42,540 nucleotides of DNA, taken from assembly GCA_019038695.1 (NCBI GenBank), contig JAHOYZ010000011.1, forward strand, positions 1 through 42,540, in the 5' to 3' direction. The position numbers and the translations under genes were made by a program. Positions within the stretch are counted from its first letter, which is position 1. Every line of letters begins with the position of its first letter. The stretch comes from Candidatus Zixiibacteriota bacterium (GTDB lineage Bacteria > Zixibacteria > MSB-5A5 > GN15 > FEB-12). The notes under the pieces were generated by a model. The model did not search any database. It was given only the letters and a program-made list of their open reading frames with translations, and was not told the DNA's origin. Positions 1-42,540 of the stretch are shown one piece after another.

Positions 1-25
1 TTCCGCCAGGCATTGCTTGGTTTCT

Positions 26-54
26 GGCAGGAGCGCTAAGGGCTCCTGCCCTAC
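26..54. repeat. REP-like hairpin element, probably partial at the window edge
   Basis: The arms GGCAGGAGC (26-34) and GCTCCTGCC (42-50) pair perfectly around a 7-base loop and are followed directly by CTAC. The same CCTAC or GTAGG ends border two other hairpin elements in this window, near 15711 and 17172. It is non-coding. There is no U-tract on either side, so a repetitive element is a better reading than a simple terminator. Its left part may lie outside the window. Confidence 0.5.
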
Positions 55-150
55 ATGACTTCAGAATAACTGGCGATGCCTGCCAAACAGGTTTGAGCAT
101 GCCACCCGAATTACTTGACATCTACAGCGATGACAAGTTTCGCGTAATCC

Positions 151-186
151 TCAATAAGAAAAAGGGAGACTCATGTGAGTCTCCCT
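151..186 (-). terminator. Rho-independent terminator after icd
   Basis: A perfect 10-base inverted repeat, GGGAGACTCA (164-173) and TGAGTCTCCC (176-185), has a 2-base spacer. Read on the minus strand it is followed by TTTTTCTTATT. It lies about 65 bases after the isocitrate dehydrogenase stop codon and probably ends the long minus-strand transcript of the central-metabolism block. Confidence 0.85.
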
Positions 187-249
187 TCATCATATCTGGA
201 TTCCTGTGTCCCGCAGCGACATCGTCGCGTTGGAATGACAGGATGATCC

Positions 250-1497
250 TTAGCGCATGTTCTTGATGATCGCTGAACCAAAAGCGGTGGTGCCGACTTT
301 CTTGGCGCCCTTCATCTGGCGATGCAGATCATAAGTAACTGTCTTCTTGTCGATCGTCTTCTGAATTCCATTACGGATCATCGTGGCCGCTTTGTCCCAG
401 CCAAGGTAATCCAGCATCATGCAGGCCGAAAGAATAACCGAACACGGATTGATAACATCCTTGTCGGCATACTTCGGAGCTGTGCCGTGGGTGGCTTCAA
501 AGAGACCGATGTAATCACCAATATTAGCACCGGGAGCCATACCCAAACCACCGATCTGCGCCGCGCAGGCATCGGAGATATAGTCACCATTGAGGTTCGG
601 TGTGGCCAGAACATCGTACTCGTCGGTACGAGTCAGAATTTGCTGGAAGATGGAATCGGCAATACGATCCTTTATGAGAATCTTGCCCTTGGGCATTTTG
701 CCTTTGTACTTATCCCAGAGTTCATCCTCAGTCACGACTTTGTTCCGGAACTCGGTCGTCGCCAGCTTGTAACCCCAGTCACGGAAAGCGCCCTCGGTGT
801 ACTTCATGATATTGCCTTTGTGAACCAGCGTCACGGTCGGCAGTTTGTTATCGACAGCATGCTGGATCGCTTTGCGAACCAAACGCTTGGTGCCAGTGAC
901 AGAAATCGGCTTGACTCCGATTCCACTGTCCGGGCGGATGTTGGTCTTCATGGTCTTGTTGAGCCAGTTGATGACCTTCTTTACATCCTTGGTACCCTTC
1001 TTCCACTCGATACCGGAGTAAACATCCTCGGTGTTCTCACGGAAGATAACGACATCCATCTTTTCCGGATGCGTGACAGGGGAGCCAACGCCTTTGAAGT
1101 AGCTGACCGGACGGACGCAGGCGTACAGATTGAGAATCTGACGCAGCGAAACGTTAAGCGACCGGAATCCACCGCCGACCGGCGTGGTCAACGGACCCTT
1201 GAGAGCCACGACATACTTCTTGATGGCGTCCACGGTTTCCTGCGGTAGCCATTCTTTGTATTTATCAAAGGCGGCTTCGCCGGCGTAAACATCCATCCAG
1301 GCTATCTTTTTCTTACCCTTATAGGCCTTCTCGACAGCGGCATCGACAACACGACGAGTCGCCTTCATGATGTCGCGACCGATACCATCACCTTCGATGA
1401 CCGGAATGATCGGTTTGTTCGGAATCTTGAGTTTCTTTTTTACAACCTTGATCGGCTGGCCGTTTTCGGGAACTTCGATATGTTTGTATTTTGCCAT
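250..1497 (-). CDS. icd: NADP-dependent isocitrate dehydrogenase
   Basis: Oxidatively decarboxylates isocitrate to 2-oxoglutarate in the cytoplasm (TCA cycle). The 415-residue product follows the E. coli Icd pattern closely: EGDGIG near the N-terminus, the substrate-loop segment [17 protein letters not shown] including the serine phosphorylated in E. coli, [14 protein letters not shown], and HGTAPKYA. The residues that select NADP in E. coli Icd (Lys-Tyr of APKY, and Tyr and Arg of TVTYDLHR) are conserved, so NADP use is likely. An in-frame extension to 1575 exists, but ATG at 1497 is preferred because it has an AAAGGA ribosome site just upstream and starts at the family's usual point. The extension would overlap mdh. 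This is the last gene of the run, directly after mdh and before the terminator near 165. Confidence 0.96.
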
Positions 1498-1507
1498 GTC
1501 TGATCCT

Positions 1508-2434
1508 TTAGTAGCCAAGGTCTTTGAGATGTTTCTTGTAGGTCTTGGCAGATTTCTGCAAAGCACCCTTTTCACTCTTGGTGAGATTCAGTTCGAGAAT
1601 GCGCTCGACGCCCTTGGCACCCAACACCACCGGTACACCGATGTAGATATCCTTGATACCGTACTGACCGGTCAGGAAAGCGGAGGCCGGCAAAATGCGC
1701 TTTTCATCACAAAGAATCGAGCGACACATGCTGACACTGGCTGCGGCCGGAGCATAGTAAGCTGAACCGGTCTTGAGCAGTTTGACAATCTCACCACCAC
1801 CTACAGCGGTACGTTTGGAGATAGCCTTAATGCGATCGGCAGGAATCAGTTCTTTGATCGGGATGCCACCGACAGTGGTATAGCGCGGCAGCGGAACCAT
1901 AGTATCACCATGACCACCCAGTACCATAGCATGAATATCGGTCATCGCAATGTTGAGTTCCATCGACACAAAAGCTCTCATGCGAGTTGAGTCGAGTACA
2001 CCGGCTTGACCGAGAACGCGGTTCTTAGGAAAACCAGTCTTCTTCTGCATGTGGAAAGTCATCAGATCAAGAGGATTGGAAACGACGATAACATAACTCT
2101 TGGGAGCATACTTCTTGATGTTGCCAGCTACCGAAGCAATGATGTTGGCATTCATCTTAAGCAGGTCTTCCCGCGACATGCCTGGCTTGCGAGCCAATCC
2201 GGCAGTCATGATAACGACGTCAGCATTCTTCAGATCGGTCCATTTGTTGGAACCGGTAATTTTGGCGTTGTAGCCGCGAACGGGTCCAGCCTGGGTAAGA
2301 TCAAGTCCCTTGCCCTGGGGCATGTCCTTGATAATGTCCAAAAGTACGACATCAGCAATGTTGGCCTCGGCCATGTACATGGCGCAAGTTGCACCCACAT
2401 GTCCAGCACCGACAACGACAACCTTCTTGTTCAT
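1508..2434 (-). CDS. mdh: Malate dehydrogenase (lactate-dehydrogenase-like type)
   Basis: Interconverts malate and oxaloacetate with NAD in the cytoplasm. The 308-residue product has the Rossmann motif GAGHVGA at the N-terminus, an Asp at the end of the second strand (VVLLDI) typical of NAD preference, the mobile loop ARKPGMSR whose Arg marks malate rather than lactate specificity, and the catalytic histidine in GGHGDT. ATG at 2434 is chosen over an in-frame start at 2455 because a GGAGG ribosome site sits just upstream and the protein then begins MNKKVVV directly before the first strand. It is 10 bases upstream of icd and follows the LarA-like gene, so it belongs to the TCA-cycle transcription unit. 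Confidence 0.96.
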
Positions 2435-2469
2435 AAAACCTCCACGGGATTGCACATGGTGTGCATCAA

Positions 2470-3720
2470 TTACGCGTTTAACACCGTGTGAGCGGCGTCA
2501 AACACAACAGCTATGTTACTTTTTTCACATTTCTCTAATGTTGAGTAAAGAAATTCTTGAGGATTGTCAAGCGGTTCATAGAAAACACGGCGTACTTCCT
2601 CCGCTTTCAATTCTGAATGCAGATAGACGCCAATGCGCCGTGACATAAGATTGACACGGGACAACTTGTGGCTACCAAAATACTGCTTTCCATCAGCAGC
2701 AACATTACGCTCGTGATCCCACTTCTGGGCCAGGTCATAAAAGAACGCAGACCCGATACCAGCTTCGCATGCGGAGAACAGTATTATTGATCCACCATCC
2801 TTTACAACCGTCTGGCAGTTTTCCAGAGCTTTCTGAGCCTGATAGAGATTGACATCAAGCGGAGGTAATATTTCAGCCAGCACCACATCATATTGACGAC
2901 TCACTCGATGTGCAAAGATTTCACGCGCCTTCGTCGTCGCCTGCTGAAACGCATCCCAGAGACTACCAGAAAAACAACCGGCAACCTGATGCCGAGCATC
3001 AAGCACGACTTGTACTGTTTTAACTTTTTCGAGGGGAAGGAGTTTGGTCAGGGCTTTCATGTGTTCAGCCACTGGATTGCCTTCGAGCCGAAGCGGGGCT
3101 GCGTCCAGCGATGCGGCCAGATTGTGATTACGCTCAGTTGTGGCCAGATCTGTGAGACCAGGAAAGAATCCCTTGCGCCCACCGGTATACCCAGCAAAGT
3201 AGTGCGGTTCCACCGAGCCGAGAACAAGAATGGCAGGGTAGTCCATCACCATCTTATTAATAAGGACCCTCTCCCCCATCGGGTCAGTCCCCAGGTCGGT
3301 CATCGTCTCCATTTCGCGCGCTCGATGAACATGAATGCGGGAGCGGAGGTCATCGTACAAGGGACCGAAGATATTTCGACAGTGCTCTTCGGAGGGGGGT
3401 TCGTGAGTACCGGTTGCAATCAGGAAATCCGTGCGATCAAGATAGGTTTGGTCAATGCGCGACAGCCAGTCGAGCATTATCGGTGTGGGTGTTGTACGGT
3501 GACCGTCATTGACTACGGTCAGCAGTCGGGGTGACTGAAATTGCGGGGTCACGATCAATTCCTGCAGAATGTCCCGACAGGATTCAAAGGAGACCGGATT
3601 CTCCGTTAGTCGCGGCGCGTACGTATCAAGGCTGGCTGTGACCGGAAGCAGCAGACGAAGTCTGTCGGCCGCATAGAAAATGTCTACGAATCCCGGCGAG
3701 TCACTCGCATCCATATCCAT
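2470..3720 (-). CDS. LarA-type nickel-dependent racemase/epimerase homologue
   Basis: The 416-residue protein matches the lactate racemase LarA family (DUF2088), which uses a nickel-pincer nucleotide covalently bound to a lysine. The known catalytic set is present at almost the same numbering as in Lactiplantibacillus LarA: D72 and R75 in NDGHRTTP, H106 in GTHEPPSEEH, H173 in PHYFAGYTGG, K183 in GGRKGFFPG and H199 in RNHN. Spacing H173-K183-H199 fits the reference H174-K184-H200. The cofactor genes larB, larC and larE are not in the window, so they would have to be elsewhere. Family members act on several 2-hydroxyacids. Its place between ndk and mdh suggests a TCA-related hydroxyacid such as malate, but that is inference. 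ATG at 3720 has only a weak GAGAG ribosome site. Confidence 0.85.
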   Translation of the reverse strand: MDMDASDSPGFVDIFYAADRLRLLLPVTASLDTYAPRLTENPVSFESCRDILQELIVTPQFQSPRLLTVVNDGHRTTPTPIMLDWLSRIDQTYLDRTDFLIATGTHEPPSEEHCRNIFGPLYDDLRSRIHVHRAREMETMTDLGTDPMGERVLINKMVMDYPAILVLGSVEPHYFAGYTGGRKGFFPGLTDLATTERNHNLAASLDAAPLRLEGNPVAEHMKALTKLLPLEKVKTVQVVLDARHQVAGCFSGSLWDAFQQATTKAREIFAHRVSRQYDVVLAEILPPLDVNLYQAQKALENCQTVVKDGGSIILFSACEAGIGSAFFYDLAQKWDHERNVAADGKQYFGSHKLSRVNLMSRRIGVYLHSELKAEEVRRVFYEPLDNPQEFLYSTLEKCEKSNIAVVFDAAHTVLNA

Positions 3721-3728
3721 CGATTACA

Positions 3729-4130
3729 CTACTCTCTAAAAAAGAAGGCAATTTCGCCAGCAGCGTTTTCATCCGAATCCGAGCCATGAACCGAGTTCTC
3801 CTGGACATCCCGACCTATTTCGTAGCGGATAGTCCCGCACTCGGCCTCCTTGGGATTGGTTGCTCCTATCAGAACACGGAGGTCGGAAACGGCATTGCCC
3901 TTCTCCAACGCCATAGGGACAACCGGGCCTGAGGTCATGTACTCAACCAACGAATCATAGAACGGACGTTCCTTGTGAACCTCGTAGAACCTTTGGGCCT
4001 GTTCTGTGCTCAATGTGATCATACGCATCTCGACCACTTTGAAACGCGCTCGTTCCAAACGCTCAATTATGAATCCCGTTAGGTTCCGTGTGGTCGCATC
4101 CGGTTTGACGATCAACAGCGTCTTACTCAA
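3729..4130 (-). CDS. ndk: Nucleoside diphosphate kinase
   Basis: Transfers the gamma phosphate between nucleoside triphosphates and diphosphates through a phosphohistidine. The 133-residue product has the usual family length, K9 in LIVKPDA, the substrate segment ERPFYDSLV and the catalytic H115 in NSVHGSDS. The start appears to be TTG at 4130, preceded by AAGGAA; no better ATG gives the conserved MSKTLLIVKPDA beginning. It lies between the ferredoxin oxidoreductase genes and the racemase homologue, in the same transcript as sucCD. Succinyl-CoA synthetase makes NTP, so this placement could couple NTP made at that step to the general pool (inference). Confidence 0.95.
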   Translation of the reverse strand: MSKTLLIVKPDATTRNLTGFIIERLERARFKVVEMRMITLSTEQAQRFYEVHKERPFYDSLVEYMTSGPVVPMALEKGNAVSDLRVLIGATNPKEAECGTIRYEIGRDVQENSVHGSDSDENAAGEIAFFFRE

Positions 4131-4155
4131 TAGCTATTCCTTTTTTTTCAGTCTG

Positions 4156-4731
4156 CTATTTTTTCAGCTTCAGAGCCTCTTCATAGCCGATATCCACGGC
4201 CTTGCGGTTTTTGTCTTCGGTTCCCTTGGGGGCCCGTTCCAACACCGTTTCCACCAATCGTTCTTTGGAAACAAGACCGGTGATAGCGGCGATAGCTCCA
4301 AGAGCCACCACGTTGGCTACCATAATGTGACCGACATCCTTACGCGCAATGCGAGTGAATTCAAGGGCGTAATACTTGTCGGTCGGAACATCATCAATCA
4401 TTGATGAATCAATTATAAGCGTTCCACCCTCTTTGAGATCAGGGTAGTACTTGTCCAGTGCTTCCTGGGTCATCGCCAGGAGCAGGTCGAGCTTCATTGC
4501 CTTGGGGTAGTATATTTCGTTATCCGAAACCACAACATCTGCCTTGGAGGCTCCGCCACGCGCTTCGGGTCCGTACGATTGACTCTGAACTACGTTCTTG
4601 GTGGAGCCAATACCGATGGCCTTACTGAGAACGACCGAGGCAAAGATCATACCCTGGCCTCCGGAGCCGGAAAGTCTCATTTCGAATCGATCGCTCGGGA
4701 TTGTGATCTTATCGATGAATTTAGTTGCCAT
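4156..4731 (-). CDS. korC: 2-oxoglutarate:ferredoxin oxidoreductase, gamma subunit
   Basis: Gamma (catalytic domain III) subunit of the four-subunit 2-oxoacid:ferredoxin oxidoreductase family. The 191-residue product has the family glycine-rich motif SGSGGQGMIF (21-30), then the GPEARGG segment seen in POR/KOR gamma subunits. It overlaps the beta-subunit gene by 11 bases, which points to coupled translation. AGAGG lies just upstream of ATG at 4731. Assignment to 2-oxoglutarate rather than pyruvate or branched-chain oxoacids rests on the subunit order and on neighbouring sucCD and icd, not on a decisive residue. Confidence 0.88.
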   Translation of the reverse strand: MATKFIDKITIPSDRFEMRLSGSGGQGMIFASVVLSKAIGIGSTKNVVQSQSYGPEARGGASKADVVVSDNEIYYPKAMKLDLLLAMTQEALDKYYPDLKEGGTLIIDSSMIDDVPTDKYYALEFTRIARKDVGHIMVANVVALGAIAAITGLVSKERLVETVLERAPKGTEDKNRKAVDIGYEEALKLKK

Positions 4732-5596
4732 TGGTGCCTCTCTTTTTCTTCAGCAACTCTACAACCTTCTGGTATTCGTTGCAGAATTCGGTCTTTTCGT
4801 CTTGATGGAGCATGCCGAGAACGATCTTACCCTCTAACTCTTCGGGTGACATCTTCCTGGCCTTTGCCACGGTAACCGACTGCTCCTTATACCTGCGAAG
4901 CATGGCGACTGCATCGCCCAAACGATTGAGTCGGCCATAATAGGTATGACAGTTGGCAATGACTTCAATAAGCGAGAAGCCATCATGCGCGAGGCCGCCC
5001 TTGATCAGTTTTTCAAGCTGAGGTACGGCGTGGACACTGGCGCGGGCTACATAAGAAGCTCCGGCCGCAGTCGCAAGAGTGCATGGATCGAAATGCTTCT
5101 CGCTATTGCCATAGGGCGTTGTTGTTGATTTATCACCGCTCGGCGTGGCAGGTGAACCCTGGCCACCTGTCATGCCGTAGATGCTGTTGTTAATCAGAAT
5201 AGTAGTGATATTGATATTGCGACGACAGGCATGGATAAAATGATTACCACCAATAGCCAATGCGTCACCATCGCCGGTAATCACAACTACGTTCATGTCA
5301 GGTCGATTGAACTTGACGCCGGTAGCAAAAGGCAAAGCCCGACCGTGAGCAGTGTGTAGAGAATGGAAATCCATATACACGGGCATACGGCTGCTGCATC
5401 CGATTCCAGACACCATCGCTACCGCGTCGCGATCCCAGCCAAGCTTATCAAGAGCGCGAATATAGGCACCCATTACGACACCAATTCCACAGCCCGGACA
5501 CCAGACGTGCGGGAGTTTCTTTCCCGGACGCAAGTACTGCAGGGCTATGTCGGAACGCTGCTTGGGAGCTTTCTTGTCAGTTTCGGTCGTGGTCAT
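4721..5596 (-). CDS. korB: 2-oxoglutarate:ferredoxin oxidoreductase, beta subunit
   Basis: Thiamine-diphosphate-binding beta subunit. In its 291 residues I see the CPGCG motif (33-37), a further cysteine in GIGCSSR that with the first pair is a likely [4Fe-4S] ligand set, and the TPP/Mg motif GDGDALAIG followed by ILINNSIYGMTGGQ. The complex converts 2-oxoglutarate and CoA to succinyl-CoA and CO2 with ferredoxin as electron acceptor. With low-potential ferredoxin it can run in the reductive direction. The start overlaps the stop of korA by one base (…TGATG type junction), another sign of a tightly coupled operon korD-korA-korB-korC. Confidence 0.92.
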   Translation of the reverse strand: MTTTETDKKAPKQRSDIALQYLRPGKKLPHVWCPGCGIGVVMGAYIRALDKLGWDRDAVAMVSGIGCSSRMPVYMDFHSLHTAHGRALPFATGVKFNRPDMNVVVITGDGDALAIGGNHFIHACRRNINITTILINNSIYGMTGGQGSPATPSGDKSTTTPYGNSEKHFDPCTLATAAGASYVARASVHAVPQLEKLIKGGLAHDGFSLIEVIANCHTYYGRLNRLGDAVAMLRRYKEQSVTVAKARKMSPEELEGKIVLGMLHQDEKTEFCNEYQKVVELLKKKRGTNGN

Positions 5597-6732
5597 CAGA
5601 GCACCTCCTCAAGCTTTTCAAGCAATTGCATAGGCGTCAGGATTTCTCCATCGTAGCGTTGCAGAGAGTGAATTTCCTTGTCATTTGGCAAGACACGGCG
5701 AACTTCGTGAATGATCTGGCCCATATTGAGTTCACCAACAATCACCTTCTTGCACTTGGAACAGAGATCACGGAGCTGTTCATCCGGGAAAGGCCAAATC
5801 GTATAGAGCTGGATACAACCCACCTTGACACCAACGCCACGAGCCAGACTAACTGCCTGCAACGCAGCCCGTGAGACCGAACCGTAGGAGATGAAGACGA
5901 CTTCGGCATCGTCCAGCATTTCAACCCGTAGCTTGACGATCTCATCAGTGTAATTCAGAATCTTGTCTCTCAGCTTCTCTAACTTGGGAGATATCTCAGA
6001 GGGATTGTTGGTCGGGAAACCACGTTCATCGTGCGTCAGGCCAGTCAGATGATAACGATACCCCTCACCGTAGGCCGGCATTGGCGTTACACCATTTTCC
6101 GTAAACTCGCTGGATTTGTAGTCTTCCGGCTTGCAGGTAGGCTTAACACGGTTGATAATCTCCAACTCGCCCTCCTCGGGAATCTCAATGATCTCACGCG
6201 AGTGAGCGATAACTTCGTCCAGTAAAATAGTAACCGGAGTGCGAAATCGTTCAGCGAGGTTGAAGGCGCGAACAGTTTCGGTCAATGTATCACCGACGGT
6301 TGACGGAGCAACAGCGATAGCGTTGTAGTCACCATGGGTTCCCCAGCGTGCCTGCATAGTGTCAGCCTGGCTAACCTTGGTCGGCAAACCGGTTGATGGA
6401 CCACCGCGCTGAACATTAGCGATAACAAGCGGAACTTCGACCATGTAGGCATAGCCGATTAGTTCCTGCATAAGTGAGTACCCCGGACCGGAAGTGCCAG
6501 TCATAACCTTGGCGCCTGAGGCAGAAGCCCCAATAAGAGCCGCGACCGAGGCGATTTCATCTTCCATCTGGATGAACTTGCCACCGATCTTAGGCAATTC
6601 ACGAGCAGACAACTCGGCAATTTCAGTGGAAGGTGTTATAGGGTACCCGGCAAAGAAATTCATGCCGGCGTACAATGCTCCCTCGACGCATGAGTCGTTG
6701 GCCTGTAGTAGGAGTTTCTTCTTTTGTGCCAC
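5596..6732 (-). CDS. korA: 2-oxoglutarate:ferredoxin oxidoreductase, alpha subunit
   Basis: Alpha subunit of the 2-oxoacid:ferredoxin oxidoreductase; 378 residues. It carries the family hallmark YPITPST (30-36), GTSGPG (79-84) and a C-terminal transketolase-like domain (about 275-378). The translation start is GTG at 6732 with an AAGGAGGG ribosome site 8 bases upstream, giving the expected short N-terminus before the first TPP-fold strand. The gamma domain is not fused, so this is the split four-gene architecture. Its neighbours are korB downstream and korD (ferredoxin subunit) 14 bases upstream. Confidence 0.92.
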   Translation of the reverse strand: MAQKKKLLLQANDSCVEGALYAGMNFFAGYPITPSTEIAELSARELPKIGGKFIQMEDEIASVAALIGASASGAKVMTGTSGPGYSLMQELIGYAYMVEVPLVIANVQRGGPSTGLPTKVSQADTMQARWGTHGDYNAIAVAPSTVGDTLTETVRAFNLAERFRTPVTILLDEVIAHSREIIEIPEEGELEIINRVKPTCKPEDYKSSEFTENGVTPMPAYGEGYRYHLTGLTHDERGFPTNNPSEISPKLEKLRDKILNYTDEIVKLRVEMLDDAEVVFISYGSVSRAALQAVSLARGVGVKVGCIQLYTIWPFPDEQLRDLCSKCKKVIVGELNMGQIIHEVRRVLPNDKEIHSLQRYDGEILTPMQLLEKLEEVL

Positions 6733-6746
6733 AGAAATGTCCCTCC

Positions 6747-7013
6747 TTACTTATAGTTCGATGTAATGGCGAAGTCGGGACAATGGACCCAACAAATTGT
6801 GCACTGGGTGCAATCATCCGGACGGGTCAACAGGGGCTTGCCGTCACGGTCCGGCTCGAACACCTGCTTGGGGCACAAAGCAATGCAAATATTGCACGCC
6901 TTACACCACGCCATATTGATATTCAAAGGGGCGGGACCATTTGAATAATCATACTTATTCTTGCCGCCGGCAGAGGCTTTTTTCTCGCCGGAGGCATCAG
7001 CGGACGCATTCAT
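6747..7013 (-). CDS. korD: 2-oxoacid:ferredoxin oxidoreductase, delta (ferredoxin) subunit
   Basis: An 88-residue subunit with two classical [4Fe-4S] motifs, C37-x2-C40-x2-C43-x3-C47-P and C68-x2-C71-x2-C74-x3-C78-P, preceded by a low-complexity Ala/Ser/Lys N-terminus of about 25 residues. It passes electrons from the TPP site to external ferredoxin. It is the first gene of the kor group, 54 bases after sucD, so oxidoreductase and succinyl-CoA synthetase are probably co-transcribed. Confidence 0.9.
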   Translation of the reverse strand: MNASADASGEKKASAGGKNKYDYSNGPAPLNINMAWCKACNICIALCPKQVFEPDRDGKPLLTRPDDCTQCTICWVHCPDFAITSNYK

Positions 7014-7067
7014 GATCTATCCTCGACGTTGTGGGGTCGGATAATACCGACAATCCCGGATGTCGTT

Positions 7068-8126
7068 TTATTTTTTCTTCTTTGTCGTCGCTTTTTTCTT
7101 AGCCACAGCTTTCTTCGGAGCAGCTTTTTTCGTCACTTTCTTAACAGCCTTCTTCACGGCTTTCTTAACGGCTTTTTTCACTGCTTTTTTTACTGCCTTC
7201 TTGACGTCTTTCTTGACTGTCTTCTTGGTTTTGGCAGTCTTGGCTTTTTCTTTGGCCTGTTTGATCAATTCGGCCAAATGAATCGGTAGTTCGGTCGGTG
7301 ATCCAGCCACCGGCACACCCGCCTTGTTCAAAGCCTTGATCTTATCTTCAGCCGTACCACTGCCTCCGGAAATAATTGCCCCGGCGTGACCCATCCTCTT
7401 CCCGGGAGGGGCTGTCTGTCCCGCAATAAAGGAAACGACCGGCTTGGTAACATGCTTCTTGATATACTTCGCAGCATCTTCTTCATCGGAGCCGCCGATC
7501 TCGCCAATCATGACGATAGCCTTGGTGGCCGAGTCGGCCTGAAAAGCTTCGAGACAATCTATAAAATTGGTCCCGATAACCTGGTCACCGCCGATTCCAA
7601 TACAAGTCGTCTGGCCCATACCGGCCAGTGTCAGTGCCCAGATAGCTTCGTAGGTCAGGGTTCCTGAACGGGACACGACGCCCACGCCGCCCTTCTTGAC
7701 GATCGTGCCCGGCATAATACCCACCTTGGCCTGATCGACTGAGATAAGGCCGGGGCAGTTGGGACCGATCAGACGAGCGCCTTTTTCCTTCACATAAGGG
7801 TAGACCTTCATCATATCATTGGCGGGTACACCCTCAGTAATACACACGACCAGTTTGATACCGGCATCGACTGCCTCATAGATGGCATCAACCGCAAACG
7901 GAGGTGGAACGTAAATGACAGAAGTATTGGCCTTGGTAGCTTTTACCGCTTCCTCCACTGTATTGAAAACAGGAATGCCGGCCACTTTTGAGCCGCCCTT
8001 ACCGGGCGTGACACCACCAACAACGTTGGTGCCATAAGCCTTCATCTGTTCGGCATGAAACGAACCGTCACGGCCCGTGATACCTTGAACGATGAGTTTT
8101 GTTCTCTTACTAATGAATATCGACAT
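7068..8126 (-). CDS. sucD: Succinyl-CoA synthetase alpha subunit with lysine-rich C-terminal tail
   Basis: The alpha subunit carries the phosphohistidine in interconversion of succinyl-CoA and succinate with NTP formation. Residues 1 to about 291 are a normal family member: the CoA-binding start with [18 protein letters not shown] (121-126), SRSGTLTYE and the catalytic H247 in GHAGAI. The usual protein is about 290 residues, but this one has 352. The extra 61 residues are nearly all Lys, Ala, Val and Thr, with five tandem AVKK units at 311-330, like histone H1-type or AlgP-type tails. The coding repeat is visible as degenerate 12-base units around 7138-7200. The tail is in frame with a clean stop, so it is not an obvious frameshift. 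The beta subunit gene lies just upstream. Confidence 0.95.
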
Positions 8127-8147
8127 TGTTCTTCCCCAACAACTTTA

Positions 8148-9287
8148 TTAGTGTCCGAGTCCGGCCAGTTCAATGGCCTTTTTCACTACCTTATCCAACG
8201 TATCTTCGTGCGGCAATTTGTACGATGCCAGAATCTTGGCCGCCGCCTCTTTATTTGTACCGGTCAGCCGCACAACAATAGGCACGGTCGGTTTCAGCTC
8301 ATTGAGCGCAGCCACTATTCCGGTAGCCACATCGTCACATCGGGTGATACCACCAAAGATGTTGATCAGAATGGCACGAACGTTCGGATCGCTGGTGATG
8401 ATCTTTAGTGCCGTAATGACCTTCTTGGGATTGGATGAACCACCAATATCAAGGAAATTGGCCGGATCGCCACCATAGCGTTTGACCAGATCCATAGTCG
8501 CCATAGCCAGACCTGCACCGTTGACCATACAACCAATACTGCCGTCCAGTTTGACAAACGAGAGATCACCCTCACGCGCCGCTACTTCCGAAGGTTCCTC
8601 AGCATCAATGTCACGCATAGCGGACACGTCCTTCTGACGGAAAAGAGCATTGTCGTCAATGTTAACCTTCGCATCAATAGCCACTACCTCGGAAGCAGTA
8701 TTGGTAATAAGGGGATTGATCTCAACCAGTGAAGCATCAACCTTCCAGAAAACATCATAGAGCTTCATCAGGATATCGGCTGCAGGTCTTACCTGGCTAA
8801 TGTCACGATATAGCTTGTAGGCCAGATTACGAGCCTGAAACGGACGGAGGCCAACGACAGGATCAACAGCCAATTTGAAGATCTTATCCGGAGTCTCGGC
8901 GGCAACTTGCTCGATATCTATGCCACCAGCCGGAGAAATCATAAATACCGGTCGCTTGGTCACGCGATCAAGGATAATCCCGACATACGATTCGGAGATG
9001 ATGTCCTCGGCCGCCGTAACAAGCACTTTCTTGACGGTCAGCCCCTTGATGTCCATTCCAAGAATACTGGTGGCCAACACCTTGGCTGCTTCGGCAGTCT
9101 CAGCATACTTGACACCTCCGGCTTTACCTCGACCACCGACGTGCACCTGTGCCTTAACCATGACCGGTTTGTTGATTCTCTCGGCAATTTCGAAGGCCTC
9201 AACAGGAGTTGTTGCTACATCACCAGGAGGCACCGGAATACCGGCATCAGCAAACAACTGCTTGGCCTGATACTCGTGGATCTTCAT
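8148..9287 (-). CDS. sucC: Succinyl-CoA synthetase beta subunit
   Basis: The beta subunit provides the ATP-grasp nucleotide site and the succinate site. The 379-residue product begins MKIHEYQAK as in most SucC proteins, has the ATP-grasp segment KPVMVKAQVHVGGRGKAGG, the metal-binding LVEINPL and the C-terminal NIFGGITRCD. Its length is normal and, unlike its partner SucD, it has no lysine tail. The ATG overlaps the stop of the upstream nucleotidyltransferase gene by four bases (ATGA) and AAGGAAA lies upstream. ATP or GTP preference cannot be settled from the sequence by eye. Confidence 0.96.
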   Translation of the reverse strand: MKIHEYQAKQLFADAGIPVPPGDVATTPVEAFEIAERINKPVMVKAQVHVGGRGKAGGVKYAETAEAAKVLATSILGMDIKGLTVKKVLVTAAEDIISESYVGIILDRVTKRPVFMISPAGGIDIEQVAAETPDKIFKLAVDPVVGLRPFQARNLAYKLYRDISQVRPAADILMKLYDVFWKVDASLVEINPLITNTASEVVAIDAKVNIDDNALFRQKDVSAMRDIDAEEPSEVAAREGDLSFVKLDGSIGCMVNGAGLAMATMDLVKRYGGDPANFLDIGGSSNPKKVITALKIITSDPNVRAILINIFGGITRCDDVATGIVAALNELKPTVPIVVRLTGTNKEAAAKILASYKLPHEDTLDKVVKKAIELAGLGH

Positions 9288-10678
9288 ACGTCTGTTTCCT
9301 TATCGCTAACGATTATTGAGTTGTCGGGGAGTGAATTGTAGAACTTAGTAGCAATATCTTTCAGTTTGTCGATCGTATTATGCTCGGGATGATCCAGCAC
9401 TTCTTCGAGGAGACGGTCCAGAATCAGACCTACTTTTTGGCCTGGATCAAGAATGAACCAATCCATAATCATGCCGCCGTTGACAACCAGATCCTGAAGG
9501 GAAAAAGGCGGTTTACGATCAAGTTCCTCATGAATGTCTTTTTCGAACTGGTCAACATCATCGGTTGTGCCATCCATCCCCTGTGCCTCGACATCTGCCC
9601 GGCGAAGATCCAGAAGGTTATAGATCAACGGCACCCCTACACGCTTGACCAGACGCCGCAATCCTTTGGGCGAGACATCGGTAGTAAACATGTGACGCTC
9701 GACCAGTATCTTCACATCGGCAATCAGATCATGGGAGTATCGGAGGCGCTTGAGAACGCACTCAGCCGTACGGGCACTCTGTACTTCATGGCCATAGAAC
9801 GTCGCTCCCTCACCAACCACTCTTTTGGCCTGAGGCTTATTAATATCGTGGAATACAGCGGCCCATCGTAGCGCAAGGTTTGGAGGGCAAACATCAACCG
9901 TACGAACAATATGTCCAAACACGTCATACTTGTGGTACCCACCAGGTTGATCGACAGCTATACAGTTCTGAAGTTCCGGCAGGACATGCTTCAGAAGACC
10001 GGACGACTCCATCAAACGGAAGCCAATGGACGGTTTTGGAGCCAGAGTTAGAAGCTTGGTCAACTCATCGGCAATGCGCTCACTCGAGACCGTCTTGATC
10101 AGATGAGCATGTTTACAAATAGCGGCGAATGTCTCAGCTTCGACGGAAAAATCAAACCTGGCCGCAAATTGAATCGCTCTCATCATGCGCAACGGATCAT
10201 CTAGAAATGACTCCGGATATACCATGCGTAACAAGTGAGCTTCTAAATCAGCTCTTCCGCCAAGTGGATCTGTTAATTCGTCCCCATCCAATTCCCAGGC
10301 CATAGCGTTAATTGTGAAGTCACGCCGCACAAGGTCATCATCAATCGACAATGAAGGATCATAACAAACTTCGAAATCTTTGTGACCGACACCGGTGGAA
10401 TGCTCCGTGCGAGGAAGGCTGATATCGCAAGTGGTCGGTTGACCGGAAACAAACTGAGTAAACTTTATAACTCCGAAACTGCGTCCCACCAGGCTTACAT
10501 TGCCATGTGGGTTAAGAATACGGACTATTTCCTCGTAGGGAATCCCGGTGACCAGATAATCATGGTCCTGCTCGGTCTGAGGCCGACTGAGAAGCCGGTC
10601 ACGCACGACACCACCAACTTCATAAATGCGACCTTTTTCAAGTATCGCTGCTACAGCATCCCGCGACAACTTACCCAT
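9284..10678 (-). CDS. CCA-adding-type tRNA nucleotidyltransferase / poly(A) polymerase family with HD domain
   Basis: Class II nucleotidyltransferase, 464 residues. Visible are GGVVRDRL (22-29), the metal-binding D38 and D40 (DHDYLVTG), RRDFTINAMA (118-127), the tRNA-binding region DPLRMMRAIQFAARF, and an HD phosphohydrolase-like domain with H277-D278 in FHDINKPQ. Such proteins add or repair the 3' CCA of tRNA; some relatives add only part of it or make poly(A) tails, and I cannot separate these by eye. The HD domain resembles that of E. coli-type Cca. The gene begins 2 bases after carbamate kinase stops and overlaps sucC by 4 bases, an unusual insertion of a tRNA-maturation gene in an energy-metabolism operon. 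Confidence 0.88.
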   Translation of the reverse strand: MGKLSRDAVAAILEKGRIYEVGGVVRDRLLSRPQTEQDHDYLVTGIPYEEIVRILNPHGNVSLVGRSFGVIKFTQFVSGQPTTCDISLPRTEHSTGVGHKDFEVCYDPSLSIDDDLVRRDFTINAMAWELDGDELTDPLGGRADLEAHLLRMVYPESFLDDPLRMMRAIQFAARFDFSVEAETFAAICKHAHLIKTVSSERIADELTKLLTLAPKPSIGFRLMESSGLLKHVLPELQNCIAVDQPGGYHKYDVFGHIVRTVDVCPPNLALRWAAVFHDINKPQAKRVVGEGATFYGHEVQSARTAECVLKRLRYSHDLIADVKILVERHMFTTDVSPKGLRRLVKRVGVPLIYNLLDLRRADVEAQGMDGTTDDVDQFEKDIHEELDRKPPFSLQDLVVNGGMIMDWFILDPGQKVGLILDRLLEEVLDHPEHNTIDKLKDIATKFYNSLPDNSIIVSDKETDV

Positions 10679-10680
10679 CC

Positions 10681-11631
10681 CTAATTCGGTACAATCCTCG
10701 TCCCCGCTTCACCGTGCACAGCTTTTTGCGCCTCCTGAATCGAGGAGATTGTAACCATTTCACCACCATCTCTTAAAAACTGCATGGCCGCTTCCACCTT
10801 CGGTCCCATTGAACCTGCTGGGAAGTGACCTTCTTTGGCATATTTCTCAATTTCCGACAAGGTAATTATCCCGAGCATTTTCTGTTCCGGCTTGCCGAAG
10901 TTCACCGCCACCCCATCGACAGAGGTTAGTATCGACAGGACTTCAGCTCCTATTTCCCTGGCCAGGACAGCTGATGCGCGATCCTTGTCAATCACAGCAT
11001 CCAGCCCCTCATAGTCGCCATTTTCATCAATATAGACAGGAATACCACCACCACCGGCGGCAATGACGATTGTCCCCTGCTCCACCAGTTGGCGAATGAT
11101 CGGCCCCGGCACGGTACTCAACGGCATAGGTGATGGAACCACTCGACGCCAACCTCGATCGGCGTCCTGTTTCATCATCCAGCCCCGGGACTCACGATAC
11201 TCGAAAGCTTCTCTCTCTGAATAGAACTGACCAATGAACTTGGTTGGATTCTTCACGGCTGGATCATTCTTGTCCACGACGACCTGGGTAATGATAGTCG
11301 CAACGGGGCGGTCGATCCCTTCAGCCCGAAGTCGGTTATGGAGCGACTGTTCAATCATGTAGCCCATACCGCCTTCGGTATCGGCCACCAGTATCCCCAG
11401 AGGAAGAAACGGGGTTTTCCCTCGGGAGAGTTCGATCCGAAGCAGACAGTTACCTACCTGCGGACCGTTGCCGTGAGTTATAACCAGACCATATCCTTCA
11501 CGAGCCAACTCGACAACACCGTCCAGCGAACGACGAGTATTGGAAAACTGGTTGGCAATAGTGTCCTCAAGGTGTGGTTGCGTGATGGCATTTCCACCTA
11601 GGGCGACTACTGCTGTTTTCTTGATGTCCAT
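10681..11631 (-). CDS. arcC: Carbamate kinase
   Basis: Catalyses reversible phosphate transfer between carbamoyl phosphate and ADP. The 316-residue product has the amino-acid-kinase fold motifs ALGGNAI near the start, THGNGPQVGN, IAAGGGGIPV and the C-terminal FPAGSMGPKVEAA. Its length is normal for the family. No arginine deiminase or ornithine carbamoyltransferase is present in the window, so the source or fate of carbamoyl phosphate is not shown. The gene directly follows the cyclic-2,3-diphosphoglycerate-synthetase-like GTPase, separated by a hairpin. No good ribosome site is visible before ATG at 11631. Confidence 0.93.
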   Translation of the reverse strand: MDIKKTAVVALGGNAITQPHLEDTIANQFSNTRRSLDGVVELAREGYGLVITHGNGPQVGNCLLRIELSRGKTPFLPLGILVADTEGGMGYMIEQSLHNRLRAEGIDRPVATIITQVVVDKNDPAVKNPTKFIGQFYSEREAFEYRESRGWMMKQDADRGWRRVVPSPMPLSTVPGPIIRQLVEQGTIVIAAGGGGIPVYIDENGDYEGLDAVIDKDRASAVLAREIGAEVLSILTSVDGVAVNFGKPEQKMLGIITLSEIEKYAKEGHFPAGSMGPKVEAAMQFLRDGGEMVTISSIQEAQKAVHGEAGTRIVPN

Positions 11632-11674
11632 GACACTTATTTAGTCCCGGCTCTGGGGGACTCCTATAACGCAA

Positions 11675-11696
11675 CGGGCCGGCTTTCACCGGCCCG
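11675..11696. repeat. GC-rich hairpin between the GTPase and carbamate kinase genes
   Basis: CGGGCCGG (675-682 of the 11 kb block) pairs perfectly with CCGGCCCG (689-696) around a 6-base loop. There is no U-tract after it on the minus strand. It may stabilise the upstream message end or attenuate transcription rather than terminate it. Confidence 0.5.
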
Positions 11697-11709
11697 CTCA
11701 GGTTGCTCT

Positions 11710-13074
11710 CTATTTCTTAGAAGCGCCTTTTTTCGAGGTCTTCTTTTTCTTTCCGCCAACAAAGTCGCTGAGCACTGTCATCAGATCGGGAGTTCCGATT
11801 TCCTGCAGGCTATAGCTCACTCGCACTGACGGCTTCTTGATCTTAATGATACGACTCAGATCAATAGGAGTAGCCAGCACAACCAGATCACACTTGGTCT
11901 TGTTGATAGTGGTCTCCAAATCCTTGACCTGCTGTTTGCCATAACCCATCGCCGGTAGAAGCACACCGATGCCGGGATACTTCTCAAACGTCGCGGTGAT
12001 CGACTTGACAGTGTACGGACGAGGATCGACTAGTTCAGCAGCACCGTATTTGTCAGCCGCAACGACACCAGCACCAAAAGCCATCTCACCGTGTGTCAGG
12101 GTCGGACCGTCTTCAACCACGAGTACCTTCTTGCCCTTGATCTTGAATCCGTCTTCAACGGCCAGAGGAGAAGCCGCATCGACGACAATCGCGTTCGAAT
12201 TGTACTCGGCGATATTCTGGCGAAGCAAACTCACATCTTCAGCGTCGGCCGAGTCGATTTTATTGATAACGATAACATCAGCCGTCAGCAGATTCACCTG
12301 GCCCGGATAGTAAGTCGATTCATGACCCACACGATGCGGATCAACGACTGTAATCATCAGGTCTGGCTTGTAGAAGGACATGTCATTGTTACCACCATCC
12401 CACAGGATGACATCAGCTTCTTTCTCGGCTTCGCGCAGAATCATCTCATAATCAACGCCGGCATAAACAATCACGCCACGCATGATGTGAGGCTCGTACT
12501 CTTCGCGCTCTTCGATAGTACATTTGTGCTTGTCGAGGTCAGCCAGAGTCGCGAAACGCTGACACGCCTGTTTGGCCAGATCGCCATACGGCATAGGGTG
12601 ACGGATAGCCACTACCTTCTTGCCCAGCGACTGGAGAACATCGGCCACACGTCGGGAGGTCTGCGACTTGCCACAACCTGTACGGATAGCGCATACTGAC
12701 ACCAGCGGCTTCTTGGACCGAATCATTGTCGGATCCGCACCCTCAACCGAGAAACGAGCACCGGCAGCCATAACATAGGCTGCTTTCTCCATCACGTACT
12801 GATAGGTCACGTCGGAGTAAGAGAAAATGACTTCTTCAACCTTGTGTTTCTTAATCAAAGGCAGCAGTTCGGATTCGTCGACAATTGGAATACCCTTAGG
12901 GTAGAGTTTGCCGGCCAAGACTGCGGGATACTTACGGCCTTCGATATCAGGAATCTGGGTAGCAGTGAAAGCAACGATCTCAACATCGGCATTCTCGCGA
13001 TAGAGACAGTTGAAATTATGAAAGTCACGCCCTGCGGCGCCCATGATAATGATCTTTTTTCTATTCTTGGCCAT
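11710..13074 (-). CDS. Cyclic 2,3-diphosphoglycerate synthetase-like P-loop NTPase
   Basis: The 454-residue protein resembles archaeal cyclic 2,3-diphosphoglycerate synthetase (cPGS) and its bacterial homologues. It has an N-terminal Rossmann-like segment (IIIMGAAGRDFHNFN, 8-22), a P-loop RTGCGKSQ (131-138), VILWDGGNNDMSFYKPDLMITVV resembling a switch region (quoted here only as a landmark near residues 227-249), and VINKIDSAD as a guanine-specificity-like NKxD. The C-terminus is a short lysine-rich tail. ATG at 13074 is chosen over GTG at 13086 because GAGG lies 6 bases upstream of it. In bacteria the function of these homologues is not established, and cyclic diphosphoglycerate is a methanogen thermoprotectant, so the annotation is family-level only. 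Association with carbamate kinase suggests a catabolic role (inference). Confidence 0.75.
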   Translation of the reverse strand: MAKNRKKIIIMGAAGRDFHNFNCLYRENADVEIVAFTATQIPDIEGRKYPAVLAGKLYPKGIPIVDESELLPLIKKHKVEEVIFSYSDVTYQYVMEKAAYVMAAGARFSVEGADPTMIRSKKPLVSVCAIRTGCGKSQTSRRVADVLQSLGKKVVAIRHPMPYGDLAKQACQRFATLADLDKHKCTIEEREEYEPHIMRGVIVYAGVDYEMILREAEKEADVILWDGGNNDMSFYKPDLMITVVDPHRVGHESTYYPGQVNLLTADVIVINKIDSADAEDVSLLRQNIAEYNSNAIVVDAASPLAVEDGFKIKGKKVLVVEDGPTLTHGEMAFGAGVVAADKYGAAELVDPRPYTVKSITATFEKYPGIGVLLPAMGYGKQQVKDLETTINKTKCDLVVLATPIDLSRIIKIKKPSVRVSYSLQEIGTPDLMTVLSDFVGGKKKKTSKKGASKK

Positions 13075-13135
13075 GATCAGCCTCACTGTAGTTTAAGTTA
13101 TCTGGTTACACGTTTCATCCATAGTCCTGGCATTC

Positions 13136-13228
13136 TTACCAGATGGACGAAGCAGTCCAGATGTATACAATCAGGTACAGAACCAGATGGCCGGTCGAAT
13201 GACCTAATATGTGTTTGCAACTCGCCAT
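13136..13228 (-). CDS. Possible 30-residue membrane peptide
   Basis: A short open frame between the aldehyde dehydrogenase and the GTPase gene starts at ATG 13228 with AAGGTTGAG just upstream. It encodes a peptide with one hydrophobic stretch, GHLVLYLIVYIWTASSIW. I do not recognise it. A chance frame in a 164-base spacer cannot be excluded, and no promoter is evident. Confidence 0.22.
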   Translation of the reverse strand: MASCKHILGHSTGHLVLYLIVYIWTASSIW

Positions 13229-13250
13229 TATCTCAACCTTGACACATTTC

Positions 13251-14741
13251 TCAGTTGTCGATCTGCGGACGCTGGAGAGCGCCGGAGAAATCGACGTAGC
13301 AGGATTTCCATTCGCTGAATACATCAAGCGCCGCTGTGGACGCCTCACGATGGCCGTTACCGGTCTCCTTGGTGCCGCCGAACGGCATGTGGGTCTCCGC
13401 CCCGATGGTCGGAGCGTTGACGTAGAAAATGCCGGTGTAGACATCGCGCATGGCCACATAGGCTTTGTTCACATCCTGAGTGAAGATCGAAGCCGACAGG
13501 CCATACGGAGTATCATTGGCCATCTCAATAGCTTGCTCCAGAGTCTCAAAAACACCAATACCCAGCACCGGGCCAAATATCTCTTCTTTCCAAATGCGCA
13601 TTTCCTGGGTGACGTCACCAAATATCGTCGGCTGGACAAAGTAGCCCTTGTCATAATCGCCACCGGTCAGTTTCTCACCGCCCGTGACGAGTTTCGCGCC
13701 TTCCTTCTTACCAATCTCGATATAACCCAGAACGGTCTCACGCTGGCCTTCATTGACACACGGTCCCATCTGAACCGATTCGTCAAGGCCATTTCCTACC
13801 TTAAGAGATGCGGCGCGTTTGGCGAGAGCCTCGGTGAACTTCTTAACGATATCCTTATGGCAGATGACCCGGCTGGTAGCTGTGCAACGCTGACCGGTAG
13901 TTCCAAAAGCACCCCAGAGAGCGCCATCGACGGCTAGTTCGAGGTTGGCATCGTCCATAACGATCTGAATATTCTTGCCGCCCATTTCCAAACAACAGTG
14001 TTTGAAATCGGTGGCACATGTCTCGGAAATCTTGCGGCCAATTTCAGTCGAACCGGTAAAGGATACAATCTTAACAGCCGGATTCTTCATCAGTGGTTCA
14101 CCCAGCTGTGCACCGGAACCGGTGACAACATTGATGACGCCTGGCGGAAGGCCTTCTTCCTGACAGACACGTGCAAAGTTCACTACCGAAGCCGGAGTCT
14201 CGGTGGCTGGCTTGATCACTATAGTATTACCACAGATAAGAGCCGGCATCGACTTCCAGGAAGGAATCGCCATTGGGAAATTCCACGGTGTGATGAACGA
14301 ACAAACACCCAACGGTTGACGCACGGTCATATTGAACTTGTTAGGCATCTCCGACGGTGTGGTCACACCGAACAAACGACGACCTTCGCCGGCCATATAG
14401 AAAGTCATGTCGATAGCTTCCTGAGTGTCACCACGAGTCTCGGCGATGATCTTACCCATCTCGCGCGTCATAACCTGCGACAGAGCTTCTTTGTCCGCCG
14501 TCAAACGAGCTCCGATTCGATAGAGAATCTCGCCTCGCTTGGGAGCCGGCACCAACCGCCATTTCTTGTAGGCTTCTGAAGCGGCATCAATAGCATCCTT
14601 GACATCATCGCCATTTGACTTCTGAAACACGCCCACAACATCGCTCGTATCGGCCGGGTTGAGGTTCTCGTAGGTCTTGCCGGACTTGGACTCGACCCAT
14701 TCACCGTTTATCAGGTTTTTGAAGACTTCGGGCTTACTCAT
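13251..14741 (-). CDS. NAD(P)-dependent aldehyde dehydrogenase, semialdehyde-dehydrogenase-like
   Basis: Oxidises an aldehyde to a carboxylic acid in the cytoplasm. The 496-residue protein has the full family set: PWNF (152-155), K177 in [16 protein letters not shown] (228-235), the general base E252 in LEMGGKN and the nucleophile C286 in [12 protein letters not shown]. The overall look, including [16 protein letters not shown] near the C-terminus, resembles the semialdehyde and 2,5-dioxovalerate group, but the substrate is not determined. GGAG lies upstream of ATG at 14741. A sigma-70-like promoter and a CRP/FNR-type palindrome lie in the leader, so this gene probably begins the long minus-strand run and is separately regulated. 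Confidence 0.92.
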
Positions 14742-14799
14742 TTTTTACTCCGTTAACACTATCTCTAACAGCAACTTGTATTCAGATTGCATGTCGGCT

Positions 14800-14815
14800 T
14801 GTGAATCAATTCACA
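14800..14815. promoter_or_regulatory. CRP/FNR-type palindromic operator
   Basis: The 16-base site is TGTGA, six bases, TCACA, with 7-base perfect arms (TGTGAAT and ATTCACA). This equals the consensus core of CRP-family binding sites. It sits roughly 15 to 30 bases downstream of the predicted start of the aldehyde dehydrogenase transcript, a position typical of repression. The regulator is not in the window. Confidence 0.55.
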
Positions 14816-14836
14816 CCCCGGCAATATAAGCTGTGT

Positions 14837-14864
14837 AATATATTTTTTCTTTCCCGAAAGTCAA
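14837..14864 (-). promoter_or_regulatory. Sigma-70-like promoter for aldehyde dehydrogenase
   Basis: On the minus strand TTGACT (14859-14864) is followed by a 16-base spacer and TATATT (14837-14842). The predicted start, near 14830, leaves a leader of about 90 bases. The rest of the gene-free stretch 14742-15072 holds the operator at 14800 and AT-rich spacer; I see no gene there before the plus-strand start. Confidence 0.6.
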
Positions 14865-15072
14865 CCCCTTTCCACTGTAAATCCTACTTAATTTGCCGTT
14901 GCAGCACAAGGGATTAGCCAGCATTGCCGGACCTTCTGAAAAGAGACACAAATTGACTTTCAGGATTGGCGATGATGCGCTAATAATGACTCGTCAAGTC
15001 CATATTATTAACATGCCAGTAGTATTCCATTTGATATTAGTGCATATAGAACGTTTATTACGTAGGGACACA

Positions 15073-15705
15073 ATGATTGGAGAGATTATGCTCGCGTTGA
15101 TAGTTGCATCCTGGTTGGCCGCGGCTCCGGTATATCCCCTAAACCCGGCTGAGCAGGACACCGTCAACGCTATGAATCTGCATCTCACTCTGGGTGCAAG
15201 CACCGGCAACAGGTTGGTTTCACCGGGGCCGAACTTCACAGTCAGATATGAGTGGCTATTCCATCATCCGTTCGTTCTTCAGTTGGGAGTGGATTATTGC
15301 TATGGGGAGATGAAATCCAATCTGTACCCCAGGGGGTATTTCCACGGAGTCTCCTATTCTGTCGAAGCTTTTTACTATCGCGGCACGAGTAAACTTATTG
15401 GGTGTGCCGGCTTCGGACTGATATTATCCCGGTCGTATGTTGGCCTTTTGCCGAGCGTCGCGGATTCCCTGAGACGGACCGAGAATATCGTCGATGTGGA
15501 CATGGCGGCCAAGATCGGATATCGGTTGACGTTTGGATTACGGTGGAAACGAGTCTACACGCTGGAATTGGGGATCACTGAAGTGCGACCGAGTCAGGTG
15601 TCGACAGCGCGGTATTCTGCGACCCGGTTCAGTGTTGAAAAAGAGAAAATCCGCATGAACGATTTCCGCCTCACGATCGGGTACCTCCTGCCGTTGAAGA
15701 TGTAG
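15073..15705 (+). CDS. Secreted protein, probable outer-membrane beta-barrel
   Basis: A 210-residue product with an N-terminal hydrophobic signal (IMLALIVASWLAAAP) and then alternating, aromatic-rich segments such as FTVRYEWLFHHPFVLQLGVDYCYGE in part, VSYSVEAFYYR and FRLTIGYLLPL that look like amphipathic barrel strands; the last residues fit a barrel C-terminus loosely. No enzyme motif is seen and I do not recognise the family. ATG at 15073 has AGGGA upstream. A second start at 15088 with GGAG is equally possible and gives a shorter signal peptide. The open frame extends upstream to 14893, but that part is unlikely to be translated. It stands alone, divergent from aldehyde dehydrogenase. Confidence 0.6.
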   Translation: MIGEIMLALIVASWLAAAPVYPLNPAEQDTVNAMNLHLTLGASTGNRLVSPGPNFTVRYEWLFHHPFVLQLGVDYCYGEMKSNLYPRGYFHGVSYSVEAFYYRGTSKLIGCAGFGLILSRSYVGLLPSVADSLRRTENIVDVDMAAKIGYRLTFGLRWKRVYTLELGITEVRPSQVSTARYSATRFSVEKEKIRMNDFRLTIGYLLPLKM

Positions 15706-15710
15706 TCTTG

Positions 15711-15777
15711 TAGGTCAGGTCTGTCTTCAAACCTGCCAATCTTCTCCAGACGACGGCTCCGTGGACGGGGCCGCCCT
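15711..15777. repeat. REP-like element with GTAGG/CCTAC ends
   Basis: The element begins GTAGG and ends CCCTAC. It contains two internal hairpins: AGGT/ACCT arms around CTGTCTTCAA, and CGGCTCCG/CGGGGCCG with a 4-base loop. It lies just after the barrel gene and before the serpin promoter. It shares its ends and two-hairpin layout with the element at 17172-17234. Confidence 0.5.
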
Positions 15778-15786
15778 ACGCAACCA

Positions 15787-15815
15787 TTGCATAACTCCCG
15801 TTGATCATGTATATT
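15787..15815 (+). promoter_or_regulatory. Sigma-70-like promoter for the serpin gene
   Basis: TTGCAT (15787-15792), a 17-base spacer and TATATT (15810-15815) precede the serpin ATG by about 45 bases. The predicted transcript start near 15822 leaves a short leader containing the GGAAGGA ribosome site. Confidence 0.55.
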
Positions 15816-15860
15816 GGAGGCAACCAGACTTCCAACTTGTACACGACGGAAGGAAATGCC

Positions 15861-17162
15861 ATGAAGAAATACTCTATCCTAATAATATGTTTGACCGGAA
15901 TACTATGCTTCTTCTGCAACAGCTCTGCAGTGGGAGACGGTGGGGATACGCCTTCGGGCCAACAGTTGGTCAGAAGTCCAGGGGAGTTGACTAAAACTGA
16001 GAAGGACCTGGTAGGGTCCTGCAATCGATTTGCCTTTAAGCTGTTCCGTGAAATTGCCGAAAACGAAGCTGCCGACTCAAACGTCTTCGTTTCGCCGCTT
16101 TCTGTTTCATATGCCCTGGGTATGGCCTACAACGGTGCGGTTGGGGAAACACGCGAGGCCATTGCCGCGACGATAGAACTTGACGGTCTTACGGACCAGC
16201 AAATCAATTCATCATTTTCGAGCCTTGTCGAAATTCTAACTAAGGCTGATCCGGTCGTCGATTTCAGCATGGCCAACTCAATCTGGTACCGGAAGAATAA
16301 GGCAATTCAGTCGAGCTTCGTCGATGTTTGCCGTGAGTACTTTGATGCCCGTGTTGAGGAGATTGACTTCCAGGCACCGTGGGCTGCGGACACAATCAAC
16401 GCCTGGGTCGACTCCAAGACCAACGGCAAGATTACCGAGATGGTGAAGCCACCGATTGACGCCAATACGGCCATGATTCTCACTACCGCCTCATCCTTCA
16501 CCGGCCTCTGGAAGTTCCCCTTTGATACCGCTTACACATCTGTTCGGCCGTTTCATCTTCCGGATGGCACCGAAATTGAATGTGACATGATGTGGCTGCC
16601 AGAAGACGATCATGTGACAAAGACTGGTAAAGGATGGGAATTTGATCCTAGCGCCACCTATTTTCTGAACAACCTATTGGGAGTCGCCAATCTTCCTTAC
16701 GGAGGAGGTGGTTTCCGCATGATGTTGATTGTACCGAACTCCACGCTGACCTTGGATTCGATCATCAATGAGCTGACGATCGAGAATTGGACGACCTGGC
16801 TTGGCAAACTTCATCCACACCGTTTCTATGTCGCGCTACCGAAGTTCAGATTCACTTCCACCGTAGATCTAAAGGAGGGGCTCGAAGCTCTCGGCGTGGG
16901 CACAATCTTCGATTCCGAAAAGTTTGATCACAGTAACACATCTTCCGACAGCTTGGAGGGATTGGACAACATAATACAGAAGGCATTGATTCAGGTTGGC
17001 GAAGACGGATTGGAACCTGTAGACGTACCACACTACATCTTCATTGATTCTCTCCCTCCACAGGTGATCGCCGACCACCCTTTCCTCTTTATTATCCACG
17101 AAGAGCAATCCGGGGCCATCTTGTTCATGGGCAAAATCGCTCGCCCCGTGTGGATCGATTAG
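15861..17162 (+). CDS. Serpin-family protein, secreted, with atypical reactive loop
   Basis: The 433-residue product has a hydrophobic N-terminal signal with cysteines (LTGILCFFCNSS), then a full serpin fold: NVFVSPLSVSYALGMAYNGA, NSIWYRK, INAWVDSKTNGKI, TTASSFTGLWKFPF, and the C-terminal signature DHPFLFIIHEEQSGAILFMG. The signal does not form a convincing lipobox. Inhibitory serpins have a small-residue hinge (…GTEAAAA…) in the reactive loop; here it is GEDGLEPVDVPHYIFID, with Leu at P14 and prolines within the hinge, and the loop is one residue shorter than in alpha-1-antitrypsin by my alignment. It may therefore be a non-inhibitory or substrate-like serpin. ATG at 15861 is chosen because of GGAAGGA just upstream and the signal peptide start; an in-frame ATG at 15801 lies within the promoter. 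Confidence 0.92.
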   Translation: MKKYSILIICLTGILCFFCNSSAVGDGGDTPSGQQLVRSPGELTKTEKDLVGSCNRFAFKLFREIAENEAADSNVFVSPLSVSYALGMAYNGAVGETREAIAATIELDGLTDQQINSSFSSLVEILTKADPVVDFSMANSIWYRKNKAIQSSFVDVCREYFDARVEEIDFQAPWAADTINAWVDSKTNGKITEMVKPPIDANTAMILTTASSFTGLWKFPFDTAYTSVRPFHLPDGTEIECDMMWLPEDDHVTKTGKGWEFDPSATYFLNNLLGVANLPYGGGGFRMMLIVPNSTLTLDSIINELTIENWTTWLGKLHPHRFYVALPKFRFTSTVDLKEGLEALGVGTIFDSEKFDHSNTSSDSLEGLDNIIQKALIQVGEDGLEPVDVPHYIFIDSLPPQVIADHPFLFIIHEEQSGAILFMGKIARPVWID

Positions 17163-17171
17163 CCCATAGCC

Positions 17172-19738
<2,567 letters not shown>

Positions 19739-19739
<1 letters not shown>

Positions 19740-20497
19740 CAGCCCACTCCGATGGGGCCGGTCGCACTGCCGGTGATAAACTGTTGAACGATTGGATCGT
19801 CTGATTGTCGCAGTTGATCGGGGGTACCGTCAAACTGAATCTTCCCAAGGTAGAGCATGATAATGCGGTCGGCAATTTTGTAGGCGGATGTCATGTCGTG
19901 GGTGACGGATATCGAAGTCACCTTGAGCATCTTGTTGAGACTGACAATCATGTCGTTGATCATGTCTGCTGTAATCGGGTCCAGTCCGGTAGTCGGTTCG
20001 TCGTACAGAAGCACATCGGGATCATTGGCAATAGCTCGTGCCAGACCAACCCGTTTCCGCATTCCGCCCGACAGTTCGGATGGGTGTTTGTCGGCGGCAT
20101 CGGCCAGTCCGACCATCTTTAGTTTATCAATTACAATTTGATCAATCTGATCGTCGGTGTGCTGGCGTGATTCTCTCAAACCAAGACCAACGTTTTCTGC
20201 CACAGTCATGGAATCAAACAGAGCCGCCGACTGAAATAGCATCCCCGCTCGCTGGCGTACGGCCGTCAGGGAACGGGCATCAAGATCAGCCAGGTTCTCG
20301 CCATCAAAAACAACTTGCCCCTGGTCCGGTTCCAATAGACGAATGATATGCTTGAGCAGGACCGATTTGCCACACCCGGACTGGCCGATAACAGTAATTG
20401 ATTCGCCAATCCCTATGTCGAGGTTTATACCATTGAGTACTGACTGTCCGTTGAAGGCTTTATGCAGGTCCTGAATCTGTATGAAAGGAGCATCCAT
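19739..20497 (-). CDS. mlaF: ABC transporter ATP-binding protein, MlaF type
   Basis: ATPase of a phospholipid-trafficking (Mla/Mkl) ABC system at the inner membrane. The 252-residue protein has Walker A GQSGCGKSV (38-46), signature LSGGMRKRV (142-150; this M-R-K-R form is typical of MlaF), Walker B LLYDEPTTGLD (163-173) and the switch His in SVTHDM. The permease mlaE is 3 bases upstream. Substrate-binding MlaD and the outer-membrane partners are not in the window. Confidence 0.92.
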
Positions 20498-20500
20498 AGT

Positions 20501-21280
20501 CTATATCCGAAAAAGTATTACAGCAAAAATGAAATTAAACACCAGTATACCGACCGATGAGATCACAACCGATGATGTAGTGGCTTTCCCCACCCCCTCG
20601 GCTCCACCTCGAGTCTGAAAACCTTCGTAGCAACCGACCAGCCCGATTATGGAACCGAACACGGCGGCCTTGACCAGACCATTGACGAGATCGACCATCT
20701 TGAACGAATTGCGAAATCCGGACAGAAAAGTCTCACTGGAAACATCAACGCCCAAGACACTAACCACCAGCCCGCCCATGATAGCGACAAAGTTAGCGAA
20801 GATCACGAGAAACGGAACCATCAACACACAGGCCAGAATACGCGGCATGACAAGATATCGAATGGGACTGATGCCCATTGATTCAAGAGCATCGATTTGT
20901 TCGGTGACTTTCATCGTTCCCAGTTCGGCGGCGATACCAGCTCCCACTCGACCGGCGAATACTATGGCTGACAGCACCGGAGCTAATTCGATAACGACCG
21001 CTTTCCCTACTGCGTGTCCAAGATAATGTAGTGGCGCGCCGATAAATTTGAACTGATATGCTGCCTGCCATGCGGACACTGCCCCGACGAAAACGGAGAT
21101 AATGACAATCAGAGGCAATGACTGAACACCCAGAGTGTAGATCTGCTGAGTAATTATACCGAACGACCGGGGAATGTCTTTAAGAGCAATTACGAAACGC
21201 CCCAGCATAATGGTCATGCCTCCCAGCGTGACCACAAAATCGACTCCTCGGCGTCCCAATCCTTCCAGTGGTGAAGCCAT
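20501..21280 (-). CDS. mlaE: MlaE-family ABC permease
   Basis: Integral membrane permease of the same system; 259 residues with about five or six hydrophobic segments. The family signature region ELAPVLSAIVFAGRVGAGIAAELG-type sequence lies about residues 94-117, followed by EQIDALESMGISP and the C-terminal EGFQTRGGAEGVG loop, both hallmarks of MlaE/TrgB-type permeases. It pairs with mlaF immediately downstream. It is likely to support lipid asymmetry of the outer membrane, which fits a Gram-negative host. Confidence 0.92.
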   Translation of the reverse strand: MASPLEGLGRRGVDFVVTLGGMTIMLGRFVIALKDIPRSFGIITQQIYTLGVQSLPLIVIISVFVGAVSAWQAAYQFKFIGAPLHYLGHAVGKAVVIELAPVLSAIVFAGRVGAGIAAELGTMKVTEQIDALESMGISPIRYLVMPRILACVLMVPFLVIFANFVAIMGGLVVSVLGVDVSSETFLSGFRNSFKMVDLVNGLVKAAVFGSIIGLVGCYEGFQTRGGAEGVGKATTSSVVISSVGILVFNFIFAVILFRI

Positions 21281-21289
21281 GTTCTTTCC

Positions 21290-22744
21290 TTAGAACGGAG
21301 AATGCATATCATCACCCCCGACCGGCTCTACGTCGGAGGGAACTTCCCTGTAGCCCGGTGCGAGATTCTCAAACCGGGCAAATTCTTTAACAAATGCCAG
21401 ACGAACCACGCCCGTCGGACCATTGCGCTGCTTGGCTACGATGATCTCAGCTTTGCCTTCGACTTCCTGAAACTTAGGATCGGTCTTCTCTGCATGAGCC
21501 ATGTAATGTTCGGGGCGATAGATAAACATAACCACGTCGGCATCCTGTTCAATAGCTCCCGATTCGCGCAAGTCAGATAGTTGCGGACGTTTTTCGCCCC
21601 CGCGCTGCTCCACCTGGCGCGATAACTGCGAACAGGCCAGCACCGGCACCTCAATCTCCTTGGCCAGCGCCTTGAGACTGCGCGAAATACTGGCCATCTC
21701 CTGCTGGCGGTTTTCGAAACGACCGGAGCCATATGCCATCTGAAGATAGTCAACGATGATAAGGCCAAGATTGGCGTCGCCCTGCGATTTCAAACGACGA
21801 GCCTTGGCTCGAATCTCAAGCGATGATGCCGTCGGAGAATCATCAATATAGATGGGTGCTTCCGACAACGGTCCCCCGGCGATAGTGAGGCGGCTCCATT
21901 CTTCATCACGCAACTTGCCGGCTCGCAGCTTCTGCTGTGATATACGCGCCCGGCCACACAGAGTACGTAGCGCCAACTGTTCTTTGGACATTTCGAGCGA
22001 AAAGATACCAACACCTTTGCCCAACTCGATAGCCACATGTTCAGCGATATTCATAGCCAGGGCCGATTTACCCATCGACGGCCGCCCGGCAACGATAACT
22101 AACTCCCCCTTGTGAAGACCATTGGTAATTACATCCAGATCAGTATAGCCAGTGCGGACACCGATGAGTCCGCTGTCGGGCGATTGAAGATTCTCGATCT
22201 CGTCAAAAGTCGAAGGGATCAGATCTTTGATCGACACAAAACCCTTGCGCAAACGTTGCTCAGAAATAACAAAGATATTCTTCTCGGCTATGTCGAGAAT
22301 GTCGTCGACCGTGCCGGCATGATCGTACGCACTTCGGGTGATCTCTCGCGTCGTCTGTATGAGTCGCCGCAGGAGGAATTTTTCGAGAATGATGTCGGCA
22401 TGTTTCTGCACATTGGCGGTTGAAGCCACATACTCGGCCAGATCAACGAGATAGACCCGGCCACCTATGCCCTGGGCTCCTTCAAGCTGACTCTTGTCGG
22501 CCAGCGCACTTGCGACAGTTGTTATGTCGCACGGCTCATGTTGCTTGTTTAGGTCGAGCATCGCCTTGAAAATCATTCTGTGTTTAGGAACATAGAAAGC
22601 AGCGTCGTGATCAAATACTTCCAGTACAACGTCCATGGCCTGATCGTCCTTGAGGATCGAGCCAAGTACAGCCTTCTCAGCGTCTATATTTTGAGGAGGT
22701 TGCAGATCCTCGCGTTTTTTCTCGTTCTGGGTTCGGTAGGCCAT
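21290..22744 (-). CDS. dnaB: Replicative DNA helicase DnaB
   Basis: Hexameric helicase that unwinds DNA at the replication fork. The 484-residue product has the N-terminal helical domain beginning PPQNIDAEKAVLGSIL (17-32), Walker A GRPSMGKSA (220-228), Walker B-like LIIVDYLQM, and SQLSRQVEQRGGEKRPQLSDLRESG-type C-terminal sequence with the arginine-finger region. There is no intein. AGGAGAGG lies directly before ATG at 22744. It lies between mlaE and a uracil-DNA glycosylase gene. Confidence 0.97.
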   Translation of the reverse strand: MAYRTQNEKKREDLQPPQNIDAEKAVLGSILKDDQAMDVVLEVFDHDAAFYVPKHRMIFKAMLDLNKQHEPCDITTVASALADKSQLEGAQGIGGRVYLVDLAEYVASTANVQKHADIILEKFLLRRLIQTTREITRSAYDHAGTVDDILDIAEKNIFVISEQRLRKGFVSIKDLIPSTFDEIENLQSPDSGLIGVRTGYTDLDVITNGLHKGELVIVAGRPSMGKSALAMNIAEHVAIELGKGVGIFSLEMSKEQLALRTLCGRARISQQKLRAGKLRDEEWSRLTIAGGPLSEAPIYIDDSPTASSLEIRAKARRLKSQGDANLGLIIVDYLQMAYGSGRFENRQQEMASISRSLKALAKEIEVPVLACSQLSRQVEQRGGEKRPQLSDLRESGAIEQDADVVMFIYRPEHYMAHAEKTDPKFQEVEGKAEIIVAKQRNGPTGVVRLAFVKEFARFENLAPGYREVPSDVEPVGGDDMHSPF

Positions 22745-22752
22745 ATCCTCTC

Positions 22753-23511
22753 CTATTGCTCACCCTTCAATCGGGCCAGTATCATCTGCATATCCTCCCA
22801 GGTATCTCGCTTGTACTTGGGAAACCGCAACAACGCCGCCGGATGATAAGTCACCAGGGTTGCGATACCCTCAAAATTATGCCACTGGCGGCGCAGCTTA
22901 CCCAATGGTGTCTTTGTCTCCAGCAATGCCTGCGCGGCAATGCGACCAAGAGCACAAATTGCTTTCGGCCGAATCAATCGGACTTGTTCCTTGAGGAATG
23001 GAAAGCATTTATCCATTTCATCAGGTTGGGGATCACGATTTCCCGGAGGACGACATTTAAGGATGTTGGCAATGTATACCTCTTGTCGGGTCATCTGCAT
23101 TGCAATCAGGATCTTGTCGAGCAACTGCCCTGCTCGACCGACAAATGGCTCCCCCTTGAGGTCTTCATCCCGACCCGGAGCCTCACCGACAAACATCAAG
23201 TCTGCTTCGGGATTACCAACACCGTAAACGAACTTTGTCCGGGAATCCCCCAACGGACAAAGATGACAATGACAAATGTCCTCCCTGTGTTCCTCCAGAG
23301 ATTCGTATTCGGCAGGTGCAAGTGTTGGAACTACGCCGTTGAACATATCCGGAGCGTTTGTCTCGGAGTCGTTCATAACTGGTACTTCTTTGTCTCCCTC
23401 CGCAACTGCCAGAGCCGCCGGACTAACGATCATCTCTCCTAGTCCAAGCTCTGCCTGAGCTTTGAGCGCTCGGCGCAGCATGTCATTTATGTTCCCTGAT
23501 TCTTCTTTCAT
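22753..23511 (-). CDS. Uracil-DNA glycosylase, family 4 (Fe-S type)
   Basis: Removes uracil from DNA. In 252 residues, a variable N-terminal part of about 75 residues is followed by the family 4 domain: iron-sulfur ligands C82-x2-C85 (CHLC), C153 and C169; motif [10 protein letters not shown] (109-117); [12 protein letters not shown]; and motif [10 protein letters not shown] (221-229). The N-terminal extension with low complexity is common in relatives that resemble phage polymerase fusions. It is 8 bases upstream of dnaB. Confidence 0.93.
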
Positions 23512-23535
23512 TCGTTTTTACACCAGAAGTACAAG

Positions 23536-24738
23536 TTACAGCATCTTGCCGATGAGTTCAAGGAGCTTGAGAGCAATTTCTTCTTTCGGAGCCAGCGGCC
23601 ATGAGATCGGTTTTCGGCCCGGACCGATAACACTCACCCGGTTTGTATCAGAAATGAACCCGCTGTCGGGACCGGGCTGGTTGAGGACAATCAGGTCGAG
23701 TCGTTTTTCTTTGAGTTTCTTGCGAGCGTTGGCCACCCCGTTGTCAGTCTCAAGAGCAAACCCGACTACAACCTGTTCTTCACGTTTCGAACCGGTCACT
23801 GATGAAAGAATATCATCGGTCGGTACCAATTCCAGGTTTTGTCCACCGGCTTGTCGTTTCATCTTGGAGGAGTGTACCCGGACAGGACGATAGTCGGCTG
23901 GTGCAGCTGCCATGATAAGACAATCGCATTCGGGGAAACTTTCTCCGACCACCTTTTGAAGATCGGCCGTGGATTGAACAGCAACCAGCTTTACACCAAA
24001 CGGAGCAGCTAAAGCCGTCGGCCCGGAAATCAGTGTAACAACCGCCCCCAGAGACTGAGCCTGTCGGGCCAAAGCATATCCCATCTTGCCGGATGAGTAA
24101 TTGCTGATGAATCTTACAGGATCAATGGCCTCCTGGGTCGGGCCGGCTGTGATTACAATCCTCTTACCTTCGAGCGCTTTTTTTTTTGCTGAAGGTTTGA
24201 AAAAGGATTCGACAGCAGCAAAGATCGTCTCCGGTTCCGCCATCCGTCCGACCCCACTCTGATCGCAGGCCATCTCCCCTTCCTCCGGACCAACAGCCAG
24301 ATATCCAAGTTCGGTCAGAGTCTTGAAATTACGGGCAGTGATTGGATTGGCCCACATATTATGATTCATGGCCGGGGCTATCAAAATCTGCTGGGGCGTG
24401 GCGCATATAATCGTAGTCAACAGATCATCGCAGATACCTGAAGCAACTTTGCCCAGGAAATTGGCTGTAGTAGGTGCGACAACGACCAGATCCGGCCATT
24501 GAGCCAGATCAATATGACGCGTACCTACAAACGAATTCGGATCAAACATCTCAACCATTACCGGAGAACCAGAAACTGTCTCAAGAGTCAACGGAGTAAT
24601 GAACTCGGTGGCGGCACGCGACATGACCACACGCACTTCAGCTTCGTGTTTGAGCAAAAATCGGATCAAGTAGGGAATTTTGTAACAAGCAATCCCACCG
24701 GTAAGGCCAAGCAGAATTTTCTTTCCCTTGAGAGGCAT
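23536..24738 (-). CDS. coaBC: Bifunctional phosphopantothenoylcysteine decarboxylase / phosphopantothenate-cysteine ligase
   Basis: Two successive steps of coenzyme A synthesis in one protein of 400 residues. The CoaC flavoprotein half starts LGLTGGIACYK and has APTTANFLGKVASGICDDLL (within 110-130) and PAMNHNMW. The CoaB half (about 190-400) has ITAGPTQEAIDPVRFISN, NYSSGKMGYALA, MAAAPADYRPV and KMKRQAG near its active site. Length and domain order are typical. Downstream of smg by 5 bases and upstream of the uracil-DNA glycosylase. Confidence 0.96.
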   Translation of the reverse strand: MPLKGKKILLGLTGGIACYKIPYLIRFLLKHEAEVRVVMSRAATEFITPLTLETVSGSPVMVEMFDPNSFVGTRHIDLAQWPDLVVVAPTTANFLGKVASGICDDLLTTIICATPQQILIAPAMNHNMWANPITARNFKTLTELGYLAVGPEEGEMACDQSGVGRMAEPETIFAAVESFFKPSAKKKALEGKRIVITAGPTQEAIDPVRFISNYSSGKMGYALARQAQSLGAVVTLISGPTALAAPFGVKLVAVQSTADLQKVVGESFPECDCLIMAAAPADYRPVRVHSSKMKRQAGGQNLELVPTDDILSSVTGSKREEQVVVGFALETDNGVANARKKLKEKRLDLIVLNQPGPDSGFISDTNRVSVIGPGRKPISWPLAPKEEIALKLLELIGKML

Positions 24739-24743
24739 ACGGC

Positions 24744-25217
24744 TCAGTTGACTCGAGCCGACTGCGAAGGAGTGCCATCAGTCATATCAAACAAATCAAG
24801 ATCACTGAGTTCGTCAAATACAACCGAAGAAGCGATGAGCTTCAGCTGCTCCAAATCCACTGCGCGCGGTCCAAAGACTGAGACCCGCTCAAGAAGCATC
24901 TCCAACTGCTCGGCATCTATCAATGATAAGTGCACCAGCTTGAGTAAATAGCCATAAGCCTCCGGCGACAGTTGCGTACGTTCGGCCTGAGTCAGAACCC
25001 GAATCGAGGAACTGGCGGTCGGAAACTGGGAGAAAAACTGTTCCGGCGCATTATCAAAGCGGTGTAAAAGCCATGAGTAGGCAGAGGCTATTTCGTCCTC
25101 GGAATAACCCTCGGCTTCAAGGGCAGTTGAGACTTCCTCAGAATTTACCAGCGTTGCACCATCACCCTGCATGAAATCTATCAAAACAACGACTATTTCC
25201 AATACTCTATTGCGCAT
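24744..25217 (-). CDS. smg: Smg/DUF494 family protein
   Basis: The 157-residue protein matches the Smg (DUF494) family: it begins with a hydrophobic helix (RVLEIVVVLIDFM) and ends in a region with ELEQLKLIASSVVFDE-like helices. The biochemical role of Smg is not established; it is often near dprA and topA in proteobacteria, whereas here it precedes coaBC. No catalytic motif is visible. Confidence 0.75.
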   Translation of the reverse strand: MRNRVLEIVVVLIDFMQGDGATLVNSEEVSTALEAEGYSEDEIASAYSWLLHRFDNAPEQFFSQFPTASSSIRVLTQAERTQLSPEAYGYLLKLVHLSLIDAEQLEMLLERVSVFGPRAVDLEQLKLIASSVVFDELSDLDLFDMTDGTPSQSARVN

Positions 25218-25302
25218 ATTCTCTTCCTAATTCAACCAATTCTCAAGCCAAAAGATAGTACAGAACAGCTTCTTATGCAAGCCGTATTTCAGTTGTAACC
25301 GA

Positions 25303-25788
25303 TCATGACCGAAAACGGTCGTCAGCACGGTGATTCTCGGCTCGTTTGGCTTTTCCTTCCAGCCACCCAATACGTATATCGCTCACATCATCGAAGCGTG
25401 GAATGTATGGCTTGATATCCAATAAGGGGGTACCGTCAACCATATCGACCTCCCTGATGCATAACTCTTGGCCATCAATCTGCTCCAGTCGAACCACCGA
25501 CAGACCGATGGGCGACGGTCGACGCGGTGCTCTAGTGGCGAATAGTCCCCGAGGATGATCGTCCAGAAACGGAGTTACAGCCAGCTTGAAGCCATCTGTT
25601 AAATGCATGAAATACAACAGGATGATGTGTGAAAAACCATCAAGATCGGCCAACCCGGCCACAAACTCAGGAAAGACCTCAATTGTTCCCTTAGCTTCGC
25701 CGGAACGCTGGGGCTGAATCGGAGTACCTTGCGGCTCAACAAAAGGTGTGTGAATGATGCCGATTTGAGTTAGCGTGATCTTCTGCAT
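25303..25788 (-). CDS. trmO: TrmO/TsaA-type tRNA methyltransferase
   Basis: A 161-residue member of the TrmO (YaeB/TsaA) family, which uses S-adenosylmethionine to methylate the N6 position of t6A37 in some tRNAs. Signature pieces include IGIIHTPF at the start, the GFSHIILLYFMH segment, DDHPRGLFATRAPRRPSPIG with the family RxPxRPNPIG-like motif, and DGTPLLDIKPYIP. It is shorter than E. coli TrmO (235) and lacks its C-terminal extension, like many bacterial and archaeal members. There are 85 bases before smg. Confidence 0.88.
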   Translation of the reverse strand: MQKITLTQIGIIHTPFVEPQGTPIQPQRSGEAKGTIEVFPEFVAGLADLDGFSHIILLYFMHLTDGFKLAVTPFLDDHPRGLFATRAPRRPSPIGLSVVRLEQIDGQELCIREVDMVDGTPLLDIKPYIPRFDDVSDIRIGWLEGKAKRAENHRADDRFRS

Positions 25789-25851
25789 AATTCTTAAGCT
25801 ATAGTATCAGTGGAACATTGCCAAGTCAAACCGTGTGGGATCTGTTGACAA

Positions 25852-28059
25852 TTACGGACAGACAGGCGGAGCCGTACCGCCAGTGAACAGATAGGCCACC
25901 AACGTGGTCAGGTCTATGATGTTGATGTCCCCGTCTGGATCCCCGGTAATGTTTGCTTCGGCCGGACACGATAGAATACTCTCCCCGACAAAGAGATAGC
26001 TCACGAGACGGGTCAAGTCGGAGATATTAACCAGATCGTCGGGGTCACCATCAACATTGCCGTGCCTGCCGTAGCAGCAGCACTCGTCCCCCACGCCATC
26101 GGAGTTGGAGTCGTACTGATCAGGATTGGATTTATCGGGACAGTTGTCCACCGGACAATTGTTCGCGGCATAGCCAGGATTCCCGAAGCCGTCACCATCA
26201 GTATCGGTACACTCGTCGCAGACATCTCCGACCCCGTCTATGTCGGTATCATTTTGGAGCGGATTGGGAATGTCAGGACAATTGTCGTCCGAACAGATGT
26301 TGTCTGCAAAGCCGGGATCACCGGCTCCGTCGTTGTCGCTGTCGGTACACTGGTCACACAAGTCCCCTTCGCCATCGCCATCAGTGTCGACCTGATCCGG
26401 GTTGGCAAGGGCCGGACAGTTGTCATCCCAGTTGGGTAAACCATCGCCGTCAGGATCATTTAGTAGAACCGTCACTTCAAACAGGCAAGTATCGGCGTTT
26501 TCGGTCTGATCGGTTGCGATCAGTTCTACGGGCGTGTTGCCCAGCGCGAAAAACACTCCAGGCGGTCGACTGTATGCGATCTGCACGATCGAGCAGTTCT
26601 CTTCGGCCATAAGCGGAAAGTCTACCACCGCTCCGTAGTAGCCTGAATCGTTGTAGACTATGATATCCTCCGGACAAAACAAATCGGGAGGTTCATTATC
26701 ATTGACAATAATATCAAACCAGCCGGTATCAGCATGGCCAGAACCGTCTAAAGCGACAACCTCTACTGTCGTTGCCCCCATTTGAAAGATAGTTCCCGAC
26801 AAAGGCATTGAAATTATATCAACCGGGGAACAGTTGTCGGTCGCATCCGGCTCAAAGTCAACCGTCGCGTAACACTCGCCAGGGTCGGTGCCGACTACCA
26901 GGCTGTCTGGCACATTCAGAATGGGTGGCTCCTGATCAAGAACGGTGACATAAAACATGACAGTATCGACGTTACCGGCTGCGTCGACAGCCACACAAAC
27001 GACTTCAGTGACCCCAACATCAATGAAACTACCCGACGGCGGCAAAACCTCAACGCTCACTTCCTGGCAATTATCATCGGCACTTACGGAAAAATCAAGG
27101 GTCGTCCCGCACAAGCCCGGTTCGGAATTCAGGGTTGTGTCAGCGGGGCAGGATATGGTCGGCGTAGTAGTATCTACGACCGTAATATTGAAACCACAGG
27201 TATCGACATTGCCGGCACCATCGACGGCCACACATACAACGGCAGTAGTCCCGATAGCAAAGGAGGCTCCCGAAGCGGGCTGACAGTTAACTGATGCATC
27301 GGGATTGTCGTCTTCAACCGTTGCGGTGAATTCCACAACGGCACCACACTGGCCGGGAATATTGCCGACGGTAATATCGCTCGGGCAGAAGGCTTGCGGT
27401 GGAATAGTATCGGGCTGAACCAGCAAAATACCGCCGTTGTAGAAATCGATCGCATATACTACTCCCTCGTCGTTCACACACGAACTTGGAATCCCATAAT
27501 AGGTAGGAAACTCAGAGTCGTCAGTTATAAGTGTCTCCGTCAGACCATCAAAGTCATAGACATCCGCCGACGCGTATAGCACATCACCATATCGAGATGA
27601 GAGACTATTGTCGCCACAGTCATACCAGATGAAGCGAATTCCCGCATATTGCCCGGTCAAAGCAGAATCTGCTCCGACCTGACATTGTAGTTCAATTATC
27701 CGGCCAGATGCAGTCGCCCAACAGGCAGGATGATAGGGACCGTTGCTCATGTCGGCTATCCCCATCAAACGTATGCAGCAGGATTCAAAGCCCTTCCAGG
27801 AAAGGTACTCCCAACCACAATCAGTTAGAACCTGCCCGGCCGTTGCTGACTGAAGCGCCAGAGACAAGTCCAATTTCAGCAGGATGTCAAAGCCACCCAA
27901 CTCCGCCGAGATTGAGTTTTCGAGTATCATACCGATGTTGACCACCTGACCGAGTGCTCCGGTGGGAATCCGTTCCATCCTGATGGCCATATCAGCACCC
28001 ATTCCTTTTGATTCAAAAAGGGAAAAGGTCAGTATCAGGCATAAAAGAAGTCGTCTCAT
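25852..28059 (-). CDS. Secreted HYR / thrombospondin type 3 / dockerin-like repeat protein
   Basis: A 735-residue secreted protein. After a signal peptide ([14 protein letters not shown]) comes a cohesin-like or unassigned beta domain with several Cys (about 25-215), then four HYR (hyalin) domains (about 218-545) each ending in variants of [14 protein letters not shown]. After these are three thrombospondin type 3 calcium repeats (about 545-660; [15 protein letters not shown] etc.), and two dockerin type I-like units ([19 protein letters not shown] and [19 protein letters not shown]). No enzyme domain is evident; adhesion or surface anchoring is likely. ATG at 28059 is preferred to 28068 because AAGG lies 9 bases upstream of it but abuts the other. 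No scaffoldin gene is nearby. The promoter at 28156 drives it. Confidence 0.85.
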
Positions 28060-28155
28060 ATTCGGCATCCTTAAGAGGTCTTCTAAGAGTATCGGACATC
28101 GCCAAATATACTGTATCAGTGCGTGGTAGCACTTCTGTAGCTGGTCTCAGTACCA

Positions 28156-28184
28156 ATAATAACTGACGTTTTCACGGGCTGCAA
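28156..28184 (-). promoter_or_regulatory. Sigma-70-like promoter for the HYR/dockerin protein
   Basis: On the minus strand TTGCAG (28179-28184), a 17-base spacer and TATTAT (28156-28161) lie about 95 bases before the ATG at 28059. In the gene-free stretch 28060-28485 I see this promoter, the plus-strand small RNA unit (28295-28405) and the ferredoxin terminator, and nothing else convincing. Confidence 0.55.
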
Positions 28185-28294
28185 GGGGTTTTGCTAAATT
28201 ACGGCAGCGAATGGTAATATCCCTGAAGGTGAATAATAGACAAAGGTGTATCCTTTCGAATAGCCAAACTTTTCAAATGATTCCAAGAAGGTCC

Positions 28295-28323
28295 TTGACA
28301 ATTGAGAGCATAATGACGATACT
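28295..28323 (+). promoter_or_regulatory. Sigma-70 promoter of an isolated plus-strand transcript
   Basis: A consensus TTGACA (28295-28300), an optimal 17-base spacer and GATACT (28318-28323, four of six consensus bases). The predicted start near 28330 is three bases before a long hairpin that ends in a U-tract. No plus-strand protein gene follows before the terminator. Confidence 0.55.
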
Positions 28324-28329
28324 AAAACC

Positions 28330-28405
28330 AACGAGGGTGACTCTCTGCTGTCCCTGGGTAGTTTCCTAGCCCCCTCTACCCTACCAGAGTAGCGCCCTCT
28401 TTTTT
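28330..28405 (+). ncRNA. Candidate small structured RNA ending in a terminator
   Basis: About 76 bases. The outer stem pairs GAGGGTG (28333-28339) with CGCCCTC (28393-28399), allowing one G-U, and continues as ACTCT (28340-28344) with AGAGT (28386-28390). An inner stem pairs GGGTAG (28356-28361) with CTACCC (28376-28381). TTTTTT (28400-28405) follows the outer stem, so the whole rod can serve as an intrinsic terminator. It matches no riboswitch, 6S, SRP or tmRNA core that I know. A frame of 18 codons starts at 28313, but upstream of the predicted transcript start, so translation is unlikely. Confidence 0.45.
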
Positions 28406-28430
28406 ATGCCCAAAATCTACTTGTGGGGAT

Positions 28431-28457
28431 AAAAAAAGACCACCCGATTGGGTGGCC
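28431..28457 (-). terminator. Rho-independent terminator after the ferredoxin gene
   Basis: On the minus strand GGCCACCC, loop AATC, GGGTGGTC, then TTTTTTT. It starts about 28 bases after the ferredoxin stop codon and closes a monocistronic transcript. Confidence 0.9.
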
Positions 28458-28485
28458 TTAAATAATCACATCTTAAGAAAATCGA

Positions 28486-28671
28486 TCAGGCTTTGATGAT
28501 ACAATCATCTATTGGGCAAACCTCGACACACTGCTGTTCGTCTTCATCCTCGCACTCGTTGCAGGTTTCGGGATCGATGATGTAGATATCGTCTTCTGTA
28601 ATCGATTCGGTCGGGCATTCCTCCAGACAGAGTCCGCAGGCGGTGCATTCGTCAGTGATCTTCATTGCCAT
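28486..28671 (-). CDS. 2[4Fe-4S] ferredoxin, Chromatium/Chlorobium-like type
   Basis: A small acidic electron carrier of 61 residues starting MAMKITDE. The first cluster motif is C-x2-C-x2-C-x3-C-P (CTACGLCLEECP). The second is C-x2-C, seven acidic or polar residues, C-x3-C-P, the longer loop known from Allochromatium vinosum-type ferredoxins, which have very low potentials; an extra Cys follows (IDDCII). ATG at 28671 has GGAGG 9 bases upstream. A TTG at 28680 in frame is less likely. It is flanked by its own terminator and is a plausible partner for the Kor complex, although it is 21 kb away. Confidence 0.9.
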   Translation of the reverse strand: MAMKITDECTACGLCLEECPTESITEDDIYIIDPETCNECEDEDEQQCVEVCPIDDCIIKA

Positions 28672-29018
28672 AATCAGCAACCTCCAGAAACTATGTTACG
28701 ACTCAACGTTCTTACAGTTCAGAACCCGGCCAATATACAAAGGTTCCCACTTTGTATACAAGACATATTTACCGAACTTTTCGGTATTTTCTCGACCAGT
28801 GCTGGAAAATATTACCATTGAGTGTTCTTTTGTCCAAGTAACCTCCACCGTGCTCTCTCCTTTAGCAAAAAAAACAGCCACTCCCCTATATGGGAAGTGG
28901 CCTTTCTCAATATCTGATGATTATATATCGTTCTTATTCACACACGGGTGGTGGTCCTCCGGTAAACCTGAACTTTTTCTCCTACTCATTCTCCCTGCAT
29001 TCGTTATCTTGTCCGCTT
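28672..29018. promoter_or_regulatory. Gene-free stretch with palindromes between ferredoxin and MFS genes
   Basis: Divergent intergenic region. It holds the palindrome TTGTATACAA (28752-28761), a hairpin TACCGAA-CTT-TTCGGTA (28770-28786) followed by TTTTC on the plus strand, and a minus-strand terminator (28867-28901). The palindromes lie 80 to 115 bases before the ferredoxin start and could be operators. A minus-strand frame at 28696-28881 starts inside the terminator hairpin and has no family features, so I do not call it. No clear promoter for the MFS gene is seen. Confidence 0.4.
28867..28901 (-). terminator. Minus-strand terminator with no upstream minus-strand gene
   Basis: On the minus strand GCCACT, a mismatch, CCC, loop ATATA, GGG, AGTGGC, then TG and eight T residues. 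The only gene upstream on that strand's path (29019-30164) points the other way, so the terminated transcript is unknown. Confidence 0.6.
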
Positions 29019-30164
29019 ATGGCATTCCGGATCAAGAAAGTTTCAATGGCGACCGTCACATTCTCGGCCGTCGTAGTATGGATAGGATTCTATGCCTGGC
29101 GGGTGATGTTCAACAACTTCGCCGTCGAAGTCTTCGATGCCTCCCCCACCGATGTCGGTCTCATCCAGGCCGCCCGAGAAATCCCCGGACTACTGGCCTT
29201 CGGCGTCGGAGCACTCGCATTATACATAACCGAATCCAAGATCGCGGCTCTTTCGATAATCACTATAGGTGTCGGCCTACTACTGTGTGGACTATCACCG
29301 GACCTGTTGATGCTGGGGTTGGCTACAGTCGTGATGTCGTTCGGTTTCCATTACTTTGAGCCAACCAACTCTTCACAACTGCTGATGCTTTCCAAATCGA
29401 GCGAACTCGGCCGTTCTCAGGGGAAACTTCAGTCCTGGGAATCACTGGCCGGGTTGATCGGGGCCGGACTGGTATTGACGCTGACATTGTATCTCAGTTT
29501 TCGCACAACGTTCTTTTTGATCGGTGGCCTGGTGAGCGTTATCGGACTATATCTTGTGGCGGCTCTGCCTGCCAACCGTACCGCGACCGAACACCGCAAG
29601 ATTCGAATCCAGAAGAAATACTGGCTGTACTATACACTATCATTTCTGCGCGGGTGTCGGAGACACATTTTTACAACTTTTGCGATATTCCTTCTGGTTA
29701 AGGTTCATCATCTCGGCATCACCGAGATTTCCATTCTAATGCTGGCTAATAGCGCCATTACAATTTTCACAAACCGTTGGCTCGGTCGCGCCAGTGACTC
29801 ACTGGGTGAGAAGGCTGTACTAGCCGGATGTTCGTTAATCCTCGTCTTTATCTTCTGTGGTTATGCCTTCGTGAGTTACTTGCCCGTGTTGATCGGTTTC
29901 TATATTGCCGACAACATCCTTTTTGCTTCGTCGATCGCGCTTAAGTCGTATCTGAGAAAAATATCAACGCCGCAGGACCTGACGAGTTGCCTGGCATTTG
30001 GCATGACTGCCAATCATATCACAGCTATCGTAATCCCTATCCTGGGTGGCATAGCCTGGGCAACATTTGGTTTTCAGACAACGTTCCTGGCAGGTGCTGC
30101 GATTGTGTTTATTGATATGCTCTTTGCTCTTAAGGTACCTGGGCAATTGGACGGGGGCCATTGA
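29019..30164 (+). CDS. Major facilitator superfamily transporter
   Basis: A 381-residue inner-membrane protein with about eleven or twelve hydrophobic helices, including WIGFYAWRVMFNNFAVEVF near the start, a central basic loop (ANRTATEHRKIRIQKKYW) between two six-helix halves, and the MFS-like loop NRWLGRASDSLGEKAVL between helices 8 and 9, which is a version of the GxLxDrxGrR motif. The substrate cannot be told. The frame extends upstream to 28890, but ATG at 29019 (MAFRIKKVS) starts just before the first helix. A second ATG at 29046 is possible; neither has a strong ribosome site. It converges with the phosphatase-superfamily gene at 30222. Confidence 0.82.
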   Translation: MAFRIKKVSMATVTFSAVVVWIGFYAWRVMFNNFAVEVFDASPTDVGLIQAAREIPGLLAFGVGALALYITESKIAALSIITIGVGLLLCGLSPDLLMLGLATVVMSFGFHYFEPTNSSQLLMLSKSSELGRSQGKLQSWESLAGLIGAGLVLTLTLYLSFRTTFFLIGGLVSVIGLYLVAALPANRTATEHRKIRIQKKYWLYYTLSFLRGCRRHIFTTFAIFLLVKVHHLGITEISILMLANSAITIFTNRWLGRASDSLGEKAVLAGCSLILVFIFCGYAFVSYLPVLIGFYIADNILFASSIALKSYLRKISTPQDLTSCLAFGMTANHITAIVIPILGGIAWATFGFQTTFLAGAAIVFIDMLFALKVPGQLDGGH

Positions 30165-30221
30165 AATCGTTGCAATGGAGCGATCGATTGCACTTTCGGA
30201 AGAGAGGTCGTCGCACTGCGA

Positions 30222-32111
30222 CTACATCAGACGCAACGACCCGATGCAATGGCCTTCAGAATCACGAATCGGTACCAACAGAATATTGTCAAAACCGTCA
30301 AGGATGGCCTCTTCAGGAATAGTCAAAGTATCTGTCTTTCGACCGGGCGTTTCTTTCCCATCCGATTCAAGAGATACAGTTGCAACTACGTCCTGATCCC
30401 GACAGAAGTACAAGTCGTACCGCCTCCCTCGATCAGCACCAAGTTCTATCTGCCGATTATGTCGCACACTAGAAAAAGTAACAAGCATTCCGTCTCGTTT
30501 GACAACATGCTCTGGCAAGTTATCGAAATCATCGTACTTCACTTCGTCGGGAGTACCCCAGGTCAGCGCTTCGCGAGTTATTGTCGTAAGCAAGTATGGA
30601 CTTTTCCACTTTGAGTAGAAACTTTGATTGGGGAGCATGTCGTACGAACACCCCAGGTATTCGTTTAAGATAAGGCGAAACGTATTTACGGGTGTGAGAC
30701 GATCATGCAGAAGACTGGAATCAATCCCTGGCATATACAAAGCATTCAGAATCGAGTACTTCTCCCTAAAGCAGTTTTTGTTCCATCCATTCCCACTGGC
30801 GCGGGACCTTGTTCCATGATCACCTTGAAATATAATGACGGGTGCAATATCAGATGATCGTTCAATAATGGTCTGTGCCAGGGTGGTTAATCGTGAGTTC
30901 AAGTAAGCCAACTGGTCGGCATAACTCGCCCGATACATTTCTTTGGTTCCACCTAGTTTCTCGTGGAACACCGGATCGTTGAGTGTGAAGGGCCATTCGG
31001 GATCCAGGTGATTACCCTGAGCATCGAACACAAATGGCGGATGTGGGCATAGAATATGGGCAAATACGAATTTCGGTGAGCTTGTCTGACAGACTAGTGG
31101 AAACTTATCCAAAACGGCAAGGACACGATCACGATGCTCTGCATAAGCAGTTTTTCTGGCTGGCACCATGAGAAGTACAGGAGTTGTAGATAACAGAAGT
31201 TGCTCAAACTCATCGACAAGACGCTCCCCGGAAATATAGACGTCTGCCTCTGTCATCTCAGTTGGGTAATGACCTGTCTCAAAAGCGACGATATCATAGC
31301 CAGCGTTCCTAAGCGTGCTTGTCAGCGTATTTTGCCTGATTCGATCCGACATCAATGTTCGGTCACCAGAAGATGGCTCCAGCCCATCAAGACTGTCGGC
31401 ATAATTTAGGTTAAGGGACGACACTAGGGATAATACAGTCTCTGGATAGTTGGAACGTGCCCGATCAACGACATAGAACCCCATATCTTCAAGACCATTC
31501 AGAAACTCCGAATTGTCGTGATCGAATACTTCCTTCAGAACATCGCTCCGGGTATAGGCATCACATACTATGTAATAAATGTCGGGCAGTTGGTCGGGCG
31601 GGTCACACTCAGTTCCGTCTGTTTCCAGAATGACGAGAGGTCCAGGGCGATCCGCCAGCACACTGCCAACACCCCATATTTGAATCAACACCAGGACAGT
31701 GGCGATCACATTGAGAGCACTTGTGATTCCATCCAATTCACGCCGTTGGCGAACAATAGACCAACCTCCGATTATCAGCAGTAAAATCCAGAAAACCAGC
31801 AGCATGATCCCGGATGTAATCTCCGAATCTCCGATCGTGATGCTGATCTCTGGTAATACGTTTTTAACATGACCAAAGGAGAAAAACAGCATAAGACTGA
31901 GAGTCGCGAACAAAGCTCCCTTCCGAAGATTTCGTAAGACGAGCGTAAAGAGAACTGTGACACCCAGAGAGATCGCAGCCACACCCCAGAGAACATCCAG
32001 CACTTCGTCCAGGACTAGTTCGTTTGCGTTCTGGGCAAAAAGGAACAAAACCGGAAACACCCCGAAGAGAACGGGGTGGATAGCGCCGTATTTTTTAATA
32101 AAACTGATCAC
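30222..32111 (-). CDS. Membrane-anchored alkaline-phosphatase-superfamily (sulfatase-like) enzyme
   Basis: A 629-residue protein with about five N-terminal membrane helices (12-30, 42-60, 66-84, 102-120, 134-151) and a large outer catalytic domain. Metal-site candidates are D184 in YIVCDAYTRSD, H352 and H357 in FAHILCPHPPF, and D431-H432 in FQGDHGTRS; T225 in SNYPETVLSL is a possible nucleophile. The topology resembles LTA synthase and other envelope phosphoglycerol or phosphoethanolamine transferases, but the specific substrate is unknown; a phosphodiesterase or sulfatase is also possible. ATG overlaps the stop of the methyltransferase gene by four bases (ATGA), so the two are translationally coupled. 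The last part (about 525-629) has no motif I recognise. Confidence 0.78.
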   Translation of the reverse strand: MISFIKKYGAIHPVLFGVFPVLFLFAQNANELVLDEVLDVLWGVAAISLGVTVLFTLVLRNLRKGALFATLSLMLFFSFGHVKNVLPEISITIGDSEITSGIMLLVFWILLLIIGGWSIVRQRRELDGITSALNVIATVLVLIQIWGVGSVLADRPGPLVILETDGTECDPPDQLPDIYYIVCDAYTRSDVLKEVFDHDNSEFLNGLEDMGFYVVDRARSNYPETVLSLVSSLNLNYADSLDGLEPSSGDRTLMSDRIRQNTLTSTLRNAGYDIVAFETGHYPTEMTEADVYISGERLVDEFEQLLLSTTPVLLMVPARKTAYAEHRDRVLAVLDKFPLVCQTSSPKFVFAHILCPHPPFVFDAQGNHLDPEWPFTLNDPVFHEKLGGTKEMYRASYADQLAYLNSRLTTLAQTIIERSSDIAPVIIFQGDHGTRSRASGNGWNKNCFREKYSILNALYMPGIDSSLLHDRLTPVNTFRLILNEYLGCSYDMLPNQSFYSKWKSPYLLTTITREALTWGTPDEVKYDDFDNLPEHVVKRDGMLVTFSSVRHNRQIELGADRGRRYDLYFCRDQDVVATVSLESDGKETPGRKTDTLTIPEEAILDGFDNILLVPIRDSEGHCIGSLRLM

Positions 32112-33493
32112 AGTCTGGTCATTAGATAAAGGGTTCGTTTGCTGTCACGGATGGGGCTTGTTTGCTTGATATGGAAATGGTCGGAGAAAGCTTTTTCGAA
32201 ATGGGCGCGATCATAGTCCGGAAACACATCTTCGCGGTTAGCCAGCATGCGTTGAATTTGGGAGTCTTCTTTGGGAACAAACTCGATTATCAACGCACGG
32301 CCAATTTCACCGAAAAAACGGCTGATATCACTCAGAGGAACATTGTTCCCGATAGCCAGATGGTGTACCAAAGCCAACGCCATAACCAGGTCGGCCGGAC
32401 CGCGTTGGCGCAATGACATCCTTTCCCGATGCGCCCATCCGAGATCAGGGCTGGGGTTGCTCAAGTCCAGCATCAACGGAAGAAGAAGGTCATCGCCCTT
32501 TTTTCTGCATTCGAGATAATTGGCTTCGACAGCAGAGGAATCCATATCAAATGCTACTGTGTAGGCGCCGCGCTCGGAGGCCAGGCGACTGAACAGACCA
32601 GTGTTGGCACCCATGTCCCAGACTGATATCGGTGTCATGACATTCAGGGACTCCGAAACGAGTTGCCTTTTGTGATCAAGCGCCTCCCGACTATAGTTCG
32701 TGTCGGAATAATAATCCCCCCAGACCGTGTTACCGGGTGACCATTTCAATTTTCTAATTCTGGTTTCCAGTGAATCGATCAGCCCTAGTAGACCGCGTTT
32801 GCTCATTACCCCTTTCCCACCGGTTGTAGTACCCTTGTCGGCAGCTCGTCGCTGGCTCGCGGCGTGCAGGTGGATGTTAGTTAGCAGGGAGAAAGTCATC
32901 CATGTCCTGCGTGGCAGCAACTTGCTGGTCAGGTCAAGGGGTATGCCGTCGATATTAACCCGCAGCAACTGTCCCAGCCTGATATCACAGTAAGCCATCA
33001 GGGCTAACGGAGCAAGGAAATGACGACAGAACTGATTATAAGCAACCCAGGGTGTTCCTTCTTCATAACGGTCGAAGGAAAGATTATCGATCAGTACCGG
33101 TTTCCCTTTGAGAAATTGAATGTTATACGCACTCGCATCCTTAAGCGACATACCGTGTTCAAGGGCGAGCTTCTGGATAGCAAGAGTTGTCAGGGCAGAG
33201 TCTTTAAGCTGGCCAAAACACCATTCGTATGGGTACGAAACGAAGGGTACTTCCTCTGGTTTCAGAATACGATCAGCCGTCTCAGGATCATGAGGAGGTA
33301 TATCAACCTCCTCGAATGACACAACCAATCCCTTGCCGACAAGCGATTCATGCAATCCGGAACTGGTCAATAATTCGAAGTTCTCACGATACTCAGAATT
33401 GACCTGCCGATAGAGTTGCCCCTCCCTAAAGAACACAAAACCTGAAGGGTCGCGAAAAGATCCGGCTACACGCTCGTCACGAAGTGGTGTCAT
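32108..33493 (-). CDS. NoeA-like SAM-dependent methyltransferase with kinase-like N-terminal motif
   Basis: A 461-residue protein. The C-terminal half is a class I methyltransferase: motif I VWDMGANTGLFS (291-302), an acidic end of strand 2 (AFDMD, 314-318), and ADLVMALALVHHLA (367-380). The N-terminal half contains D119-x4-N124 (KDASAYN) and D136 (LIDNLSF), which matches the spacing of the catalytic loop and metal-binding Asp of protein-kinase-like phosphotransferases; that relation is my inference. The whole resembles the nodulation protein NoeA-type family. ATG at 33493 is used because the frame's first codon at 33526 is TTG deep inside the preceding gene. It overlaps the upstream small membrane gene by 17 bases and the downstream phosphatase-like gene by 4. 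Confidence 0.75.
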   Translation of the reverse strand: MTPLRDERVAGSFRDPSGFVFFREGQLYRQVNSEYRENFELLTSSGLHESLVGKGLVVSFEEVDIPPHDPETADRILKPEEVPFVSYPYEWCFGQLKDSALTTLAIQKLALEHGMSLKDASAYNIQFLKGKPVLIDNLSFDRYEEGTPWVAYNQFCRHFLAPLALMAYCDIRLGQLLRVNIDGIPLDLTSKLLPRRTWMTFSLLTNIHLHAASQRRAADKGTTTGGKGVMSKRGLLGLIDSLETRIRKLKWSPGNTVWGDYYSDTNYSREALDHKRQLVSESLNVMTPISVWDMGANTGLFSRLASERGAYTVAFDMDSSAVEANYLECRKKGDDLLLPLMLDLSNPSPDLGWAHRERMSLRQRGPADLVMALALVHHLAIGNNVPLSDISRFFGEIGRALIIEFVPKEDSQIQRMLANREDVFPDYDRAHFEKAFSDHFHIKQTSPIRDSKRTLYLMTRL

Positions 33494-33713
33494 CGTCTCG
33501 TTTGGATCGGGAGAATAAAGTGGCAATAAACAAACTAACTCGTTTCCAGTATATCTTCAGTGTGAAAAGTGCGCCCAGTAAACCCGCCAGTAAAATCTGG
33601 ATCAGGTAGCTACCTGTCGACGGATCAACGTAGGCGTGAGCATCATCTGTTAGTAATAGCATAATGGTAAACCCGCCAATCAGGCGGGATATTAACAAAC
33701 CGACGTTACGCAT
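33477..33713 (-). CDS. Small membrane protein with YVDPSTGS motif
   Basis: A 78-residue protein with an N-terminal signal or membrane segment (LLISRLIGGFTIMLLL), the motif AYVDPSTGSYLIQ (27-39), a second hydrophobic helix (ILLAGLLGALFTLKIYW) and a basic, charged tail (SRSKRDDD). Short proteins with a Y-[IV]-D-P-x-T-G-S segment occur beside surface-polysaccharide or membrane transferase genes in many bacteria as far as I recall, with no known function. It starts with GGAGGG 7 bases upstream and is the first gene of the three-gene cassette with the methyltransferase and the phosphatase-like enzyme. Confidence 0.75.
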   Translation of the reverse strand: MRNVGLLISRLIGGFTIMLLLTDDAHAYVDPSTGSYLIQILLAGLLGALFTLKIYWKRVSLFIATLFSRSKRDDDTTS

Positions 33714-33873
33714 TAGAATCCCTCCACAGATGAAGCAGACGCGACCGAGAATACATCAGCCGTTCCCGAAACGACCGTTTTCCGATAAACAATCACTTTG
33801 TACAATCCCTGCGGAACAACATAGAAGCCGTCAATACCGAGAACAAGGTTTTTATGACTCTGGCGTGAAGGTG

Positions 33874-33914
33874 TAAGAAAAAAAGGACTCTCTTCACCGT
33901 GAAGAGAGTCCTTT
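33874..33914 (-). terminator. Rho-independent terminator of the minor-pilin operon
   Basis: A perfect 14-base inverted repeat, AGGACTCTCTTCAC (33884-33897) and its complement (33899-33912), with a one-base centre, so the loop opens to a few bases. On the minus strand a run of T residues follows. It lies about 35 bases after the last pilin gene. Confidence 0.9.
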
Positions 33915-33947
33915 AGTTTCGAGTGGAATTGACCAACTGAATAAAGT

Positions 33948-35120
33948 CTACAGAGTCTCAATCCATGCTACGGCAATCATTTCTCCCGTAGTCCCTTTGG
34001 TGAAGCTGCCAAGCATTCGGTCGAAGTGAAAACATGCGCCTTTATCGAGCTTGATCGTGTTACCCACCAGTGACCCGAAAGCCTGGGTCGTCTGGTCGTA
34101 TTGAATATGGGCATTGGGACCATAGAAAGCGCCGTAGAAAATGTTGTCCTGATTAAACGTGAGAGCTGAACCTCGTGAGAATATCATGAGATCAGATGGC
34201 GCTCCTCCATCATTCATAGTCGACGCTTGATCCAGGTGAATATCACCGTTGACGTATATGGTCACATTTGCACCTGGAGCTAATGACAGGTTCGAGCCTT
34301 GCCCCAGGGAAATATCATTGAAGTAATATACGCCCGACGATAGCACGATATTGGAGTAGGAACCGGCGGTAAGATCCTTGGTTCCGTTATTGTAGGTAAA
34401 TCCACTACCTGTTATTCCGATAGTCGCGATGCTGTTTGTACGAGCCCAATCGTATTCGGAACTCGGAATTAGATCGAGGTCCACCGAATCAACCGTTGAA
34501 CTCGTGTCACCATTAACGACATTGCCGCTTCCCAAAGTAATACCGCCCGCGGTAGCAACATTGATACTCCCACCAAAGTTGACATCTTTCGATGAACCGA
34601 TTGTACCGTTCGAACCAATATCCCCCATAGAATCCAGGACAGTGGTCGCATAGGTCCCTGAGTCAGAGTTGTAGGAGTCGGTACAAGTGTTTCGATCGAA
34701 GAATATCCCGGCATCAGCGAATAGCCCAAAGCTAAAGGGGGTTTTGTAAACCGGTATCGTCTCGTACTCGACGGCTGCTGCACCACCATCAACTACCGCG
34801 GTAGACGTAATCAGGACCGTATCAAATAACGTGCTGTCACCAGTCGAATCAACTAGCGTTACCGTATAGAATCCACCGCCATATTTGACATTGGTGAATC
34901 CAGCTCGCCAGGTATCGTCTGTATTTAGCGTGACGAGAGCCATTTTCACGCCAGCTTCGGCTACGTAGAAAGCACCTTTAGCGGTGGCGTCATTGCCCGC
35001 AAGATCAATGTCGGTGTTCGTCTTGTCTATTGCCGCCAGTCCCAGCAGACTGAGCATACCCAGAAGCATCAGGGCAATGAGCAGAGCACTGCCTTTCTGG
35101 TTGAATAATATTGATATCAT
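33948..35120 (-). CDS. PilX-like minor pilin with beta-rich C-terminal domain (copy 1)
   Basis: A 390-residue protein of the PilX N-terminal family. NQKGSALLIALMLLGMLSLLGLAAIDKTNTDIDLAGN (start of this run only: NQKGSALLIALMLL) gives a short leader, one hydrophobic helix and the conserved AFYVAEAG segment. Residues about 130-390 form a beta-rich region with glycine repeats (SGNVVNGD, YFNDISLGQGSNLSLAPG, GNTIKLDKGACFHFD) similar to the DUF7305 domains found after PilX. It is a close paralogue of the upstream gene. GGAG lies 7 bases before ATG. Roles of minor pilins are in pilus assembly, adhesion or surface sensing. Confidence 0.82.
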   Translation of the reverse strand: MISILFNQKGSALLIALMLLGMLSLLGLAAIDKTNTDIDLAGNDATAKGAFYVAEAGVKMALVTLNTDDTWRAGFTNVKYGGGFYTVTLVDSTGDSTLFDTVLITSTAVVDGGAAAVEYETIPVYKTPFSFGLFADAGIFFDRNTCTDSYNSDSGTYATTVLDSMGDIGSNGTIGSSKDVNFGGSINVATAGGITLGSGNVVNGDTSSTVDSVDLDLIPSSEYDWARTNSIATIGITGSGFTYNNGTKDLTAGSYSNIVLSSGVYYFNDISLGQGSNLSLAPGANVTIYVNGDIHLDQASTMNDGGAPSDLMIFSRGSALTFNQDNIFYGAFYGPNAHIQYDQTTQAFGSLVGNTIKLDKGACFHFDRMLGSFTKGTTGEMIAVAWIETL

Positions 35121-35214
35121 ACTTCTTCTCCGCCTTTCATAATATCTCGGTATCGATCTACCTCATCCAACTAAGGTTCCATGATTTGGACTTCTGAAGC
35201 CTTCTCATAAATTG

Positions 35215-36372
35215 CTAAAGCTCTTTGAATCCAACCACTTCCATACCTCCCGACCCGGAAAGAGTTTTCTTCCCAAGGTTGCGATCGTAATGGAAATTGG
35301 CGCTATTGTGAGCTACAATAGTATTTGCCGCGATGGATCCATAGAATTCTCCCGAGTTCCGCAAGTCGGCATCACCGTCGGGAGAATAGAAGGCTGCCGC
35401 AATATCACCACTGTTCTTAAGAACGAAATCCCCCTGAGAATATATAACGAGGTCAGATGGATCACCGCCTGAATTCATAGATGAAGAATTCTTCATCTCA
35501 ATATCACCAGTAATATAGATAGTGACCTCTGCACCACTGGGAATGGATATCGAAGCGGAGTTCTTGAGGATGATACTTGAGAAGTAGTAAACCCCTCCAT
35601 CAAGCACCAGGTTGCCAGAGCTAATAAGAGCGTTAGTGGCTGGATTGTAACTATAACTGCCGCTAATTCCCGCCGGAGCATTGCTGTTGGTCTCAGCCCA
35701 GGTGAACTCCGAGGCTGGGATTTCGGGCAGTTCCTGATCGGGGGCAGTATCGGATATTGTCCCGGTAACAGTGGCACCCGGGTTGACATCCGCTCCACCA
35801 ACCAGGGAAGTTGCCACGTCCCCCCCAATGACGGCACCGTTCTTGACAATGATGTTACCGTTGGAACCAACATTGGAGTCCGTGTTAAGCCGCGTCGCCC
35901 AGTAGCTACCAGAATCGGAGTTATACGAATCGGTAACAAAACTGTTGCGAACATCCACCTCGTCATCGGCAAACATTGCCCATCCAAAAGGATGAACCTC
36001 GCCGGGAGCTACTACCAACTGCACCATCGCCGAAGCTTCAGATGTCATACCTTGCGAAAGCAAAATAACCGTATCCACCAAAGTTGGATCTACGGTCGAA
36101 TCGGTCAGAGTAACAATGTACTGACCATCGCCGAAACTGACTCCTGGGAAACCAGTTCTCCAGGTAGCGTCGGCGAGCAACTCAACATACGCACATTTGA
36201 CTCCTGTTTCGGCAATATAGAAAGCCTGTTCTGCCTGCACATGGTTGCCCGCAAGATCGATGTCGGTGTTCGTCTTTTCTATTGCCGTCACACCCAGCAA
36301 AGTAAGCATGGATAAAAGCATCAGGGCAATGAGCAGAGCACTGCCCTTCTGGTTCATTATCTTTAAATTCAT
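35215..36372 (-). CDS. PilX-like minor pilin with beta-rich C-terminal domain (copy 2)
   Basis: A 385-residue paralogue of the next gene: identical leader core NQKGSALLIALMLL, then TNTDIDLAGN and AFYIAETG. The C-terminal region again is beta-rich, with VYYFSSIILKNSASISIPSG and SIAANTIVAHNSANFHYDR-type repeats, so the pair arose by duplication and then diverged mostly in the middle. AGGAG is 8 bases before ATG at 36372. There is a spacer of 94 bases to copy 1 and 15 bases to the pilW-like gene. Confidence 0.82.
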   Translation of the reverse strand: MNLKIMNQKGSALLIALMLLSMLTLLGVTAIEKTNTDIDLAGNHVQAEQAFYIAETGVKCAYVELLADATWRTGFPGVSFGDGQYIVTLTDSTVDPTLVDTVILLSQGMTSEASAMVQLVVAPGEVHPFGWAMFADDEVDVRNSFVTDSYNSDSGSYWATRLNTDSNVGSNGNIIVKNGAVIGGDVATSLVGGADVNPGATVTGTISDTAPDQELPEIPASEFTWAETNSNAPAGISGSYSYNPATNALISSGNLVLDGGVYYFSSIILKNSASISIPSGAEVTIYITGDIEMKNSSSMNSGGDPSDLVIYSQGDFVLKNSGDIAAAFYSPDGDADLRNSGEFYGSIAANTIVAHNSANFHYDRNLGKKTLSGSGGMEVVGFKEL

Positions 36373-36387
36373 GATTCGTACTCCTGA

Positions 36388-36960
36388 TCACAGCGTAACG
36401 TTGCGTAAAGTAACCGACTCGACACTGGTTAGTGTTCTGACACCATCGTTGGAGTTGAAATCTTCATCAGGCCGACCCGTTTGTACGACGAGGGTTACCT
36501 GGATCAAAGAGGCACTTGATGCCACATATGAAATACTCTGGACCAGTCCTGAATACATTTCCGGAGGATTGCTGTTGACTCTTTTCATTAGCTTCTTGGG
36601 TCGCAGACCCACCGGTAATTGAGCCACCTCGAAGGCTTCATCACCGTTGTAATCTTCCAGATAGTACAAGACGCTATCCACCGGATTTGTATCACTGAAA
36701 AATATCAACAAGCTATCATTGCCGATCCGGTAGGGTACGTGAGTGCCAACTTTGTATCCGGCCGAGCGCAAAGTCTTGGTGATCTCCTGAATCGTGTTCC
36801 GCGAGTTCTGCTGTAGATCGGAAATATCGCTCTGAGCAATCGATTGATTGTGCATCTTGATATAGAAGTTGTATCCGGCTGCTGTCATGATGCCCGTTAT
36901 AAACAGAGCTGCTAACAGTTCAATAATCGTATGTCCAGTCGTTTCGCTTAATATCCTCAT
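36388..36960 (-). CDS. PilW-like prepilin
   Basis: A 190-residue type IV prepilin. TTGHTIIELLAALFITGIM shows the class III prepilin leader: Gly followed by a hydrophobic helix with Glu at position +5. DISDLQQNSRNTIQEITKTLRSAGYK is the PilW-type segment after the helix. It would be cleaved by PilD-type peptidase and inserted in a pilus or pseudopilus tip complex. It lies 18 bases after the pilV-like gene. Confidence 0.82.
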   Translation of the reverse strand: MRILSETTGHTIIELLAALFITGIMTAAGYNFYIKMHNQSIAQSDISDLQQNSRNTIQEITKTLRSAGYKVGTHVPYRIGNDSLLIFFSDTNPVDSVLYYLEDYNGDEAFEVAQLPVGLRPKKLMKRVNSNPPEMYSGLVQSISYVASSASLIQVTLVVQTGRPDEDFNSNDGVRTLTSVESVTLRNVTL

Positions 36961-36978
36961 GGCATCCTTCCGATCTCA

Positions 36979-37374
36979 CTAGTCCTTTAGAATCAGCGTC
37001 GTATAGTTACGAGAGTGCGGTATGTTCTGAAAATCCGTCCACGTTACGTCTACATCTATGCAATAGACCCCATCGGGGAGCGTAGAATCGGTGGTGTTAT
37101 CCCAGATACGAGTAGATCGATTGAATCGATTCCTGAGTCCTTTAACCACAAATTCCACGGGAATCCCAGGTATCGAATCCTGTGCCGTGTAGAACTCTAT
37201 TTGCTGCTTGATGAGATTAACTGCTGTGGAAGTGTCACGCGCAATGACATTTCCTTCGACTGAAGTCACAAGCAACGGAGCAAGACCCATGAGACCGATA
37301 GCAACAACTATCATAGCCACCATGACCTCAAGAAGACCTACGCCTGTATTATTACAAATCTTGAGTTGTCCCAT
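36979..37374 (-). CDS. PilV-like prepilin
   Basis: A 131-residue prepilin with the leader and helix NNTGVGLLEVMVAMIVVAIG (Gly, then Glu at +5), followed by LAPLLVTSVEGNVIARDTSTAVNLIKQQIE typical of PilV. It is the first gene of the minor-pilin operon: pilV, pilW, pilX2, pilX1. AAGGGAAC lies just upstream of ATG at 37374. No pilus motor, secretin or major pilin gene is in the window. Confidence 0.82.
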   Translation of the reverse strand: MGQLKICNNTGVGLLEVMVAMIVVAIGLMGLAPLLVTSVEGNVIARDTSTAVNLIKQQIEFYTAQDSIPGIPVEFVVKGLRNRFNRSTRIWDNTTDSTLPDGVYCIDVDVTWTDFQNIPHSRNYTTLILKD

Positions 37375-37423
37375 AATCAGTTCCCTTTTGAGGATTTCTT
37401 ATCTAATTCTGTTAGTCTCTTAA

Positions 37424-37438
37424 GCAAATCATCTGCCA
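37424..37438 (-). promoter_or_regulatory. Sigma-54-like -24/-12 promoter for the minor-pilin operon
   Basis: On the minus strand the sequence CTGGCAGATGATTTGCTT keeps TGG at -24, GC at -12 and exactly 10 bases between GG and GC, matching YTGGCAC-N5-TTGCW apart from two inner bases. The predicted start near 37412 leaves a leader of about 38 bases before pilV. Pilin genes in several bacteria are sigma-54-dependent. Confidence 0.45.
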
Positions 37439-37474
37439 GAGTATAGCCCACCAACACCACCTTCCTATCTTATG

Positions 37475-37503
37475 GTCTTGCAACGTGATAGCGTCTCGCA
37501 ACG
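37475..37503. repeat. Direct repeats upstream of the pilin promoter
   Basis: GTCTTGCAACG (37475-37485) and GTCTCGCAACG (37493-37503) are 18 bases apart. They lie roughly 60 to 90 bases upstream of the predicted sigma-54 start, where an enhancer-binding activator would bind. The remainder of the gene-free stretch 37375-37727 is AT-rich and shows no other convincing gene; a 27-codon frame (37377-37460) overlaps the promoter. Confidence 0.45.
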
Positions 37504-37727
37504 AGAAATATATGGCTATAGATAGCGAAACTAAGTGGTGTGTACGCCAACCTGAGTAGGATTTCCACCACTATTTTAGATATAATTGTACATAATTCCT
37601 CTCAAGCAGGGCCGGATCCAGCCTAAAAACGGGGCTACTAAATTCAGGGTTAATTGTGATTGTGCTAGAGATTTGGCCATCTTATCTTTGAAAAACATAC
37701 ATACAAATAGGTGTACGAGTTTGAATC

Positions 37728-38360
37728 ATGCCTACTAAACAACACAGAGATGATCTCGTTCGGAAAGCAAGACGACACTTCAAAAAGGCCGATCCGAAAA
37801 TGGCCCGAATCATGGCACAGATCGAATTGCCATTTTCGGTGATACGGTGCAGTCAGTTCGAAGAGTTGGTACGGATTATCATTGCCCAGCAGCTCTCCGG
37901 CAAAGCGGCTCAAACAATTGCGGGACGAGTTCGCGGTCTTTGTCCCTCAGGGAAAATCACCCTGCCAGAGCTTCAGAAGGTCACCGATACGAAACTACGA
38001 AGCGTTGGCCTTTCCGGTGCGAAAACGACCGCGGTTCGTGACCTTATCGCTCATATCGAGGATGGCCGTCTCAGCACACGTCGATTCGGTCGGATGGATG
38101 ATGAGGCTATTATTGAAGCAATCACTCAGGTCAAAGGACTTGGCCCCTGGAGCGCGCAGATGTATCTGATGTTCGTGCTGATGCGCCCCGACATCTTCTC
38201 TCCGGGGGACCTCGGTATCCGCTCTGCGATTCGCCGTATCTATGATGTGGACCACGAAACTACAGATATTGATATCTTCGGCGAACGTTGGAAACCTTTC
38301 CGAACCGTAGCCTGCTGGTACCTGTGGGCATTTCTGGGTAGCGATCTGGCTAAGGAGTGA
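37728..38360 (+). CDS. alkA: DNA-3-methyladenine glycosylase II (AlkA-type, HhH-GPD)
   Basis: Excises alkylated bases from DNA. The 210-residue protein is a compact AlkA without the N-terminal TBP-like domain of E. coli AlkA. It has the entry segment IIIAQQLSGKAAQTI, a helix-hairpin-helix VKGLGPWSAQM (135-145) and the catalytic D161 in FSPGDLGIRSAI. The ribosome site before ATG at 37728 is weak. It is convergent with the ogt/adaA pair, making an alkylation-repair group, and divergent from the pilin operon. Confidence 0.9.
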   Translation: MPTKQHRDDLVRKARRHFKKADPKMARIMAQIELPFSVIRCSQFEELVRIIIAQQLSGKAAQTIAGRVRGLCPSGKITLPELQKVTDTKLRSVGLSGAKTTAVRDLIAHIEDGRLSTRRFGRMDDEAIIEAITQVKGLGPWSAQMYLMFVLMRPDIFSPGDLGIRSAIRRIYDVDHETTDIDIFGERWKPFRTVACWYLWAFLGSDLAKE

Positions 38361-38373
38361 TACAATCCGGCGA

Positions 38374-38670
38374 TCAGGATTTTGGGGAACGTTTCTTTGT
38401 GCGATTCAAAAGTGATGCTGCTTGCTGCCGCCCCTTCAAGTAGAGATTTCGTGCCCACGCAAACTCCAGACCAAGAATAGCCAGTCCGGCAAAAATGACA
38501 ATAAGTCCCGGTCCGGGTAGAAGTATCAACGCCATACCGATCATAACTACTGTGACTCCGATCACGCTTACGACGATACGCCGTATTGATTTGAATGCTC
38601 CGCCGGTACGGATCGATTTGCTGGTCGGCCCTGGTGAATCCGATGCTAAGCTCACTGTAATGCTCTCCAT
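38374..38670 (-). CDS. PGPGW-type small transmembrane protein
   Basis: A 98-residue membrane protein with two hydrophobic segments around the motif LLPGPGLIVIFAGLAILGLEF, matching the PGPGW family of putative transmembrane proteins, although the Trp is replaced by Leu here. The N-terminus is Ser/Pro-rich and the C-terminus basic (NRTKKRSPKS). Function is unknown. It sits between alkA and ogt; whether it joins that regulon is not shown. Confidence 0.7.
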   Translation of the reverse strand: MESITVSLASDSPGPTSKSIRTGGAFKSIRRIVVSVIGVTVVMIGMALILLPGPGLIVIFAGLAILGLEFAWARNLYLKGRQQAASLLNRTKKRSPKS

Positions 38671-38752
38671 ATATACATATGGACTACTTTCTCAAACGAC
38701 ACATATTCACCGTATGATACTCGAGAATCCCGATGTTCATTGCTTCGTATCC

Positions 38753-39286
38753 TCAGATGAAAGATTCGCCGAGGCTGCCTTCCAGCTCAAGCAGCCGTTT
38801 CTTGCGCCAGAGTTTGCCGCCATATCCTCCAAGCCCACCGGATGATTCGATGACCCGATGACAGGGTATTATGATCGATAGATAATTGGACCCATTGGCG
38901 CGTCCCACCGCTCGCATCCCCCCCGGCTTGCCCACCAACTTGGCCAGTTGGCCATACGATCTGGTTTCACCGTAGGGAATATCCATAAGTTGATCCCAAA
39001 TTATTTTCTGGAATGGAGTGCCATGAACGTCAATGGAAACGTCGAAAACACGTCGCCGACCATCGAAGTATTCTGTCAGTTCTTTTTCAAGTTGAATCAG
39101 ATGCGGGTTAGTAACATTGCTTAAGACTGGAGTCGTTTTGTATCGCTTCTCGACACGTTTGAGAATACGTTCCACGCCCCCGCGATCATGCCATTCAAGG
39201 AAACAAACGCCTGTATCAGAAGCCCCGGCAATCATATCTCCCAGAGGGCTACTCATGTCAGTAAAAACAATCTTAAGGTCGGGCAT
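38753..39286 (-). CDS. ogt: Methylated-DNA--protein-cysteine methyltransferase
   Basis: Suicide enzyme that takes the methyl group from O6-methylguanine. The 177-residue product has the N-terminal domain, YGETRSYGQLAKLVGKPGG (105-123), the Arg finger region GRANGSN (128-134) and the catalytic C142 in PCHRV (141-145). The start is ATG 39286 with AGGGAG 5 bases upstream; an in-frame extension to 39397 lies inside adaA. It overlaps adaA by 14 bases, so the two are translated together, as in the Bacillus AdaA/AdaB pair. Confidence 0.93.
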   Translation of the reverse strand: MPDLKIVFTDMSSPLGDMIAGASDTGVCFLEWHDRGGVERILKRVEKRYKTTPVLSNVTNPHLIQLEKELTEYFDGRRRVFDVSIDVHGTPFQKIIWDQLMDIPYGETRSYGQLAKLVGKPGGMRAVGRANGSNYLSIIIPCHRVIESSGGLGGYGGKLWRKKRLLELEGSLGESFI

Positions 39287-39818
39287 AGAATCTCCCTGGT
39301 GGAAAACCAAACTCTCGGCGAAACGCATCCCGAAATCCACTCGATGATTCCCATCCGGTGGCAAAGGCAGCCTCAAGATAACCGTTTCCCTCCTCAATCA
39401 AAGATCGGGCATAATTCAGACGAAGTCTGCGGTGGAAAGCCGAGGGAGTTGTACCCAGATGTTTCCTGAAGTGCCGTCGAACAGTCGAAATCTCCACACC
39501 GGTAATCTCTGCCAATTTCCCCTCGTTATGTTTCATATCACAAGTCCGGCTCATCTGCTTTAAGACCGTATGCAACCATTCGGGCAATGTATCGGGGTAA
39601 CGATCTGAGTGACATCGTTTGCAACCACGCAAACCGGCCGCAACCGCCTCTTCCCGACAGACATAGAAAACTACGTTCTTCAGAAGCGGTAATCTGGCCG
39701 GGCAGGACGGCAAACAATATATCCCGGTCGAATGAACACCCACAAAGAATCGACCGTCATAATCGGCATCACTGGCCCGCATAGCTTCGACCATCTCTTC
39801 GTAGTTCGGCATGTTCAT
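39273..39818 (-). CDS. AdaA-like methylphosphotriester sensor and AraC-type regulator
   Basis: A 181-residue protein with the zinc-binding Ada N-domain (C35 and C39 in TGIYCLPSCPAR, C66 and C69 in GCKRCHSD). C35 corresponds to E. coli Ada Cys38, which accepts methyl from phosphotriesters. An AraC helix-turn-helix domain follows (about 98-178; LAEITGVEISTVRRHFRKHLG, GWESSSGFRDAFRREFG). The Ogt domain is encoded by the next gene, so Ada is split in two. It probably activates ogt and possibly alkA on alkylation damage. The ribosome site is weak. Upstream, GGAATT-N8-AATTCC (39843-39862) could be an operator. Confidence 0.88.
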   Translation of the reverse strand: MNMPNYEEMVEAMRASDADYDGRFFVGVHSTGIYCLPSCPARLPLLKNVVFYVCREEAVAAGLRGCKRCHSDRYPDTLPEWLHTVLKQMSRTCDMKHNEGKLAEITGVEISTVRRHFRKHLGTTPSAFHRRLRLNYARSLIEEGNGYLEAAFATGWESSSGFRDAFRREFGFPPGRFYARP

Positions 39819-40129
39819 GTTTAGAGTCTAACCGACGGGGCCGGAATTGTCTACCGAATTCCAAGCATCATTGTAAGAATGGCTGTCCCTGCAAACTTGT
39901 GATATAGAGAAGTACCCACCGATCTGGCCGCCACGCAAAGTTATCTTGCAAAGCGGACCAGACATAACTATATTGCCATGAATCACCTCGACACTTAGGA
40001 ATCTTGTCGGGGTAGATATTACATGTACTAACCGTCTTGTTGACCGACTCATATTAAGTGAGAAATAAACCGGCGACACATTAGGGCATAGTCACTGGTC
40101 GCGCCGATATAACTGAAGAGGAGATCGAA
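39819..40129. promoter_or_regulatory. Gene-free stretch upstream of adaA and the M6 protease
   Basis: Divergent intergenic region of 311 bases. It contains the inverted repeat GGAATT-N8-AATTCC (39843-39862), 25 bases upstream of adaA. A minus-strand frame at 39828-40079 shows no family features. No high-quality promoter is evident for either gene. Confidence 0.4.
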
Positions 40130-42540
40130 GTGAGAAACCTTGGCATAACCATCGTAACAGCTCTGTTGGCCATCCTGATTGCTACCCCGCAATCTTTTAG
40201 CGTTGATCCGTCGCATGCCATCGTGTTCGACATGCCCGACCATGCGCAGCAAAAGCACTATGGACAGCAGTTTGGTTCAGCCCTGTCCAAAGAAGACTCA
40301 TTGGCATTGGCTTCTTATCGCTACGATGCTGACACGGTAAAAATTCTGGCGATTCTGGTTGAATGGATCGACCGCCCTGGAACATGGTCTCATGCCACGC
40401 TTGACAGCATGTTTTTCTCCCGTGGGGTCTATCAGGGAGGTTCAATCGCCGACTACTTTGACGAAGTATCCTATGGTCAATTGACCGTAATTGGTCAGCT
40501 TCTTGATTGGTTCGATGCCGGGTTATATTCGACAAGCTTTGACTTTGAGGACATTCTCTACAGCTTAGATGCTACTGTCGATTTCTCCCAGTTCGACGGC
40601 AACAGTGACGGTGTGGTGGATGCCGTCGTGTTTGTTCGATCCGGCAACGGCATGGAAGATAGCGGCGATCCAAACGATATCTGGTCACATGCGCTTCATT
40701 ATAGTCCGGGCCACGGAGCCGGGCCGTTTGACGGTGTACTGGTCTCGGCCTGGAACACCTCACCCGAAACAAGGCCACTCCGCAATCTAAGTAATCCAAC
40801 TCAGTTTTCAGGCATAGACAGCCTTAACCGCATCCGTGTTTTCTGTCACGAAACGACTCACAATCTCGGACTACCCGATTTGTACGACTATGACGCCAAA
40901 CTTGACACAAATACCTACTACACGCCCAATGATGACAACGATCATCCATTCATGGATTGGTGCCTCATGGGCTACTATGGCTACGGAATATTCTCATTAG
41001 GTACCGATATTGCCGCGCACCTTTGTGGCTGGAACAAAATGCAGATTGGGTGGATCGAGCCGGTAATACTATCTGGAACCAATCATGACCTCGTCATCTA
41101 CGATATAGAAACACACAAGGACAGTTCATTATATATGGTTCCGATTGACCTGGTCAACGGTGAGTATTTCCTACTCGAATACCGCAACCCGCAATCGGCA
41201 GGGATATTTGACAAAGTCAATTCCGATTTCAGCTGTTATTTCTGGCCGCTACTGTCCCATGGCGGTGAGGCAATGGATCGTGGGTTGTTGATCTCGCATG
41301 TTCACGACAGCGTCGGCTCTACGTGGTGGCGTATCAACACCGGCACGCCCGATTATCCACATTACGCCGTACAAGTCGAGGATGCAGGATATAACAACAA
41401 CATGGGCTGGAGCAGTAATCCGGAGGGTGGCCTCACTGACAGCGCCCAATGGTGGTACCCCTATGAAACACGCGTAGCGGCACCATGGTCCGATGATGTC
41501 ACCGGCGGACCGTTCGAGCAGAACGAGTTCTCCCCCTCATCTATTCCGTCCAGCGACGGCTATTACGGTTCATCGGGCATAACAATTCGAGTAGACTCCA
41601 TTGTTGATGACAAACTATATGCCTACGTCGAGATACCGTTAATAGAGGACGAAGACAGCGACGGTATCCCGGATGCCGACGACAACTGCCCCACGACCTT
41701 CAATCCCGACCAGGAGGATGCCGACGGTGATGACATCGGCAACGTCTGTGACGTTTGCACCGACACTGACGGCGATGATTTCGGCGATCCCGACTTTGTA
41801 TTCAATACGTGCCCGGTTGACAACTGCCCGACCGTCTACAATCCTAATCAACTGGATAGCGACAGCGACGGCATCGGCGACGCCTGTGAAGCTGAGGCGT
41901 GGCCGGATACGGTGAACACCGGTTGTACGCAGTTAATCGTAGATCGTCACGGTAACTGCGGCAGTGGCGGTAATAGCGGCCAGGGCGGTGCCAACCTGGA
42001 CTATGCCGCTTTTGGCGATTGCGACCCTGGAGCTAATGTGTACATCTATGATGGTTCGCCGCTGATTTGCTATATTGACGGAATTGATACTGTTCTCAAC
42101 GTCTCGGCCGTTGGCGAAGACACATATCGTGATGTCGCGGGTAACCCGACGGTGTTGACTACGGATACACCGGATTACCAGGTGTACGAGACCGGTACTT
42201 TTGCTACGGATGACCTGACCTTGGGCTTGGAAAAAACCTGGTGGGCACCAAAACATTATGACAGCTGCCAGTTTGTTATCGGACGTCTGAAAGTGTATTC
42301 TTTCGATGGATTCTCTCACTCGGGTCTGAGCATCGGAGAGTTCGTTGACTGGGATGTCCCTTCTGATGACGGGGCAAAGAACTTCACCGGTTTTAGCTCC
42401 GACGACCGGCTAGTATATTTCCAGGGTATGGAAGATGGTAGCGGCTGTCAACCCAACACCAACCGTTTCGGTGGTCATGCCATGCTGGGGGCATATCTCA
42501 ATGACACATGCGATTTCTCTTCGAATCTGGAGCCGCATAG
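40130..42540 (+). CDS. Secreted M6-family metalloprotease with thrombospondin type 3 repeats (3' end outside window)
   Basis: An open frame of at least 803 residues that runs off the window end. It starts at GTG 40130 with GAGGAG 6 bases upstream. There is a signal peptide (ITIVTALLAILIATPQSFS), an M6 (immune inhibitor A-like) protease domain of about 70-490 with the zinc site H240-E241-T-T-H244 in FCHETTHNLGLPDLYD, two thrombospondin type 3 calcium repeats (about 506-587; DSDGIPDADDNCP), and a C-terminal beta-rich region with paired Cys (about 590 on) that may form a further binding domain. A dockerin-like end, as in the 25852 gene, may lie beyond the window. The repeats resemble those of that gene closely. 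Confidence 0.88.
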   Translation, partial: MRNLGITIVTALLAILIATPQSFSVDPSHAIVFDMPDHAQQKHYGQQFGSALSKEDSLALASYRYDADTVKILAILVEWIDRPGTWSHATLDSMFFSRGVYQGGSIADYFDEVSYGQLTVIGQLLDWFDAGLYSTSFDFEDILYSLDATVDFSQFDGNSDGVVDAVVFVRSGNGMEDSGDPNDIWSHALHYSPGHGAGPFDGVLVSAWNTSPETRPLRNLSNPTQFSGIDSLNRIRVFCHETTHNLGLPDLYDYDAKLDTNTYYTPNDDNDHPFMDWCLMGYYGYGIFSLGTDIAAHLCGWNKMQIGWIEPVILSGTNHDLVIYDIETHKDSSLYMVPIDLVNGEYFLLEYRNPQSAGIFDKVNSDFSCYFWPLLSHGGEAMDRGLLISHVHDSVGSTWWRINTGTPDYPHYAVQVEDAGYNNNMGWSSNPEGGLTDSAQWWYPYETRVAAPWSDDVTGGPFEQNEFSPSSIPSSDGYYGSSGITIRVDSIVDDKLYAYVEIPLIEDEDSDGIPDADDNCPTTFNPDQEDADGDDIGNVCDVCTDTDGDDFGDPDFVFNTCPVDNCPTVYNPNQLDSDSDGIGDACEAEAWPDTVNTGCTQLIVDRHGNCGSGGNSGQGGANLDYAAFGDCDPGANVYIYDGSPLICYIDGIDTVLNVSAVGEDTYRDVAGNPTVLTTDTPDYQVYETGTFATDDLTLGLEKTWWAPKHYDSCQFVIGRLKVYSFDGFSHSGLSIGEFVDWDVPSDDGAKNFTGFSSDDRLVYFQGMEDGSGCQPNTNRFGGHAMLGAYLNDTCDFSSNLEPH

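Follow-up and report, generated by a model that had tools for sequence, protein, structure and literature searches.

A widespread NoeA-NoeB-type gene trio, probably envelope-directed, includes a small YxDPxxGS protein that is also encoded in a rhizobial nod operon

The window analysed here, a stretch of 42,540 nucleotides from a Candidatus Zixiibacteriota bacterium, contains three overlapping genes on its minus strand, raising the questions of whether they form a single system, whether such a system had been described before, and what it might do. Gene A (33477-33713) encodes a 78 aa protein and has a GGAGG Shine-Dalgarno sequence 5' of its ATG, gene B (32108-33526) has either a TTG start or an ATG at 33493 with a common stop (472 or 461 aa, respectively), and gene C (30222-32111) encodes 629 aa. 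A and B overlap by 17 bases when B starts at ATG 33493, and the start of C lies inside the stop of B (GTGA, a four-base overlap); the open reading frame list agrees in this with a sequence-only reading of the locus, which had placed three such overlapping frames here. That reading had further taken the genes for one unit directed at the envelope, and knew of no described system containing this trio. We found the trio to be a real and widespread system, part of which had been described earlier.

Other features of the window were also noted. A possible gene of 82 aa with a TTG start (33713-33961, minus strand) ends in TAATG, overlapping the start of A by one base, and had no Pfam match. The region directly upstream of the trio (33948-37374, minus strand) encodes two PilX_N/DUF7305 proteins along with prepilin-like proteins, one of which has an N-terminal methylation motif, and looks like a cluster of type IV pilus-like minor pilins. 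A secreted protein of 738 aa (25852-28068, minus strand) carries four HYR domains and thrombospondin type 3 repeats, with what appeared by eye to be a dockerin-type repeat region at its C-terminal end.

Relatives of B were retrieved from about 25 phylum-level groups. Where sufficient upstream sequence was available, A immediately preceded B in 87 of 91 loci, and C lay no more than 2.5 kb downstream of B in 39 of 64 loci, with several more having it upstream or immediately adjacent. Ten genomes that were checked all encoded A somewhere. Among them were the genomes of three of the four loci at which A was not adjacent to B; for the fourth (locus L022, genome G056), A was found on another contig. 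In this same genome (L141 = C139, L150 = C84), A and C were together, with B on a different contig without an adjacent A.

Co-inheritance was assessed in 132 genomes of the phylum to which the window belongs, of which 23 encoded A, 24 encoded B and 28 encoded C. All 24 B-bearing genomes also encoded C (Fisher p 1.5e-22), including six in which the two genes were unlinked, and C was present in just 4 of the 108 genomes without B. A and B occurred together 20 times against 4.2 expected (Fisher p 7e-17), though both p-values overstate independence because the genomes are related. In the four genomes with B and no A, B was cut at, or started at, a contig end, and the three with A and no B comprised one contig-end copy of A and two copies with stops. 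Gain and loss of the trio occurred jointly within genera; for instance, genus g10 included two genomes with all three genes and two with none. The sequence-only reading had set rare co-occurrence as the outcome that would count against it, and the co-occurrence found was nearly obligate. With A-B adjacency and B-C co-inheritance both far above chance, it is very likely that the three genes constitute one functional unit.

Some genomes carried up to seven copies of C and a single B. Paralogues of C, each of about 670-690 aa, were seen as a tandem array of four in L147 (G065:C3), and several surrounded a single A-B pair in L149 (G065:C137). Phyla were mixed in the B tree, which required 37 label changes relative to a minimum of 24 and a shuffled mean of 43.2. 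Horizontal transfer of B is likely, rather than proven, since contamination of genome bins is possible and the tree contained many weak branches; no B was found in phages. Neighbour tallies, which are raw counts without background control, pointed to no single pathway, consisting of mixed genes with a modest glycan-gene content (some glycosyltransferases, GDP-mannose dehydratase, PMT_2 and epimerases), and the neighbours of unlinked C genes were mostly housekeeping genes. A large membrane protein, resembling a GT-C glycosyltransferase by eye and lacking a Pfam match, was encoded directly upstream of an unlinked C at L139:6561-8477 and at L140:3613-5523, in two genomes belonging to the same genus.

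The product of gene A is, as had been proposed, a tiny membrane protein, consisting of a signal-peptide-like N-terminus that ends in AHA immediately before a Tyr, a single transmembrane segment and a basic cytoplasmic tail. Its YVDPSTGS motif (33609..33632, minus strand) is positioned at the predicted mature N-terminus, on the outer side of the membrane, and residues Y28, D30, P31, S35 and Q39 were invariant in a family alignment of 52 sequences. AxA-like residues preceded the motif Tyr in 58 of 72 relatives, with a few relatives starting at the motif itself; this arrangement resembles a signal-peptidase site, at which A would be cleaved. Lys and Arg were absent from residues 1-24 of the mature region and averaged 4.8 in residues 27-46, and under the positive-inside rule this distribution predicts an N-out/C-in topology with the YxDPxxGS tip outside and the basic tail inside. 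Searches of Pfam and NCBIfam gave no named family for A, its profile retrieved a single relative among PDB sequences as a chance-level match, and text searches for the A motif, and others for NoeA-like proteins, returned nothing further.

Gene B encodes a soluble member of the NoeA family, lacking any transmembrane segment and sharing 36.7% identity with NoeA of Sinorhizobium meliloti, as its earlier description as NoeA-like had implied. The full-length AF2 model (61 sequences) had a pLDDT of 94.3. B had also been described as a two-domain methyltransferase, which was correct with respect to the methyltransferase and overlooked the nature of the other domain, namely a protein-kinase fold. This N-terminal domain (32816..33487, minus strand) was folded alone (pLDDT 95.6) for the fold search, because a search with the full-length model gave mainly methyltransferases, the one domain filling the list. 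Its leading Foldseek matches were mostly kinases, including AmiN (amicoumacin kinase), PknG, PAK1, RioK1 and AceK, and VIA comparisons with kinases gave Z 9.2 over 185-189 residues with an rmsd of 4.2-4.7. A Z near 9 represents moderate support, yet nearly all of the leading matches were kinase-fold chains. Residues D117, N122, D134 and R27 (model numbering) were invariant in the 61 sequences; following PMC9758233, the first three are the equivalents of PKA D166, N171 and D184, whilst R27 replaces the usual catalytic Lys (PKA Lys72). Both the kinase-domain assignment and the Arg-for-Lys substitution had been published for Lani_1194, a homologue of B (PMC9758233). No named family was found for this domain in Pfam or NCBIfam, and its profile detected no relative among PDB sequences. 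Kinase activity of B appears probable.

The C-terminal domain of B (32111..32731, minus strand) was assigned as a class I SAM methyltransferase from Pfam Methyltransf_23, detected in 33 of 61 family members, and from its structure neighbours ChlM, MePCE, NodS and BCDIN3D (Z 17-18.6). WbdD ranked second in the Foldseek search with the full-length model. The class I enzymes close to this domain thus include the phosphate methyltransferases MePCE, BCDIN3D and WbdD, and their high rank among the class I structures is a weak indication that the acceptor may be a phosphate.

Gene C encodes a member of the NoeB family with five transmembrane peaks followed by a large domain, in keeping with the multi-pass alkaline-phosphatase-superfamily enzyme that had been recognised from the letters alone. 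Pfam Sulfatase matched the C of the window with E 4.4e-5 and 23.4 bits, below the cut-off of 25, and matched 24 of 30 family members at E 0.001. The metal-ligand residues D184, H357 and D431, which would be expected of an alkaline phosphatase/sulfatase domain, were invariant, and T225 was present in at least 90% of sequences. The codon of T225, the putative nucleophile, lies at 31437..31439 (minus strand), and in a profile alignment to the S1-19 sulfatase 9hh2 this residue aligned with the formylglycine position. The C/S-x-P-x-R (CxPxR) motif of S1 sulfatases was absent from C, the position instead reading T225-V-L-S-L. This is consistent with a phosphotransferase or phosphodiesterase that uses a Thr nucleophile, as opposed to a sulfatase. 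LtaS and EptA resemble C in having five N-terminal transmembrane segments, an extracytoplasmic alkaline-phosphatase-superfamily domain and a Thr at the putative nucleophile position, but profile similarity was local only: the LtaS profile matched over 74 positions (E 2.6e-5), and the EptA alignment was not significant and left the nucleophile outside. One C homologue is named 'LTA synthase family protein' in its NCBI record. Together, the signal peptide and transmembrane segment predicted for A and the membrane-anchored, outward catalytic domain predicted for C agree with the envelope direction that had been suggested, and we regard the trio as likely to be envelope-directed.

The proposition that no described system holds this trio did not stand. 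In the nod-box n5 operon of S. meliloti pSymA the gene order is nodL, a 71 aa ORF corresponding to A, noeA (B) and noeB (C). The 71 aa ORF, annotated as 'hypothetical protein', holds ...AHAYLDPGTGSMLVQ..., and its YLDPGTGS-bearing frame overlaps noeA and is followed by noeA and noeB in the same order as in the window, with noeB aligning to the C of the window at 19% identity. The ORF was found on 61 rhizobial plasmid records, the same number as hold B in rhizobia. In contrast to the n5 operon, the trio of the window has no adjoining nodL, and instead has type IV pilus-like genes and an MFS transporter next to it. PMC9048898, citing Ardourel 1995, counts three host-range genes in the operon, namely nodL, noeA and noeB; as cited, the 71 aa ORF carries no gene name. 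A natural strain whose noeA is truncated was unable to nodulate 17 of 27 Medicago truncatula genotypes (PMC4053727), and we found no paper assigning a biochemical function to noeA or noeB.

A 2022 survey of Legionella kinases (PMC9758233) had likewise already covered the kinase-methyltransferase and its conserved neighbours Lani_1193 and Lani_1195, reporting a conserved upstream gene in 65%, and a downstream gene of alkaline-phosphatase fold in 38%, of 816 neighbourhoods, and the retention of both domains in 94% of kinase-domain homologues. Nod-factor or envelope modification, or an effector function, were proposed there. The Lani_1193-1194-1195 cluster of L. anisa resembles the window in that a kinase-methyltransferase is flanked by conserved upstream and downstream genes, and L. 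rowbothamii and L. tucsonensis encode A-B-C in the order of the window, from which we infer that Lani_1193 is an A. B shares with the NoeA/Lani_1194 family the kinase and methyltransferase folds, the D/N/D residues with Arg for Lys, and the conserved neighbours. The survey, however, regards the L. anisa trio as probable effectors, and its main text gives no description of the YxDPxxGS protein. What is new here is the recognition of A as a near-obligate partner of B with an extracytoplasmic YxDPxxGS motif, the finding of A in the nod operon, and the three-way co-inheritance.

A mechanistic precedent is offered by WbdD of Escherichia coli O9a (PDB 4azs), in which a kinase and a methyltransferase on one chain phosphorylate and then methylate the non-reducing end of the O-polysaccharide, yielding a methyl phosphate (PMC3482155). 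WbdD resembles B in combining both enzyme domains on a single chain and acts on an envelope glycan, but its domains are ordered methyltransferase-kinase-coiled coil, as opposed to kinase-methyltransferase in B, hence B is not a WbdD; WbdD moreover works with an ABC exporter, in place of A and C. The WbdD precedent and the kinase fold with its invariant D/N/D residues are the grounds for a WbdD-like, kinase-then-methyltransferase reading of B. We give roughly even odds (about 0.5) to our leading explanation, in which the cassette is a self-contained module of NoeA-NoeB type that modifies the envelope, with a WbdD-like B, A as tether and C acting outside. Under this model, B would work at the cytoplasmic side of the membrane, phosphorylating a hydroxyl on a glycan, on a lipid-linked sugar or on a lipid head group, and would then methylate the same substrate, most plausibly on the new phosphate in the manner of WbdD. 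A, with its outward Y[LIV]DPxxGS tip and basic cytoplasmic tail, would tether B to the membrane and, through contacts with B and C, couple the inner and outer steps, and C would use its Thr nucleophile outside to transfer or remove a phosphoryl group on the product of B. The occurrence of several C paralogues per B suggests that C may set the acceptor. That the product is a methylphosphate is a tentative proposal. Points that count against the model are the mixed gene neighbourhoods with their modest glycan-gene content, the placement of unlinked C genes in housekeeping surroundings, the Arg that stands in for the usual catalytic Lys of B, and an EptA alignment that did not reach the nucleophile of C.

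Several other explanations were weighed against this module. B might instead methylate a sugar hydroxyl directly, its kinase domain being a pseudokinase or a transferase of another group (e.g. AMP) and C a phosphodiesterase that trims lipid-linked intermediates, such that no methyl phosphate is formed. The atypical kinase motifs of B, with Arg for Lys, would suit this, as would the hydroxyl methylation performed without phosphorylation by E. coli O8 WbdD (PMC3482155) and the existence of hydrolases within the alkaline phosphatase superfamily; the invariance of D117, N122 and D134, however, argues for a metal-ATP site, and the near-universal retention of both domains also speaks against it, leaving this a possible but lesser candidate. 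It appears doubtful that A and B form a functional pair for which C is a frequent, independent neighbour. Although part of the clade on the NoeA side, and about a quarter of loci, had no C close to B, every B genome in the phylum of the window has C, even where unlinked, C is otherwise rare there, and noeB shares an operon with noeA.

The suggestion made for Lani_1193-1195, that the trio consists of host-targeted secreted effectors, draws on the scoring of the Legionella proteins by effector predictors (PMC9758233). It is very improbable for the cassette at large, given the signal-peptide-like N-terminus and transmembrane segment of A, the five transmembrane segments and outward domain of C, the co-inheritance of all three genes, and their occurrence in groups for which no host is known, Zixibacteria, Patescibacteria and Chloroflexota among them. 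A broader version of the envelope-modification module, in which B would load a shared lipid carrier with (methyl)phosphate, A would pass it across the membrane, and the C family would place it on various acceptors as a general tailoring pathway, is unlikely; if true, Nod-factor or surface modification by the rhizobial noeA and noeB would be one specialised use of it.

The genes noeA and noeB, known as host-range genes since 1995, thus belong to a three-gene unit distributed across about 25 bacterial groups, and the nod operon itself contains an overlooked 71 aa gene. The analysis also supplies predicted catalytic residues, and the role of NoeA and NoeB becomes directly testable in a laboratory rhizobium; their function would matter for many uncultured bacteria, among them Patescibacteria.
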